This document shows positions 1-64,000 of a stretch of DNA of 64,000 nt, in pieces. Source of the stretch: Pseudanabaena sp. PCC 7367. Lineage in GTDB: Bacteria > Cyanobacteriota > Cyanobacteriia > Pseudanabaenales > Pseudanabaenaceae. The stretch is taken from positions 2,862,001 through 2,926,000 of the forward strand of contig NC_019701.1 of the NCBI RefSeq assembly GCF_000317065.1, given 5' to 3'. The notes below the pieces were generated by a model, which was not told where the DNA came from, did not search any database, and saw nothing but the letters and a program-made list of their open reading frames with translations. A program made the position numbers and the translations under genes. How positions within the stretch are numbered: position 1 is the first letter of the stretch; each line of letters starts with the position of its first letter.

Positions 1-288
1 TAGATTAACTAGATAGGGCAATTGACCGATTAGCTTTTAGTGCTGTTGAGCCCTTTGATTGCAATTTTGATCAATCAAGGTTGCAACTGCCTGCTAAGCA
101 AGACGTATTTAACCCAGGCTGGATTTAAATGATTTAAATGATCCATAGCCGCTCATATCCTTGGTCTGTTTTGCAACCAGGTCTTAGATTCTATACCCAA
201 CTACTGACAGATCGCTCAGATCGCTAGAATATTTAACTCTAAAGCAGCTCAAGGCTGAAGTTAATTATTGTCTTCATCAAGCTAAGCA

Positions 289-1602
289 TTAAGCACTGAG
301 CAACCCCCGCTTCGGACCATGAATGGGATCCTCTACGATTATAGTTTGGCCACGCTGAGCCCCGATTGAAATAATCGCAATTGGGGTTTCGAGCAAATCC
401 GCAATAAATTGCAAATAAGCCCTAGCTGCCTTGGGCAAATCGGCAAATTGCTTACATTCCTTGGTGGAAGTACGCCAACCGGGCAAGGTTTCATAGATTG
501 GTTTGGCACGGCCGAAGCTGCGTGAATCGCAAGGGAAATCTTGGATTACCTCGCCGTCTAGCTCGTAGGCAATACAAACCTTGATCTCACTGAGTTCATC
601 TAAAACATCCAGCTTGGTGATCGCCAGACAATCGAGACCATTGATCCGCACCGCATAGCGACCAATTACACCATCAAACCAACCGCAACGCCGTTTGCGA
701 CCCGTAGTAGTACCAAATTCTGCACCCCGATCGCCCAAATGGTTACCGGCATCATCCAACAACTCGGTGGGAAATGGCCCCTCACCGACTCGCGTGGTAT
801 AGGCCTTGGCCACACCAATAATGCGATCGATTTGGGTTGGCCCCACCCCCGCACCAATACAAGCACCACCAGCAACGGGATTAGAGGAGGTAACATAGGG
901 ATAGGTGCCATGATCGAGATCTAGCAATGTCCCCTGCGCACCCTCGAATAGGATATTCCGCCTTTTCTTGATTGCTTCATCAATTTTCAGCGAAGCATCC
1001 ACCACGTAGGGGCGTAACTGCTCAGCGTAGTCGATATACTGCTTAATTACAGTATCAGCGTTGAGGGGTTCTTTTTCATACAATCGCTCCAGGACAAAGT
1101 TTTTATATTCGATCGCCCATTGCAATCGCTTTACCCGCGTCTCTTTGTCCATCAAATCGACAATCCGAATCCCAACCCGCTCGGATTTGTCACAGTAAGT
1201 AGGGCCAATCCCCTTGCCAGTAGTACCAATTTTATGCTCGGCGCGACGGTCTTCCGCAGCCCGATCGATCAACTGGTGGTAAGGCATGGTGACATGGGCA
1301 GTCTCGGCAATGAACAGATTCTGAGTCTTTACCCCAATCTGCTTAAGTTGCTCAATCTCCGCCAACAGGGTCTGCGGTTCGATTACCGTGCCGCTGCCAA
1401 TAATGCAGTCAGTTTCTGGGTACAAAATCCCCGATGGAATCAAATGCAGCTTAAAGGTGTCATCACCCACGACAACGGTGTGCCCAGCATTGACCCCGCC
1501 TTGATAGCGCACCACAACATCGGCAGAACGACTAAGCAAATCAGTGATTTTACCCTTACCCTCGTCGCCCCACTGGGTGCCAATAACAATTACGTTAGCC
1601 AA
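289..1602 (-). CDS. purA: Adenylosuccinate synthetase
   Basis: It joins IMP and aspartate, using GTP, to make adenylosuccinate, the first committed step from IMP to AMP in the cytosol. The 437 residues are the usual bacterial length. The N-terminal GTP loop (GDEGKGK, residues 12-18) contains the catalytic Asp13, and the following NAGH places the second catalytic residue at His41. The IMP/GTP-binding [12 protein letters not shown] segment lies in the second half. The start is TTG: the product begins directly at the canonical MANVIVIG, an in-frame TAA lies six codons upstream, and there is no ATG between them. Only a weak AGG precedes it. It appears monocistronic. Very secure. Confidence 0.98.
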
Positions 1603-1720
1603 GAGCCTATCTAATTAATAACAATAACTCACGAACGTATAATGTTAGCAAATCGGGGTGCGCTTGTCACCATAACTCAGCAATTTGTATATGATTGAAT
1701 ATTTTGAGTTAAATCAAGAG

Positions 1721-2983
1721 CTAATAGAAATCATGGGGGCGGCGAGGCGATCGCCTGGGATTCGATTTATTATTCCGGGTTGAACGGCGGCGGGGTGCCC
1801 CATAATCTGCCTGGTCGCTCTGGCTATAGCGATTTTGATTGCCTCTAGGATCGCGGCGATCGCCCTGGTCATAAGGATCATACTGGCTAGATCGATCGTC
1901 ATAGTCTGGATTCTCAGCATCAGGCTGGTCATCGTATGGATCGTTGTATGGATCATTGTATGGATCTGGATTACGGGCATCGTAGCGCTCATCATAGTCC
2001 CAATCCCCCCAGTCATTTTGGCGCTCACTGCGATCACTAGAATCGCGGCGGCGACTAGAATCTGGTCTAGGGCGACTTGATCGTTGGGGATTTTGGTCAC
2101 CATAGCGATCGGCACGCGGATCACCATAATTACGGTCTAAATCATCTATTCCTTGAGACTGGCTATAGTCATCGTAATCACCCCAGGGCTCTGGATCACC
2201 ATAGCCATCATCAGCATAGTCACCATAGCGATCCACTGGCTCGGTTGGCTCCCGATAGGCCTGGCCATAGGACTCTGGGGCATTATAGCTAGCTCTAGTA
2301 GCCCTAGTCCGGCGGCGATTGGCATAGGGATCACCATAACGCTGGCGTCCTCTAGCATAGGGATCAGCATAAGCATCTTGATAACCAGCATAGCCCTGGC
2401 GATCGTCATCAGCTCCATAGCGATCCTGAAGCGTGCGCTGACTGGTCTTGACAAACTTATTGGCCTGCCCAAAGAACCCCAATAATTTGCGCTCTAGCTC
2501 AAACCCCTTGCGGGAATTAATCACGATCGTGCCACCAATCCGGTCATGGAGTGCCTGGCGGCGATCGATGTCTACAAAGGCAGGTGCAATATCAACCACC
2601 ACTGGCACCAGGGCTAAAATCACCGCGCCAGTAAGTGAATCAAGGGAGGCAATCCAGATCAGCATCGCAATTAAGATCGTGGCCTCACGGCGAGCCAGGG
2701 CAATCACATTGGCAGTTTTGCCAAATTCCACATCCACCACCCGCAGGTTCATCGCCCAGCGACCAATACTTTGGCCTTGCGTTCTGGTCGGCACCAAAAC
2801 GCGACCGAATAGCCAGACAAAGCAAAAGATCAGCTCCCCACCGCTAGAAACCACATCAATCCCCACCAGAGCTTCTAGCAGCGAGCTAAGCATCAGGCAA
2901 ACCACAATATCTATGCCACTGGCCGCAGTCCTTTGCCCCATTTGCGCCAGGGAAAACCGATTATAGGCAGGTTCAAAATCCAT
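1721..2983 (-). CDS. RDD family membrane protein with a long Tyr/Asp/Arg-rich tail
   Basis: Residues 10-160 form an RDD domain: an early Arg and Asp in QRTAASGID, hydrophobic segments, and the closing LHDRIGGT motif typical of the family. RDD proteins are membrane proteins of mostly unknown, possibly transport, function. From about residue 195 to 420 the chain changes to low-complexity sequence dominated by Tyr, Asp, Arg, Gly, Gln and Pro, with repeated DPYNDPY and RYGDP units. It should be disordered and exposed on one side of the membrane. The repetitive DNA keeps several other frames open. ATG start at MDFEPAYNRF. Family call is firm; function is unknown. Confidence 0.85.
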   Translation of the reverse strand: MDFEPAYNRFSLAQMGQRTAASGIDIVVCLMLSSLLEALVGIDVVSSGGELIFCFVWLFGRVLVPTRTQGQSIGRWAMNLRVVDVEFGKTANVIALARREATILIAMLIWIASLDSLTGAVILALVPVVVDIAPAFVDIDRRQALHDRIGGTIVINSRKGFELERKLLGFFGQANKFVKTSQRTLQDRYGADDDRQGYAGYQDAYADPYARGRQRYGDPYANRRRTRATRASYNAPESYGQAYREPTEPVDRYGDYADDGYGDPEPWGDYDDYSQSQGIDDLDRNYGDPRADRYGDQNPQRSSRPRPDSSRRRDSSDRSERQNDWGDWDYDERYDARNPDPYNDPYNDPYDDQPDAENPDYDDRSSQYDPYDQGDRRDPRGNQNRYSQSDQADYGAPRRRSTRNNKSNPRRSPRRPHDFY

Positions 2984-3218
2984 TGCTAAAATTCAAGTCC
3001 CTCTATTGTGCTGGCGATCGCTACTATGTCACCCTTCCCCATTGTATTACCACCCCCTTGCCAACTGGTTAAGTAGTGGGATTATTTATCACCAGCATTT
3101 AATCAATAAATAATCTTGGCCGCGATCGATTCAGGTAGCATATTAACTTAGAGCGGTTATAGCCCCTTAAACCAAGCATACTTGAGCATATACCTAAGCA
3201 TATATAAGCAGAGCAACC

Positions 3219-4073
3219 ATGAAAAAAATTACCCGCCGCAACTTTATGATCGCCAGTGGTCTAACTGCCGGATTTGCCCTGGCCGCGCAGCCAATTTCGG
3301 CTCAGGCGATCGCCACCGACACAACTGATTTAACGGTCGGGGTGGTGAATATTCCGGTGGTCGATGGTGAGATTCCGGCCTATCGTGCCATGCCTGCTGC
3401 TGCTGAGAATAGTGCTATGCAGTTACCGACAATTCTGGTGGTGCAGGAAATTTTCGGTGTTCACGCCTATATTCAAGATGTCTGTCGGCGCTTTGCGAAG
3501 TTGGGCTACTTGGCGATCGCTCCAGATATGTATGCTCGGTATGGCGATCCCACCCAGCTCAGCAGCATTGATGAAATACGCCAAATTGTGCGGCAAGTTC
3601 CCGATGCAGAAGTGATGGCGGATCTGGATGCTACTGTGGCCTGGGCGATCGAGTCTAGCAATGGTGATCCCGATCAGCTTGGTATCACTGGATTTTGCTG
3701 GGGTGGTCGAGTGGTTTGGCTCTATGCCGCCCATAATCCCAATTTAAAGGCAGGAGTGGCCTGGTATGGTCGGCTGGTGGGTGAGTCCAGTCCCAGAACG
3801 CCCACCCACCCCCTAGAAGTAGTCACCGAACTAAATGCGCCAATATTAGGTTTATATGGCGAAAACGATCGCCTGATCCCACTTGAAACTGTGGCCAAAA
3901 TGCGGGAAGCGATCGCTGAGTCGGCTGAACCTGCCTCACAATGCCAGATCATTGTCTATCCTGATGCACCCCACGGATTCCATGCTGACTATCGGGATTC
4001 CTATCAACCTGTGGCGGCGAGAGATGGTTGGCAGCGGGCACAGGACTGGTTCAAGCAAAATGGGGTGGGTTAA
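3219..4073 (+). CDS. Tat-exported dienelactone hydrolase family protein
   Basis: An alpha/beta hydrolase of the dienelactone hydrolase family, 284 aa. The N-terminus has a twin-arginine motif (TRRNFM, Arg6-Arg7), a hydrophobic stretch and an Ala-rich cleavage region near residue 30, so folded export through Tat is likely. Active-site candidates are Glu77 in VVQEIFG, nucleophile Cys160 in GFCWGG, Asp217 in GENDR and His252 in PHGFHADYR, the full set known for the family. The natural substrate cannot be read from the sequence. Its TAA stop shares a base with the ATG of the next gene, a pstS-like lipoprotein gene, so the two are probably translated from one message. Confidence 0.9.
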   Translation: MKKITRRNFMIASGLTAGFALAAQPISAQAIATDTTDLTVGVVNIPVVDGEIPAYRAMPAAAENSAMQLPTILVVQEIFGVHAYIQDVCRRFAKLGYLAIAPDMYARYGDPTQLSSIDEIRQIVRQVPDAEVMADLDATVAWAIESSNGDPDQLGITGFCWGGRVVWLYAAHNPNLKAGVAWYGRLVGESSPRTPTHPLEVVTELNAPILGLYGENDRLIPLETVAKMREAIAESAEPASQCQIIVYPDAPHGFHADYRDSYQPVAARDGWQRAQDWFKQNGVG

Positions 4074-5176
4074 TGATTAATAGTTCTCAGACTTTTAGAC
4101 TGGCTGATGCTAGTAGTCGATTATGCAAACTTGGCTTGGCTGGTTTGGTCATGGCGATCGCTGCTGCTTGTGGTTCTGGCAGTAATCCTGCGCCCACTGC
4201 AACTTCACCTACTAGCCTAGAATCTGAGCCCTCTTCAAATTTAAAACTCAATGGTGCAGGTGCAACCTTTCCCCGTCCGCTCTATGCCCGCTATTTCAAT
4301 GCATATGCCAAACAGACCGGAATCGAAATTAACTATAGTGCCACGGGCAGCGGTAGCGGGATCAAGCAGTTCAGCGATGGGATCGTTGATTTTGCCGGTA
4401 GTGATATCCCCCTCGGTGAGCAGGAGCGCAGTAATCTCGATCGTGGTTTGATTCTGGTGCCAACGGCGGGTGGTGCGGTGGCCATCATTTATAATCTGCC
4501 AGGGGTTGAAAAATTAAATCTATCGCGGGAATTGCTGCCAGCGATCTTCATGGGGGAAATTAAGACCTGGAATGATCCCTTAATTGCCGCAGTTAATCCA
4601 GATGTGAGCCTGCCCAATTTACCGATTACAGTAGTGGTAAGGGCTGATGCCAGTGGTACTACGTTTATTTTTACCAGCCATTTGGCGGCGATCAGTGCAG
4701 GGTTTGCCGATCTGATCGGAATTAATCAGGCTCCCAATTGGCCAACGAATTTCTATCGCGCTCCCAAGAGTGATGGGGTAGCGGCGATCGTGCAACAAAC
4801 CAGGGGCACAATCAGCTATGTGCAATCCAGTTATGCGACCCAGGGTGAGCTAAACACGGCGGCGATCGAAAACAAGGCCGGGAAGTTTGTGTTGCCTACG
4901 TTGGCAGAAGCAAACCGAGCATTTGAGACGATTGCATTCAATTCTGACTTTACGACCGCTAATTCCGAAGACCCCGATACGGGCTATCCGATCGTGGGCG
5001 CGACCTGGTTATTGCTCTATAAAAAATATGATCACCCACAGAAGGCAACCGCAGTTAAGGAAGCTGTAACCTGGATTCTGACGGAAGGACAAGAAATGAA
5101 TGGTGAGCTGGAATATACCCGCATTCCTACGCAGGTAGCACAGCAGATCATTGAGGCGATCGCGGTGATCAATTAG
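4073..5176 (+). CDS. pstS: PstS-like phosphate-binding lipoprotein
   Basis: Substrate-binding protein of the PstS family, which captures phosphate in the periplasm for the Pst ABC transporter. The signal peptide ends in an Ala-rich lipobox with Cys33 as the likely lipidated residue, followed by a Ser/Pro/Thr linker. The mature protein opens with LNGAGATFP, the standard PstS start, followed by YSATGSGSGIKQF and RADASGTTF, which line the phosphate site. The start is the ATG in TAATG overlapping the upstream hydrolase stop; the open frame extends 15 codons further upstream but without a signal-like sequence. No pstC, pstA or pstB follows, so it must work with a transporter encoded elsewhere or act as a scavenging or sensing binder. 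Confidence 0.92.
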   Translation: MINSSQTFRLADASSRLCKLGLAGLVMAIAAACGSGSNPAPTATSPTSLESEPSSNLKLNGAGATFPRPLYARYFNAYAKQTGIEINYSATGSGSGIKQFSDGIVDFAGSDIPLGEQERSNLDRGLILVPTAGGAVAIIYNLPGVEKLNLSRELLPAIFMGEIKTWNDPLIAAVNPDVSLPNLPITVVVRADASGTTFIFTSHLAAISAGFADLIGINQAPNWPTNFYRAPKSDGVAAIVQQTRGTISYVQSSYATQGELNTAAIENKAGKFVLPTLAEANRAFETIAFNSDFTTANSEDPDTGYPIVGATWLLLYKKYDHPQKATAVKEAVTWILTEGQEMNGELEYTRIPTQVAQQIIEAIAVIN

Positions 5177-5207
5177 AATTCAGGATTTACCAGCACCATC
5201 TACAGAA

Positions 5208-5675
5208 TTAAGCCTTTGGGAGCAATGCTTTAATAAATGCCTTATAAATAAGCGAGCCAACAATAAACGCGGCGATAAATAAAACTGGATTGCTACTACC
5301 GCTAACCAGAAAGGTAACAGCCGGCCCTGGACAATATCCAGCAATGCCCCAACCGATGCCAAAGATAATTGCACCAGAAACCAAAGGGAGATCGATTGAT
5401 TTTTTGGTTGGCAGTTTAAAATCCTTAGCCCAAATTGGATGAGGGAGTTTCAACACAAATCGAAAAGTAATGATTGTGGTCGCTACTGCCCCACATAGCA
5501 CAAATAGGAGGGTGGGGTCCCAGTTCCCGAAAAGATCTAAAAACCCCAGCACCCGTTGCCGATCGATCATTTGGGAAAGACTTAGCCCCAGTCCGAAGAT
5601 CAAACCAGAACTAAAAGCGATCAAATATTGCTTGTTCTGAAGCTGTTGCTGGTTATTAATGTTTTGTTCAAGCAT
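5208..5675 (-). CDS. YeeE/YedE-type transporter, second half (DUF6691-like)
   Basis: A 155-aa membrane protein with about four hydrophobic helices. Motifs SSGLIFGLGLSLSQM, GFLDLFGNWDPTLLF and GWGIAGYCPGPA match the small-subunit family paired with YeeE/YedE proteins, implicated in moving sulfur compounds such as thiosulfate. The Cys in GYCPGPA is the conserved pathway residue. I place the start at the ATG giving MLEQNINNQ; the open frame extends 56 codons upstream, but that part overlaps the partner gene and is not membrane-like. The partner lies just upstream on the same strand, so the two probably form one complex. The exact substrate is inferred from the family only. Confidence 0.85.
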   Translation of the reverse strand: MLEQNINNQQQLQNKQYLIAFSSGLIFGLGLSLSQMIDRQRVLGFLDLFGNWDPTLLFVLCGAVATTIITFRFVLKLPHPIWAKDFKLPTKKSIDLPLVSGAIIFGIGWGIAGYCPGPAVTFLVSGSSNPVLFIAAFIVGSLIYKAFIKALLPKA

Positions 5676-5708
5676 GGCTTTCCCTGTGCATGTTTTTGAT
5701 TGAGCTGG

Positions 5709-5748
5709 ATTCAAGTTGGCCAAGATAGAATTCAGGTTGGCCAAGATA
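5709..5748. repeat. Tandem duplication of a 21-base unit
   Basis: Two copies (5709-5729 and 5730 onward) of a unit starting ATTCARGTTGGCCAAGATA sit at the 3' end of the first YeeE-like gene and in the spacer to the second. They differ by one base in the core. One of many short duplications in this window. Confidence 0.8.
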
Positions 5749-6160
5749 ATAAATGGCGGGTAACAAACACAGTTACGATCGCTGCGCCCATGAAGCTGAG
5801 CACCGCCACTAGCGATCGGATTGATAATCGCCCCAAACCACATACGCCATGCCCACTGGTACAGCCATTACCCATCCTTGTACCAACTCCCACCAGGAAT
5901 CCACCTACGATCATCTGCCAGGGGGCAAATTCGGATATAGGTGTAACTTGAGGTGCGATCGCATAAATATAGATGCCACCGCCAGCCAACATGCCAAGCA
6001 TGAAGAGCCACCGCCATAGTTCAGGCTTGGTGAATTCCATGCAGCCATTGATAATGCCACTGATTCCAGCGATGCGTCCATTGAAAGCCAGCAACATGGT
6101 GGCACTGATGCCAATTAGAACCCCACCTGCCAGCGCTGCCGCCCAAATAGTCGTAAACAT
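5732..6160 (-). CDS. YeeE/YedE-type transporter, first half
   Basis: A 142-aa membrane protein of the YeeE/YedE family. It shows the family signature GNGCTSGHGVCGL late in the chain, preceded by an early glycine-rich segment (GGVLIGISATMLLAFNGRIAG). The Cys residues of CTSGHGVC are proposed in this family to relay sulfur species across the membrane. It is followed after 56 bases by the complementary half-size protein, together equalling one full YeeE-like channel. The spacer and the end of this gene carry two near-identical 21-base copies. The start ATG (MFTTIWAAAL) places the first helix directly at the N-terminus. Confidence 0.87.
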   Translation of the reverse strand: MFTTIWAAALAGGVLIGISATMLLAFNGRIAGISGIINGCMEFTKPELWRWLFMLGMLAGGGIYIYAIAPQVTPISEFAPWQMIVGGFLVGVGTRMGNGCTSGHGVCGLGRLSIRSLVAVLSFMGAAIVTVFVTRHLLSWPT

Positions 6161-6331
6161 AATAATCCTGCCAGATTGATTCCTTTATTCTGGTTGTTGA
6201 TTAGCGAGAGAGCATTAGCGATCGTTTCGCCTAAATATGCCCATATATTTCAATGCTAGCAATTGCCATAAGGCTAAGCTTAATTTGCTTAGGAATATTT
6301 ACTAATGCGACTGTTGGTTTTACTATCCAGG

Positions 6332-6817
6332 CTATCCAGGCAGATCAATTGACAGAATTTTAGGCAAGCTCAGTCCCTGTATTTCTTTGGGCACAGAAAC
6401 AGACAAGTTAGTGGGATGAGACAGATTTAAATGAGTCACGATCGCTACCACCCCTTCCTTGCCCGATCGTTGCAGTGTTCTTAGTAATTCAGCGCTGCGA
6501 TCGACAATGGTTTCCACATCAATTCCCCTATGGGTTGGTTCATATTGCTGTAAGCGCCTGATCCCTTCTCCCAGCAAAATCAGAGAGCCGCGCCAGTTTT
6601 GATTGCTCAAATGGTAGATGCCCACCGCAATTTGCAATAGACCTTGATAAAAATTCCGCTCTGGCTCAGGGGCTTCGATCCAGATTGCTTCTAATGTATC
6701 GTGGCAGGCATAGTAATCACCCTGATTAAATTGGGCGATCGCTGACCTGAATTCAGCGGTTTGATCGGCAAATTGATTAAATTCTTCTAACCCATGCTGA
6801 TTTGAAATCTCTGCCAT
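6332..6817 (-). CDS. DUF309 domain protein
   Basis: A 161-aa soluble protein of the DUF309 family. The diagnostic helical core is present: FNQGDYYACHDTLEAIW, then FYQGLLQIAVGIYHLSNQNWRGSLILL, with the conserved His-Asp-Glu (CHDTLEAIW) and YHLSN residues. The family is widespread in cyanobacteria and plastids, and its biochemical role is unknown. Nothing in the sequence suggests a signal peptide or membrane segment. It appears to stand alone, with a spacer of about 170 bases to the YeeE pair and 390 bases to idi on the other strand. Confidence 0.85.
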   Translation of the reverse strand: MAEISNQHGLEEFNQFADQTAEFRSAIAQFNQGDYYACHDTLEAIWIEAPEPERNFYQGLLQIAVGIYHLSNQNWRGSLILLGEGIRRLQQYEPTHRGIDVETIVDRSAELLRTLQRSGKEGVVAIVTHLNLSHPTNLSVSVPKEIQGLSLPKILSIDLPG

Positions 6818-7207
6818 TTTTCCTTATCCGGCGTTTGCCACCAACTATCGATCAAGCTCTTTTCATTGATAAACAGCCAAATCGGTTTGATTTCTGTTTG
6901 GCAGTTTTATTAGTTAAACAAAAATTACTATCTATAAATTTTTGTATCAATACAGTGCGCTCTCATGAGCTAAATAGCACTTCAAGCTATAGGCTATGTT
7001 TTGAGCGATCGCAATTAAAGATTTAGAAATCCTATCCCATCAATATATTGCTCAACCTATAAAAACCAGTTCTATTGATAGTTTTTAGTAAACGCTGGTA
7101 GAGGTGTAGATATATTTAAACCTGCTTAAATTACATACCCAAACGCCTTTGCTATGCCTATTTGCTATATCTAATTAGTTTAATCTATCCAATTTACGAA
7201 TAAGTTA
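6818..7207. other. Intergenic spacer between divergent genes
   Basis: This AT-rich spacer separates the DUF309 gene (minus) from idi (plus) and should hold both promoters. I see no gene, RNA or clear hairpin in it. Confidence 0.6.
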
Positions 7208-7738
7208 ATGAAAGAAACCGTTATCCTCGTCGATCGCCAGGATCAACCAATTGGCACTGCCGAAAAAATGGCCGCCCATCGCCAGGGTTCATTACATCGG
7301 GCTTTTTCGATCTTTGTGCTCAATGCCCAGGATCAACTACTTTTGCAAAGGAGAGCTGCCCATAAATATCATTCTGGGGGGTTGTGGACTAATACCTGTT
7401 GTAGTCATCCGCGCCCCGGCGAAACCACTCCAGCCGCAGCCCAGCGGCGATTGCAAGAGGAAATGGGATTCAGTTGCGATCTGCGCGAGATTTTTAGTTT
7501 TGTTTATCAAGCTCAGCTCGATCGCGGCTTAATTGAATACGAGTTTGATCATGTGTTCCTAGGGCGGTTTGATGGTGTGCCCCAGCTAAATCCAGAAGAA
7601 GCAGATGCCTATGAATGGATTGAGGTAGCAGAATTACAGGCGGAAATTCGCAAGCACCCCGATCGCTACACCTATTGGCTCAAGGATTGCATCGATCGAT
7701 TTGCGGACTATTTGACTGGACTACGAGTTCAAGTTTAG
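7208..7738 (+). CDS. idi: Isopentenyl-diphosphate delta-isomerase, type I
   Basis: Interconverts IPP and DMAPP, the C5 units for carotenoids, phytol and quinones. At 176 aa it matches the type I (Nudix-fold) enzyme and not the flavin-dependent type II. The Nudix box GETTPAAAQRRLQEEMG is at residues 71-87. The catalytic Cys is Cys65 in NTCCSHP and the catalytic Glu is Glu112 in EYEFDH; metal-site histidines His24, His30 and His67 are present. Many cyanobacteria use type II Idi or none, so a type I gene is less usual here and may have been acquired. The gene stands alone. The start ATG gives the expected compact N-terminus. Confidence 0.95.
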   Translation: MKETVILVDRQDQPIGTAEKMAAHRQGSLHRAFSIFVLNAQDQLLLQRRAAHKYHSGGLWTNTCCSHPRPGETTPAAAQRRLQEEMGFSCDLREIFSFVYQAQLDRGLIEYEFDHVFLGRFDGVPQLNPEEADAYEWIEVAELQAEIRKHPDRYTYWLKDCIDRFADYLTGLRVQV

Positions 7739-7979
7739 GGAATCAAAATCATTACCAGTGATATTTCAATAGAGATATTAAAAAAGATATTAAACAAGGA
7801 TCAGCACAACTGATCTTATCTACCAGATCCTTTCGCACAGGGAGTTTCTTGAATTTGCACTAATGAGCTAGGTACTAATGAGCTAAGTGATGAATCAATA
7901 AATTAGCAGATCCATAAGATTGAATTAAGTGTAATCGGTTGTATAACCTTTGACATGAGTTTTAGCAATGGAGGTGGCG

Positions 7980-9428
7980 ATGGATTGCGATTATGTGGCG
8001 ATGTTAGAACAGCAGCGCCAATTTTTTCAGACGGGAACAACCAGGAATGTTGCCGATCGAATCGAGCAGCTTAGATTACTTCGGCGTGTAATTGAAGAGA
8101 ACCAAACTGCGATCGCGGCAGCGCTTAAGGCCGATCTGCATAAGCCAGAGCCAGAGGCATATTTGGGGGAGATCCTATCTACACTAAAGGAGATCAAATA
8201 TGCACTTAAACATATTCGTACCTGGGTAACACCCCATCGAGTAGCTGTTTCACCGTTACTATTCCCATCACGGGGTTTTGTGCAAGCGGAACCAGTGGGA
8301 GTGGTGTTAATTATTGCACCCTGGAACTATCCATTTAGTTTGGTGCTGTCGCCTTTGGTGGGGGCGATCGCTGCTGGCAATTGCGCCATCCTCAAACCTT
8401 CGGAATATGCACCGCATACTTCTAAGCTGGTCGCCGAGCTAATTAATAAGAACTTCGAGCCTGGTTTAGTAAGGGCGATCGAAGGCGGGAAAGAGACTTC
8501 GCAAGCATTATTGCAGCAAAAATTTGATCACATCTTCTTCACGGGCAGTACCAGGGTGGGGAAGATCGTAATGGCAGCAGCAGCCAAGCATCTCACCCCC
8601 GTTACGCTGGAGCTTGGTGGCAAGAGTCCCACGATTGTGGAAGCAGATTGCGATCTGCCAGTAACAGCCAAACGCATTGCCAGTGGCAAGTTTTTTAATG
8701 CTGGTCAAACCTGTATTGCCCCTGATTATGTGTTGGTCAATCAAAAAATTAAAGATCGCTTAATTCAGGAGCTAACGCAGGTGGTCAAAGAATTTTATCC
8801 AGCCACTCCCCAGGAAAGTAAAGACTATGCCCGCATTGTCAGTAATGACCATTGTCAACACTTACATGGTTTGCTCGAGCATACGCGTGCAAATTCCAAG
8901 GCTCAGATTGTGACTGGTGGCGAAGTGGATATCCAGCAGCGGTTTGTAGCACCTACGATCGTGGATGGTGGCAGTCTCTCGGCAAGGACAACTATGGGCG
9001 GAGAAAGCGATCGCAACAGTCCAGCTTCTTCTTTTGATCTGGCACTGATGCAAGCAGAGATTTTCGGGCCAATCCTACCCATATTTAGCTATGAAGATCT
9101 GGATCAGGCGATCGACCTGATTAATTCCTTACACAAGCCCCTGGCTCTTTATTTCTTTTCCAGCGATCGGCAGAAGCAAAAGCGCATCCTGCAAGAGACT
9201 TCCAGCGGTGCAGTATGCCTGAATGATACCGTTTCCCATTATCTTGCCCCACAACTTCCCTTTGGCGGGGTGGGTAATAGCGGCCTGGGTAAATCCCACG
9301 GTAAATATAGCTTTGATGCCTTCTCGCACCATAAGGCAATATTAGCTAAGCCAACCTGGTTTGATGCGTTTATCCGTTACCCTCCCTACAAGCAATGGAG
9401 CATTAATGTTTTTAAATGGTTCCTTTAG
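7980..9428 (+). CDS. NAD(P)-dependent aldehyde dehydrogenase
   Basis: Oxidises aldehydes to acids; the C-terminal hydrophobic segment and overall pattern resemble the class 3/fatty-aldehyde branch of the ALDH superfamily. Key sites: APWNYPF and the GNCAILKPSE cofactor region, FTGSTRVGK, general base Glu in ELGGKSPT (about residue 211) and nucleophile Cys in NAGQTC (about residue 245). About 24 extra residues rich in Ser, Gly and Thr, roughly residues 331-354, separate APTIVDG from MQAEIFGPI, where most relatives have about ten. I chose the ATG at 7980 because GGAGG lies five bases upstream; an in-frame ATG four codons earlier has no such site. A fatty-aldehyde substrate is plausible but not shown. 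Confidence 0.92.
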   Translation: MDCDYVAMLEQQRQFFQTGTTRNVADRIEQLRLLRRVIEENQTAIAAALKADLHKPEPEAYLGEILSTLKEIKYALKHIRTWVTPHRVAVSPLLFPSRGFVQAEPVGVVLIIAPWNYPFSLVLSPLVGAIAAGNCAILKPSEYAPHTSKLVAELINKNFEPGLVRAIEGGKETSQALLQQKFDHIFFTGSTRVGKIVMAAAAKHLTPVTLELGGKSPTIVEADCDLPVTAKRIASGKFFNAGQTCIAPDYVLVNQKIKDRLIQELTQVVKEFYPATPQESKDYARIVSNDHCQHLHGLLEHTRANSKAQIVTGGEVDIQQRFVAPTIVDGGSLSARTTMGGESDRNSPASSFDLALMQAEIFGPILPIFSYEDLDQAIDLINSLHKPLALYFFSSDRQKQKRILQETSSGAVCLNDTVSHYLAPQLPFGGVGNSGLGKSHGKYSFDAFSHHKAILAKPTWFDAFIRYPPYKQWSINVFKWFL

Positions 9429-9504
9429 CTTGAGGTTTTAGCCAGCAAGTAATGAATAAGTAGCAGAGAGCATGAGTTGAGGCGTAATTGAAGCGATCGC
9501 CCAC

Positions 9505-9933
9505 TCAATCTAGAACCTTACAAAAGTAAGATATGCTGAACTCTTCGCCTGGAGCCTGGATCTCGCCAAAAATCTCGTAGCCCATTTTGCGATAGAACTC
9601 TGGAGCCTGAAAGCTAGCGGTATCCAGATAGGCTAATGTACATCCCCTGGCGATCGCTTCTTGCTCTGCCATGTGCATCAACTTACTGCCATACCCCTGA
9701 TGGCGAATTGTTTGATCCAACCAGAGCATATCGACATATAAGCGCTTGCCGGAAGTAATACCAAACAAACCACCCCAGATCTTATCGGCTGAGTCTCGGA
9801 TCAACAAACTCAAATCCTGCGGCTGAGATAAATTACTCTTACTCCGGTTATAGCGAGTTAAGCCAGCTTCGATCTGATCGATGTCCTCTTTAGTGGAAAG
9901 CTCTTCAAGTGCGATCGTATAGTTATTAGCCAT
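9505..9933 (-). CDS. GNAT family N-acetyltransferase
   Basis: A 142-aa acetyltransferase of the GNAT fold, which transfers acetyl from acetyl-CoA to an amine. The acetyl-CoA pyrophosphate loop is RHQGYGSKLM, fitting the Q/RxxGxG/A signature, preceded by the strand LYVDMLWLDQTIR. The C-terminal APEFYRKMGYEIFGEI is the usual closing helix and strand. The whole chain is one domain with no signal peptide. The substrate is not predictable. It converges on the aldehyde dehydrogenase gene, with about 75 bases between the ends. Confidence 0.9.
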   Translation of the reverse strand: MANNYTIALEELSTKEDIDQIEAGLTRYNRSKSNLSQPQDLSLLIRDSADKIWGGLFGITSGKRLYVDMLWLDQTIRHQGYGSKLMHMAEQEAIARGCTLAYLDTASFQAPEFYRKMGYEIFGEIQAPGEEFSISYFCKVLD

Positions 9934-10076
9934 AATTCTTCAAGGTCTGAATTGGTGAAGAAGATAGATACAGCGTATTTCAACTAAACTACTTCTTTAT
10001 CACCCGATCGGCCATAAATAACGGGGTTTACCAATCACAATTAATAGCCTTGACAATTAGATTATCTTTAGCTATT

Positions 10077-11306
10077 TCAATCTTCCTTTGCTTTATCACC
10101 GTTTTCTTGTTGTCGCGGATCTGGTCGCTCTGATATATGTTTTTCATCGTTAGTAGCGGAATCCTGGCCAGGAGCGATCGCCTTTGCTTCTGCTTCCTCT
10201 GCGATTAACAATTGGCTATCTTGGTCTGGCTGACGCAACAGGTCAACCGTACTTTTGATAATACTAGCCACCGGCACCGCCAATAAAATGCCCAGAAAGC
10301 CGCCTACCTTAGCGCCAATAATCACCGAAATCAATAACCAGGCAGGGTTGAGGCCAATGATGTCACCCATCACCCGTGGGGTCAGAATATTATCAACAAA
10401 CTGGCCGATCGGTATGGCGATCGCAAATACTTTCAGCCCCATCCAGGGATTTTGCACCGCCAAGAAAGCACTAACCGCAGTTTGGCTGATCGCACCACAG
10501 AAGGGCAAAAAGCTCGGCATCCCAATCAAAAACCCAAACAGGAGCGGTAAGGGAACTTGAAAGATTGCCAGGGTAATTGAAAGCATCACACTGAGAATGA
10601 ATGCCAGTAGCAGTTGGCCACCAATAAAGGAACGTAATTTTTTGGGCACTGCAACCTGTAAATGCGCCGCCAGCTTTGGTTCAACCCAACTGAGCATCCC
10701 CCGCCACATTTTGCTCCCAGAAAAGAGGAAAAAGACCGCCAGCACGATCGCCAGAAAAGTATTGAGCAGGCCGCTAAAGGTGCCTCGCACTACACTAAGT
10801 AATTGCGAACTAAATGATCTAATTTGGCCTGATGCTTCCGTACCAAGGCTATCGAGCAAACTATCCCAATCGATCTCCAGTTGCCGAGAGACAGCCCAGG
10901 AGTCGATTACCCGCAGTTGTTTTTCCAGGGCATCAGCCCACCTGGGTAGATCATTAGCCAGTTCGTTGGCCTGTTGCACGAGGGGAGTAACCAACGTAAC
11001 GATCGCCACGATCACCACCAAGATACTTAGCAAAAGTACAAACAGAACCGCCAAGATGCGCCGAATATTTGGTTTTTCTAGAAATTGCAAATATGGCGGC
11101 AATGAGTCTGGCCGGGGCGCATGCTTTTCAATGAATTGGAGCGGGATATCCAGCAAAAATGCCAGCAAGGCCGCCGAAATGACTATATTTACCAGTGGTT
11201 GCAAGTAGTCGATTAAAATAACCAACAACCAGCCATTCAAGAATAAGGCTGGAAAAACTAAAGAGCGTTGAATTTGACGATATAGTCGTTTGGTTTCAGG
11301 GCGCAT
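10077..11306 (-). CDS. AI-2E family (UPF0118) membrane transporter
   Basis: A 409-aa integral membrane protein with about eight hydrophobic helices. The AI-2E/PerM family pattern is clear: an N-terminal helix pair, a long amphipathic periplasmic stretch (about residues 110-170), then GLLNTFLAIVLAVFFLFSG, FLIGMPSFLPFCGAI, and QFVDNILTPRVMGDIIGLNP near the end. The last 60 residues form a charged tail rich in Glu, Lys, Asp and Gln. Members have been linked to autoinducer-2 export and Na+/H+ exchange, but most cyanobacterial copies are uncharacterised. The head-to-head M28 peptidase gene starts about 55 bases away. Confidence 0.9.
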   Translation of the reverse strand: MRPETKRLYRQIQRSLVFPALFLNGWLLVILIDYLQPLVNIVISAALLAFLLDIPLQFIEKHAPRPDSLPPYLQFLEKPNIRRILAVLFVLLLSILVVIVAIVTLVTPLVQQANELANDLPRWADALEKQLRVIDSWAVSRQLEIDWDSLLDSLGTEASGQIRSFSSQLLSVVRGTFSGLLNTFLAIVLAVFFLFSGSKMWRGMLSWVEPKLAAHLQVAVPKKLRSFIGGQLLLAFILSVMLSITLAIFQVPLPLLFGFLIGMPSFLPFCGAISQTAVSAFLAVQNPWMGLKVFAIAIPIGQFVDNILTPRVMGDIIGLNPAWLLISVIIGAKVGGFLGILLAVPVASIIKSTVDLLRQPDQDSQLLIAEEAEAKAIAPGQDSATNDEKHISERPDPRQQENGDKAKED

Positions 11307-11361
11307 TTAGAAATTGATGGATTCTGGCGATCGCGGTTATTAATCCAATCTAAATTTTGGC

Positions 11362-12261
11362 ATGAGTAGTAGCAAATCTTGGCAGGAAAGTGAAAATAGT
11401 TTCGAGGCATTAAAATTAAGGCGCGATCGTTTAACCACTCATCTCCAGCAAATTGTGCGCCAACGCGATCCCTATCTTGGTTCCGGTGGGCATTTATATG
11501 TGCGGCAATATATCCATACCCAGTTAGCACAATGGGGCGAAGTGCAAATTCATTCCTTTATGGTGCGGGGGCAAACATACCAGAATTTGAGTTTAGATCT
11601 ATTGCCGATCGCTCCTAATCACCGTAGTAAGCCACCGATCCTGGTGGGGGCCCATTATGATGCTGTCCCTGGTAGTCCTGGTGCGGATGACAATGCTACT
11701 GGTGTGGCTGTGTTGTTGGAGTTGGCGCGATCGCTGAACTTCAATCCTGCCCACCGCCCAGTGCGGCTAGTGGCGTTTGATATGGAGGAATATGCTTTAG
11801 CTGGCAGTCGAGCTTATGCGGCGGAACTCGCTCAACAGGGTCAAAAATTGCGATTGATGATTTCATTGGAAATGCTGGGTTATACCGATCGCAATCCAGG
11901 TTCACAGCATTATCCCACTGGCTTGAAATATTTTTATCCCGATCGGGGCGATTTCATTGCGCTGATTGGCAACCTGTTCACGATCGCGGAAATGATTGGC
12001 CTTCAACGCAACATCAAAAAAAGTGGCACACCCTGCGAATGGTTGGCGGCAGGCCTACAAGGAAAGATTGTGCCAGACACTCGCCGCAGCGATCATGCCC
12101 CATTTTGGGATCTAGGCTATCGGGCGATCATGGTCACGGATACGGCCAACCTGCGCAACCCACACTATCACCAACCTGGCGATCGATTGGAAACGCTAGA
12201 TCTAGATTTTCTCACTGGGGTTTGTTCAGGTTTGACACAAGGGATCAGAAACCTGCATTAG
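11362..12261 (+). CDS. M28 family zinc aminopeptidase-like protein
   Basis: A 299-aa peptidase of the M28 family, which uses two zinc ions to remove N-terminal residues or cyclise N-terminal glutamine. The metal ligands can be followed in order: His in GAHYDAVPG, bridging Asp in GADDNATG, catalytic Glu pair in DMEEYALAG, an acidic ligand in EMLGYTD and the last His in NPHYHQPGD. The RRSDHAPFW segment is also typical. There is no signal peptide, so it is probably cytosolic. The start ATG (MSSSKSWQ) gives a short hydrophilic leader before the fold. The substrate is unknown. Confidence 0.9.
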   Translation: MSSSKSWQESENSFEALKLRRDRLTTHLQQIVRQRDPYLGSGGHLYVRQYIHTQLAQWGEVQIHSFMVRGQTYQNLSLDLLPIAPNHRSKPPILVGAHYDAVPGSPGADDNATGVAVLLELARSLNFNPAHRPVRLVAFDMEEYALAGSRAYAAELAQQGQKLRLMISLEMLGYTDRNPGSQHYPTGLKYFYPDRGDFIALIGNLFTIAEMIGLQRNIKKSGTPCEWLAAGLQGKIVPDTRRSDHAPFWDLGYRAIMVTDTANLRNPHYHQPGDRLETLDLDFLTGVCSGLTQGIRNLH

Positions 12262-12827
12262 CGCTAGATTATTTGTAGCTTTTAGGGTTATATCAAATCC
12301 GGTTAAGTAGCCTTAGTAAAAACGGCTGGGATAACTATCCGTAAGCATCATAACTATGGGTAATCAAAAGGATCTGATATTAGTAGATCAGTAAAACAAT
12401 TAGGTAATCATTACCCTACCCAGATCAAGGCACAGAGCAAAAAATCAAAGCGATGGACAATTGCTTAATCAACTCAGACAAGAGTTAAGGGGCAAAATAT
12501 CCACCGCTAGTTTTTGATAATATTTTTGACAATCTTAGCTCAGCTAAACAAACTTAAACGCTAGTAAGGTCAAAGAATCAGTAACGATCGCAAACGGGCT
12601 AAACATTAGCTTGCATTACTTAACAATAAATAAGAAACAATAAGAACGCATAACTGATTAAACTCGCTAATGAATTTGCTTCTGATTCAAAGCAGCTCAA
12701 TTACCAATTGATTAATTGATTGCTAATTAACTACCTACAAGACTAGGGCAAGCTGATTGAGCCTTCTCCTAGAATTGGTTAACTGACCTAACCGAACGTT
12801 AATAAGTTAAGAATCCACAATAGCTAG
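12262..12827. other. AT-rich intergenic spacer
   Basis: Lies between the ends of two convergent genes, the M28 peptidase and an ammonium transporter. No coding sequence, tRNA or strong terminator hairpin is visible. Confidence 0.6.
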
Positions 12828-14351
12828 CTAGACATCAGCAATACCTTCATCGCTCATACTCATGCCAGAAGAAGGCATACCAATATCAATGGCTTCTTTG
12901 GGGAATCCACTGTATGCTTCCATACCGTGTTCGCCAATATCCAGGCCACCAATTTCCTCTTCTGCAGATACGCGGATGCTACCACCAAGAACTGCTGCGA
13001 TCGCATACCAAGCAATGAAGCTAAATACAACCGTAAACAGACCGACTGTAGCGATCCCAATAATCTGAGGAATCACGGCAGTGAGTCCACCACCAAAGAG
13101 GAGGCCAAGCGCCGGACCAGCACCTTCATCATAGAGAATGAAACCATTACCAAGGTCAGCACCAGGGCCAACTGCAAACAGGCCAACCGCCAGAGTGCCC
13201 CAAATCCCACAAACAAGGTGAACTGAAGTCGCACCAACCGGGTCATCAATTTTGAGGCTGTCAAAGACACCAACCGAGAAGACAATGATTACACCGGCAA
13301 TAGCACCAATCACAACGGCGCTACCAAGGTTGACAAAGGCACAAGGAGCAGTAATACCGACCAGGCCAGCCAGAATCCCGTTGATGATCATCGACAGATC
13401 CGGCTTGCCTAAATAGATCCAGGCTACGATCGTCGCTGCCACACCACCAGACGCTGCGGCCAGGTTAGTAGTTAGGGCAATATGAGAGACCAACTGACCA
13501 GCACCAGCAATACCCATAGTGGAACCAGGGTTGAAGCCAAACCAGCCCAACCACAGCACCAAACAACCCAGGGTAGAAAGAGCCATCGAGTGACCAGGGA
13601 TCGCCTTAACGCTACCATCTTCGCCATAGCGGCCGAGACGACCACCAAGGACACCAGCACCAACCAGAGCCGCCCAGCCGCCGACCGAGTGAACCACCGT
13701 GGAACCAGCAAAATCCCAGAAACCTGCCTCAGTTACACTGGCTAACCAGCCACCGCCCCAGATCCAATGTCCGGTAATCGGATAGCTAATTGCCACCAGC
13801 AGGAAGCTGAAAATCATGAAGGCACCAATTTTGATTCGCTCAGCTACAGCACCAGATACGATCGTGGCGGCAGTAGCTGCAAACACTAGTTGGAAGAAGA
13901 ATTTAACTTCCAAAGGTGTACCGGACCAGCTAATAGCATCGAAAACGCCCTCATAGCCATCAGTCATAGGGCTATTATCAGCACCCTGGAGCAAGAAACC
14001 AGCAGTACCAATGAAAGGATTACCATCGCCGAACATAAAGCCAAAACCAACGATGTAAAAGGCCAGCGTGGCGATCGCAAATACAATCAGGTTCTTAGCC
14101 CAAATGTTCACGGTATTCTTGCGGCGGCAGAAGCCAGACTCCACCAGACCGAAACCAGCGTTCATAAAGAACACCAAAAAGCCAGCTATCAATACCCACA
14201 GAGTATCGAGATCCGTGGCCGGGGCAGCATCTTGAGCAAATGCTGAGCCAGCCCAAAATAGAAACATCAAAGAAGCAATGGGCAAGCAGATTTTCCAATC
14301 GATCGCTCGCCTTCTTCTCCTTCTGATACTTGGATTAGAAGCAACTAACAC
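12828..14351 (-). CDS. amt: Ammonium transporter, downstream member of a tandem pair
   Basis: An Amt/Mep/Rh-family channel moving ammonium across the inner membrane; about 507 aa. A basic N-terminus and hydrophobic signal segment ending in SAFAQDA are followed by about eleven helices. Family motifs are NAGFGLVESGFCRRKN, STVVHSVGGWAAL (conserved pore region), WLGWFGFNPGS and the C-terminal DIGEHGMEAYSGFPKE, the tail that usually contacts PII proteins. I prefer the GTG at 14351: GAGGA lies ten bases upstream, the same arrangement occurs in the paralogue, and the NtcA-type site would then give a leader of about 50 bases. The open frame continues to another GTG at 14396. Confidence 0.95.
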   Translation of the reverse strand: MLVASNPSIRRRRRRAIDWKICLPIASLMFLFWAGSAFAQDAAPATDLDTLWVLIAGFLVFFMNAGFGLVESGFCRRKNTVNIWAKNLIVFAIATLAFYIVGFGFMFGDGNPFIGTAGFLLQGADNSPMTDGYEGVFDAISWSGTPLEVKFFFQLVFAATAATIVSGAVAERIKIGAFMIFSFLLVAISYPITGHWIWGGGWLASVTEAGFWDFAGSTVVHSVGGWAALVGAGVLGGRLGRYGEDGSVKAIPGHSMALSTLGCLVLWLGWFGFNPGSTMGIAGAGQLVSHIALTTNLAAASGGVAATIVAWIYLGKPDLSMIINGILAGLVGITAPCAFVNLGSAVVIGAIAGVIIVFSVGVFDSLKIDDPVGATSVHLVCGIWGTLAVGLFAVGPGADLGNGFILYDEGAGPALGLLFGGGLTAVIPQIIGIATVGLFTVVFSFIAWYAIAAVLGGSIRVSAEEEIGGLDIGEHGMEAYSGFPKEAIDIGMPSSGMSMSDEGIADV

Positions 14352-14434
14352 TTTATTATCTTCCTCACTGGACAACACACATCTAGGTAATAACACAATG
14401 ATTTAAATCACACCAGACCTGAGCATAATACTTT

Positions 14435-14448
14435 GTATCACATGCTAC
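14435..14448 (-). promoter_or_regulatory. Candidate NtcA-binding site upstream of amt
   Basis: The sequence GTATCACATGCTAC is a perfect GTA-N8-TAC palindrome, the NtcA consensus. Centred at -41.5, as in NtcA-activated promoters, it would put the transcript start near 14400 and leave a leader of about 50 bases before the chosen GTG. The -10 region is only a weak match (TGTGAT at 14407-14412 on the minus strand). Roughly 16 such palindromes are expected by chance in 64 kb, so the support comes from position and gene context. Confidence 0.6.
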
Positions 14449-14619
14449 GTTTTGCGTCGTAATCAATAATTTGCCTACATTGTGAACTTGAAACAGCAGC
14501 ACTTTACAAAGTTTTGTAAGCAATAACGCGCAAATTAAGACAATCTCGGCAAGAACATCGCCACCTTTAGCGGTTATCTAAAAGCTGATTTATTAGCATT
14601 TATCCATATTTATTTATGT

Positions 14620-16221
14620 TTAAGCATAGTCAAAATCATCTTCTTCACTGGCAAAATTACTGTAAGCTTCCATGCCATGTTCGCCAATATCCAAGCCGCG
14701 AATCTCTTCTTCGGGGGGGACACGAATGCCATCGATCAGCATACTGACTGCCCACCAACCAAATAAACTAGCCAGGACTGTAAACCCGCCCACAGAAATT
14801 ACGCCCAACGCCTGAATACCTAGTTGAGTAGGATCAAAAGAGCTCATAAATAAGCCCAAACCAGGTCCAGCAGCGCCAAAGGCATCACCTTGGCTAAATA
14901 GGCCCAGCGCCAGGGTGCCCCAAATACCATTAACCAAATGTACTGACAATGCACCAACGGGATCATCAATTTCTAGCCGATCGAACAATTCCACCGCAAA
15001 CACGATCGAAATCCCCGCCACAACCCCAATAATTGCGGAACTAGCCAGACTGACATAGGCACAGGAAGCAGTGATCGCCACCAGTCCGCCCAAAACGCCA
15101 TTAATAATCATGGATAGGTCAGGTTTGCCATTTCTGGCCGTGGCTGTAACTGTAGCTGCTATCGCGCCAAACGCCGCCGCAATATTAGTAGTCAAAGCAA
15201 TATGCCCCACAAGTGAGGCATCCATCTCCATCGTTGAGCCCGGATTAAAGCCAAACCAACCCAACCACAGCACCAAGCAACCCAATGTGGCAAAGCCCAT
15301 ATTGTGCCCCGGCATTGCACCCACGCCCTCTTCGCTATAGCGGCCTATTCTGGCTCCCAGCGCCGAAGCACCGATCAAAGCCGCCCAGCCACCCACCGAG
15401 TGCACCACCGTTGAACCAGCGAAATCATAGAAGCCCATGGCTAATAACCAACCGCCGCCCCAGATCCAATGGCCACCGATCGGATAAATTACCGCCACCA
15501 GCCAGAAGCTAAACAACATGAAGGCAAAGAATTTGATCCGTTCAGCAATTGCCCCAGAAACAATTGTGGCTGCGGTTCCGGCAAAAACCAGTTGAAAGAA
15601 AAATTTAATCTGGAGTGGAATACCAGTCCAATTCAGTGCGCCATACATGCCCTGATAGGCATCGTTGGTGGCTGGACTATTGTCTACACCACTAAGGAAA
15701 AAGCCATTTAAGCCAATCCAAGAATTGCCATCACTGAACATGAACGAAAAGCCCACTGCCCAGAAGGCAATACTAGAAACGGCAAATACAATCAGGTTTT
15801 TGGCCAGCAAATTAACGGCATTTTTACGTCGACAAAAACCTGCCTCTACTAGCGCAAATCCGGCATTCATGAAAAACACCAATGTGCCGGCAAAGAACGT
15901 CCAGAGTGCGTCCAGATTCACCTTGAGATCCTGAAGATTTTGAAGCTCCTCGGCGCTGATTGCGATCGTAGCTGGATCAGTCGGCACAGCTTCTTCCTGG
16001 GCGATCGCTACCCCCACCCAAAACAAGCCAATGATGACAACTAGGGGCAGGATTTGCAGCCATTGTATTTTGCTTCTGGCTCTGGGGCGGCTCGATTGCC
16101 TAGACTTGTTTGCTTGCTTGTAATCTTCTTGCCAGGGGCGATCGCCCTGTGGTTCTCCTGACTCGATCTCGATCGCATATTCTTGCCCTGAGCGCCTTGA
16201 AATATTCCTACGCTTTAACAC
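14620..16221 (-). CDS. amt: Ammonium transporter, upstream member of a tandem pair
   Basis: Second Amt-family ammonium channel, a clear paralogue of the next gene. It shares NAGFALVEAGFCRRKNAVN, STVVHSVGGWAAL, WLGWFGFNPGSTM and the PII-contact tail LDIGEHGMEAYSNF. The N-terminus is longer and highly charged (Arg/Gln/Ser-rich, about 60 residues) before the hydrophobic signal segment ending in GVAIAQEEA. I chose GTG at 16221: GAGGA precedes it and the GAGGA...AAGGTGTTA context is shared with the paralogue; the frame is open to a GTG at 16263. Its stop is 268 bases before the next amt start, and each gene probably has its own promoter. No perfect NtcA site was seen immediately upstream. Confidence 0.94.
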   Translation of the reverse strand: MLKRRNISRRSGQEYAIEIESGEPQGDRPWQEDYKQANKSRQSSRPRARSKIQWLQILPLVVIIGLFWVGVAIAQEEAVPTDPATIAISAEELQNLQDLKVNLDALWTFFAGTLVFFMNAGFALVEAGFCRRKNAVNLLAKNLIVFAVSSIAFWAVGFSFMFSDGNSWIGLNGFFLSGVDNSPATNDAYQGMYGALNWTGIPLQIKFFFQLVFAGTAATIVSGAIAERIKFFAFMLFSFWLVAVIYPIGGHWIWGGGWLLAMGFYDFAGSTVVHSVGGWAALIGASALGARIGRYSEEGVGAMPGHNMGFATLGCLVLWLGWFGFNPGSTMEMDASLVGHIALTTNIAAAFGAIAATVTATARNGKPDLSMIINGVLGGLVAITASCAYVSLASSAIIGVVAGISIVFAVELFDRLEIDDPVGALSVHLVNGIWGTLALGLFSQGDAFGAAGPGLGLFMSSFDPTQLGIQALGVISVGGFTVLASLFGWWAVSMLIDGIRVPPEEEIRGLDIGEHGMEAYSNFASEEDDFDYA

Positions 16222-17287
16222 CTTAACCAACTTCTCCTCATCTAGATACACACACCTACACACCTAATGCAATGGCTGATAAACCTGAAAGCTAACTTAA
16301 TAAACGTGATATTCAGTGAATTGACCGCATTTAAGCAGCTCATACCAAGCGATCGCTGGTTTAACTCAATTAAGCTAACTATCTGGCCGAATATTACTAT
16401 AAATATTACTAAAGCTTATAAACTACCAGGAAGGCATCTAAAACCCATGTTTCCGGTTATTTTTGAACTTTTTCAGAGTTGACCAGACTTCGCCTCAGCA
16501 TACCTGCTATAGCAAAACCCAAACTGATATGAATTTTTGTATCGCAGGCACCTAATTAAAAATCCCAGCCACCCAATAGAGGCTATTTGCGATCGTTTTT
16601 ACCTAGTGCATTTTCAAGAGACTTCTTTGGCATAGTTACCCGCAAGAGCGAGGCGCTTAAGTCTTAACTTGCACAACATCTCGATTGAAATAGCGCTAGT
16701 TAGGCCGAGAGTCAATCACTTTGATTGGCTAAAACTCTTGCTAGTCAAGCATCGTAAACATAACCCTAAATGAGTGCATCAGGATAATCACGATCGCCAA
16801 AGCCTTTGATGATTTGCCTGTGATTAGCGATCGCCTGGGCTCTCAATTATTTTGATTAGGCAACAATCCAGTTAGACCAAGCTATTCCAAATGGTTTACT
16901 GGTGTACAAAGCTTTATTTTTGACCATAGATGCACAAAACTTAGCCAGGGTCAAAATTCTGGCAACCGGCTATTTACCCTTTTTGGTATTTTCATCATGA
17001 ATCGTCCGCCAACTAACTGAGCTTAGAATATATCAGCATGGCCAAAAAAACACTGCGATAAATGTATTGCTTCACCTACTCAAGAGCATTTAACTATGCT
17101 GAATTCAACAGATCTAGTCTTGTCTAGTCTTGCTGCTGGCTAACTTTTTAATTTTTTTACTGCGGAGCGTCTGAGGAGTCGATGCCCTGAGTAACAATGT
17201 TTTTGGGCAAACCAACCGTGAACTAAACTGTCGCCGTTGGGATCATTGCAGAGTCATGAAGTCAATCGAATTATTGCCATTGAATCA
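16222..17287. other. Long intergenic region upstream of the amt pair
   Basis: About 1.07 kb without a convincing gene. A 71-codon open frame at 16267-16482 on the plus strand has no ribosome site and no family look. No perfect GTA-N8-TAC was found; GTTTACTGGTGTAC near 16890 is one base off. An unannotated RNA is possible, but nothing in the sequence proves it. Confidence 0.5.
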
Positions 17288-18727
17288 TCATGAACTAGTT
17301 GAGGAATTACTCAGGAAAGCGACAACCTCTACATGGGCAGTTTGGGCAAACATATCGACGGGTTGCACCAAATTAATTTGATAGTTGCCGCGATCGCACA
17401 ACAACTTTAGATCCCGCGCCAGGGTAGCTGGATTACAACTGATATAAACAATTTGGTGGGGGAGTTGCGGCTGACTTGTAATCTGATGTGTGGTCTGAGT
17501 TGCTTGAGTTGAATTGCCCAACAGATGCTCAATTAATTGACGATCGCAACCTTTGCGGGGTGGATCGAGCAGCAAGATATCCGGTTGAATATCTAATAAA
17601 GGCAAAATTTCTTCCGCCTTACCGGTATGGAAGCTCAGATTATTAATTTCGTTAATTGACCCATTGATTTTGGCTTGCTCGATCGCCTGGGGTTGAATTT
17701 CAATTGCGATCGCTTTTGCCACCTGTTTCGCCAACGGCAGCGTGAAAGTACCAATCCCCGCGTAGGCATCGACCAGGGTTAGCTCTTGATTGCTTGGCAG
17801 GTTTAATTGCCGCTGAATCAACGCCAGGATCGCTTCCGCCTGCTCCGTATAAATCTGGAAAAAAGTATCGGCACGCAATCGCAACATCACATCGGCAAAC
17901 TTTTCAGTGAGATAGTCTTGGCCAGCCACACAAAAACTCTCCGCGCCAAAAATGGCATTGGTGCGATCGGGATTATAGTTAAGCACCACGCCAACTAGCT
18001 CAGGATAGGTTGCCAACCATTGCTCTGCTTGAGCCTGGAGGCCAGGTAAATTTTTCTCCGTCGAGATCAGCGTTAACAACACCTCGCCGTTGCTGCGCCC
18101 CACCCGCAAGCTCAGATGTCGAAGACTACCGCTGTGGGACTTTTCTTGATAAATCGACCAGCCTTGAGTAGCAATATTGTGGTCTAGATCGATCTTGATC
18201 CCTGCCAGCAGCGGATCGAGCCGCGCATCTTGCACTGGGCATTGATTCAAATTAATTAATTTATGGCTACCCTTTTGATAATAGCCAGCCTTGACTTTAC
18301 CGGTAGGGGCGATCGCCAGCGGATAAGTGGCCTTATTGCGATAATGGAGCGATTCCGGTGCCGCCAGGGTTGGTTGCAAGACCTGGGCAATTAAATCCGC
18401 CGGAAATCCGCCAATTCTTTGTAATGCTTGTACCACCTGGTTTTGCTTTGCGTTTAATTGAGCCCCATAGCTAACTGCTTGCCACTGACAACCACCACAT
18501 TTATCCGCCACAATACAAGCAGGGCGCACCCGATCGCCTGAGGGGGTAATAATTTCCTTGAGGATCGCATGGGCGAATTTGCGCTTTACATGGCTCACCC
18601 TGGCCAGGATGCGATCGCCAGGTACGGTATTGGCCACAAACACCGCCATATTTTCGTGGCGACCAACGCCATCGCCACTGTCGGCGAGGTTGGTGATTTC
18701 TAGTTCGATCGTCTGTCCTTGCTGCAT
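17288..18727 (-). CDS. 23S rRNA (uracil-5-)-methyltransferase, RlmD/RlmCD type
   Basis: Methylates C5 of a uridine in 23S rRNA using S-adenosylmethionine; the exact site is not readable from the sequence. The 479 residues comprise an N-terminal TRAM RNA-binding domain (residues 1-60), a [4Fe-4S] cluster site with Cys71, Cys77, Cys80 and Cys163, and a C-terminal Rossmann methyltransferase. There LVDAYAGIGTFTLPLA is the SAM loop, ILLLDPPRKGC is motif IV, and SCNPATLARD holds nucleophile Cys431, with Glu467 as the base. All catalytic parts are intact. The gene overlaps nothing and follows a TPR gene on the same strand with a 23-base spacer, so co-transcription is likely. Confidence 0.93.
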   Translation of the reverse strand: MQQGQTIELEITNLADSGDGVGRHENMAVFVANTVPGDRILARVSHVKRKFAHAILKEIITPSGDRVRPACIVADKCGGCQWQAVSYGAQLNAKQNQVVQALQRIGGFPADLIAQVLQPTLAAPESLHYRNKATYPLAIAPTGKVKAGYYQKGSHKLINLNQCPVQDARLDPLLAGIKIDLDHNIATQGWSIYQEKSHSGSLRHLSLRVGRSNGEVLLTLISTEKNLPGLQAQAEQWLATYPELVGVVLNYNPDRTNAIFGAESFCVAGQDYLTEKFADVMLRLRADTFFQIYTEQAEAILALIQRQLNLPSNQELTLVDAYAGIGTFTLPLAKQVAKAIAIEIQPQAIEQAKINGSINEINNLSFHTGKAEEILPLLDIQPDILLLDPPRKGCDRQLIEHLLGNSTQATQTTHQITSQPQLPHQIVYISCNPATLARDLKLLCDRGNYQINLVQPVDMFAQTAHVEVVAFLSNSSTSS

Positions 18728-18750
18728 TTTATTGACCTGAAAGGCATTAT

Positions 18751-19965
18751 TTAACTACCAGCACGCAATCGCTTAATCTGTTGATCAGCCAGTTCCGCCC
18801 AGCGGGGTCGATTTTCGCCATTAAAATAAGCTTGAGCTTGAATAAACGCATCGATCGCGGCCTGGGTTTGTCCCTGCTTTGCCCTGGCCACACCAAGCGT
18901 AAAAAAGGCATCGGCATAGTTGGGTCTGAGTTGGGTGGCTTTTTGCAATTCAGCGATCGCTTGATCCATTTTTTCCTGGAGCAAAAATGCTGCCCCCAGA
19001 TTATAGCGAGCCTGGGCATAGTTGGGATTTATTTCTAGCGCCGCTTGATAGAGCTTGATTGCCTCATCGAGATCGCCGGACTCTTGCACTAACAAGCCCA
19101 GGTTATAGTTAGTTTCCGGGGACTGGGGATAGAGTTTTTGGGCTTCACGCAAGCTAGCGATCGCCTCGGTGATCTGTCCCTGTTCTTTGTAGGCGATCCC
19201 CAGGTTATAGTGGGCGATTGGCAAATCTGGCTTAAGCTCGATCGCTCGCTGAAAATAGGCCACCGCCTGCTGAGGATTACCACCCTGTAACAAGGCCGCC
19301 CCCAAATTGCTAAAGGTCATCGGGAAAGTAGGATCTAATTCCGCCGCGCGAAAGAAAGCATTAATTGCTTCTTGGAGTTGACCAGTTTGGGCAAAGGCTA
19401 ATCCTAGATTGTAGTGAGCTGCCGTCATATTCGGTTTTTTGCTGACCGCGGCCCGAAAGGCTTTGATCGCTCCTTCGACATCCCCCAAACGAATATGGGC
19501 ATTACCACGCTCTAGCAATTGCTCTGCCGTTTCAGCTTGATTACTGGCTGGATTCGATTGCTTTAGCTTGTGGTGACTAGCAGTTTTGGGGTTTAGCTGG
19601 GCAATTTGCGGCGGTACTTCAAGTGCTTTGGCGGCAAATTCAACTGACAGGCTCAAATTATTATTAAGATCCAGTCCATGATTAATGTCATGAATACTTG
19701 ACTGGAACAGTTGATCTGCTGGTTGCCTTAATTGATTTACCCTAACCTGATCGCCAACTTGATCGCCTAATTGCTGATTAATCTCAATCTGCGCAAGATT
19801 ATTGCTCCTCTCGCTCGATCGCGCTGCCACTGGTGATGCAACGGCGATCGCCCCGCCCCAAATGCAACCAATAGATAAAGATAGTATAGATAGATTCAAT
19901 CTGTTTGATATGGTCTTTGTCTTTAAGAGCTTAGTTGGCCACTTTAGCCTAATTGTTTTGTTCAT
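18751..19965 (-). CDS. Exported TPR-repeat protein
   Basis: A helical-repeat protein of about 404 residues. After a basic N-terminus and a hydrophobic segment (LSILSLSIGCIWGGAIAVA) with a likely cleavage near PVAARS, a low-complexity linker leads to about seven TPR units of 34 residues (for example HYNLGLAFAQTGQLQEAINA and NYNLGLLVQESGDLDEAIKL) filling the C-terminal 260 residues. TPR domains are protein-binding scaffolds; the partner is unknown. I use the ATG of MNKTIRLKW, which gives a normal signal sequence and has AAGGGA upstream; the frame is open for 16 more codons. It probably leads the rlmD-like gene 23 bases downstream. Confidence 0.85.
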   Translation of the reverse strand: MNKTIRLKWPTKLLKTKTISNRLNLSILSLSIGCIWGGAIAVASPVAARSSERSNNLAQIEINQQLGDQVGDQVRVNQLRQPADQLFQSSIHDINHGLDLNNNLSLSVEFAAKALEVPPQIAQLNPKTASHHKLKQSNPASNQAETAEQLLERGNAHIRLGDVEGAIKAFRAAVSKKPNMTAAHYNLGLAFAQTGQLQEAINAFFRAAELDPTFPMTFSNLGAALLQGGNPQQAVAYFQRAIELKPDLPIAHYNLGIAYKEQGQITEAIASLREAQKLYPQSPETNYNLGLLVQESGDLDEAIKLYQAALEINPNYAQARYNLGAAFLLQEKMDQAIAELQKATQLRPNYADAFFTLGVARAKQGQTQAAIDAFIQAQAYFNGENRPRWAELADQQIKRLRAGS

Positions 19966-20811
19966 CGCTAGATATCCCTTGCCAGTCATAATCCAGTCAC
20001 AATCCATCACCAATTTTCAATCATTGGGGAATGTGTGTGATTTATGCCAATCCCCACCATGTTAAATAATGCCAATTTTTTCAATTTGCGATCGCTATTT
20101 ACCAATTACCCAATCGCCCGATCACCCAAGCGCTGTAAAGTTAATTGCGGTTAATTACGGTTAATTGCCGTGAATCAAACCAGATCCAATCGCAATAGAT
20201 CGCAATAGACTGATTGCATCAGTGCCCAGATGCCCAGATAGCATATGAGATTTTGATTAGCTGGTTTTAACCTTGCCTACAAGCGTTCTAATCTTGATCG
20301 CTGATCTCATCGGCATTGCGTCCAATCAATTAGGCTAGAGATCGCTTTTTAGCCCGATTACGATCGCATGGTCGATTAGAAAAATAGCAACAGTTGCCAA
20401 AGTTGTTGACACATTTAATTTAATAGCGCGATTGGTTAGATTAGCTGTGGGGAAGTGTATAGTTTTATACTGAAATGTCAAATTTCAATTAAGCCTCAAC
20501 TTAATTATGCCGATCGTGTCAAGTCCATTATGGCTAACTTATAGACCTGATATTGACCTAAGATTAATCGGCAGGCTAATTGACGGCATAGGTAGGCATA
20601 GGTCTAAAACAGCGCTAAAACCGTTGCCAAAACCATTGCCAAAGACTACGGGGAAGACCAAACTTAAGCCTGATTGCACTCAGTTGCATTTAGTTGCATT
20701 TATTCTAGGCCACCGAAATTTGATTTGGGGATTAAGACATCTTTCCCCAACCCCAATGCACATAAAAGCTGTGCATAAAATACAATGACTAAGCGTTATG
20801 GAAAATAAATT
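19966..20811. other. Intergenic region with short tandem repeats
   Basis: Lies between divergent genes. It contains three tandem 10-mers of the TTAATTGCGG type at 20141-20170 and a few short GTTGCCAAAACC repeats near 20620. A 93-codon open frame at 20507-20788 lacks a ribosome site and looks spurious. The promoter of the downstream aminotransferase should lie near its right end. Confidence 0.55.
20141..20170. repeat. Three tandem copies of a 10-mer
   Basis: Units TTAATTGCGG, TTAATTACGG and TTAATTGCCG lie head to tail. No function is apparent. Confidence 0.8.
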
Positions 20812-21963
20812 ATGGACGACAAGTTAATGTTAATGATTCCCGGTCCTACCCCGGTACCGGAAAAAGCTTTGCTAGCTCTGGCCAAATCGCCAATTGGTCA
20901 CCGCAGCGGCGATTTTACTAAGGTGATGGCGGATGTAACCGATCGCCTCAAATGGTTGCACCAAACTAAAAACGAGGTTTTGTTGCTTTCCGCCAGTGGT
21001 ACTGGGGCAATGGAAGCCGGAATTATAAACTTTTTGAGCAAGGGCGATCGCGTCCTGGTGGGCGAGAACGGTAAATTTGGCGAACGCTGGGGCGAAGTTT
21101 GTGATGCCTATGGCATAAACGCAGAAAGAATTAAAGCCGAATGGGGCAAACCGCTCGATCCAGAAGATTTTCGTGCCAAGCTGGAAGCCGACACCAATAA
21201 AGAAATAAAAGCAGTCATTATTACCCATAGTGAAACTTCGACCGGGGTGGTGAATGATCTGGAAACAATCAATCGTCATGTTAAAGCTCACGGCGCGTTG
21301 ATTATGGTGGATGCGGTCACCAGTTTGGGGGCAATGAATGTACCGATCGATGCCTGGGAATTGGATGTGGTGGCTTCTGGCTCGCAAAAGGGCTACATGA
21401 TTCCGCCGGGATTGGGGTTTGTGGCAGTGGGGCCAAAGGCCTGGGAAGCTTATAAAACTGCTGATCTGCCTAAATATTATCTGGATTTGGGAGCAGCTAA
21501 GAAGGCGATCGCCAAAAACAGCACTCCTTTCACCACTGCGGTGAATATGGTGATGGCGTTGCAGGTAAGTTTGCAAATGATGCAGGAAGAAGGCTTAGAA
21601 CAAATTTTTGCCCGCCATGCCCGCCATCGGAATGCCACCAGAGCGGCGATCAAGGCAATGGGTTTGAGCTTGTTTGGACCAGATGATTGTGCTAGTGCTT
21701 CGATTACTGCCGTAGCCCCACCGGAATCGGCTCCAGCGGAAGAAATTCGCGCGATCATGAAAAAGCAGTATGACATCATCCTGGCTGGCGGCCAAAGCCA
21801 GTTAGCAGGCAAAATCTTCCGGATTGGTCATCTGGGCTTTGTTTGCGATCGGGATATTCTTACTGCGGTTAGTGCGATCGAATCAGCTCTGCAACAGCTT
21901 GGCCATAATTCATTCACACCTGGGGCAGGCACAAAAGCGGCGATCGAAGTGTTTTCGGCGTAG
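20812..21963 (+). CDS. Class V PLP aminotransferase (alanine/serine--glyoxylate type)
   Basis: A 383-aa pyridoxal-phosphate enzyme of the class V family that includes serine- and alanine-glyoxylate aminotransferases and the cyanobacterial protein once called soluble hydrogenase 42-kDa subunit. The start MLMIPGPTPVPEKAL and IGHRSGDF are diagnostic. PLP binding is shown by SASGTGAMEAG, Asp167 in MVDAVTS and Schiff-base Lys193 in SGSQKGYMIPPG. A photorespiratory role, turning glyoxylate to glycine, is likely but the amino donor is not settled. A clean intrinsic terminator follows. The start ATG directly precedes the conserved N-terminus. Confidence 0.92.
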   Translation: MDDKLMLMIPGPTPVPEKALLALAKSPIGHRSGDFTKVMADVTDRLKWLHQTKNEVLLLSASGTGAMEAGIINFLSKGDRVLVGENGKFGERWGEVCDAYGINAERIKAEWGKPLDPEDFRAKLEADTNKEIKAVIITHSETSTGVVNDLETINRHVKAHGALIMVDAVTSLGAMNVPIDAWELDVVASGSQKGYMIPPGLGFVAVGPKAWEAYKTADLPKYYLDLGAAKKAIAKNSTPFTTAVNMVMALQVSLQMMQEEGLEQIFARHARHRNATRAAIKAMGLSLFGPDDCASASITAVAPPESAPAEEIRAIMKKQYDIILAGGQSQLAGKIFRIGHLGFVCDRDILTAVSAIESALQQLGHNSFTPGAGTKAAIEVFSA

Positions 21964-22065
21964 GTAGCACAAACATTTTTTGATTCTTTAGCTTAAGCGG
22001 CACATCTATATTGTAAGAAAACTCCAACAGATTCATGCTGCTAATAATTGCTAATTAGTTTCAGG

Positions 22066-22089
22066 GTAGATCTGCGGATCTACTTTTTT
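22066..22089 (+). terminator. Intrinsic terminator of the aminotransferase gene
   Basis: A perfect 7-bp stem, GTAGATC with GATCTAC, closes a TGCG loop and is followed by six T. It lies about 100 bases after the stop codon on the plus strand. This is the clearest terminator in the window, and it also separates this gene from the convergent Uma2 gene. Confidence 0.85.
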
Positions 22090-22117
22090 GTTGAGAAGCG
22101 TTTAATTTGTTACCTCT

Positions 22118-22675
22118 CTATTCGTCAAGACCACGATAAAGTTCAGCAATTGCAAATTCCAGGCCAATGCTTGGCAAGACAACGCGATCGCCCACTCCGT
22201 AAACCACTGTTTCCCAGGTGTTTGTAGTCGTGCGGCGACGACATTCTATGCGCTGATTCTCCTGGGAAATCAAAACATATTCTGCCAAAGATTCAAGCCG
22301 TTGATAATCGTCAAATTTTTCACCTAAGTCAAAGGCTTGGGTGCTGGGTGAAAGGACTTCAGCGATCAATTTAGGATATCGCTTGATATAGCGGTCGTTG
22401 CGATCGCGTGGATCACAAGTGACAAATGCATCGGCATAGTAATAAAACTGATCTAGATAATTAACCTTGACGTTGCCGGAATAAAAACGACAATTGGAAG
22501 GGGTTCCGAAGTGATTATCAATCAACTTAAGTAAGTTGAACGTGATGCGATCGTGATTATCCGTACCTCCAGCCATCGCATAGACTAAGCCGCGACGATA
22601 CTCATGGCGGATCGGGCTTTTGGGTTCGATGTCGAGATATTCTTCAGGGCTGATGTAGTTCGGGACAGCAAGCAT
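22118..22675 (-). CDS. Uma2 family endonuclease-like protein (DUF820)
   Basis: A 185-aa protein of the Uma2/DUF820 family, expanded in cyanobacteria and built on a PD-(D/E)XK nuclease fold. The core is visible: NYISPEEYLDIEPKSP, RHEYRRGLVYAMAGG, the acidic residues of DAFVTCDPRD and IAEVLSPST, and GEKFDDYQRLESL. The catalytic pattern seems intact, yet physiological nuclease activity has not been shown for most members. I use the ATG of MLAVPNYIS at 22675; a GTG seven codons upstream is possible. The gene stands alone between other single genes. Such genes often vary in copy number and move. Confidence 0.88.
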   Translation of the reverse strand: MLAVPNYISPEEYLDIEPKSPIRHEYRRGLVYAMAGGTDNHDRITFNLLKLIDNHFGTPSNCRFYSGNVKVNYLDQFYYYADAFVTCDPRDRNDRYIKRYPKLIAEVLSPSTQAFDLGEKFDDYQRLESLAEYVLISQENQRIECRRRTTTNTWETVVYGVGDRVVLPSIGLEFAIAELYRGLDE

Positions 22676-23058
22676 TGTTTTGTCTCTGAATAACACCTCG
22701 TTGACTCTATTGTAGCGATATTGTATCGATCAGCGATCGCACTACTCGCACTACTGCAATAGATTGTCTGGCGAGCGATCCGGCACTACACACCGCAATA
22801 GGGGCTCTGGAATGAAGTTGCCGATTTAATTTTCGACTTGCCCAAGCAAACCGCGAAATGTGGTTTAGAAGATGTTACTTGACCAATTTAAATATGAGGG
22901 ATCATGATCTAGTCTAGGTCTTGATTCGATTGAGTCATTATCATCATAATTTTTATAGTTGACCATTAGTGTTGGCCATTATTGACCATTAGTACGGATA
23001 GTACGGGGAATTTGCTCAAGCGCATTTCAATAGCTAATGTCACCCTTTGGAGGCTTCG
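22676..23058. other. Intergenic spacer between divergent genes
   Basis: Separates the Uma2 gene (minus) from the DUF1971 gene (plus). It contains several GCGATCGC-like sites and two short CCATTAGTRYG repeats around 22965-22995. No gene or RNA was recognised. Confidence 0.55.
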
Positions 23059-23334
23059 ATGAAAATACTGCCGCTTAACGTAACGGCCTACAAACAAACG
23101 CCTGTGTTTACCGAAAATACAATCCCGGCGGGGATGCTCCACCATCACACCACAAAGAAGGATAGCTGGGGTAAAATTTGTGTCCAGTCTGGTCAATTAC
23201 GCTATCACATCCTCACCGATCCCTCTGAAGAGCATGTGATCACGCCCGATAACCCAGGTATTATCGAGCCTCAAACCCCACATAAAGTCGAATCGATGGG
23301 GTCAGTGGAATTTTTTGTGGAGTTCTATCACTAA
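23059..23334 (+). CDS. DUF1971 (TehB-like cupin) domain protein
   Basis: A 91-aa single-domain protein of the DUF1971 family, related to the small N-terminal domain of some tellurite-resistance TehB proteins. The pattern LPLNVTAYKQTPVF, the histidine cluster LHHHTTKKDSW, the Gly-rich turn IITPDN-like segment and the closing VESMGSVEFFVEFYH suggest a small cupin barrel with a His metal site. Its function is unknown. The ATG at 23059 follows GGAGG by five bases, which fixes the start; a TTG four codons upstream is unlikely. It ends just before the convergent cyclase gene. Confidence 0.85.
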   Translation: MKILPLNVTAYKQTPVFTENTIPAGMLHHHTTKKDSWGKICVQSGQLRYHILTDPSEEHVITPDNPGIIEPQTPHKVESMGSVEFFVEFYH

Positions 23335-23342
23335 TTCATAAG

Positions 23343-24983
23343 TTATCCTGTTGCCGGTTCAAAATCCCCACCAGAGCCATAATGCCAGGCCGCGATCCTT
23401 TGCTGCCACTTAAATTGCTGTTGGGGCGAAAGGCTCTTGATTAAGTTAGCGGCGCGATCGCTTGCTTGGGGCTTATAGGGCAATAAACTGTTTAGCAAAC
23501 TATAGCCACCCAAGCCCAGAAAATGTTTGCTCCAGCTCAACAACTCACCAATTCCCACTTGACCAACGATCTTGGCGACCAGAATCGGATCTTTGAAATA
23601 CATACTCAGCATCGCCTGGGTCAGTCCGGAAAACTGCACCACATCTTGCAAGAAGGGCTTTAGCACCGGTTCCCCCAGTTTTTCCATACATTCAAATACA
23701 GTCGAGAGTAGATAATTAATCCGATCGCCCTCTATGTTCTCGTTAACGCCTACGCTCATTGTTTTCTGAAACAGCCAGGTCACCGAGATATTGGGTTGAT
23801 AGGGCTGCAACAGTTGTAAATCACTTTCAGCCAGGGAATTACTAGCCAGAGCGCGATCGATGCCCTGGGTTAGCCTACTCAAATGTCGCACCATTGCGCC
23901 AAACCCACCAAAGCTGAGCGGGGATTGGCTGCCACTGCTATCGCCCACCTGAAGAATGCGCGGCCAGGCGATCGGCAAGGGGGCTTGTTTGTAGGCGGGG
24001 AAAAAGCCATAGAGCGATCGTTGCGGTTGAATTTGGTCTAGCTCTACATCCTGATATTTGGGTAGCCAATGTAAATAGTCGGCGAATAAATCCGAGAAGC
24101 TAGGGCGATCGGGGTGGGCATCCACGTAGGTAAACATGTAGGTGGTGCGTCCATCCCTGGCGGGGAAAGCCTCCCAGAAATACTGGCACTGGTTAATAAT
24201 CGGCGTGAAGGTATAGATTAAATCACCATAGTCTTTGGTGGGGATGCCCTGGGCACAGGTGCCAACCACCATACAGACCCCATCTGGCCTGATGTTGCCT
24301 GTGGTTTGCGATCGAGCCTGACGGGCGATCGGTGAAAAATGCCCCATCACATCCAGTAGCAATCGGCCGGAGATTGTGGCTATTTTTGATTGCGAGTCCG
24401 GCTGATCCGGTTGATTTAATTGATAGCTAACTTTTACGCCATCGGAATGCACAGTCGCAGTTTGGAATGCTGCATATTCCAGGAGTTTGCCACCATGCGC
24501 TAAAAATTGTTGCTTCAGCGTTTCCAGCAAGAACACCGGATCAACGCCAATATTCAGCACATCCCTAACCCAAAGCTCCTTACCGCCATTAAACCCCACC
24601 CGTCCAGGATTATAAGTAGTGGCGATCGCCTGATCTAGCTGCTCTGGTGTGAGCAATTCTAGATCAACAAAAGTTTGTAATTCCTGGCGGGAAATATTCC
24701 ATTCCTGCGCTCTGCCCTGTAATTTGCCTTTCTCTAGTAAAGCGACACGCCAGCCCAGTTTAGCCAAAGCTGTCCCCATAAAGATTCCCAGCGTGCCACC
24801 ACAAACCAGCACATCAACATCTAATTCACCGATCGCTTCGTTGCTTTTTTGCACAACTTCCGGCGTGGAGATATTACCAGTGCGGTAGGCTTGCCAGAAA
24901 GCATCAGCACGCTTTAATGATTCGAGCGCATTTTGCTCAGGCACTTTAGCAAGAAAGTTGGCGATCGTAGTTGAATCAGACAT
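23343..24983 (-). CDS. cruP: CruA/CruP family lycopene cyclase-like flavoprotein
   Basis: A 546-aa FAD-dependent protein of the CruA/CruP family, found in cyanobacteria, green sulfur bacteria and plants. After about 50 hydrophilic residues comes the FAD-binding fold DVDVLVCGGTLGIFMG with Glu in LLEKG, then EWNISRQELQTFVDLELLT, which closely resembles the cyanobacterial/plant CruP branch. The GDSSGSQSPLSFGGFG region should bind FAD near the C-terminal half. CruA cyclises lycopene; CruP is linked to carotenoid homeostasis and its cyclase activity is debated. I assign CruP over CruA by motif resemblance only. The gene ends seven bases from the convergent DUF1971 gene. Confidence 0.78.
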   Translation of the reverse strand: MSDSTTIANFLAKVPEQNALESLKRADAFWQAYRTGNISTPEVVQKSNEAIGELDVDVLVCGGTLGIFMGTALAKLGWRVALLEKGKLQGRAQEWNISRQELQTFVDLELLTPEQLDQAIATTYNPGRVGFNGGKELWVRDVLNIGVDPVFLLETLKQQFLAHGGKLLEYAAFQTATVHSDGVKVSYQLNQPDQPDSQSKIATISGRLLLDVMGHFSPIARQARSQTTGNIRPDGVCMVVGTCAQGIPTKDYGDLIYTFTPIINQCQYFWEAFPARDGRTTYMFTYVDAHPDRPSFSDLFADYLHWLPKYQDVELDQIQPQRSLYGFFPAYKQAPLPIAWPRILQVGDSSGSQSPLSFGGFGAMVRHLSRLTQGIDRALASNSLAESDLQLLQPYQPNISVTWLFQKTMSVGVNENIEGDRINYLLSTVFECMEKLGEPVLKPFLQDVVQFSGLTQAMLSMYFKDPILVAKIVGQVGIGELLSWSKHFLGLGGYSLLNSLLPYKPQASDRAANLIKSLSPQQQFKWQQRIAAWHYGSGGDFEPATG

Positions 24984-24993
24984 TTGGGAACCA

Positions 24994-25020
24994 AGAGATA
25001 TTAGAGATACTAGAGATATT
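24994..25020. repeat. Three tandem 9-mers
   Basis: Units AGAGATATT, AGAGATACT and AGAGATATT lie directly upstream of the cyclase start. A diverged fourth unit (AAGGATAAT) follows. They may affect the leader but no role is known. Confidence 0.8.
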
Positions 25021-25164
25021 AAGGATAATGGCGATCGGCTATTTAATAACGACCTATCAAGATCTACTTATTTAGAAGCAGGCATTTTGCTGCCCCCAGA
25101 CCGATACGCTTGCATCTTAACAAATTGTAATATTTTAGCTAGACCAGCAAGATAGATATTAATT

Positions 25165-25629
25165 ATGTCCCAAGCTCAAACCAAAGCAGAAATTCAACCC
25201 AAATCGATCGATGAGATGATCGAGATTGTGATCGCTGATTATGCCAAATTCCCGGAAGCGCAAACCTATGCGATCTATGCAGAAGATGTATATTTTAAAG
25301 ATCCAGTGTATGAGTTTCGGGGGCTAAAGCAATATCAAAAAATGATTGGCTTTATTACCAAGTGGTTTGCCAACCTCAACCTAGCCTTGCACACGATCGA
25401 GGAAGTGGAAACCAGTCAATCGAACCCAACTGAGGGCGTGACCACGATCAAAACCGAATGGACAATGAGTTGGAATTCACCGATGCCCTGGAAGCCTAGG
25501 ATTTCCGTGGATGGTTGGAGTGAGTTGGGTATTAATCATCAAGGTCAAATCATTTCCCATGTGGATTACTGGCATTGCACTAAATGGGATGTGGTAAAGC
25601 AGCATATTCCTTTTCTGAGCAATTCCTGA
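25165..25629 (+). CDS. DUF2358 domain protein
   Basis: A 154-aa soluble protein of the DUF2358 family, which is conserved in cyanobacteria and plant plastids and has an NTF2-like fold. The middle segment, YAEDVYFKDPVYEFRGLKQYQ, is the family hallmark; conserved tryptophans close the C-terminal half (WTMSWNSPMPWKPRIS, WHCTKWD). A small-molecule binding pocket is expected from the fold, but the ligand and role are unknown. It is divergent from the CruP-like gene with about 180 bases between, so shared control is possible. Confidence 0.85.
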   Translation: MSQAQTKAEIQPKSIDEMIEIVIADYAKFPEAQTYAIYAEDVYFKDPVYEFRGLKQYQKMIGFITKWFANLNLALHTIEEVETSQSNPTEGVTTIKTEWTMSWNSPMPWKPRISVDGWSELGINHQGQIISHVDYWHCTKWDVVKQHIPFLSNS

Positions 25630-25875
25630 GCAATTCTCAGTAAGCAATCTTTAGCAATCTTTGAGATCTTTAGTATATCGATCGCATTGCCTGAATCCGG
25701 CTGGCTAATTAAACTGGGTCAAGAGATTTAAGCAATTATTTAGTAAATTAGAGAATAGATCGCAAATAAAGCAATTTTGAAAGTATTTCTTTTGATCTTG
25801 CTGAATCGCTCATCCCGTTTAGACCGCTTTATTTAATCAATACTAAATTAATCAACAATTGAATTAAACAACTCT

Positions 25876-26295
25876 ATGGATATTGCCCTTCCGCCCAGCC
25901 AGATTTTGCTCTATGGCATTGTGGCCGCTGCCGCTTTGATCTATTTACCCGCCTATGCTGTGGTTGCCTATGGTAGATTCCAGGTGGGGATGGACTTCGG
26001 CGCACCACGATCGCTGTTTGAGAAGCTGCCCGACTATGCCAAACGAGCCACCTGGGCACACCAGAACTGCTTTGAATGCTTTGCTTTGTTCGTGGCCGCA
26101 GCCCTGATGGTGTATGTGTCGGGGCATGCTTCGGCCTATACTTCCTGGGCGGTGCTGGTGTTTTTGATGGCCAGGTTTGCCTATAGTGTTTTTTATATTT
26201 TGAATGTGCCAGTGATGCGATCGATGATGTGGGCAATCGGCATGGCCTCGATCGCTGGCTTGATGGCCACTAGCCTTTGGGGCAATCTGCTTTAA
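25876..26295 (+). CDS. MAPEG family membrane protein
   Basis: A 139-aa membrane protein with four hydrophobic helices, of the MAPEG family (membrane-associated proteins in eicosanoid and glutathione metabolism). The defining segment is RATWAHQNCFECFALFVAAAL, where RAxxAHxNxxE matches the family, followed by RFAYSVFYILNVPVMRSM, equivalent to the ARxxYxxxY motif. Bacterial members may act as glutathione transferases or peroxidases; the substrate is unknown here. The ATG start puts the first helix at residue 10. It lies about 120 bases before a small Cys-rich gene. Confidence 0.9.
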   Translation: MDIALPPSQILLYGIVAAAALIYLPAYAVVAYGRFQVGMDFGAPRSLFEKLPDYAKRATWAHQNCFECFALFVAAALMVYVSGHASAYTSWAVLVFLMARFAYSVFYILNVPVMRSMMWAIGMASIAGLMATSLWGNLL

Positions 26296-26416
26296 TTATT
26301 TTTAGATCACAAATTTAACTAACTTTACTAATTTTAGAAACCTTATAATTTATAAATAAAAAAGCTGTAATCTCCAAAATTAAAACAACTATTAATTTAA
26401 GTACCTATAAATACCT

Positions 26417-26641
26417 ATGGACCCGGCCACAATTAATTGCCAAGAAGCCTGCGTAAATGGCTGCGTGTTGGGCGATCGCTGCCCCAATTTGAAGTACCTG
26501 GAAGAAACGCGGAAGTTTTTACAGGAAAAATCGATCGACGAAATGATCAATATCGCCGCAAATCGGTTTGCACCCCCACCAGATATAGAAGCTCAGGATT
26601 CGCAAGAGCCTAACCCTGATCACAATGGCAATTTTATGTAG
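26417..26641 (+). CDS. Small Cys-rich conserved cyanobacterial protein
   Basis: A 74-aa protein with four cysteines in a C-x3-C-x3-C-x5-C arrangement (Cys8, 12, 16, 22), followed by a predicted helix (YLEETRKFLQEKSIDEMINIA) and an acidic, Pro-rich tail. The cysteine spacing could hold zinc or an Fe-S cluster, but this is not shown. I recall similar small proteins in many cyanobacteria without a known function. It is downstream of the MAPEG gene on the same strand. Base composition matches the neighbours, so it reads as a real gene. Confidence 0.7.
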   Translation: MDPATINCQEACVNGCVLGDRCPNLKYLEETRKFLQEKSIDEMINIAANRFAPPPDIEAQDSQEPNPDHNGNFM

Positions 26642-26687
26642 AAGTTGCTACATATAAGTTTTATCAGCCAATCTAAGCGATCTAAAC

Positions 26688-26996
26688 CTAGACCTGGCCA
26701 TATAACCGTTGAAATCGCCTTTGAAACTTGACCAGCGATTTGAAGTAGTTGATGCCATATTGATATTCCAGCCGATCGCCAGCTTCGAGATCGTAGTCGA
26801 GCAGCAAATCCAGCTCATGGAGATTAAACTCGATCTCCTGGTACATTTGCCAGTTCTCGGCCAGGGCAAGTCGCTCTAGCACGTCATAATTCAATTCCGG
26901 CACCCGTTGTGGATATAACTTTAGCGCCATTTCCAGCAGGGCTTTGATCTCCAACAACATCTTTTGCTGGGGTGATTGTTTTAGTTGCGATTGCAT
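26688..26996 (-). CDS. Conserved hypothetical helical protein
   Basis: A 102-aa protein that I do not recognise by name. It is almost entirely helical by composition, with an amphipathic start (MLLEIKALLEMALKLYP) and an acidic middle (FNLHELDLLLDYDLEAG), followed by a basic C-terminus (FQRRFQRLYGQV). No signal peptide or metal motif is seen. It lies 59 bases upstream-to-downstream of the CSP41-like gene on the same strand, with the epimerase gene read first, so they could share a message. Support comes from coding-like composition and a clean ATG. Confidence 0.65.
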   Translation of the reverse strand: MQSQLKQSPQQKMLLEIKALLEMALKLYPQRVPELNYDVLERLALAENWQMYQEIEFNLHELDLLLDYDLEAGDRLEYQYGINYFKSLVKFQRRFQRLYGQV

Positions 26997-27055
26997 TATT
27001 TTTTCGATCGCTCAGTTCTCAATAAGTAAAACCACAATTATATAGATTAAATTGA

Positions 27056-28006
27056 TTATCCGGCGGCAGCAATAATCTGATCATCGATCGCAAAGTCGAT
27101 TTCTTGCTCATGGCGACCGGAGGGCACATAGTCCTGTTTGAAGGAAGTTTCTAGACCTTCGACCAGATCAAATTCTGGCTCCCAATCGAGATCGAGTAGG
27201 GCTTTATCGATCGCGGTGAAGAAATGCTGCAACCGAAACGGGAAGGCTTTTTTCTTGCCAAAGTCAAAGTCCTTGGGGTTGTAGTAAACAAATTGCAGCT
27301 TGTCGGGGTCTTTGCCAATCGCCTGGGCGCAAAGCTTAGCAATCCCGCTGTAGGTAACATAGCGAATGTCGGAGATGTTATAAATTTCGCCGTAGGTTTT
27401 GGGTTGCTTGAGTACCGCTGCCATCGCCGCCGCTAAGTCCTCTACATGGCCTAGTTGGGTAATAAATTGACCATTGCCAGGGATCGGCACGGGGCGATCG
27501 CGCACGATCCGATCGAAGAACCAGGCTTCTACGTCGTTGTAGTTGCCGGGGCCATAGATATAGGTGGGGCGAATTGAGGTGAAGGGGAAGCCTTCGGCGC
27601 TGTAGAGTTTTTTGAGGTAGGCTTCGGTGTGTAGTTTGCCTTTGTGGCGACTTTCGGGGTTGGTGGGGTCTTCTTCAAAATAAGGTAATGTCTCGGATTC
27701 TTGATATACGCCGGCGGAACTCATGTAAATGAAGTGGCGGATGCGATCGCGGAACATGTCAACGATCGGTTTGGTGTCGCTGAGTTCGCGGCCGCTGTTG
27801 TCGAAGATGGCATCGAAGGACTGGCCGCTGAGTTTTTCTTTGAGCTGTTGGATGTCTTTGCGATCGCCCTGGATCATCTTCACGCCTGCGGCTGGGGCGG
27901 GGCGATTGCCGCGATTGAATAGGACTACTTCATGACCAAGCGAGATCAGGTTTTGGGTGAGCGCTACGCCCACGAACCTGGTGCCACCCATTATCAATAT
28001 TCTCAT
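27056..28006 (-). CDS. CSP41-like NAD-dependent epimerase/reductase family protein
   Basis: A 316-aa atypical short-chain dehydrogenase. The dinucleotide loop GGTRFVG sits at residues 7-13, followed by FNRGNRP. In place of the usual active-site YxxxK it has SRHKGKLHTEAYL after the MSSAGVY segment, as in plastid CSP41b and its cyanobacterial relatives, which associate with RNA and ribosomes or polymerase instead of clearly acting as epimerases. The later SIRPTYIYGPGNY is a family motif. The call is a CSP41b homologue; enzyme activity on a sugar nucleotide is not supported. The ATG start lies exactly at the first strand. Confidence 0.85.
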   Translation of the reverse strand: MRILIMGGTRFVGVALTQNLISLGHEVVLFNRGNRPAPAAGVKMIQGDRKDIQQLKEKLSGQSFDAIFDNSGRELSDTKPIVDMFRDRIRHFIYMSSAGVYQESETLPYFEEDPTNPESRHKGKLHTEAYLKKLYSAEGFPFTSIRPTYIYGPGNYNDVEAWFFDRIVRDRPVPIPGNGQFITQLGHVEDLAAAMAAVLKQPKTYGEIYNISDIRYVTYSGIAKLCAQAIGKDPDKLQFVYYNPKDFDFGKKKAFPFRLQHFFTAIDKALLDLDWEPEFDLVEGLETSFKQDYVPSGRHEQEIDFAIDDQIIAAAG

Positions 28007-28082
28007 GGTTGCTCTGTTTTGAGTTTTTCCAACTTTGCCTCAACTTTTAAATATTAAGGTGTTTTGGTTTTTTTGGCTGTTT

Positions 28083-29069
28083 TTATTGTGGGGTGTTTTC
28101 TTCGGGGCGGTCATTATCGTCGTCAGTTGCTTCTGTGCTGTTCTGCTCTTTCCATAGCTCCCAAAATGCATCTGGCACATTTATTGCATCTTCCAAATTC
28201 TTCACACCTTTAAGTACAGTATTGGCTTTGCTGACACGTACATCAGTAAGATCTGCTTCAGAAAGATCGGCATTACTGAGATTAACAAGGGAAAGGTTAA
28301 CGCCCCTTAAATTAGCAGCTACCAGATTTGCATCGCTAAAATTAGCAGCGAGGGCTGCTCCTTCAAGTTGTGTGCATTTTAACGTAGCGCCCATGAAATC
28401 TGCACCGAAAAGAATTGCATTATTTAGTTTTGCATATGTAAGATCTGCCTCGATAAACTTGGCTTCGCAAAGGTGGGCATCAATAAACTCCGCATCAACT
28501 AAGCTAGCAAAGCTAAAGTTCGCGTATTTGCAATAAGAATTATTGAAATTAGCGTACTCTAATTTTGCATCTGTAAAGTTAGCTTCATTAAATTCAGAGT
28601 TAGGGACTTGCAAACAACTAAGTTCAGCGTAAGGTAATTCGATAGCATTAAATGAAATACCATCTGAGTATAGATCCTCAAGAGCTTTGCGACGAGCGTA
28701 GCTTGTTCCAATCCATTTAGCATTATCTATAACTTGCCAAGCCTCATAATGCCTTCTCTTTTTGCGCTCATTTGACTCCAAGATGTAAAGCCAAATACCA
28801 GAAATAAGCGAAAGAGTTCTTAGACTATCTAAATCGATTAAATCTAAGACACTGGTATATTTAGGGTTTGGTTTATTAGTAAATGGTAAAAGCCATTTCT
28901 CAAAATAATAAAAAGCGACAATTGAAATGGCTGCAAATATGATTGAACAGATGATGCGTTGCCATTGAGTCTTAATAACATGCTCTTTAAATTGTTTCTC
29001 GCATTGAGACCACAATTTAGACTGCCAAGATTCCTTTTTTTTATTTTCTGGCTTTTCTGGTTCTGGCAT
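28083..29069 (-). CDS. Membrane-anchored pentapeptide-repeat protein
   Basis: A 328-aa protein with a basic N-terminus, two hydrophobic segments (IICSIIFAAISIVAFYYF, about residues 40-62, and TLSLISGIWLYIL, about 100-113), then about 130 residues of A(N/D)LxxA-type pentapeptide repeats (residues 150-285) forming a quadrilateral beta helix, and an acidic tail. The repeat region should face the cytosol. The role is unknown; pentapeptide proteins can mimic DNA or act as scaffolds. Its ATG overlaps the stop of the upstream protoporphyrinogen oxidase by one base (TAATG), so expression is likely coupled. An A9 run just before that stop could allow slippage. Confidence 0.85.
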   Translation of the reverse strand: MPEPEKPENKKKESWQSKLWSQCEKQFKEHVIKTQWQRIICSIIFAAISIVAFYYFEKWLLPFTNKPNPKYTSVLDLIDLDSLRTLSLISGIWLYILESNERKKRRHYEAWQVIDNAKWIGTSYARRKALEDLYSDGISFNAIELPYAELSCLQVPNSEFNEANFTDAKLEYANFNNSYCKYANFSFASLVDAEFIDAHLCEAKFIEADLTYAKLNNAILFGADFMGATLKCTQLEGAALAANFSDANLVAANLRGVNLSLVNLSNADLSEADLTDVRVSKANTVLKGVKNLEDAINVPDAFWELWKEQNSTEATDDDNDRPEENTPQ

Positions 29070-30577
29070 TATTTTTTTTTAGTAGACAGATTTAAAAACC
29101 CCTTAATTTGTTCAGCCGTACCAAAACTCCTCTTCACACAATCCCCCAGCGCCACGCCACCAATAAAATTAGCACTCACAAACAACCCAGGATGATTAGC
29201 CAGATCCCTTTCAACCCGCGCCAATCGATCGAGGTGACCGACCTCATACTGCGGGATCGCCCGTTGCCACAAATGCACCGCCAACACCTTCGGTTCGATC
29301 GTGGTGTCTGGTTTCAGCAACGTTTGCTTCAGGTCACTATGCACCGCCTGAGCTATTTCAGGTTCAGATAGATCGGCAATGCCAGTATCCAACGACCCAC
29401 CAATAAAATTCAGCAGCAGATGATAGCCAGCCGGAGCGCGATCGCTAAACAAACTCGATCCCCAGATCGTGCCCAACGTACGGATGCCCTGACTACGCGG
29501 GATCAAATTACCAAACCCATTCATATCCCGTTTCATCGCCGCATCCGGATACCCCAACACCACACAGGCCACTGGCGGGTAATAAATCTCACCCAAAGAT
29601 TGAGCTGCATCAGGGGCAATATCTTGCAGCAGCATACTGGAAACATAGGCAGGCGTAGTAAGGAGCAAAGCCCGCGCCGTGATCGTTTCGATCCCGTGGG
29701 GTGTCTCATAGGTGGCGCTATATGTCCCATCAGAGTTGGGCTGGATTTTGTCCAACCGCCATTGCAATCGCACCTCATGACCTTTGTCGATTAAATCTTC
29801 GGCGATCGCCCTGGGCAGAGCCTCAATCCCATTTTTAAATGATCCCAACTGTCCTGGCTTGGTTTTGGGGATCTCCTGGCGATCGTAAATATTTGCTGGC
29901 TGGTTGGTTTGCGCCTTCTCTTGCTTGCGCTTGGCCAACCGCGACAGGATCGCCCCCGCCACCAGACCATTGTAGTTTTTTTCTAACCGGAAAATCTTGC
30001 CAAATGCCGCCGCCGCACTCAGCTTGTCCGTATTGCCTGCATAAACCCCAGAGATGAACGGTACTACCAGCCGATCGACCACCTCTTGCCCCAGATGCCG
30101 CTTAAAAAACTGCGCCACAGTTTCTTCCCCCGCTGCCGCTGGTCGCACAAAGCCGATCGCCCCCAGGAAAGCCCTTAGCTTGCCCTTGATCGTTAATAAA
30201 TTAAATTTGGTTAGCAGCTGCGGTGACATGGGCAGAGCATTTAACTTCCCATTCCAGAACACAAACCTGGGCAACTTGCCATCCGCAAATACTAATTCAT
30301 CCTTTAGCCCCACCGCCGCCGCCAGTTTGAGTAGCTCTGGGGCTGGCTGAAAGCTATTGGGCCCTTCTTCCCATTGAAAACCTACTTCATCCCGCTGCGA
30401 GACGATCGCCCCGCCCACCCGATTTTGTGCCTCGGTGACGATAATCCTGAGCTGGTTTGACCCATTAGCCTCAGCGACAGAATTGCTGGCCAGGTCATGA
30501 GCCACGGTGAGGCCACTGATCCCAGCGCCAACTACCAACAGGTCGATCGGTGAGCCAGCATGATTATGGTTGGACAT
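29069..30577 (-). CDS. hemY: Protoporphyrinogen oxidase, HemY type
   Basis: An FAD-dependent oxidase of 502 aa that converts protoporphyrinogen IX to protoporphyrin IX, the last shared step of heme and chlorophyll synthesis. The FAD loop is LLVVGAGISGLTVAHDLA, followed by VTEAQNRVGGAI. The pair EEGPNSFQP and the C-terminal FVSANFIGGVALGDCV are typical of the oxygen-dependent PPOX/HemY family. Many cyanobacteria use HemJ, so a HemY is less common. The final codons read Thr-Lys-Lys-Lys from an A9 run ahead of the stop, overlapping the next gene. The ATG start (MSNHNHAG) is in good context for the fold. Confidence 0.92.
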   Translation of the reverse strand: MSNHNHAGSPIDLLVVGAGISGLTVAHDLASNSVAEANGSNQLRIIVTEAQNRVGGAIVSQRDEVGFQWEEGPNSFQPAPELLKLAAAVGLKDELVFADGKLPRFVFWNGKLNALPMSPQLLTKFNLLTIKGKLRAFLGAIGFVRPAAAGEETVAQFFKRHLGQEVVDRLVVPFISGVYAGNTDKLSAAAAFGKIFRLEKNYNGLVAGAILSRLAKRKQEKAQTNQPANIYDRQEIPKTKPGQLGSFKNGIEALPRAIAEDLIDKGHEVRLQWRLDKIQPNSDGTYSATYETPHGIETITARALLLTTPAYVSSMLLQDIAPDAAQSLGEIYYPPVACVVLGYPDAAMKRDMNGFGNLIPRSQGIRTLGTIWGSSLFSDRAPAGYHLLLNFIGGSLDTGIADLSEPEIAQAVHSDLKQTLLKPDTTIEPKVLAVHLWQRAIPQYEVGHLDRLARVERDLANHPGLFVSANFIGGVALGDCVKRSFGTAEQIKGFLNLSTKKK

Positions 30578-31694
30578 AGTTAGTTAATTGTTAATCAAGT
30601 TTGTGCATGAATAGGTCGAGGCAGGGGATCGATCGGGCTAGTTTTGTTCCAGCTTTCAGTTAAAAATCTAGCTCACTAGATCTAGCTGTGGCTAGTCAAA
30701 GATCATAGCCAAACTTCGATCGCTATCTGCCAATATTCAAGAATGTTCAAACTTGCTAACTCAAAACTGTTACAAATCAAACAAACCGATCAACTAAATT
30801 TAGCCGCAAGGAGCGATCGCGGCTTTGTAAATTTTCAAGCCTTAAGATCGATTTTCTATTTGGGAATATTTAGAAATATGCTAATGGGTTCAGTTAATAA
30901 CATGATCCCCGATTGGATGGCATAAAAATCAACCTGGGGATCGCCAGGATATTTACCAGCAAAGAGATTTAAGCTAAAAACAAGAGCTTTTGGCGTGTGA
31001 CAAGGTAGCGATCCCGCCAGAGACAAATGAGTAAATATACTCACTCTCGATCGGTGTTTCAACAATATAATTTGATTTTAAAAGAGCAGCTAGCTATCAA
31101 CAGCTAACATCCCAGACCTTCACTTGAAGCGGGTTTCGGCTATTTAGTAAAGCTGAGTGCTCACTTTATGATGGTAAAAAAGGATTAACTATTCTTAAAT
31201 AGTTTCAACTTATAAAGAAAATGTTAAGCGATCCCCGTTTTTTTGTATTGTCAGGCACAATAATGATAGTTCAATCGAGGTCAGCCGATATATAGACCTT
31301 GAATTTAAAAGCTAATTTAATACTCTACTTGATATGTGATGCTTGATCCCCGACAGATTGAGCATCGCTTTTTAGTAACTGTCTCTAACCTACCATATAA
31401 ATACTTAGGTAGATATATTTACTGTTTTTGTTTAGATTGAGTTATATTTCTACACTTAATACTGCGGTAAAACTTAGTAGAGCAAAACATTTCTTAATTA
31501 ATAAATTGCCCCACAAAAAATCAAAAAGCTCTGATTTATATACCATCGATCAGCATATAACGACAGAAGGGGTTGTTATAGTTATATACAGCAATTATGG
31601 TTAAGAGGATTGTCGCAAAACACTGGTTACTGACGATCGCTTTACTTAAGTAAGCTTGAAAGTATAACTATTAGAAGGTTTGTTAGCCAATATC
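30578..31694. other. Long intergenic region upstream of aat
   Basis: About 1.1 kb separate the divergent hemY and aat genes. No convincing ORF is present. It holds a hairpin with a T run at 31338-31371 and a perfect GTA-N8-TAC at 31409-31422, about 270 bases before aat. Together they could flag a small RNA, but the evidence is thin. Confidence 0.5.
31338..31371 (+). terminator. Candidate terminator hairpin without a known upstream gene
   Basis: GATGCT at 31338-31343 can pair with AGCATC at 31361-31366, with a 17-base loop, and is followed by GCTTTTT. No coding gene precedes it on this strand within 1 kb, so it may end an unannotated RNA. The stem is short and the loop long, so this is tentative. 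Confidence 0.4.
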
Positions 31695-32270
31695 ATGTTT
31701 GATGTGCGTAGTGTGATTAACGGCTATGCGCAAGGGCACTTTCTGATGGCGGAAGAAGAAGGTGTTCCCGTTGAATGGTACTACACCAAGAGTAGGACTT
31801 TGATCCCGTTGGACGATCGGTTTCGCTACCCTCGATCGCTGCGACGGGCAATTAACAAAGATCAGTTCCAGGTTAAGATTAATGCGGCCTTTGGGGCGGT
31901 AGTTGATGGTTGTGCCGATCGCCAAACCACCTGGATTTCCGATCAACTCAAGGCTATTTATCATGAGTTAAACCGAGCTGGCTGGGCCTACAGCTTCGAG
32001 ACCTGGTGTGGCGAAGAATTAGCCGGTGGGATTTTGGGGATCTCGATCGGCGGTGCTTTCATTGGTGAATCGATGTTTTTTCGGGTTTCCGATGGATCAA
32101 AGGTGGCGATGGTGAAGTTAGTAGACCATTTACGATCGCGCGGCTTTTTATTATTCGATGCCCAGCTCATGAATCCCCATTTACAGCGGTTTGGTGCCTA
32201 TGAAGTATCTGATTCTGAATATCGCCGTATGCTCGACATTGCCTTACAAATGCCTTGCTCTATGTTGTAA
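31695..32270 (+). CDS. aat: Leucyl/phenylalanyl-tRNA--protein transferase
   Basis: Adds Leu or Phe from tRNA to proteins with N-terminal Arg or Lys, marking them for ClpS/ClpAP-type degradation (N-degron pathway). The 191-aa product carries the cyanobacterial hallmarks GYAQGHFLMAEEEG, LIPLDDRFRYPRSLRR and, later, GGAFIGESMFF and RFGAYEVS. I use the ATG at 31695, whose product aligns with the known short cyanobacterial N-terminus; TTG at 31680 is one base after AGAAGG and too close to it. The sequence is complete with no frameshift. Confidence 0.93.
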   Translation: MFDVRSVINGYAQGHFLMAEEEGVPVEWYYTKSRTLIPLDDRFRYPRSLRRAINKDQFQVKINAAFGAVVDGCADRQTTWISDQLKAIYHELNRAGWAYSFETWCGEELAGGILGISIGGAFIGESMFFRVSDGSKVAMVKLVDHLRSRGFLLFDAQLMNPHLQRFGAYEVSDSEYRRMLDIALQMPCSML

Positions 32271-32346
32271 ATTAGCCAGCTTTAGTTTAGCTCCTGATTA
32301 TGTCACGTCACTACCCGATTTTTCGTACTAACTTTCGTACTAACTA

Positions 32347-32949
32347 ATGAGTGAACCTGTATGGGCTTACGCTACGCCTGGAATTCCCGATCGGCTGTTT
32401 GAACGCTTGCCGGGCATCCCCTTGAGTAAATGTGAAGCCAGACTATTGCTAATTGGCAATCTGCGCTTATATCCCCAATCAATCCTGTGGGATATTGGCG
32501 CTGGCACTGGCACGATCCCCGTAGAAGTGGGGCTGCTGTGCCCCCAAAGCCAGGTCTTTGCGATCGAGCGCGATGAAGATGTCGCTAAGTTGATTGAGCG
32601 CAATTGTCAGAAGTTTGCGGTGGGCAATGTGGAAGTAATTGTTGGCAGTGCGCCAGAATGTTTAGAGCAGCTCCAGGCCACTCCCGATCGTATTTGCATT
32701 GAAGGCGGACGATCGCTCGGTGAAATTCTGGACTATTGTTGGCAACGGTTAGCAATTCCGGGTCGAGTTACCGCCACCACATCCAGCCTGGAAGGGCTCT
32801 ATGCCATTTCCGAAAGTTTTGCTAAATTACAAGCACGTAATGTTGAGGTGGTGCAATCGGCTGTAAATCGCCTGGAAACCAGGGGCAATCGGCAATCATT
32901 TGCAGCGATCAATCCGATGTTTATTATTAGTGGCGAAAAGTTGGGTTAG
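32347..32949 (+). CDS. cbiT: Precorrin-6Y/8 methyltransferase-type protein CbiT
   Basis: A 200-aa SAM-dependent methyltransferase of the CbiT family, which methylates C15 of the corrin ring and decarboxylates the acetate side chain in cobalamin synthesis. The start region GIPDRLFERLPGIPLSKCEAR is family-typical, followed by the SAM loop WDIGAGTGTIPVEVG, then AIERDEDVAKLIERN. In many bacteria this domain is fused to CbiE as CobL; here it is a separate protein, as in some cyanobacteria. It lies 23 bases before a DUF2993 gene on the same strand. Confidence 0.9.
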   Translation: MSEPVWAYATPGIPDRLFERLPGIPLSKCEARLLLIGNLRLYPQSILWDIGAGTGTIPVEVGLLCPQSQVFAIERDEDVAKLIERNCQKFAVGNVEVIVGSAPECLEQLQATPDRICIEGGRSLGEILDYCWQRLAIPGRVTATTSSLEGLYAISESFAKLQARNVEVVQSAVNRLETRGNRQSFAAINPMFIISGEKLG

Positions 32950-32972
32950 CAGATCAGCGAGGTTAATTAATA

Positions 32973-33962
32973 ATGGATTGGGCAGTTGGCATTTTATCTA
33001 CCCTATTTGGCTTGGCAGGTACACCGGGCATTGTGATCGATCGGGTGGCCACTAATTTTGTGCGCAGTCAGGTTCATAGCGCCGATGTCTTAGAAGTCAG
33101 GATTGAAAATACGCCTAATTATCAAGTTTTGCAGGGGGATGTCGATCGGCTCCTGGTAGCAGGGCGCGGTGTATATATTCAGCCATTTTTACGGGTGGAT
33201 ACGATCGACCTGGAAACCGATCCGATTAGCGTTAATGCTGGGTTGGGTGAGCAGGATTTTGCGCTCAGAAAACCATTGCAAGCGGCGGTGCGGGTAATCA
33301 TTACCTCTGCTGATGTCAATCTGGCGTTGCGATCGCCGGAAATTAGCGACTCATTTCAGGGCGTGGAGGTGAATTTTTCTGCCGATCCCAGCCAGGCCGA
33401 AATATTTGACCTGAATGATCCCAGGGTGGAATTTCTCGATGGCGATCGGATTCGCCTCACTGCGGTACTAGAGCCCAGCAAGGCAATTAAGCAATCAGCC
33501 GATCTTGCCGATCTTGCCGATCAAAAGAAAAATAACTCAGCCCAGGATCGACAAGCCCCCCTATTAGCGACACCATCAGAAGATGCATTTGATTCTACTG
33601 GTGATCCAGATTTAGGCATCGATAAGGTGACGGATGCCAGCAGCGATCGCGCCTTAGAGTCCCAAGCCCAAGATGCGATTAATCCAGCAGAAAATGAAGA
33701 TCGGCTCGAAGTTTTAATCGAAGCCTCATTGCGAGTGGAAAACGGGGTTCGGCTGCAAATTAGCGATCCGATTGTTAACTTGCAAGGCGTAGCCGTTCCC
33801 AAAGATATTATTGATGCGTTTGTGGATGGTTTGAACAAAGTGCTGGATCTACGTCAGCTCGAAGAAACAGGCATCATCGCCAGAGTGCTGCAATTTAAAG
33901 TCACCGATGGTCAAATGCAGGTGGTGGGTTTTGCCCAACTTCAGCCAGAAGCCTTCGAGTAA
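32973..33962 (+). CDS. DUF2993 (LmeA family) lipid-binding-like protein
   Basis: A 329-aa protein of the DUF2993/LmeA family. The N-terminus (GTPGIVIDRVATNFVRSQVHSADVLEVRIENTPN is split around residues 15-48) and the repeated beta strands fit the family, whose members resemble tubular lipid-binding or phospholipid-binding folds. About 70 residues rich in Asp, Ala, Ser and Gln (about 170-240), including a short ADLADLAD repeat made by a 9-base duplication, interrupt the domain. The function is unknown; envelope lipid handling is a reasonable guess. It follows cbiT by 23 bases and may share its message. Confidence 0.82.
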   Translation: MDWAVGILSTLFGLAGTPGIVIDRVATNFVRSQVHSADVLEVRIENTPNYQVLQGDVDRLLVAGRGVYIQPFLRVDTIDLETDPISVNAGLGEQDFALRKPLQAAVRVIITSADVNLALRSPEISDSFQGVEVNFSADPSQAEIFDLNDPRVEFLDGDRIRLTAVLEPSKAIKQSADLADLADQKKNNSAQDRQAPLLATPSEDAFDSTGDPDLGIDKVTDASSDRALESQAQDAINPAENEDRLEVLIEASLRVENGVRLQISDPIVNLQGVAVPKDIIDAFVDGLNKVLDLRQLEETGIIARVLQFKVTDGQMQVVGFAQLQPEAFE

Positions 33963-33975
33963 TTTGCCTCCTCCC

Positions 33976-33997
33976 ACCCAAAAATCCGATTGGGTTT
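33976..33997 (+). terminator. Weak candidate terminator after DUF2993
   Basis: ACCCAA and TTGGGT form a 6-bp stem with an 8-base loop, followed by only a few T. It is 14 bases past the stop codon, but the T tract is short. Confidence 0.35.
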
Positions 33998-34151
33998 GAG
34001 TCAATTCCTGCTTAAGTAATACCTGAGATTTGGATGGATTTCCTGGAGCCAGGAACGATCGCTCAGGGCACAGGACAAATTTGCAAGAGGCCGATCGACT
34101 CCCCAAAAGCTATATAAACCAACCAACATCAGCGATCGCAAAAACGGCGCG

Positions 34152-34174
34152 ATGTGTTAACAAAACTAACACAT
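34152..34174. promoter_or_regulatory. Inverted repeat upstream of the leader ORF and RHH gene
   Basis: A perfect 8-base inverted repeat, ATGTGTTA (34152-34159) and TAACACAT (34167-34174), flanks a 7-base spacer. It is about 120 bases ahead of the short leader ORF and may be an operator, for example for the ribbon-helix-helix protein encoded downstream. That link is inference; the repeat itself is seen directly. Confidence 0.5.
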
Positions 34175-34296
34175 GTAAATTTGCATAAACATTGCTGCTC
34201 AATGCCTTCAACTGTTATATTCTGTTGGTATTGCTTTTGTTATTACTGGTAAATAACATTTATCGCAAAGCTGCAACATTTAACTGAGGTGTAACC

Positions 34297-34341
34297 ATGA
34301 AAGCGAAATATTTTGTTATTACATCGTCCAAGCTAAGATGA
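34297..34341 (+). CDS. Short leader peptide ORF (14 codons)
   Basis: ATG at 34297 has a good ribosome site (GAGG, seven bases upstream) and encodes MKAKYFVITSSKLR. Its TGA overlaps a second tiny ATG frame of eight codons. The ribbon-helix-helix gene starts 65 bases later. It may be a translated leader that tunes the next gene or a chance ORF; I cannot tell. Confidence 0.4.
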   Translation: MKAKYFVITSSKLR

Positions 34342-34406
34342 TTGTCAGCAATAACCCAGAATAAATTGTTTCATGGACTTTATGTGGATCTAAGAGTTGA
34401 GTATTC

Positions 34407-34556
34407 ATGGCTAGAACTAAACCTCCTTCCGACAAAATTCTCACCATTCGCCTAACGGAATCGGAATTAAATAATCTAGAGTCTTATTGCATTTCCAAAA
34501 GTAAAACCAAAACGGAAGTGATCAGGGACTATATCCGTCGGCTGAAAACTGCTTGA
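34407..34556 (+). CDS. Small ribbon-helix-helix (CopG-like) DNA-binding protein
   Basis: A 49-aa protein that fits the ribbon-helix-helix fold: a strand DKILTIRLTESE, a helix ELNNLESYCISKS, a turn and a second helix KTEVIRDYIRRLKT. Such proteins dimerise and bind operators with the paired strands, and are often autoregulators or antitoxins. No toxin gene lies on either side, which argues against a simple toxin-antitoxin pair. The ATG at 34407 opens MARTKPPSDK. It is preceded by a short leader ORF and an inverted repeat. The fold is well supported; the target is not known. Confidence 0.75.
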   Translation: MARTKPPSDKILTIRLTESELNNLESYCISKSKTKTEVIRDYIRRLKTA

Positions 34557-34983
34557 GCCAAGAGCTTCGCGCGATAAGTTTCGATCGCCAAATTTTAAGT
34601 TATCAAGCTGCAAATGCCTGAATTCAAACTGTGCCTAGAGCTATTCGATCGCAAGGATGACTATGTTGGCTGATTTTACTGATCAAAATCCTGAACCTAG
34701 AACCTAGCCATAATCATTTGCTCAAAGCCGAGCAGATTGATAATTTGGCGGAAGGAATTAAAAATTTATTCATCACACCTTACTTACTCTTCCGCTCCCA
34801 CTGCCATGACTTAGTGCCAGGGTCTTAAGCGCTTAATTGCGTTTCATTGTTGTTTAGTTGGTTCCTGATTGGCGGCGGATCAAATTTCTATAATTAATAG
34901 CCATTACTTAATCAAAATAACTATTGATCTAATCTAATTGCCAATTAGTTTTGCCGAACGCACCAGCAGGCAGGGGGTAAAGA
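34557..34983. other. Intergenic spacer
   Basis: AT-rich, between the RHH gene and a hypothetical gene on the same strand. I see no reading frame of interest or hairpin with a T run. Confidence 0.55.
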
Positions 34984-35328
34984 ATGCATTTCAATTTCGA
35001 GATCTTAGGCGTTTCGCCGATCCTGGACTTTTTTAATCATCAACAAAAAATCAATCAACGCCAGCTAAATTTCGGGGTGGAATATGTGGGTACGCCAAAA
35101 TGTACGCTGGATAGCTTGATTAGATCGATCGAACCGGTGCCACCAAAACGGGGCTGGGATTACGAAAAATTGGTAGAGAGTATTGTCAACTTTTGGATCA
35201 CCAACCCAGAAACCATTGACCTGTGGCGATCGCGCCTTGATGATGCTGGCACTGAAAGTCTATTAGTATCGCGGGTCGGGGACATCAAATCCTTGAGGTA
35301 TGAGCTGGAATCAATCTTTGATCAATAA
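34984..35328 (+). CDS. Conserved hypothetical protein
   Basis: A 114-aa soluble protein that I do not recognise. It has a beta-rich start (MHFNFEILGVSPILDFF) and a helical end (GDIKSLRYELESIF), with several aromatic residues (WDYEKLVESIVNFW) in between. There is no signal peptide or membrane segment. GGGG lies seven bases before the ATG, but it is only a partial ribosome site. Codon use matches the neighbours. It stands alone. Confidence 0.6.
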   Translation: MHFNFEILGVSPILDFFNHQQKINQRQLNFGVEYVGTPKCTLDSLIRSIEPVPPKRGWDYEKLVESIVNFWITNPETIDLWRSRLDDAGTESLLVSRVGDIKSLRYELESIFDQ

Positions 35329-35535
35329 GTAGCCTTAATCTCAATTTTCCATCTTTTACGATCGCAATCATGACTAATCTGGCTAAGGGGCGATCGTTAT
35401 TTTATGGATCTTCGCTACGATCATAAATAGCGCTATTTCAAACAACTTATTCAATAAACTTCTCGCCTAAATGTTCATGTAACGGCTGAGATCGCGTCCC
35501 CTCTTTATTTAAATCGAAATCAAACTTAAATATCT

Positions 35536-36159
35536 ATGATCTCAATTTCAGCCAATCAGAAACCTCAATTAAACCATAACCAAATCGATCGACCTGCCCA
35601 TAACTGGCTAAGCTTCTGCCTGACGCTATTTACCACCGGATTAGTTGCAATCTTGACCCTAACTAGCGCTGCCACTCCTGCCCAGGCCAGACTAGGTGGC
35701 GAATTACCCCAACTCAATGCCCCCGCCCCAGAATTCACCCTACCCAGCAATTCCGGTGATGGTGTAATTTCCCTGTCTGATTATCGCGGTAAGTGGGTGG
35801 TGGCCTATTTCTATCCCAAGGACTTCACCCCTGGTTGCACAATCGAAGCCCAGCGATTCCAGCGCGATCTACCGAAGTTTATCGATCGCAATGCCCAGGT
35901 CTTGGGAATCAGCATTGATTCGGTGGGTACCCATGCTGAATTTTGTGATGCCGAGGGTTTAAAGTTCCCGCTGCTAGCCGATCAGGATGGGGCGATCTCT
36001 CAAGCCTATGGAGCCTGGTATAGCTATATGTCGTTGCGGCAAACCTATATTATCGATCCCGACGGGATTTTGCGTGAGATCTACACCAAGGTCAGCCCTT
36101 CGGTACATAGCAAAAAAGTGTTGGCCAAGCTTGACCAATTGCAGCAGGTGGCATCTTAA
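35536..36159 (+). CDS. Exported peroxiredoxin, BCP/PrxQ family
   Basis: A thiol peroxidase of 207 aa that reduces peroxides. A hydrophobic segment (about residues 25-45) and a predicted cleavage after TPAQA send it to the periplasm or thylakoid lumen. The peroxidatic Cys101 is in KDFTPGCTIEAQ, within the family signature. The usual PrxQ resolving Cys five residues later is replaced by Gln (EAQRF); Cys137 in EFCDAEG may resolve instead or the enzyme may be of the 1-Cys type. A terminator hairpin lies about 85 bases downstream. Family call is firm. Confidence 0.9.
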   Translation: MISISANQKPQLNHNQIDRPAHNWLSFCLTLFTTGLVAILTLTSAATPAQARLGGELPQLNAPAPEFTLPSNSGDGVISLSDYRGKWVVAYFYPKDFTPGCTIEAQRFQRDLPKFIDRNAQVLGISIDSVGTHAEFCDAEGLKFPLLADQDGAISQAYGAWYSYMSLRQTYIIDPDGILREIYTKVSPSVHSKKVLAKLDQLQQVAS

Positions 36160-36243
36160 ATGGTTTGCGGCAATCTGGACGTAGACTAATCTGGCAAAAT
36201 ATCTAAACTATAAAATATATATCAAAACACCTAAACAAACCAA

Positions 36244-36276
36244 AAGACGGCGCTAGCTATCTGCCCGTCTTGCTTT
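36244..36276 (+). terminator. Candidate terminator after the peroxiredoxin gene
   Basis: AAGACGG (36244-36250) pairs with CCGTCTT (36265-36271), with a 14-base loop, then GCTTTT. It lies between the plus-strand peroxiredoxin and the minus-strand rpmF, so it fits termination of the former. Confidence 0.55.
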
Positions 36277-36369
36277 TGGCTATTGATCGGCAGCGATTAG
36301 AGACCTTGCGCGATCGCCGCTTCGTGAATTACCAGATTAATCAATATTAATCAATCGAAGAGTCGAGTC

Positions 36370-36549
36370 CTACTCTTCATCCTCATCAGCTTCATCAGCC
36401 AGCGGATACATAAAGCCAGTGTTGCGATTGGTCAAGATCGACTTGCCAAGTGACAGGGCACGTTCTGCTTGCAACGCAGCCTTACGCTTCCAGGTCGCTT
36501 TCCGACTTCGGGTTTTTTGCTTGGAGGTCTTTTTCTTTGGTGCAGCCAT
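36370..36549 (-). CDS. rpmF: 50S ribosomal protein bL32
   Basis: Ribosomal protein L32, 59 aa, missed by longer-ORF searches. The start [20 protein letters not shown] and the middle [20 protein letters not shown] match the cyanobacterial/plastid L32, which lacks the zinc-binding cysteines found in many other bacteria and ends in an acidic tail (ADEADEDEE). The stop is TAG. The gene is monocistronic on the minus strand, converging on the peroxiredoxin gene and divergent from the MnmC-like gene. Identification is direct from the sequence. Confidence 0.95.
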
Positions 36550-36842
36550 AACTCAAAATTGCCTAAATTACTCTAATACCTTATGCACGAATGCCAATCG
36601 AAACTTAATTATTGTTCTGGCCAACGATCGCCGCAATTAACCGATATTTCTTGGTTAGCTGATTTACAAATCTAGTCCGTAAGCTTCTAAGCGTAGACTT
36701 AAACAAAGCTAGATTGTGTTTTGGCACAGATTTATTATCCTACCCTATTGCTTCAATTTTGACTACTGGCACAAATCGCATTTAGGATTTGGGGCATAAT
36801 CTCAACCTGAATAAGAATGAGTAAGAATTGATAGAGCTAAGT

Positions 36843-37913
36843 ATGTCTTTGAATCCGGATCAAAATTGTAACCGTCTTGCTCAAGCAAGTTCTAAGGAAG
36901 AATTAGCGCAAAAAAACTTAGGGGCAACAGGCATCGATCGCCTCACCGCCCAGGCCACCGCCGATGGATCGCATACTTTTTTCTCAGCCCAGTTCCAGGA
37001 AGCCTTCCATAGTAATCATGGTGCTAAGCAAGAAGCGATCGCCAAATTTGTGCAACCCTGCCAGATCGCGGCCAAAGTTAGAAATAAAGTCAAAACTGGC
37101 CAAAAGTTAAAAATCCTAGATGTCTGCTATGGCTTGGGCTATAACACAGCAGCAGCATTAGAAACCACGATCGCTACCCTGGGTGAAATTAGTGAAATTA
37201 CCCAGCAGGAGCATAATCAGCCTAATTTGCCTAAGTTGACTGTGGAGATTTTTGGCCTGGAAAGTAATCTTGCCGTACCCCAGACCGCGATCGCCCAAAA
37301 CTTGATCAGCATCTGGTCACCAACCGTAAGGGAAATACTCAGTGCGATCGCCCAGGCGGAGCAGTTAGCAGATTATTCAATTAAAACCGCTGAATTTGAA
37401 TTAACGATCGTTGGGACATTACTAATCGGCGATGCCAGACAAACGATTCCGCATTTGAGCAAAACATATCAACCGCAAAAGCATTGGGCAGATGCGATTT
37501 TTTTAGACCCATTTTCACCGCCAAAATGCCCGCAACTTTGGACAGTGGAATTTTTACAGCGCTTGGCAAACTGTCTGGCGATCGATGGTTACCTGGCCAC
37601 CTATTCCTGTGCAGCGGCAGTGCGATCGGCGCTTTTGCAAACGGGCTTAAAAATTGGCTCCACCAGGCCAGTGGGGCGTAAATCCCCAGGCACGATCGCC
37701 ACTCATGCCAACAATCCGCAAAGGTTTGCAGCCTTGACTACCCTGAATCAATTAGAGCAAGGGATTTTACAAACCAGAGCCAGCATTCCCTACCGCGATC
37801 CTGGTTTAAGCGATCGCCCAGAGCAAATTATCACCCGTCGGCAACGGTCACAGCAAAACAGTGAACTAGAGACCAGCTCCAGTTGGAAACGCCGCCACCC
37901 ATTTGATCGCTAA
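36843..37913 (+). CDS. MnmC-like (DUF752) tRNA methyltransferase-domain protein
   Basis: A 356-aa SAM-dependent methyltransferase with the domain found at the N-terminus of MnmC, which finishes mnm5s2U at the tRNA wobble position. The SAM loop is LDVCYGLGYNTAAA, with the acidic residue in FGLESN. The motif DAIFLDPFSPPKCPQLWT (consensus DAxxxDxFSPxxxPxLW) is diagnostic. No FAD domain is present, so it is the single-domain form common in cyanobacteria. I start at the ATG of MSLNPDQNCN because it follows GAG by six bases; a TTG five codons upstream is less likely. Confidence 0.88.
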   Translation: MSLNPDQNCNRLAQASSKEELAQKNLGATGIDRLTAQATADGSHTFFSAQFQEAFHSNHGAKQEAIAKFVQPCQIAAKVRNKVKTGQKLKILDVCYGLGYNTAAALETTIATLGEISEITQQEHNQPNLPKLTVEIFGLESNLAVPQTAIAQNLISIWSPTVREILSAIAQAEQLADYSIKTAEFELTIVGTLLIGDARQTIPHLSKTYQPQKHWADAIFLDPFSPPKCPQLWTVEFLQRLANCLAIDGYLATYSCAAAVRSALLQTGLKIGSTRPVGRKSPGTIATHANNPQRFAALTTLNQLEQGILQTRASIPYRDPGLSDRPEQIITRRQRSQQNSELETSSSWKRRHPFDR

Positions 37914-38002
37914 AACATCCCACCGAAAAGCATGGGATACCAATGAGATCAAAAATCTTAAGGCTTCACAAAGCCAATCTAAAATCTTAGACCCAGATTC
38001 CC

Positions 38003-38665
38003 TTAGCTTTGCGCCGCATCATTATTAGATGACTCACGCGGGTAGGCCACATCTACAAACCCCAATTCAAATAGCTGCTGATAGGCTTGCTGTCCCAATT
38101 CACGGGTGGGATTTTGGCTGCGAATTAACTGCACCAAGAGTGGAATCGCTAATTCGGGTTGATTATTAGCCCGGTAAGCGATCGCCAATTGATAGGTTGC
38201 CTGGTCGCGCAATTGAGCGGTTTCCAGCGCCCTGATCCGATGACTATCAGAGACGCGATTGTCGATCCCCGCAAAGCTGTTATTCAGGTCTAGATAAAAA
38301 TTAGACAACTGGTTATATACCTGACGGGCATCCTGGAGCTTGGCGATTGCCTGGGTGTAGTTTTGTTGATTGACCGCGGCCATTGCCTCTTCCATCAGTC
38401 TGGCACCGCCAGCAATACTAAATACGCTATTGTTGAGCGAATTTGGTCGGGGCGTAGAAGTCTCTACAAAATCTTCGATCGTACCAGGTTCAACTGGGGT
38501 TGGTTGGCTTGGTTGTTCTGGTTGTTCTGGTTGTTCTTGGGCACTGACTCGTCCCACCAAAGCAGGAGCAGCCCCCATGAGCGAAGCGATCAATAGCAAG
38601 GAGCCGCATAACCGCAGGTTAGGAAAGCTGATGCGAGAGTGTGGTGTAGTTTTAGAAGTGAACAT
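38003..38665 (-). CDS. Exported tetratricopeptide-like helical protein
   Basis: A 220-aa secreted or lumenal protein. It has a hydrophobic signal segment (LCGSLLLIASLMGAAPALV) with cleavage near VSAQEQ, followed by a Gln/Pro/Glu linker (EQPEQPEQPSQP) that comes from a triplicated 9-base unit at 38511-38537. The rest is helical with repeat-like segments: MEEAMAAVNQQNYTQAIAKLQDARQ, then YQLAIAYRANNQPELAIPLL, resembling TPR units. The function is unknown. I use the ATG of MFTSKTT; the TTG six codons earlier is possible. It converges with the MnmC-like gene. Confidence 0.72.
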   Translation of the reverse strand: MFTSKTTPHSRISFPNLRLCGSLLLIASLMGAAPALVGRVSAQEQPEQPEQPSQPTPVEPGTIEDFVETSTPRPNSLNNSVFSIAGGARLMEEAMAAVNQQNYTQAIAKLQDARQVYNQLSNFYLDLNNSFAGIDNRVSDSHRIRALETAQLRDQATYQLAIAYRANNQPELAIPLLVQLIRSQNPTRELGQQAYQQLFELGFVDVAYPRESSNNDAAQS

Positions 38666-39261
38666 AAGATTTAGATGAAACAAAACAAGCCAAGTTAGAA
38701 GTTAATTATGCAGACCAGCTAGGTCAATAAAGCTTTTACAAAAGCCTAAGCGAGGAATGGGGAAATTTGGATTTTAGCCGCAGACTTGCCATTCAAGCAA
38801 TAAATACAAGCAATGAAGAATATTAGTGCAAATCTAACTATCTAACCAATTATCTATCAATATTTATATTTATTTTAAAGAGCCTAAACAATGCCAGCGA
38901 TGCCGTAACTTACGCTTGACTAAAACCCAATCAAGCCTAACCTATGCATTTCAACCTGGCCTACCAACTGAAAGCCAATGGAAATACAAAAGATATATTT
39001 ACTGATTAAGCGATCGCTAGTTTTAGCCACATGCAGGTAATAGTATCATCGACCACCAGCGATTGGATCTGATGGATCTGAGAAATTGCACCTCTGCATC
39101 TTCATAATAGGTCTTTTATGGATTTGTCAACTTAAGTTGCTCATAATTAAGAAAATGTGACACGCAGCATGTTATGCTGATCCACGGTCAAGCTTAGAGC
39201 ATATCTAAACTTTAGACCAAAAGCCAAGGCTCCAAATCCGCGTTATTCATTCAGCTCCAGA
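38666..39261. other. Spacer and probable promoter region of the ATP synthase genes
   Basis: Divergent spacer of about 600 bases. A 6-bp hairpin with a 3-base loop (CAGCAT / ATGCTG, 39175-39189) lies about 75 bases ahead of the first ATP synthase gene and would be in its leader. No separate gene was found. Confidence 0.5.
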
Positions 39262-39693
39262 ATGAAAATATTACCAGCCAAGAAAAAAGAATATGCCAGT
39301 GTAGTTGCAGAGAGTTCACAATCCTTTGTAGACTCTTCTATGGATGATTACGCTCAACTCAAGTTCAAGTTGCTTGTACTCACCATTGCCATATCTGGAT
39401 TGGTTTGCGTAGGTGTTTGGCTTGCCTATGGCATGAACATAGCCCTGAACTATGGTTTAGGTGCCTGTGTGGGATTGGTTTATTTGCGGATGTTGGCTCG
39501 TAGCGTTGATGGATTAGGATTGCAACAGCGGAGTGTAGGAGCAAATCGGTTAGGGGTTTTTGTAATCCTGATGCTGGTAACAACTCGCTGGGAGTATTTG
39601 CAAATCTTGCCTGTATTTATGGGCTTTGTGACCTATAAGGCGGCAATCCTGGTATATACGGTTCAAGATATTGCCGGTGCTCGCAATGCATAA
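39262..39693 (+). CDS. atp1: ATP synthase assembly protein I
   Basis: Small membrane protein (143 aa) that heads the ATP synthase cluster in cyanobacteria and is thought to help assemble the c-ring (the UncI/AtpI role). It has a hydrophilic N-terminus of about 35 residues, then four hydrophobic segments, for example LKFKLLVLTIAISGLVCVGVW and YGLGACVGLVYLRML, and ends close to the membrane. Position immediately ahead of subunit a and helix pattern support the call more than primary sequence, which is poorly conserved in this family. The spacer to subunit a is long, about 480 bases. Confidence 0.85.
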   Translation: MKILPAKKKEYASVVAESSQSFVDSSMDDYAQLKFKLLVLTIAISGLVCVGVWLAYGMNIALNYGLGACVGLVYLRMLARSVDGLGLQQRSVGANRLGVFVILMLVTTRWEYLQILPVFMGFVTYKAAILVYTVQDIAGARNA

Positions 39694-40173
39694 AGTGGCC
39701 AGCGCGATCGCACTTTAGCTTTAATTCTTGCGCTAATTAGTTTGGATTAAGTTAAAGAACTAGTTTGGCTATGACTAAAAAGGTTTTGGCCTAGCTGCTA
39801 AGGGTTTGCCTCAATCTGCTCCGGTATTAACGAATAATCTAGTATTACCGAATAATACCGATAATACCGATAATACCGAGGTAAATAATACGGCAAATTA
39901 TGGCACGGCAATTGATCGACTTGAAGATTCTTAATTAGATCTTAATCAAGTCAACTCTATGGCTAGTTTGCTTTCCTGCCGAACAATTGCCAAATCCAGG
40001 CCGCGTCACTCGATCGCTTATCCCAAAATAAATAAATTTAATCCATCGAACCGATTAAACATTGCTTAAACCCAAAACTAAGCTGTTAGGTAATTTGTTA
40101 GGTAATTTATTGAATAATTTATCTGACCATTTAAAAGTCAAATAAAAGTCAAAGGCTGTTAAAGCACCAAACT
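39694..40173. other. Long spacer between atp1 and subunit a
   Basis: Contains three tandem 9-mers ATAATACCG (39852-39878) and other short duplicated strings such as TTGTTAGGTAATT near 40085. No ORF or terminator was seen. Confidence 0.55.
39852..39878. repeat. Three tandem copies of ATAATACCG
   Basis: Exact 9-base units repeated head to tail in the spacer between the first two ATP synthase genes. It resembles replication-slippage products elsewhere in this window. Confidence 0.85.
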
Positions 40174-40932
40174 ATGATAAGTAACTTGATAGCGCACTCG
40201 CACCTTACAGATTTTGCCGCCCTAGAGGTAGGCAAGCATCTGTATTGGAGTGTCGGCAACCTGGAACTTCATGCCCAAATCCTGATTGTTAGTTGGATTG
40301 TGATGGGTGTTTTGGCGATCGCCACTTTTCTGGCGACCCGCAACATTCAACGCGTTCCTGGCGGTTTCCAGAACTTCATGGAATATGCGCTGGAGTTTGT
40401 ACAGGACATTGCCAAGAATCAAATTGGCGAAAAAGAATATCGCCCCTGGGTGCCATTTGTGGGTACTTTCTTCCTGTTCATTTTTGTGTGTAATTGGCTT
40501 GGTGCCTTGGTGCCCTGGAAGCTAGTTGAGCTGCCTTCCGGTGAGCTGGCCGCACCCACCAGTGACATTAACACCACTGTGGCGCTGGCCTTGCTGGTAT
40601 CAGTGTTGTATTTCTGGGCTGGCATTAGTGCTAGAGGACTTGGCTATTTCAAACGATATATTGAACCAACGCCAATTCTGTTGCCGATTAACATTTTAGA
40701 AGATTTCACCAAACCCCTCTCGCTCAGCTTCCGACTCTTCGGGAATATCTTGGCAGATGAGCTGGTGGTGGGTGTATTGGTGCTGCTAGTGCCTTTGTTT
40801 GTACCTCTGCCCGTGATGGCGCTGGGTTTATTTACCAGTGCGATCCAGGCTCTGATTTTTGCAACCCTGGCGGCTGCATATATCGGTGAGGCGATCGAAG
40901 GGCACGGCGAAGAAGAGCATGAGCACGGATAG
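40174..40932 (+). CDS. atpB: ATP synthase subunit a (Fo)
   Basis: Proton half-channel subunit of the thylakoid/plasma-membrane F-type ATP synthase, 252 aa (named atpI in some cyanobacterial schemes). The essential Arg is in [15 protein letters not shown], and the family motif [11 protein letters not shown] is perfect. About five or six helices are visible, with a C-terminal AYIGEAIEG that closes the channel. The N-terminus [18 protein letters not shown] is normal for cyanobacteria. Gaps of about 480 bases upstream and 176 bases downstream are wide for a compact operon. Confidence 0.97.
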
Positions 40933-41078
40933 TCGATCGCGCTTATTTTTCCCATCTATGGGCTGGAATGCCACGCGATCGCACAAGTTCTCAGTAGTCG
41001 GTTTAGGGAAGTAATTATTAAGTCTCCCTGGATGCGAAGTTGGATTAATTTGCCAATTGCATTGTGTTAAACGATTGA

Positions 41079-41357
<279 letters not shown>

Positions 41358-41908
41358 GACTTGGTTAAGACTTTATTGTGTCTCTACCCAGGCAGACTAT
41401 TGCGCCCTCTAGCGCATTTAGCTAAACCATTTACTTAAGCTAAATTCAGTTTTCCTTGGCTTCCCTTGGGCAGCGATCGAATCAAATAATGATTGGATCA
41501 AAAATGATTTAGTGGTGGCCTAGTTGAGCATAAGCGTCTGAGATCAAGTATCAAGATCGAATAATCGAATCTAAATCTACTCTGTTAGCTATGGTTTGCT
41601 TCAATGTTGCTGAGTAATTAGTAATTGCGATCGCGCATTTACATTGCGCATTTAAATTTAGTGCATTTACATTTGTATATTTACATCTGTGTATTTACAT
41701 CTGTGTATTTACTCAAAGGCACTTGAAGCAACCGGCTACTGAGTCAGATCTAATAGTCAAATCAAAGTCAAATTAAGTTGAATTTAAAAACATCAAGCCT
41801 GAATTAGCTAATTACTATCTTTAGAATTATTTAGTTTAGTCACTTGCAGTTATTCCCATAAATCAAGCCCAGCCAATCGATTTGCTAGCTAACCACAGCT
41901 AAACTCTC
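41358..41908. other. Long repeat-containing spacer in the ATP synthase cluster
   Basis: 551 bases with no ORF between subunits c and b'. It contains a degenerate tandem array at 41633-41712. No hairpin with a T run follows the c gene, so read-through remains possible. Confidence 0.55.
41633..41712. repeat. Degenerate array of about 14-base units
   Basis: Successive copies of a unit around GCATTTACATTT to GTATTTACATCTGT, five or six in number, the last two nearly exact. It lies in the spacer between the c and b' subunit genes. A role as a regulatory element is unproven. Confidence 0.75.
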
Positions 41909-42391
41909 ATGACACATTGGATATTTTTAGTTGCAACCGAGTCGGCGGAAAAAGGTGGTCTATTTGATCTCAATGCCACTCTGCCCGTAATCGCGGCTCA
42001 ATTTCTGATCTTGGTTGCTATTTTGAATCAAACATTTTTTAAACCCTTGACCAAGTCGATCGACGATCGTGGTGCCTATGTCCGCGACAACGTCAACGAA
42101 GCTAAGCAACGCTTGGAGAAAGCAGAAGAGCTGGCGATCGCCTATGAGCAAGAATTGGCAACGGCGCGGAAACAAACCCAGGAGATAATTGCTTCAGCTC
42201 AGGCCGAAGCGAACAAAATTCGCTCTGAGCAAATTTCGGCAGCAGTCGCAGAAGCCCAGACCAAGGCTAGTGCAGCTAGAGCCGAATTGGATCAGCAAAA
42301 GCAAGAGGCCGCTGCTTTGCTAGACAATGAGGTTAACGCCCTGAGTCGGCAAATCCTCGAAAAGCTGCTCGGAGATTTGGTAAACAGCTAG
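41909..42391 (+). CDS. atpG: ATP synthase subunit b' (Fo)
   Basis: One half of the b/b' heterodimeric stator that photosynthetic bacteria and plastids use in place of two identical b subunits. At 160 aa it has a short N-terminus, one membrane helix ([20 protein letters not shown]) and a long helix with heptad-like Ala/Glu/Gln/Lys repeats, predicted coiled coil, for the rest. It lies 34 bases before the b gene. Some annotations call it atpF2. The start ATG ([12 protein letters not shown]) is in the usual position. Confidence 0.93.
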
Positions 42392-42425
42392 GTGGTCAAT
42401 ATCGCAACAGGAAGTCAAATTAATT

Positions 42426-42959
42426 ATGTTTACTAGTTTGTTCTTGCTTGCCTCCGAAGCGGGCGAGGCGGAAGGATTTGGTATTAATACCAATATTTTT
42501 GAAACCAATATTATTAATATTGTGATCATTCTGGCATTTTTGATCTATGCCGGACGGGGCTTCATTGGCAATATTTTGTCGAGCCGCCTCCAGACGATCG
42601 AAAGTGCGATTAATGATGCCGAGAAGCGTAAGAAAGAGTCGATCGAGAAGCTTTCTGATCAACAGGAGAAGCTAGCTCAGGCACAAGCAGAGCGCGATCG
42701 CATCCTGGCTCAAGCTCAGTCTGATGCCAAAGCAGCCAGAGAAGCAATTCTCAAGGATATCGATGCTGAAATTGCCAAGTTGCAAGCGGCCGGCGAGCAG
42801 GAAATTGGCTCTGAGCAAGAGCGCATCATTTCCCAATTGCGCCAACAGGTTGTAGACAAAGCGATCGCCGATGCCAGTGCTTACTTTGAGCGGGGCTTGA
42901 GCGAGCATGTGCAGCAACAACTTGTCGATCGTAGTATTGACCTCATTTCAGCGGAATAG
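42426..42959 (+). CDS. atpF: ATP synthase subunit b (Fo)
   Basis: Second stator subunit, 177 aa. The N-terminal helix INIVIILAFLIYAGRGFIG anchors it, and the rest is a charged coiled-coil helix that reaches the delta and alpha subunits. The FETNIINI motif ahead of the helix is typical of cyanobacterial and plastid b. It is 34 bases downstream of b' and 14 bases upstream of delta, so these three are one transcriptional unit. Confidence 0.95.
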   Translation: MFTSLFLLASEAGEAEGFGINTNIFETNIINIVIILAFLIYAGRGFIGNILSSRLQTIESAINDAEKRKKESIEKLSDQQEKLAQAQAERDRILAQAQSDAKAAREAILKDIDAEIAKLQAAGEQEIGSEQERIISQLRQQVVDKAIADASAYFERGLSEHVQQQLVDRSIDLISAE

Positions 42960-42973
42960 GAGCTTAGGTAACA

Positions 42974-43531
42974 ATGAAATCATCAGTTAGCCAGTCTCTG
43001 GTAGAGCCATACGCTGAAGCCATCATGGAGATCGCCCAGTCGCAAAACCTGGTCGATGAATTTGGCGATAATATTGCCGGCATCCGTGCTGCTCTGAGTG
43101 AATCAGACGATCTGCGCAATTTCCTGGCTGTGCCGTTAGCAAAAGACGAAGCCAAAAAAGAAGTGATTCAACAAGTATTTGGCGATCAAGTTCATCCGAT
43201 CATGCTCAACTTTATGTTGTTGATGGTGGACAAGCGCCGGATCATGTTCTTGGACGAAGTAGGTGTTGCCTTCCAAGGTTTGCTGCGGCAACTGCGACAA
43301 ATTTCGCTGGCGGAAATCACCTCGGCGATCGAACTTAGCGAAGAACAAGCTGAGTCAATTAGAAATAAGGTCAAGGCCATGACCGGAGCCCAAAGCGTAG
43401 AACTGGAAGTATCAGTCAAGCCAGAATTAATTGGTGGGGTGATTATTAAGGTTGGGTCGCAAATTGTTGATGCCAGCATCAGAGGCCAATTGCGTCGCCT
43501 GAGCAATCGATTGGTTGGCAGTGTGTCCTAG
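42974..43531 (+). CDS. atpH: ATP synthase subunit delta (F1 connector)
   Basis: Connects the stator b/b' stalk to the top of F1; 185 aa. It starts with the expected YAEAIMEIAQ helix, and the C-terminal region has SVKPELIGGVIIKVGSQIVDAS followed by LRRLSNRLV, the standard delta/OSCP ending. Also called atpD in some cyanobacterial schemes. It is 14 bases after b. The 116 bases to alpha contain no obvious terminator. Confidence 0.95.
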   Translation: MKSSVSQSLVEPYAEAIMEIAQSQNLVDEFGDNIAGIRAALSESDDLRNFLAVPLAKDEAKKEVIQQVFGDQVHPIMLNFMLLMVDKRRIMFLDEVGVAFQGLLRQLRQISLAEITSAIELSEEQAESIRNKVKAMTGAQSVELEVSVKPELIGGVIIKVGSQIVDASIRGQLRRLSNRLVGSVS

Positions 43532-43632
43532 ACCTTAATTAATTAAGTTTCTCGTTTCCCCACTCACTATTTCCTATTTCGTCCTATTTTGTCAGCATTA
43601 TGGCAAGCGTAGTAAGAGTACAAGTAAATTAG

Positions 43633-45165
<1,533 letters not shown>

Positions 45166-45732
45166 TTGCTGAATAGCGATCTCTTAATCTATACCAGATT
45201 AAACACACCACAGGTAGGTAACAGCTCAATAGATAGTTCAGACTATTAGGCCATTAACAAGCTGATTACCAGATCCTAATAATTTATAATTTAGCCCTCC
45301 CTACACAATTACAATGCGGGGAGGGTTATGCTTAAATATCGGTTTTAAATTTATTGTTTTAATAGAATTGTTTTAATAAAAATTGTTAGAGAATAGAAAT
45401 TAGCTTTTCTAACTAGCCTGGAGTTGACAGAGATATAACAGAGATAAGATATATTTGTGTAACCCTAACTTGTCGTGACCAGCGATCGCCTACAAAACTA
45501 TAGCTTCATCAGAAATTGTTTTGGATTGAACTGACTTTGGCTAAGTTCGAGCATGGGATCTGTGAATCGATTGTCCTGAGGCTAATTTGGCGATCAGAGT
45601 AACGAGCCTAAGCTTAAACCGATGCCAGAAAAGACCACATTAGATTGCTAACATAGGGATCGCTAACTCATGCGCTGAGGCTATTGAATTTTTAATCACT
45701 ATTTGAACTTAATTTGAACCAACTATCTAACT
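45166..45732. other. Intergenic region after atpA
   Basis: No sign of an atpC remnant was found in reading the frames of this 567-base gap. It holds the candidate atpA terminator near 45295 and presumably the sppA promoter nearer the right end. Confidence 0.55.
45295..45325 (+). terminator. Candidate terminator of the ATP synthase genes
   Basis: CCCTCCC (45295-45301) and GGGAGGG (45319-45325) form a perfect 7-bp GC-rich stem with a 17-base loop, about 130 bases past the alpha stop. The following sequence is TTATGCTTAAAT, so the T run is poor. Still likely to mark the transcript end. Confidence 0.6.
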
Positions 45733-46755
45733 ATGCAATTAAATCGCATCATTGCTCTGGTACTAGTAATTGTCTGTTTTGTGGCGGCAGCAACTGGCAT
45801 TAGTCGCCAACAGGCTAATAAGTTAGTCAAAATAGACGCGCTAGAAAGTGCCGGAACACCGAGACTGGAATTAATCACTCTGGAAGGGGTAATCAATGGC
45901 TCACGTGCTGCCACAGGGGCGCTAGCGGTGCGCGATCGCCTGGTGAAGCTCAAGGATGAAGAGAATGTCAAAGGGGTGCTAATTTCGATCAACAGCCCTG
46001 GTGGTACGGTTGGCACCAGCAAAGAACTGTTTGAGGCGATCCGAGAGTTGCGGGAAGTCAAACCGGTCTATTCTAGTATGTTGGATGTGGCAGCCAGTGG
46101 CGGTTATTACGCGGCCAGTGCCACCACTAAGATCTATGCCAATGCCGGTACTTTAACTGGCAGTATTGGGGTGATTTTAAGCGGTCTGAATGTGCAAGAG
46201 CTATTCGATCGTATTGGTGTTCAAGCCCAGGTGATTAAAACCGGCCCTTATAAAGATATTTTTTCGCCCTACCGCGAAATTTCTGAGCCAGAACAAAAGT
46301 TGCTGCAAGACTTGCTCCAAGATACCTATCGCCAGTTCATTGAAGATGTGCATGTGGGGCGTGACATGGATCTAGAGGCTGTGCGCACGCTGGCTGATGG
46401 CAGAATTTACACTGGCAAGCAAGCCGTAGATAATGGCCTGGTCGATCAACTAGGTACCTATGAAGAAGCTGTTGAAGATCTCAGAAAAGCAGCCAGGGAA
46501 AAATTTAATCTGGATGAATCAGTCGAACTACCAATTAGATCAGGATTTACCTCGTTCGACTTGTTTATTGACCAGTTGTTTGGCCGCTTGCCCTTTAATG
46601 TCAACTTTTCGATCCCATTTTTGCCGGGATTGGGCAATAACCTGGCCAGAAATACATTGCCGATCGATCGCTTTAGCAGCTCCTGGCAACAGGGCGATCG
46701 GGGTCTAACCATCAATGATCCACCCATCTTGCTAATGCCAATCTGGTATCAGTAG
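45733..46755 (+). CDS. sppA: Signal peptide peptidase SppA, S49 family
   Basis: A 340-aa membrane-anchored serine protease that degrades leftover signal peptides or membrane fragments. A single N-terminal helix (RIIALVLVIVCFVAAA) is followed by the S49 domain. The Ser-Lys dyad is Ser122 in DVAASGGYYAA and Lys174 in TGPYKDIFSP. The NSPGGTV oxyanion region is intact. It is the short, single-domain form. An IS21-family insertion begins 17 bases after its stop codon, so the gene itself is untouched. Confidence 0.93.
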   Translation: MQLNRIIALVLVIVCFVAAATGISRQQANKLVKIDALESAGTPRLELITLEGVINGSRAATGALAVRDRLVKLKDEENVKGVLISINSPGGTVGTSKELFEAIRELREVKPVYSSMLDVAASGGYYAASATTKIYANAGTLTGSIGVILSGLNVQELFDRIGVQAQVIKTGPYKDIFSPYREISEPEQKLLQDLLQDTYRQFIEDVHVGRDMDLEAVRTLADGRIYTGKQAVDNGLVDQLGTYEEAVEDLRKAAREKFNLDESVELPIRSGFTSFDLFIDQLFGRLPFNVNFSIPFLPGLGNNLARNTLPIDRFSSSWQQGDRGLTINDPPILLMPIWYQ

Positions 46756-46947
46756 GATCATCAACAAAGTGGTGTTAGGCGACAATTACCTTGGCGTCTG
46801 GATGACGATTACTTGGCATAAAAAGATGATCGCCAGCAAGGATATGAGATCGCAAGTGGAGGTAGGCGTCAACTAGAAAAAAAGAGATCAAAACGGGAAA
46901 AAAGAAAGACACTAAAGACGTTCAAACAGGAAAGTGGAACGTCAGCA

Positions 46948-48636
46948 GTGTCAGGTCAATATATAAAACAATATCAAGTGCAAGTGTACAAGAAAGCACG
47001 AGAGGTCGGCTGCAATCAAAATGAGTCAGCCGAGATTGCCGGCATATCAGTCCGTAGCGGCAGCCGTATTGAGCAAGGCAAACACCAGCCCAAGAGTAAA
47101 GGTGAGCGAGATTGGCGCACCCGCCGAGATCCGCTATCAGGAGTGTGGGAGGAAGAGCTAGAGCCAATGCTTCGACGTGAGCCTCGTCTAGAGGCGATGA
47201 CATTGTATGAATATCTAGCCGAGCATTATCCAGGCCAATATGAGCAACAATTGCGTACCTTACAAAGGCGAGTGCAGGTATGGAAAAGTATCCATGGCAA
47301 ACCGCAGGAGGTAATGTTTGAGATCCGCCATCAGCCCGGCGAAATGGGTCTATCAGATTTTACCGAGCTCAAACAGGTGGAAGTTACCATCAAAGGGAAA
47401 CAATATGAGCACCTGCTGTACCACTACCGTCTGGCCTACAGTGGCTGGCAATATGTGCAGGTAATCGAGGGTGGCGAGAGCTTTATCGGCTTGTCTGAAG
47501 GATTACAGAATGCGCTGCATGCCTGTGGTGGTGTACCAAAGCAGCATCGCACCGATAATTTGAGTGCTGCCTATCGGAATATGGCGGGCAAACGGCATAA
47601 ACCACTAACCCAATTCTATGCCGAGCTATGTGAACACTATGGCATGAGTCCAAGTCGCAATAACCCAGGCGTGGCTCATGAAAATGGCTCCATCGAATCT
47701 CCCCATGGACATTTCAAGCGCCGGTTGCGCCAAGCTCTGTATTTGCGTGGCAGCTTTGAGTTTGAGTCAGTGAGTGCATATCAAGAATTTATCGAGCAGG
47801 TGGTTGCCAAGCTCAATTGTAAATGCAGCGCCAAGTTTGCCGAGGAAAAAGTAACCCTACAACCACTACCGAGATATCGCTGTGCCGATTACGAAGAATT
47901 GACGGTGCGGGTGACCTGCCACAGCACCATTTCGGTGCGCTGCATTCTTTACACGGTGCCATCAAGACTGATTGGCAGGCAGCTGAATATTCATATCTAT
48001 CACAACCGCCTGGTCGGTTATTTGGGGCAGCAACAAGTGGTGGAACTACCCCGTTTGCGAGTACATGGGTCAGCCAAAATCCGCCGTGCTCGCTGTATTA
48101 ACTACCGCCATGTAATTGATAGCCTCAGGCGTAAACCCCGTGCCTTTATTTACTGCACCTGGCAGCAAGACCTATTGCCTAATCAACAATGGCGGCAGCT
48201 GTGGCAGAGGTTACAGGCTGATTTTGAAATCGATAATGCAGCGCGCATCATGGTTGAAGCCCTCTATATTGCTGCCAAGCACGATAGAGAAACTACAGTG
48301 GCCGACTATCTTGAAACCCAACTGCAGCAGGGCACTCTCAGCCTGAAGGCTCTACAGCAACAGTTCCTACTACCCCAGCAGCAATTGAGCGTACCTCAAC
48401 TAAACGTACAACAACATTCGCTTTCAGCCTATGACCAACTCCTCGAAACCAAACCCGAACAATACTCTGAGCCTGATACTCAAACAGCTACGACTCTCGC
48501 ACATGCTCCAACATTGGCAGACTATCGAGCAGAAGGCCACCCAACAGCATTGGGCTTACGACCGGTTCTTGCTCGCTCTGTGCGAATTGGAACTGGATTA
48601 TCGCCAACAGAATCGGATCAAACGAGCTCTCGCTGA
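46948..48636 (+). CDS. istA: IS21-family transposase IstA
   Basis: Transposase of the IS21 type, 562 aa. An N-terminal helix-turn-helix (ESAEIAGISVRSGSRIEQG) is followed by an integrase-like DDE core: Asp137 in GLSDFTEL, Asp203 in RTDNLSAAY and Glu245 in AHENGSIES. The C-terminal beta domain (about 290-400) is complete. The start is GTG at 46948. The last 68 codons overlap the istB start in another frame, 206 bases, far more than the usual few bases, so the C-terminal extension may not be functional. The chain is otherwise undamaged. Confidence 0.92.
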   Translation: MSGQYIKQYQVQVYKKAREVGCNQNESAEIAGISVRSGSRIEQGKHQPKSKGERDWRTRRDPLSGVWEEELEPMLRREPRLEAMTLYEYLAEHYPGQYEQQLRTLQRRVQVWKSIHGKPQEVMFEIRHQPGEMGLSDFTELKQVEVTIKGKQYEHLLYHYRLAYSGWQYVQVIEGGESFIGLSEGLQNALHACGGVPKQHRTDNLSAAYRNMAGKRHKPLTQFYAELCEHYGMSPSRNNPGVAHENGSIESPHGHFKRRLRQALYLRGSFEFESVSAYQEFIEQVVAKLNCKCSAKFAEEKVTLQPLPRYRCADYEELTVRVTCHSTISVRCILYTVPSRLIGRQLNIHIYHNRLVGYLGQQQVVELPRLRVHGSAKIRRARCINYRHVIDSLRRKPRAFIYCTWQQDLLPNQQWRQLWQRLQADFEIDNAARIMVEALYIAAKHDRETTVADYLETQLQQGTLSLKALQQQFLLPQQQLSVPQLNVQQHSLSAYDQLLETKPEQYSEPDTQTATTLAHAPTLADYRAEGHPTALGLRPVLARSVRIGTGLSPTESDQTSSR

Positions 48637-49201
48637 GGCTAAATTACCTACTGGTAAAAGCTTTACCTCTTTCGATTTTGAACATTGCCCTAGTTTCAAA
48701 TCAGCGCCACTGATCCAACTGGCACAAGATACGGCCTGGTTGGATAGGGCCGAAAACTGCTTGCTATTTGGACCTTCCGGGGTCGGTAAAACTCATCTTG
48801 CTGCTGCGCTCGGGCGCTCGATGATTGAAATGGGCAAACGGGTTAAGTTCTTCTCGGCCTATGCTTTGCTACAACATCTACAGCAAGCCAAACTACAACT
48901 TCAGCTTGCCTCTATCCTTGCCAAACTTGACCGCTTTGATTTACTCATTATTGATGATCTTGGCTATGTCAAAAAATCTGAGGCTGAAACTTCCGTCCTG
49001 TTTGAGCTGATTGCTCATCGTTATGAACGCAAAAGCCTCATCATTACTGCTAATCAGCCTTTCTCGCAATGGGATCACATCTTTGCCGATGACATGATGA
49101 CTGTTGCTGCCGTTGACCGCCTCATTCATCATGCTCTCATTGTTGAAATTCATGCTGATAGTTTCCGTAAACGCAACGCTGTTGAGCGCTCGCAAAAATA
49201 A
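48431..49201 (+). CDS. istB: IS21-family helper ATPase IstB
   Basis: AAA+ ATPase (256 aa) that assembles on target DNA and activates IstA. The N-terminal helical part (LSLILKQLRLSHML...QHWAYDRFLLALCELELDYR) is canonical and fixes the start at 48431. Walker A is GPSGVGKT at 114-121; Walker B is LLIIDDLGY at about 165. The C-terminal IVEIHADSFRKR is typical. It overlaps istA by 206 bases. Reads as complete. Confidence 0.93.
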   Translation: MTNSSKPNPNNTLSLILKQLRLSHMLQHWQTIEQKATQQHWAYDRFLLALCELELDYRQQNRIKRALAEAKLPTGKSFTSFDFEHCPSFKSAPLIQLAQDTAWLDRAENCLLFGPSGVGKTHLAAALGRSMIEMGKRVKFFSAYALLQHLQQAKLQLQLASILAKLDRFDLLIIDDLGYVKKSEAETSVLFELIAHRYERKSLIITANQPFSQWDHIFADDMMTVAAVDRLIHHALIVEIHADSFRKRNAVERSQK

Positions 49202-49434
49202 TAATCGCTATCAATCCGAATCTTACTGCTCCTTGAGGTTCAACATATGCAGTTCCTTTCAGCTTAGTTTTAGTTGTCATTTGCACACGTCATTTACATC
49301 CGCTATTTGCCAAGTAATTGACGCCGTCGAAATTGGTAATTGACATTTAACAAAGTGGCGATCGGCCAAATTAAGCTAGCTAAGACCTATAACCGAAACT
49401 TACCGAAACTTACCGAAACCGATTGAAACGGGAT

Positions 49435-50481
49435 CTAGTCATGAATGCTGCCATTGGGCATGGTGGCTTCATGCAGATTTACGCCTAATAACTTAGCGCC
49501 ACTGACATCAGCCCCAAATAAATTAGCACCGCCCAAGTGAGCCCCACTTAGATCAGCGTCGGCTAAATTAGTCCACTTCAGGATTGCACCAAACAAGAAG
49601 GCCTCATTTAAATAGGCGGCGTTAAGATTGGCTTGGCTCAAATCAGCGCTGTAGAGGCTGGCTCCATACAAGTTAGCGGCTTCCAGGTGCGACAGCCGCA
49701 GATCGGCATGTTTGAGGTTGGCTTGGCTCAAATTAGCACCATGTAATTCCGTACCAATTAAATGAGCATCACTGAGATCAGCACAAATCAAACTGACTTT
49801 GGTTAAGTCGGCGCGGCTGAGATCGGTTTCGATCAAACTTGCACCACGAATATCCGCAGCATAGAGATAGGACATGCTTAAGTTGGCGCGATCGAGAATT
49901 GCGCTACCAAATTTCGACTTGGCACAATTAGCTTTGCTCATATTGGCATTACTCAAGTTGGCTCGCTCAAAATTAGTGGCGATCGCATAAACGCTGCTCA
50001 GGTTTGCACCATGTAAATTTGCACCACCCAAATCAGCCACACTCAAATAAGCTTCACTTAAATTCGCACCACTAAAATTACTACCATAGGCATCGGTGCC
50101 ACTCAACACCGCACCACTCAGATTTGCTTCACTGGCATCGGTATCAATCAAGCAAGATTGACTTAGATTAGCCCAGGTCAAGTTTGCCCCATGTAAATAG
50201 GCCTTATTAAGATAAGCACAGTTTAAATACGCCATGCTTAAGTTAGCTTCATCGAAATTGGCTTCAATTAAATTCGCCCCGCTCAAATTCGCCCGGATCA
50301 GATTAGCCATACTTAAGTTGGCTCCCCTGAGATTAACTGCACTCAGATCGGCATCTAATAAATCAACGCTAGTTAAATCGGCACCAGTTAGATCAACTTG
50401 AATTCGGCTATTTGCCGATCGCCACTGATTCCAAGTAGATACACCCTGTTGCAGTAATTCTAAATGCTCACTGTTTGGCAT
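49435..50481 (-). CDS. Pentapeptide-repeat protein
   Basis: A 348-aa protein made almost wholly of A(D/N)LxxA-type pentapeptides from about residue 25 to the end, in roughly 60 consecutive units (for example LRGANLSMANLIRANLSGAN). It should form a long right-handed quadrilateral beta helix. The first 25 residues resemble the usual cap (HLELLQQGVSTWNQWR). There is no signal peptide or membrane helix. The function is unknown. It lies between the IS21 and IS630 elements but is not part of either. The repeats of the other pentapeptide gene near 28 kb are not unusually similar. Confidence 0.88.
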   Translation of the reverse strand: MPNSEHLELLQQGVSTWNQWRSANSRIQVDLTGADLTSVDLLDADLSAVNLRGANLSMANLIRANLSGANLIEANFDEANLSMAYLNCAYLNKAYLHGANLTWANLSQSCLIDTDASEANLSGAVLSGTDAYGSNFSGANLSEAYLSVADLGGANLHGANLSSVYAIATNFERANLSNANMSKANCAKSKFGSAILDRANLSMSYLYAADIRGASLIETDLSRADLTKVSLICADLSDAHLIGTELHGANLSQANLKHADLRLSHLEAANLYGASLYSADLSQANLNAAYLNEAFLFGAILKWTNLADADLSGAHLGGANLFGADVSGAKLLGVNLHEATMPNGSIHD

Positions 50482-50745
50482 TTTCTAGTCCCCCATTGCC
50501 AGTTCTATGCTGTTACTGTCTTAAATGTAAATGATTAATTCAGTTTTTATTTTTCTATACATATGTCCTCTACCTAGACTTACAAGCCAGGGCTAGTTAG
50601 CATATGTTACAAATTTACAAATTGTTGGAAAACAATGCGCCTCTTCACTATGCGCTAATGTGCATCATCGCATCATCAATTAAGGGAGGGATTCTCTTTA
50701 GACTAACTTCCTAGCACAAAAAAATTGATTGCGTTACAGCGCATT

Positions 50746-51318
50746 TCAGATTAGAGACGCACAGAGATCGGCCTCAAGGAACCAGCCCATAATATCGTCT
50801 AGAGAAACCTTGGCAAGAGCGTTAGAAATAGCTTTATGCAAGTCATCATAGTCCCTGGCCGCCCAAGAGCGTAGAAACTGTTTCACCTTTGACCACAGCA
50901 TCTCAATCGGATTTAGCTCTGGTGAATAAGGCGGTAAGTAAACCAAGTGAGCACCGACGGACTCAATTAACTCTCGCACAGGATCAACCTTATGTACACT
51001 GAGGTTATCCATAATCACAATTGCACCAGACCATAGGTTAGGCAGCAATTTATCTTTGAGATAGGACACGAAAGTATCAGTATTATTGCTACCAGTAAAA
51101 GTAAAATTAGTCAGCACACCGCGTAATGCCATAGCCCCAATTATAGTAACGTTTTTGCCTCGAGCAAGTGGTTTACTAGCATAGGCTCTCTCACCTAGAG
51201 TAGCCCTTGCATACAACCTGGTCATTGCCAGGTTAACGCCTGTCTCATCAATGAATACCAGGTTTTCCATTGCCTGTGGCCAAAGCCAGCGTTGATAATC
51301 TGCTCTCAGCTGTTGCAC
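50746..51318 (-). pseudogene. IS630 transposase, catalytic part in the shifted frame
   Basis: The DDE catalytic domain of an IS630-family transposase, with Asp in FIDETGV, Asp in IVIMDNLSVHK and Glu in SPELNPIEMLWSK. It follows the HTH half in the +1 frame. Joined at the A9 run, the protein would read RKKTFHADERDTERVQQLRAD, a smooth IS630 sequence. The listed start (GTG at 51318) is not a natural start; the real one is in the upstream half. It may be expressed by frameshifting or slippage, so calling it broken is provisional. Confidence 0.75.
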
Positions 51319-51334
51319 TCGTTCTGTATCCCTT

Positions 51335-51700
51335 TCATCGGCGTGAAAAGTTTTTTTTTCGAGTTAACTCCTGCCTTTGCAACGTACGGCACATGGTTGG
51401 TTCTGATACCCTGATGCCAGTACGTTCATACATTTGCTCACATAACTCCGACAGTGTGGCATCATTTTTAGCGGCTACTAACTTTGCTAACTCAGCCAGA
51501 GCAGCTTCATTAAACTTGGCTTTTGCTCCTGCCTTGTATGGAATTGGCTCAACTGAACCAGTAGTGCGATAAAGTTGGAGCAGCTGATGGACACTGTCTT
51601 TACTAACGCTGAATCGGGTTGCCAACTCACGGATTGAACCTTCTTTATTTTCGTACGCTGTGACTATGCGCTGACGCAAATCTAGAGAATGGGCTCTCAT
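51335..51700 (-). CDS. IS630 transposase, N-terminal DNA-binding part
   Basis: A 121-aa frame with the helix-turn-helix region of IS630 transposases: MRAHSLDLRQRIVTAYE, then GSIRELATRFSVSKDSVHQLL, and a second HTH-like segment TLSELCEQMYERTGIRVS. It ends soon after the A9 run at 51351-51359 (reading Lys-Lys-Asn-Phe-Ser-Arg-Arg-stop). One A fewer in the message would fuse it to the catalytic half. The ATG start at 51700 has the family-typical N-terminus. Confidence 0.78.
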   Translation of the reverse strand: MRAHSLDLRQRIVTAYENKEGSIRELATRFSVSKDSVHQLLQLYRTTGSVEPIPYKAGAKAKFNEAALAELAKLVAAKNDATLSELCEQMYERTGIRVSEPTMCRTLQRQELTRKKNFSRR

Positions 51701-51756
51701 ACTTTTTGATTCTTACTTTACTCCTATCATGTCATATTCTATTGCGGAATCTGCTG

Positions 51757-52157
51757 TATAGGAGGTTAAACCTTATTAAAGCCTAGTTACGATCGAATCC
51801 CTAATCTGATTGATTGACGGTAAACAATCTTAATTCAATGCTCAGAATCCGGTTTCTTTCAACGTAGGGTTAATCTTAATCAGTAGGTTCTCCTACAAAA
51901 AACCTGCCCCATTGACTCAATTTGACGCAATGATCAATCATCCTCCTCGTCCCCAATGATGCCCACATTTGAGCTATTTATTACGTGTAGAAAAATACAC
52001 TATCCCCATAAAGTGCATTGAGCATTGAATTGATATGATGCACCACCAAGGTACTCCAACGGGTGATGTTTGACCGATCGATCGTCGAGTGCAAACCAAA
52101 CCCTCGATCAACAAATTTCAAATTGCATAATGCCTTTATTCAAGCTGCAAATAAAAA
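51757..52157. other. Intergenic region between IS630 and tRNA-Phe
   Basis: AT-rich; no ORF or RNA signature was found other than the tRNA at its right end. Confidence 0.55.
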
Positions 52158-52230
52158 TGCCAGGAGGCGGGCTTGAACCGCCGACACGAGGATTTTCAGT
52201 CCTCTGCTCTACCAGCTGAGCTATCCCGGC
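52158..52230 (-). tRNA. tRNA-Phe (anticodon GAA)
   Basis: A 73-base cloverleaf on the minus strand. The 7-bp acceptor pairs GCCGGGA with TCCTGGC (one G-T pair), followed by discriminator A. The D arm contains AGCTCAGCTGGTAGAGC, the anticodon loop reads CTGAAAA with GAA, and the T arm holds GGTTCAAGCC. CCA is not encoded. It is the only tRNA found in the window. Confidence 0.97.
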
Positions 52231-52826
52231 AATGCTGTTACTGCTAATGCGTTTTTCAGCTTTACGAATATAGCATCTTGATGTGCATTAGTTCAAGCAA
52301 AAAAAATCTTGTCCAGGCAATGTTTATGAGCAGCTTTGCTTTGATCGAGATGAAATTAATTAACACACTCAAAACCCGAATCGGTTAGCAGTAAATCCAA
52401 AGACTTAACCACTAGCCGATCGTTTCGCAAATATTTTTGTAAATATTCAAGATGCAAACTTTGCTAAACCAATTTAGCCAGATAAATTACTCAGCTCAAT
52501 TGCGAGCAACTACATTACTATGCCAAGTCACCTTGATCAACCAAGTTAACTAAATAACCGACACAGGAACTGCAATACAGATGGTTGAGATGGTTTAGCT
52601 TCCTTCCCCCACAAACATGATTAATTAGTTTTTTAGTTTGGTAACTAACTAAACATGTGAATGAATTTTTGGCTGCTGATATTGAAAACAATTGTTAAGA
52701 CTTAACTAGATAATCAGCCACCAGGCACGTTGCCATATCTATAGCCGATTAGCAACCGATCCGCCAAACAAATAAATCCAGGTTTATTCTTAACTTATGT
52801 GTTTATAGTGTTTATAGTGTTTATTC
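52231..52826. other. Intergenic spacer
   Basis: About 600 bases. A 33-codon frame at 52452 has no ribosome site and is not membrane-like, so it is probably spurious. A 9-base duplication of GTTTATAGT lies at 52801-52818 just downstream of the small gene's stop. Confidence 0.55.
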
Positions 52827-52985
52827 CTAGTTCAGGCCAAGCTGGCGTTTTTCTCTCTCTAGCATATTTACTAGCGAATCATTATTCTCAGATCTAGCAA
52901 CTTCTAAACGATGGTTAATCGATGCGGCTAGATTGGCCTTGTGATTTGCCATTGCCTGTCTTCTTTTTTCGTTATTTATGCTCAT
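52827..52985 (-). CDS. Small cyanobacterial protein, PirA-like candidate
   Basis: A 52-aa charged, helical protein (MSINNEKRRQAMANHKANLA at the start; RLEVARSENNDSLVNMLERE later). Its length and pattern recall PirA, a small cyanobacterial protein that binds PII and tunes arginine synthesis, but this is from memory and not verified. Support for a real gene is good: AAGGA lies about ten bases ahead of the ATG, and a perfect NtcA-type site lies about 65 bases upstream. The spacing from that site gives a plausible short leader. Nothing else overlaps it. Confidence 0.65.
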   Translation of the reverse strand: MSINNEKRRQAMANHKANLAASINHRLEVARSENNDSLVNMLEREKRQLGLN

Positions 52986-53046
52986 AGCAAACTTTCCTTC
53001 TTCGTAAAATGGTGTATGTGTTTATGCCATTAATATAGCATGAATG

Positions 53047-53060
53047 GTAACAATCGTTAC
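53047..53060 (-). promoter_or_regulatory. Candidate NtcA-binding site upstream of the small gene
   Basis: GTAACAATCGTTAC is a perfect GTA-N8-TAC palindrome. Read toward the small gene, 22 bases follow and then TAAACA, near the expected place for a -10 box, giving a start near 53012 and a leader of about 26 bases. Whether NtcA activates or represses here is unknown. The same site could arise by chance, but the context is favourable. Confidence 0.6.
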
Positions 53061-53167
53061 CAATTCACATCTAATTTATACCCAAAGTCTAACGATCGCT
53101 GCGATCTACATCACTAGGAAGATGTTATTTCGTCACCATATCAGTATATGTCATGAAATCGCAACTT

Positions 53168-53797
53168 CTAGGCAATTTCTTTAACTTTTGCCCCTTTGGG
53201 ATTAAGCACACCATGTAAAAAGATATCGGCGATCCCTTCGGCCATTTGTCGCAAATCATTGGGAGATTGATCTTTGCCCATGGTTTCGTTGCTAAAGCCA
53301 GCTACCGCAAACATGCCCACAAAGACCCTAGCGATCACCTTTGGATCAAGCCCTTGGCGATAGACACCCTTTTGAATCGCCTCTTCAAAATAAACTTCCG
53401 CAATATCGGTCATTTTATCGACTACTTCCGATTGAATCCGATCGCGCAGTTCGGGGTGAAACTGAGCCTCCATAAAGCAGACCCGCATCATATCCATGCT
53501 GTCATGCATGGTGGTCATGCGCCGATACATCATTGAGGCGATCGAGCTATAGCCACTCATACCACTTAGCTCGGTGAGCAAATCGGTCAGGATTTTGATC
53601 CAACCCTGGGTTGCTACTTCAACCAGGATTGCTTTTTTATTGCTGAAATAACGAAAAATTGTCCCCTCGGCGACTCCAGCGGCACTGGCCAAGTCTTTCG
53701 TGGTAGTGCCATCAAATCCTTTCTTGGCAAAAAGCTTTTGGGCAGAATTGATGATTTTGCCCCTGGTATCTGGTTCAGATTTAACTTTTTCTCTCAT
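53168..53797 (-). CDS. TetR family transcriptional regulator
   Basis: A 209-aa repressor-type protein. The N-terminal helix-turn-helix is typical of TetR: KIINSAQKLFAKKGFDGTTTKDLASAAGVAEGTIFRYFSNKKAILVE is spread over about residues 14-60, with the recognition helix in AGVAEGTIFRYF. The remaining helices form the ligand pocket and dimer face. No divergent target gene stands beside it; the nearest upstream gene is about 740 bases away. It ends near the NtcA-type site of the small gene, but on the same strand and without overlap. Confidence 0.92.
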   Translation of the reverse strand: MREKVKSEPDTRGKIINSAQKLFAKKGFDGTTTKDLASAAGVAEGTIFRYFSNKKAILVEVATQGWIKILTDLLTELSGMSGYSSIASMMYRRMTTMHDSMDMMRVCFMEAQFHPELRDRIQSEVVDKMTDIAEVYFEEAIQKGVYRQGLDPKVIARVFVGMFAVAGFSNETMGKDQSPNDLRQMAEGIADIFLHGVLNPKGAKVKEIA

Positions 53798-54536
53798 ATG
53801 ATTGATGCTTAGGCTTAAGTCGTTAAAGGATTTTGACGCAAATTGCGATCGATCGACTGATGATGAATTATTTCTTCATCAATCGTTCCATCTCTTAATA
53901 AAAGTCAGCAATTAAGTGATTGATTGCTCACTATGATAGCTATTTTATTTTACTATGCCAGAATCTATCTCTGGGGTGATTGAAAAACTAAGAAATAATT
54001 AAATTAACTGATTTGCTAATGCCGATCGCCGGGATTAAAGCCTTCTGTTCATCAGCTTAGTTTATTGTGGGCGCTTTAGTGGTCATGGTCTAAACCACCA
54101 AAACTCAAGCAGCGAATAGGGCACAATTGCAAAATCCAAACAGAATCAAGACTATTTGAAATTTTTGCGATCGCTAGTAACTACAAGCTAGGAATTACCA
54201 AGCTCAACTCAGGCTGACCAGTTCCACATATTCCGGTTGCTTGGGTGAGGCATACGTATATACCGTTTATGTCGTTTATGTCGTTTTAATGGCAAGGCCG
54301 TTATTCAATTTTGTAATTACGTAATTACCATGCAACATCGTCTATATCTGATATATCTGATATCGATTATTCATGCCTATATAGATATCGATTATTCATG
54401 CCTATATAGATATAGATATAGATATAGATATAGATATAGATGTATACCTGAACTTGAGCTTGATTGGTCTCAATAGACAGATTGAAGCGATCGGCAGGGG
54501 CAAGCTACACTTCAATTAGATCTAAACCCAGCAAAA
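53798..54536. other. Intergenic region with satellite repeats
   Basis: No gene was recognised. The right part holds two exact 25-base repeats and a TATAGA hexamer array (54361-54440). GTCGTTTATGTCGTTT-type short repeats occur near 54270. Confidence 0.55.
54361..54440. repeat. Two 25-base repeats joined to a TATAGA hexamer array
   Basis: Two identical 25-base units (54361-54385 and 54386-54410), each ending in CCTATATAGA, are followed by five further TATAGA hexamers (54411-54440). The array seems to have grown from the end of the 25-mer. It lies about 100 bases upstream of the DUF3318 gene and could vary in length between strains. Confidence 0.9.
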
Positions 54537-55142
54537 ATGAACAACGCCGCTAAGGAAATATTGCGATTGCGTGACCTTTTACCCGCATCATGGCGCATGC
54601 GCACCGAAGTAAAAGGTGGCCGCGATCAAACTCAAGTTATCTACAGCAAAGCAATCAAGCCTTGGAATGCTAACACTCCGGTATATATAAACTTTGGCCT
54701 GTGGTTTAAGTTGCCTGAAAGCCAACGCGATCTACTCTTTATTCGGGAAGTGAGCTGGCGGCAGACGAGTAAATGGTTCAAGCTGGAGACCTACCAACTG
54801 GCTACTTTGGCAGCGGTAATTTTTACGATTCCCGAAGTGGTGCAGTTTGATCCGGCGGGAATGTCGTTGGGTTTTTTGTTTACCACTGTGGCGGTTAAAC
54901 AGGTGCTCAAACAAACCAAGGGCAGTAAGGTGCAAATTGACGCAGACAACGAAGCGATCGCCGTAGCCAAGATCCGTGGCTATAGCGATACTAATGCGGC
55001 CAGGAGCCTCCTAGATGGGATCAAAACGGTAGCTAAGCTAGAGAATCGCGGCGCACCGGAGTTTGTGGAGTTGATTCGCTACCAAAACCTACGTGCCCTG
55101 GGGGGCTTATCTGCGGTGGGGGTGTCTGGCAATCTGGAATAG
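54537..55142 (+). CDS. DUF3318 domain protein
   Basis: A 201-aa protein of the cyanobacterial DUF3318 family. Recognisable segments are EILRLRDLLPASWRM at the start, FGLWFKLPESQRDLLFIREVSWR and KIRGYSDTNAARSLLDGIKTVA. A moderately hydrophobic region (LATLAAVIFTIPEVV, GMSLGFLFTTVAV) suggests one or two membrane segments in the middle. The function is unknown. The ATG start at MNNAAKEI is the usual one. It stands alone in this window. Confidence 0.85.
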   Translation: MNNAAKEILRLRDLLPASWRMRTEVKGGRDQTQVIYSKAIKPWNANTPVYINFGLWFKLPESQRDLLFIREVSWRQTSKWFKLETYQLATLAAVIFTIPEVVQFDPAGMSLGFLFTTVAVKQVLKQTKGSKVQIDADNEAIAVAKIRGYSDTNAARSLLDGIKTVAKLENRGAPEFVELIRYQNLRALGGLSAVGVSGNLE

Positions 55143-55580
55143 GTAATTGATAGGTAATTGATAACCACTAACAATCACTAATTTAACTATTTGGCTTAAA
55201 TAGGCTTACCCTCCATTAATTACTTATGGAACTAGTAATTACCTATGGAACTGGGGTTGTCTATTCAATGTATTTGTACGATAATCAAAATATTCATGCA
55301 CGGATGCCTCACCCCCACGGCTTTTGTTGTGGCTAACTTGGCTGGGGTGAGGTTTATGTGCTGGTAGCTGGTATTTTCTGAGCGGTACTAAGCAGTGGGT
55401 ATATATATGTAAAATTAGAATTGAGTAGAATAACTGCAACCGCAATTGGTTTGCTTTAGATTTGTAATTTGCGATCATCCAGGCTCCAACCCCTACTGAT
55501 TGCAGTAATTACATATTTGGTTGCCCTGAATTTACAAATTGCGATCGCCAATCATCGCCCCCGGAAAATATTCACAACAT
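55143..55580. other. Intergenic spacer with short duplications
   Basis: Contains direct repeats TAGGTAATTGA (from 55140) and TTATGGAACTRGT-like units (around 55225-55252). No gene was found. Confidence 0.55.
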
Positions 55581-56783
55581 ATGCATAATCAAGGTCAAAC
55601 TCGTTCATATCCCCAAACTGCTGTTGTTAAATTAATTACTGCTAGTGCCAGTGAGGTAAAGCGGCTAACCAAGCTGGGTAGGTTTGCCAAATCCCCGATC
55701 GCTAAGTCTCCCATCACCAGGCATCTGCTCGCTGGCATGGTGGGGTTTATACTATGCGCTGGTGGACTAGTCGGAACTATGGCTATACCCCTAACCGCTT
55801 GGGCAGAAACAGACCCAGTGGATTTGATCAAGCAGGGGCGAGAACTTTGGCAAAAGGATAATATTGATGGGGCGCTGGCAGCCTATCGCCAAGCGGCGCA
55901 GCTAGAACCCGATAATGCGCGGATTCAAACCAGTATTGGTTATTTGCTCACCCAGAAAAATGATTTCGCCGGGGCGATCGCCGCTTTTCAGAAAGCAACT
56001 CAGATCGACAATCGTGATGTACGAGCATTTAATGCCCTCGGTTATGCCTATGCCCAGAGTCGTGACTATAACCGCGCCCTGACTGCCTATCGTCAGGCGA
56101 TTAACCTGGAACCCAAAAATGCCGAAGCCCATCAGAGCATTGGCTTCATTCTGGTGCAGCAAGAAAAGTTTGACGAAGCAGCCCAGATCTATCAAAAACT
56201 AATTGCGATTTCGCCCCGCAACCTGAGGGCACATCTCAACCTTGGTTATATCTTTCAGCGCAAAGGCGATCTCAAAGCAGCATCGGATATTTACGTTAAA
56301 GCCGACGAGATTGCCCCCTTGAATGCGGATGTATGGTTTGCGATCGGCAGCTTACTGTTAGTTCAAAATGACTTTGATACGGCCATGCAAAAGTTTGAGC
56401 GGGTACTGGACATCAACCCTCGCCATCCGGAAGCAAATGTGGCGATCGCCAGGGTGTTGGTGGGTAAAGGTGAGGTTGACGAAGCAATTTCGGCCTATCG
56501 CAAGGTGGCGGCGGCGAGACCGTCGGATGTGGCCGTGCAATATGCGATCGCCGATTTATATCTCAAAAAGGAGTCGCTATCTGGGGCGATCGTCGCCTAT
56601 CGCCAGATTTTGCGCATCAACCCGGATGATCCTAATGCCAACTTGGCTTTGGGAAAGGCTTTGGCACAGCAAAAGCGGCGAGCTGAGGCAACCAAATTTT
56701 TAAACCGCGCCCAAAAGCTCTATACCCTGGCAGGCAATAGTAAGGCCGCATCGGAGGCTAAGTCCTTACTGGATCAATTGTAA
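55581..56783 (+). CDS. Exported TPR-repeat protein
   Basis: A protein of about 400 aa. A basic N-terminus of about 50 residues leads into a hydrophobic segment (LLAGMVGFILCAGGLVGTMA) with cleavage near AWAET, so the rest is lumenal or periplasmic. About nine TPR units of 34 residues follow (for example ALAAYRQAAQLEPDNARIQ, ALGYAYAQSRDYNRALTAYR and AIVAYRQILRINPDDPNA). The partner is unknown. I use the ATG of MHNQGQTR; the frame opens at a TTG 14 codons earlier. It is distinct from the TPR protein near 19 kb. Confidence 0.85.
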   Translation: MHNQGQTRSYPQTAVVKLITASASEVKRLTKLGRFAKSPIAKSPITRHLLAGMVGFILCAGGLVGTMAIPLTAWAETDPVDLIKQGRELWQKDNIDGALAAYRQAAQLEPDNARIQTSIGYLLTQKNDFAGAIAAFQKATQIDNRDVRAFNALGYAYAQSRDYNRALTAYRQAINLEPKNAEAHQSIGFILVQQEKFDEAAQIYQKLIAISPRNLRAHLNLGYIFQRKGDLKAASDIYVKADEIAPLNADVWFAIGSLLLVQNDFDTAMQKFERVLDINPRHPEANVAIARVLVGKGEVDEAISAYRKVAAARPSDVAVQYAIADLYLKKESLSGAIVAYRQILRINPDDPNANLALGKALAQQKRRAEATKFLNRAQKLYTLAGNSKAASEAKSLLDQL

Positions 56784-57240
56784 ATCTGGTTAGGGGTGAT
56801 TACTCGTCAAAATCATCCTTTAGCGATCTTTAACAATCCCAGTTGGAGGAAGTAAGGCGCATTTGTCTGTGGTAGCTTCTACATAAGTTATTACTATTTA
56901 TTAGAAATAATGATTTATTAGAAAGAACGATCGGCGATCGGTTTGTTCACTATGCTGGGATAGAGCATTCCGCAATATAATAAATTTAGTTGATATAGAC
57001 TAGGCAAGTCTTGCTATAGCTAAGCAACCACAAAAATTTGTGATTGGGGCTAAATCGATCGATTAGCTCTGCTGGGTTGGACTTCTTGAGCTAAATGCTT
57101 ATATAGCGGCTGAGATCGTGATCGAGTTTTTGTTTAGACTAAATATTGTTGTCCTGGTTGCAAACTACTAAAAAGCGATTAAAAGCGATTAATTGATCGA
57201 TTGCTAAAACCTAAACCTTTGGAAAAACCTTTGGAAAAAG
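56784..57240. other. Intergenic spacer
   Basis: AT-rich, with 12-base and 9-base tandem duplications just before the next gene (57171-57190 AAAAGCGATT-type; 57214-57237 AACCTTTGGAAA twice). The second copy sits where the ribosome site of the next gene would be. Confidence 0.6.
57214..57237. repeat. 12-base tandem duplication at a ribosome-site position
   Basis: AACCTTTGGAAA occurs twice in a row, ending four bases before the ATG of the DUF1400 hydrolase. The GGAA within each copy could serve as a weak ribosome site, so the duplication may have given two. Confidence 0.7.
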
Positions 57241-59013
57241 ATGTACCAAGCCATATTCAAGCAAAAACCATCTCAGTTATGGTCACGATTACGGTCTGTT
57301 TGCCAGGTGACCACCCTCAGCCTGGGGGTTAGCGCCGGGATAGGGCTAGGCAGCTTAGCGATCGCGCCTCAAGCTGATGCCGCCGAAGAAATCAATATTG
57401 TCTATAGCGTTTTTGGACGGGAAATTCCGGTTGATTCCCTGACCAAATTTGCCGAAACCGGCGAGGTGGATGATGACCTGGCTGGATATGCTAGCTATGC
57501 CACCCCGGAAGAAATGGCGAAGTTTCGGGAGATTCTCAATGAGCGGGTTGAGATTTCTAATGTACTAATTGCCAGGTTTCTCTATACCTCCCAGGGCGAA
57601 AAACTGTTGGAGCTGTTGGGGGAAGTAATTAAATCGGGGCCAAATCTATCCGGTGCCAAGGGGATTCGCGCGGCGCTAATCCTGGCAGCTTCCGATCGAG
57701 AAAATGGGCTGACCCTATTGAATTTCTTTGAGAAATATCCCACTAATATCTATATGGATATTGGTAGCGCTCTAGAAATTGTGGGCGAAGTGAGCGCAGC
57801 AGTGGCAGAGGCACAGCGTGCCAATGACTTTGTTATTAATGAGGCAAACAGGCAAGCGGCATTGGAACTAAACCAATTGAGTAGTGACAATGAAGCTAAT
57901 GAATCGGCAGCTACTGAATCGATCGACCTGGCGGCTGCATTGCCAGATTTAAGTAATCCTGGCCAGAGCCAATCGCAAAGATTTGAATTTAGCGTTGAGG
58001 CTAGCAGCGGTAATTATCAGATTCCTTACTATTTATATCTTCCCAGCTCACCGCCTGCCCTTGGCCAAAGCTTTAAATTAGTGGTGATTTATCCTGGGTT
58101 GGGTTCCACCCGCGCACCATTTGTCTATCTAGCAGAACATTTGGCCAGCTATGGGTTTGCCGTGGTGCTGTCTACTTCACCAGGGAGCGATGCCAGCCAA
58201 TTGGAAGCGTTATTAGTCGGTGCTTCTAACCAAATTGCCAAACCTGAGGCATTTTTACAAAGACCCAAAGACATTAGCGATGTATTGGATCATGTCGATC
58301 GCCTCCGCACCAGCGATCGCAACGTACCCCAGAATCTGGATCTAGATCATGTTGGTATGATCGGCCATTCCTTTGGTGGTTATGCCGCCCTCGCGTTGGC
58401 TAGCAGTGGTCAAATTAACTTTGCGGCGCTGGCAGAAGCTTGCCAGGGTTTCTATAGCTGGAATGTGTCAATGTCGTTGCAATGTGTGGCGGCCGGATTG
58501 CCAGAGCAAGAATATAACCTCAGCGACGATCGGATCAAGGCGGTGATTGCGATGAACCAGATCGATAGTGCGGTGCTAGGCCAAACAACCTTAGCTACAA
58601 TCGAAGTGCCAGTTATGTTCGTGGCCGGGAACATTGATACGATTGCCCCTGCCTTGGCTGAGCAAATTAGACCATTTACCTGGTTGACCACCGAACAGAA
58701 ATATTTACTTTTGATCGAGAATGCTTCTCACTTGGCGGTAACTACAATTTCAGAGGATATCCCTATCCCAGTGGATGCCAGACGAGTTTTGGCAGGGGCT
58801 GATCCAACCTTAGGCAATGAATATATGAAAGCGATGAGTGTGGCATTTTTTCAGACCCACATCAATGGGCAAGCTAATTATGCTCAATATTTAACTTCAG
58901 CCTATGCTCAATCTCTGTCTAACTCTCGGCTGCCGCTTAATTTGCTGCGATCGCTAACCCCAGCGCAATTGCAACAGGGGATTGACCAGTCGGGCAAAAC
59001 AGCTACTAATTAA
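57241..59013 (+). CDS. DUF1400 alpha/beta hydrolase
   Basis: A 590-aa exported hydrolase. The signal region (about 15-45) ends near QADAAEE. Residues 50-175 form DUF1400, a domain of cyanobacterial secreted hydrolases, seen in FGREIPVDSLTKFAETG and LNERVEISNVLIARFLYTSQGEKLL. The C-terminal alpha/beta domain has the nucleophile Ser in GMIGHSFGGYAAL, a candidate Asp in AGNIDTIAP and His in ENASHLAV. It is likely a dienelactone/lipase-like or platelet-activating-factor hydrolase relative; the substrate is unknown. It converges on aroA. Confidence 0.88.
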   Translation: MYQAIFKQKPSQLWSRLRSVCQVTTLSLGVSAGIGLGSLAIAPQADAAEEINIVYSVFGREIPVDSLTKFAETGEVDDDLAGYASYATPEEMAKFREILNERVEISNVLIARFLYTSQGEKLLELLGEVIKSGPNLSGAKGIRAALILAASDRENGLTLLNFFEKYPTNIYMDIGSALEIVGEVSAAVAEAQRANDFVINEANRQAALELNQLSSDNEANESAATESIDLAAALPDLSNPGQSQSQRFEFSVEASSGNYQIPYYLYLPSSPPALGQSFKLVVIYPGLGSTRAPFVYLAEHLASYGFAVVLSTSPGSDASQLEALLVGASNQIAKPEAFLQRPKDISDVLDHVDRLRTSDRNVPQNLDLDHVGMIGHSFGGYAALALASSGQINFAALAEACQGFYSWNVSMSLQCVAAGLPEQEYNLSDDRIKAVIAMNQIDSAVLGQTTLATIEVPVMFVAGNIDTIAPALAEQIRPFTWLTTEQKYLLLIENASHLAVTTISEDIPIPVDARRVLAGADPTLGNEYMKAMSVAFFQTHINGQANYAQYLTSAYAQSLSNSRLPLNLLRSLTPAQLQQGIDQSGKTATN

Positions 59014-59052
59014 TTTATTAATTTGGGGTTAATTGCAGCTAATCACAAGTCT

Positions 59053-60393
59053 CTATGATTGGCAAAGCTGTGTCAGGGTTGGCACAAACGCAGGATAAGA
59101 AGTAGCGGCATTTTGGACATTACCGATCGCCGTAGTCCCCTTTGCCACCATTGCCGCGATCGCTAAACTCATCGCTACCCGATGATCGACATAGCTTTCG
59201 ACTTCCTGCCCCATTAGCTTATGTCCGCCCATAATCTCCAGGCCATCGTCATGCTCACTGAGCTTTGCACCCAGTTTGGTTAGTTCTTTGGCCATCGTGG
59301 CGAGGCGATCGCTTTCCTTGACGCGCAATTCCGCCGCATCCTTAATAATTGTGGTGCCCGTTGCCATGGTTGCCGCCACCGCCAGGATTGGGATCTCATC
59401 GATCAGGCGGGGGATCATACTGCCACCGATCGTACAGGCTTTGAGCTGAGTCGATCGCACCCGCAGATCGGCCACTGGTTCGCCAGTCACTTCCCGCTCA
59501 TTTTCTTTGGTAATATCTGCACCCATCATTTCCAGTGCTTCTAAGATGCCAGTGCGGGTGGGATTGATGCCCACATTAGCAATCAGCAAATCTGAATCTG
59601 GCACGATCGACCCTGCCACCAACCAGAACGCCGCCGAGCTAATATCCCCTGGCACGACTATTTCCTGACCCACAAGTTGCGATCGACCCCGCAGAACCAC
59701 TGTATTTGTCTCTGGCTCAACCTGCACATCCGCACCAAAAGCCCGAAACATGCGTTCGCTATGATCGCGCGACTGTTCTGGCTCGGTCACGATCGTTTCA
59801 CCATCCACCATCAAGCCCGCCAGCATAATGCAGGATTTAATTTGGGCGGATGCCACCGGGGTGTGGTAATGAATTGGTTTTAAATTTTGGCCATTGATCG
59901 CCAGGGGTGCTTTATTAGCCCGATCGCGTCCCCAGATTGTCGCTCCCATTTGTTGCAATGGTTTGACTACTCTGGCCATTGGCCGCGATCGCAACGATCG
60001 ATCGCCAGTAACCACAAAGAAGCGATCGGCATGACTGGCCAGAATCCCCAGCATTAACCGCATCGTCGTACCAGAATTACCAGCATCCAACACATCTACT
60101 GGCTCTTGCAAATTACCCAGGCCAATTCCCTTAACCAACACTTTTTCGGTGTTTAGCGCCGAGATCTCTGCCCCCATTGCCCGAAAACAATTGGCAGTAC
60201 AGTGGGGATCTTCGCCCAATAGCAAGCCGCGAATTGTAGTTTCACCCTGGGCCAGGGAGCCCAACATCAGCGATCGGTGGGAAATGGACTTGTCGCCAGG
60301 GATCTCGATTCGACCACGTAGGCCAGTTTTGGGAAAATCATGGGCGGCGATTTTGAGGGTTTGGCTGGTTTGATGCTGAATAAGTTCGATCAC
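59053..60393 (-). CDS. aroA: 3-phosphoshikimate 1-carboxyvinyltransferase (EPSP synthase)
   Basis: Transfers enolpyruvyl from PEP to shikimate 3-phosphate in aromatic amino-acid synthesis. The 446 residues begin with the class II-like [21 protein letters not shown] and [35 protein letters not shown] and [14 protein letters not shown] are the conserved substrate sites near the C-terminus. Lys in GDKSISHR and the Glu-Asp of KESDR are intact. The start ATG (MIELIQHQ) leaves a short leader, normal in cyanobacteria. It ends close to the convergent hydrolase gene. Confidence 0.97.
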
Positions 60394-60569
60394 AGGTTCA
60401 ATGAATGAATAAAATATTTTATTGCCTGTTTAAATTTACTACTTAATGCAAATTTGAAAGACTTGGTTTGGGGCTTTAGGGAATATAAGGATGTAAATGT
60501 TGCTGATTCCATCAATTTGTATTAATCAGCTTATATTAATCAGCCGGGCTCTGGCTTGAACAAAACTAG

Positions 60570-62165
60570 CTAGCGTAAATCAGCTACTGGTTGCCCCAGC
60601 ATTATTTGCCGATCGGTCAATAAATCAATCACCGTTACTGTCAATTGCCGCCGCTCATTCACCTGGAACTGAGCCTTAAGCCGATCGCTGCCCGGTTGAC
60701 CCAGCGGATCGAGGGTAGCGATCGCTTGCGCTGCATCACTGCCACCCAGCGGTAGGAATTTTTGTTGGATCGCATCCGTGGTGGTGGTCACCAGTCGATC
60801 GCCCTGGAAAATCACCTCCGTCGAACCCGCTGCCCGGATTTCTAATTCGCCAATTACCAGCTCAATTTTTTCTTGATCAGTTTGTGAAGCCCTGAGCAGT
60901 AATTCTACCGGGCGCTTGGTAGGGTAGGTTTGCCCGCGCCTGAACAGCGGATGATAACACCATTGCTGGGTTTCCCCCTGCCAGTAGCGAATCGCATAGG
61001 AATGAAACAGGTGATCTTTAACCTGAGTGCCGCGCTGCAACATCAATGCCCCATAGGCAACTGCGGCAAAGGGCTTACCACTGTGGATTTGAGCACCACA
61101 TAAATAATTTGCCACAAACTCTCGCACCGAAGGGATCAAGGTGGAGCCACCCACCAGCAGCACCTGCTTGAGATCCATCTTCAGTACCCCCTTGGCCATC
61201 GCCCGATTGATAATCTCATCGATCGCCAATTGCAGTACCCGATAGAAGCCACGTTGCCGCAGGACTTGCTCAAACTGGGCGCGATCGTAATTGATCTCAA
61301 AGCTATTCATTTGCTCCGGCTCAAAGAACACCCGACTGGCAGTTTCTTGATCGGAAAGCTCAATTTTGATCTGCTCCATCAGCCCTTGCAATATGCCAGG
61401 CGCAGGAATTTGCAGCCAATCCTGCTGTTCGGCAAAATCTTCCATCAAGAAGCGATCGACATCGGTACCACCCAAAATTTGGCCAGTTTTGGCGATCACC
61501 TCAACCCTCGACTCAGGCTCATGTTCACCCACATCACCAATAAAATCACCCCAGGCTGAAGCATCTTTGCTGTGGGGCATCCGAATCAAGGAGAGATCTA
61601 AAGTGCCACCCCCAAAATCGATCACCAGCACCAATGCCCCAGGCTGTGCCACTTCATAACCCAAGGCGGCGGCAGTGGGCTCGTCGATGATCCGCACCCG
61701 AATCGCCGGTGCATGGGGCACTAACTGGCTATGGGTAGTTCCCAGCCAGCGCAAATAGTGTTCATAGGCCTGGACTGGTGCCGTAAAAATCAACTCGGTG
61801 GGATCAATTTGCTGCGATCGCAATGCTGCAAACAGCTTATTTAAAAATAATTTGCCAATTAGCTCTGGCTTGGCGCGAATGCCATCGATTTTGGGCACAA
61901 AACCAATGCTGGCAGATAGGCTGCGCTTGATTTGGTCAAAGCATCTTGATTGGTCTATATGCACACCAGCATTTAATACTTCCTGGCCAATCAGGGATTT
62001 GCCACCCCGAATATCTTGCAGATAAAGCAAAGAAGGCACCAAAAAATCATGGGGCGCAGGGCGGCTAATGCTAGGTAATTTGAGGGTCTCTGGGCGATCG
62101 GTCACCGCATGCCATTTTGCGGCCACGGTATTGCTATTGCCAAAATCCACTGCGATCGCCACCAT
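60570..62165 (-). CDS. Hsp70-family ATPase (DnaK-like, short form)
   Basis: A 531-aa protein with a complete Hsp70 nucleotide-binding domain but a short C-terminal part. Motifs are AVDFGNSNTVAA (phosphate 1), DEPTAAALGYE (connect 1), VLVIDFGGGTLDLSL (phosphate 2) and LLVGGSTLIPSVREFV (adenosine). Residues 390-531 replace the usual substrate-binding domain and helical lid; they are beta-rich and lack DnaK hallmarks. It is therefore an Hsp70-like, perhaps dedicated chaperone or regulator and not the housekeeping DnaK. Upstream on the same strand is a vWA-like protein with a 230-base gap. Confidence 0.9.
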   Translation of the reverse strand: MVAIAVDFGNSNTVAAKWHAVTDRPETLKLPSISRPAPHDFLVPSLLYLQDIRGGKSLIGQEVLNAGVHIDQSRCFDQIKRSLSASIGFVPKIDGIRAKPELIGKLFLNKLFAALRSQQIDPTELIFTAPVQAYEHYLRWLGTTHSQLVPHAPAIRVRIIDEPTAAALGYEVAQPGALVLVIDFGGGTLDLSLIRMPHSKDASAWGDFIGDVGEHEPESRVEVIAKTGQILGGTDVDRFLMEDFAEQQDWLQIPAPGILQGLMEQIKIELSDQETASRVFFEPEQMNSFEINYDRAQFEQVLRQRGFYRVLQLAIDEIINRAMAKGVLKMDLKQVLLVGGSTLIPSVREFVANYLCGAQIHSGKPFAAVAYGALMLQRGTQVKDHLFHSYAIRYWQGETQQWCYHPLFRRGQTYPTKRPVELLLRASQTDQEKIELVIGELEIRAAGSTEVIFQGDRLVTTTTDAIQQKFLPLGGSDAAQAIATLDPLGQPGSDRLKAQFQVNERRQLTVTVIDLLTDRQIMLGQPVADLR

Positions 62166-62395
62166 AAAGCCAGCTACTCTAAATTGCCTATTGCCTTAAC
62201 ATCTCAATCCCATATCGCACCAATTGCATCATCAAAATATCACATTCTGCCCAGTATTGCCCCTAGTCGCTTGATCTAGCCCTTTTTCAATCTAGCTCTT
62301 GTGTAAAGATCTATATAAATATAAATATAAATAACTATTTAGTGGTTGCACTCAAGCGAGCGTGCGTTATGACTACCAAAGCTCTTGAAGCTTAA

Positions 62396-63028
62396 CTAAT
62401 CAGTTAGAGCTAACAGCAAAAAATCGGTTACCTTATCCTGGGGCAACTCGGCTAATAGCTTAGTGTCAGTAATATCGTACTTAGCTCCAGCCAGATGCAA
62501 GTCATCATCTAACGCCTGCAAAAAACCTCTGGCAATCATATTGTCTCCCACCTGGGCAAACATAACGCCAATTTCATCATCCCGATCGACTTTGTGGGTT
62601 GTCTGTACCAGGGTGCTAACCAGTGCTTTACGGCAGTCCTTGCCAATTGGTTCATGGTCCAGAATCACCACAATCATTTCGCCATTGGCCTTAGCCGTGC
62701 CTTGCGCCTTACGATCGAAATAATCTTGCAAACAGTCTTTCAGCGCTTCCACCAGATCGGTTCTGGCTGTACTGTAATCGTCTTGGAATAGCATTGCTAA
62801 AGTGCAACTATCTTCATGGCTATACTTACGAAATGGCCGATCGGCAATATAAATTGTGAGGCCGTCAGGATCAAACTTTTCGCATTTGGCAGCCAGATTT
62901 AAAATTGATTTTTCGGCCACTTGCCATTGCTTTCTCAAACCTGGCGGGGCAGGACATTCCCGTTCCGATAGCCGCACCAGAATAATGGTATAGTCACGAT
63001 CCAATAATTTTGCATCCGCTTCAACCAT
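62396..63028 (-). CDS. vWA-like domain protein lacking the MIDAS metal motif
   Basis: A 210-aa protein that follows the cyanobacterial single-domain vWA family along its length: DRDYTIILV, WQVAEKSILNLAAKCEKFDPDG, YFDRKAQG, VQTTHKVDRDDEIGVMFAQVGDN and LQALDDDLHLAGAKYDI. In relatives the first strand carries the MIDAS motif (Asp-x-Ser-x-Ser), but here the segment is VRLSERECPAPP, and the later TDGxP loop reads LDHEPIG. The metal site is therefore probably lost. No signal peptide. It is followed by the Hsp70-like gene. The family assignment rests on remembered consensus. Confidence 0.7.
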   Translation of the reverse strand: MVEADAKLLDRDYTIILVRLSERECPAPPGLRKQWQVAEKSILNLAAKCEKFDPDGLTIYIADRPFRKYSHEDSCTLAMLFQDDYSTARTDLVEALKDCLQDYFDRKAQGTAKANGEMIVVILDHEPIGKDCRKALVSTLVQTTHKVDRDDEIGVMFAQVGDNMIARGFLQALDDDLHLAGAKYDITDTKLLAELPQDKVTDFLLLALTD

Positions 63029-63591
63029 GCTGAAGTTGCTCCATTGATTTATTTGCCTGGTTACTGGTTACCTGCATACCGCCACGATCTAGCGATTGTT
63101 TTATATATTTATTTATATATTTATCACCCGTTTAGATGATTTTGCCGCACCTAACCAGCTTCTAGTTTTTAATCAGCTATGACCAAGATGCCCGATCGGC
63201 GATCATGGCGTAATTGACAACATGATTGATAAGCTAATTGCTACGTTAGCAGATTTATTGATATTTAGATTATTTGTTCAAGTGCCAATTGATAAAAGTA
63301 AATCGACTCGATGCATTTCACTAACATCAGCAACCACAAATTGATGGTGCTATGGATAGATATGCTGATGCTATCTCGAAAATGCTAACGGTGAATTCTC
63401 TCTGCCAGAATATCCAAATCTCTAAATCTCTAAATCACTAGCTGACAAGGCCAAGTCAGTGGCTATAAAGATCTATCGAAATCGGATTGGGTTGGATTTA
63501 CTTAGCGATGGGCAATCTAGAATAGAAATGGCCATTGAAGCCACTAAGATTATTTACTAGATGTTTGTCGCCAGGAGCAGAGCAAAACTAT
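63029..63591. other. Intergenic spacer between divergent genes
   Basis: 563 AT-rich bases with an 8-base TCTAAATC tandem around 63418-63440. No gene or RNA was recognised; it should include promoters on both sides. Confidence 0.55.
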
Positions 63592-64000
63592 ATGGAACGG
63601 GGTTTGATGTGGTTGCCATTGCTAGCCTTGTTTATTGGGCTGGCCTGGGCTGGCTGGCGCGAATATCAAAAAGTGGAGGCATATCAAACCTGGGCGCAGG
63701 AGTTCGATCGCCACAAGTACGACATTTACGCGGTGTTGGGGCAAAAGGGCGATCGCCTGGTTTGGGGAAAACCCACCCGCCAAGCGCCAATTGAGGTACA
63801 GTCTGCTTCCCTAGCTGAGGTGGCACAGATCGAATTAAAATTAGATGGGGCATCGATCGCCATTGTGGGGCGAGATCCTGATATTAACCAGAGGCCAGAT
63901 CAAGTACCGGCCAAGGCAAAGCTGGTGGAAATCGAATTGGGCTTGAATTCCGGCGCGGCAATGGCAATCCCATTTACAGATGTGGCGATCGCCATGCAGT
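63592..64000 (+). CDS. N-terminal part of an unrecognised membrane-anchored protein
   Basis: The frame from ATG at 63592 (MERGLMWLPLLALFIGLAWA) stays open to the window edge, about 136 codons. It starts with a single hydrophobic helix, likely an anchor or uncleaved signal, followed by a charged domain (REYQKVEAYQTWAQEFDRHK) with alternating beta-type stretches (IELKLDGASIAIVG, KAKLVEIELGLNSG). I do not recognise the family. AGGAG lies 14 bases upstream, a bit far. The C-terminus is outside the window. Confidence 0.7.
   Translation, partial: MERGLMWLPLLALFIGLAWAGWREYQKVEAYQTWAQEFDRHKYDIYAVLGQKGDRLVWGKPTRQAPIEVQSASLAEVAQIELKLDGASIAIVGRDPDINQRPDQVPAKAKLVEIELGLNSGAAMAIPFTDVAIAMQ

Follow-up and report, generated by a model that had tools for sequence, protein, structure and literature searches.

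A nine-adenine run at the stop/start overlap of hemY and a pentapeptide-repeat gene in Pseudanabaena sp. PCC 7367: probably two coupled genes and a slip site

In Pseudanabaena sp. PCC 7367, the gene for protoporphyrinogen oxidase, hemY, ends with nine consecutive A's directly followed by its stop codon, and that stop shares a base with the start codon of a gene for a pentapeptide-repeat protein. Does this junction simply couple two neighbouring genes, or does slippage on the A's also join HemY to the pentapeptide protein, as the original prediction proposed? We examined the junction within a window of 64,000 nucleotides (the whole stretch of DNA that was analysed), taken from a genome whose two contigs total 4,885,680 bases. 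HemY scores 375.9 bits against the NCBIfam profile TIGR00562, for a cutoff of 97.85. On the minus strand, the 3' end of its gene reads TCT ACT AAA AAA AAA TAA, and the next ATG begins with the final A of this stop codon; the arrangement first proposed, A9 then TAATG with one shared base, was thus confirmed by both the sequence and the open reading frames (Table 1).

Table 1. Features of the hemY junction and of the comparison site in the window (positions of the window).
Feature	Position	Strand	Basis or remark
hemY (protoporphyrinogen oxidase), 502 aa	29069..30577	-	ORF; TIGR00562, PF01593
hemY stop TAA	29071-29069	-	sequence
A9 run, zero-frame codons AAA AAA AAA	29072..29080	-	sequence, codon reading
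Putative slippery heptamer A_AAA_AAA, in phase, zero-frame stop directly after	29072..29078	-	codon reading
TAA of the -1 frame, closing that frame 5' of the A run	29079..29081	-	sequence
TAATG, next start and hemY stop sharing one base	29067..29071	-	sequence, ORFs
ATG of the pentapeptide gene	29069-29067	-	opens the 328-aa ORF
Pentapeptide-repeat protein, 328 aa, hydrophobic N-terminal stretches (by eye) then repeats	28083..29069	-	ORF; PF00805 E 3.9e-25; self-starting homologues
A9 at the orfA/orfB junction of an IS630-like insertion sequence	51351..51359	-	needs +1; comparison site
Transposase ORFs of the IS630-like element	50746..51700	-	orfA and orfB
orfA of the IS630-like element	51335-51700	-	helix-turn-helix; HTH_Tnp_IS630 below its cutoff only
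orfB of the IS630-like element	50746-51318	-	DDE_3

We read the run in silico with different numbers of A's. Nine A's yield HemY alone (502 residues); ten A's, which are equal to a -1 shift, yield an 831-residue predicted HemY-pentapeptide fusion (...STKKKI-MPEPEK...); eight or eleven A's yield short tails that end NNARTRKARK. The junction peptide of the predicted fusion would be ...STKKKIMPEPEK..., within which trypsin cleaves. Past the A run, the -1 frame remains open through the downstream ORF, and the heptamer lies in phase and inside the overlap, as is typical of a recoding site; at nine A's, the run also has about the length associated with transcriptional slippage. Because a TAA of the -1 frame stands directly before the run, the change of frame must occur on the A's themselves.

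A -1 shift therefore does lead in frame into the next gene, at least in silico. That it should enter exactly at the ATG, as the original prediction pointed out, does not hold as an extra point: with any one-nucleotide (TAATG) or four-nucleotide (ATGA) overlap, the -1 frame is automatically that of the downstream gene, and the register of the ATG adds nothing beyond the overlap. Overlaps of this sort are present elsewhere in the genome. A 464-kb sample, composed of the window and 20 stretches of 20 kb from the same genome, contains 358 ORFs of at least 150 aa and eight stop/start overlaps with a downstream ORF of that size, four of one nucleotide (the hemY pair included) and four of four nucleotides. 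What is unusual at the hemY junction is the A9, rather than the register.

How often would such a run be met? The genome contains 36 distinct A runs of at least nine (38 overlapping hits), and long A runs look depleted genome-wide, as about 230 hits would be expected by our own scaling of the window shuffles. The window itself is ordinary in A-run content, since its two runs compare with a mean of 3.05 in shuffled windows, 71 of 100 of which contained at least two. The string A9TAATG occurs once in the genome. Among the genomes of its family, which we take to be the Pseudanabaena family (n = 38), it was found in two others, once each and neither time between two genes, and we thus rejected it as a recurring device of the family. 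As a rough estimate, made post hoc from about one gene-end A9 expected and about 2% of genes with such an overlap, the combination of A9 and overlap would have a chance of a few per cent.

The overlap alone has a simple consequence for translation. Coupled gene pairs have a stop and a start that overlap or lie at most about 10 nt apart, and here the two overlap by 1 nt. By eye, no Shine-Dalgarno-like stretch was found within about 20 bases of the pentapeptide ATG. Because the pair combines a one-base overlap with a start that has no obvious Shine-Dalgarno site next to it, we infer that ribosomes ending hemY would restart on the pentapeptide gene, that is, that the two genes are translationally coupled. 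In both respects the pair resembles the coupled pairs with co-located stop and start treated by Antonov et al. 2013 (PMC3711429); it differs from that class by its additional A9 run and by the lack of conservation of the pair in relatives. An own promoter for the pentapeptide gene was considered and rejected: the region has two promoter-like sites, versus 3.9 expected from shuffles, and one of these straddles the junction and reaches into the ATG, which means that it would not provide an upstream promoter. No tRNA genes were found near the junction (26000-33000). The RNA 3' of the A9 did not fold better than its shuffles (z -1.36, 23 of 200 shuffles as good). At some -1 recoding sites, stimulatory RNA structure is not needed.

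Published work gives a mixed picture of slippage on runs of this length. In the reporter constructs of Antonov et al. 2013 (PMC3711429), a magnesium-chelatase cassette with nine A's gave 40% frameshifting and a DUF111 cluster up to 39%. In Thermus thermophilus dnaX, slippage on an A9 makes 50% of the product shorter, and the same account places the slippage-prone homopolymer length at about nine in many genomes (PMC1088944). The dnaX run is like that of hemY in that nine sense-strand A's lie in the 3' part of the gene; dnaX slippage, however, is established and shortens the product, whereas slippage at hemY is predicted and would join two genes (PMC1088944). At A/T runs of E. coli and Buchnera, insertions are reported to prevail (PMC5574713). 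In a cell-free test, little sliding was reported on A9 or A10 and it was robust only at A11 (PMC4363877); this result, together with the lack of significant RNA structure downstream, counts against a high level of slippage at hemY.

We then classified the 36 long A runs of the genome on the A-carrying strand: 10 lie at ORF-to-ORF frame changes, 3 are interior to an ORF, and 23 fit no class of the rule. Among the 10 bridging runs, 6 are copies of one IS630-like element (+1) and 4 need a -1 change, namely those at hemY, larC, folB-rnhA and a glycosyltransferase/TPR pair (A10). At shorter runs of the 464-kb sample, -1 bridging was seen at 0/1102 A5, 1/364 A6, 0/82 A7 and 0/13 A8. With hemY and the insertion sequence copies left out, -1 bridging concerned 3 of 29 long runs versus 1 of 1561 short ones (Fisher p 2e-5), in a comparison that was planned only once the sites had been seen. 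In this genome, runs of at least nine A's thus show a strong association with changes of frame. The IS630-like element is present in six complete genomic copies of 100% identity, with A9 in every copy. It is akin to the insertion sequences with A9 between their transposase ORFs mentioned in PMC1088944, and one such element lies in the window; like hemY, it has its A9 between ORFs, but it needs a +1 (or -2) change and hemY a -1 change.

Among the -1 bridges, larC lies outside the window (contig C2 4474746-4475621, minus strand). Its two ORFs match adjoining parts of PF01969 (positions 1-238 and 237-374 of the 375 of the profile), a family for which we take DUF111 to be the old name. In the family to which the window belongs, larC was extracted from 30 of the 37 genomes with a match (our own locus and 29 others), and it proved to be split in the -1 frame at 28 loci and in one frame at 2. 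The split junctions comprise 22 A9 and 4 A10, each with A_AAA_AAA in the zero-frame phase, and 2 A_AAA_AAG with the stop immediately after. A wider search matched 281 of 291 genomes; from the matches listed, 19 loci outside the family were extracted, of which 18 keep larC in a single frame and the last has a split with no A run. The larC A9/A10 junction is thus a well-conserved recoding site of an already known kind: like the DUF111 frameshift genes of PMC3711429, it has an A run at the junction and a frame transition between the two halves, and larC of this family has A9. As the two A_AAA_AAG sites are short for transcriptional slippage, they suggest that the ribosome may be the common slipping agent at the larC sites.

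The larC comparison bears directly on hemY. Several larC junctions read GAT AAA AAA AAA, in a phase equal to that of ACT AAA AAA AAA at hemY. Since the A's of hemY, ACT AAA AAA AAA TAA, are in the same phase as those of the larC junctions, some -1 product is likely to be made at hemY. The analogy has its limits, because the halves of larC form one enzyme with a conserved split, whereas HemY and the pentapeptide protein are unrelated and their junction with A9 was seen in one genome.

The two other -1 bridges are less easily interpreted. Of the 29 relatives whose locus was extracted, 28 encode FolB-RNase H in a single open frame; in the genome of the window (contig C2, about 1942589), an A9 separates the two parts by -1, and the first ATG, GTG or TTG 3' of this A9 lies inside the RNase H domain. 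Short RNase H frames (146-167 aa) were found in 7 of 37 family relatives, which shows that RNase H alone occurs, in several genera. These seven are one extracted locus (L166), in which a stop stands between FolB and RNase H, and six from loci that were not extracted: among the eight family genomes whose FolB-RNase H locus was of the latter sort, six have an RNase H frame of 146-166 aa. The folB-rnhA split is either a slippage-rescued gene, or a recent mutation or an assembly error. At the fourth site (contig C2, about 3804820), a glycosyltransferase ORF of 1641 residues terminates at an A10; the -1 frame then continues as a TPR ORF of 689 residues from stop to stop, without ATG, GTG or TTG in the first 168. 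Two relatives of this pair (L243 and L244) gave matches to the first ORF only; a further search on the pair used the tail of that ORF only. Both the glycosyltransferase split and that of folB-rnhA were seen in no other genome, and each might reflect a recent mutation or a fault in the assembly. All together, the -1 junction of larC at A9/A10 in the family, the A9 split of folB-rnhA and the published nine-A cassette (PMC3711429, in its reporter data) support the claim that a run of nine A's is capable of slipping.

Is the hemY run itself conserved? We compared 57 hemY loci, 35 from whole-genome searches and 22 from contig searches, the latter including distant non-cyanobacterial sequences; in the genomes searched, the genus of the window is represented by one species. 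None of the 57 relatives has an A9 at the end of hemY, the longest A run in the last 39 bases being 6, and none has a pentapeptide gene adjoining hemY. At one locus (L040), a pentapeptide ORF lies about 1.9 kb downstream of hemY. The stop/start overlap of the pair was seen in no relative examined, so that the refuting case named by the original prediction, an overlap of this kind lacking the A run, did not arise. One of the 57 loci (L038) has a match that reaches residue 471 only, and its stop was read in a doubtful frame. In the best-sampled genus of the family (g4), 24 of 25 loci have their stop at the equivalents of HemY residues 496-501, and the other (L115) has it at 514, compared with 502 here; the run's three lysine codons thus lie past most of the g4 ends. 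Among the other 32 loci, 15 extend to residue 500 or further.

A search for a fused orthologue across the class (388 genomes, 84 with a match) revealed none: the largest matching open frame was 528 aa, versus 831 for the predicted fusion. A conserved hemY-pentapeptide pair was also rejected, since the pair was found in one genome only among those examined. The original prediction had named conservation of the run and of the overlap, and a fused orthologue, as its checks; neither was borne out in the relatives examined, and with A9 in none of 57 relatives, no adjoining pentapeptide gene and no frame above 528 aa, the idea of a purposeful fusion found no support.

The pentapeptide protein has its own history. 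Its N-terminal 147 residues have matches in 17 of 145 genomes, own included. At the 17 loci of relatives in other genomes, the genes have their own start codons inside open frames, and hemY was found at none of them within flanks of roughly 1.5 kb. When 10 of these 17 relatives were scanned with Pfam, 9 showed pentapeptide-type repeats and no other domain at the cutoff. The tenth (L067; 1084-2967, minus strand) has two globin-domain matches followed by the pentapeptide part, in one open frame of 628 residues. Judged from these domain predictions, the family is usually free-standing, yet one member is fused at its N-terminal side to domains of a haem-binding type. This globin fusion speaks slightly for the fusion idea at hemY.

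We consider it probable that the locus consists of two ordinary genes coupled by their stop/start overlap, and that a competent slip site at their junction likely gives some fusion without having been selected for it. Standing immediately before the stop, the A9 would act as a -1 slip site in Pseudanabaena sp. PCC 7367, and two routes would lead to the same minor HemY-pentapeptide fusion: the ribosome may slip back by a single base on A_AAA_AAA, or an additional A may be inserted by RNA polymerase. Since the hemY A9 is common to none of the relatives examined, the fusion would most likely be an unselected by-product. The sequence, the geometry, the absence of the site from the relatives examined and the conservation of such a site in larC are shown directly; that the hemY copy slips, to what level, and that the product has no function are what we infer from them. 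In our judgement, the probability that the fusion exceeds 1% of HemY is about one half, and that of a selected function for it under one tenth.

It is possible, though distinctly less likely, that only the overlap matters and that the A9 is a tolerated A-rich gene end with negligible slippage. Indeed, A runs do occur near stops: in the 464-kb sample, 14 of 364 A6 and 4 of 82 A7 lie at gene ends (4% of A6-A7). The absence of A9 from the hemY relatives and the lack of a supporting RNA structure also fit negligible slippage. Against it stand the A9 in the same phase at the conserved larC junction of the family, and the strong link between runs of at least nine A's and frame changes in this genome.

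A programmed, species-specific fusion appears improbable. A fixed share of HemY would then carry the pentapeptide domain as a membrane anchor, and the oxidase would in this way be tethered to a membrane. The slip site is competent and in exact register, the hydrophobic N-terminal stretches of the neighbour (seen by eye) would be expected to anchor it in the membrane, and the globin protein (L067) shows that the pentapeptide module can stand behind other domains. However, the A9 is shared by none of the 57 hemY relatives, the class search revealed no fused frame, and hemY is absent from the flanks of roughly 1.5 kb at all 17 loci of pentapeptide relatives. An evolutionary version of this reading, which we also hold to be rather unlikely, is that the hemY A9 was captured as a recoding site in a single lineage, so that a fixed share of the oxidase carries a membrane-anchored tail and fusion by slippage precedes fusion in the DNA. 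It would be set in a lineage whose larC has the same kind of A9, and the module is fused to globins in another cyanobacterium.

Finally, it is very improbable that the nine A's are an assembly error or a polymorphic state of one fused gene with ten A's: homopolymers are prone to error and mutation, and FolB-RNase H, A9-split here, is in one frame in nearly all extracted relatives, but the ATG of the neighbour stands exactly at the overlap, its homologues start independently, and most HemY relatives stop near or before the run.

If, as we favour, the hemY site of the coupled pair does slip, an enzyme of the haem/chlorophyll pathway would be partly chimeric with its neighbour, a possible step towards gene fusion. 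On its own, the hemY finding is modest, and the wider A-run pattern is both more interesting and better founded: in this genome, long A runs cluster where one ORF gives way to another in a different frame, and the A9/A10 junction of larC is conserved in the family. Genes that seem broken at an A9 in these genomes should be tested before they are called dead, and this family lends itself to asking whether the ribosome or the polymerase is the slipping agent.

Some further observations concern the pentapeptide protein. A plasmid search with this protein, for a mobile origin, gave distant proteins only (190 records, all below 60% identity and none covering 80% of the query). Proteins that combine an HYEAWQ-I--A region with hydrophobic N-terminal stretches and pentapeptide repeats are scattered across cyanobacteria (the window protein; L062-L081). 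The genome is rich in pentapeptide repeat regions, with 91 matches to the window protein, and a further pentapeptide-repeat ORF is present in the window at 49435-50481.
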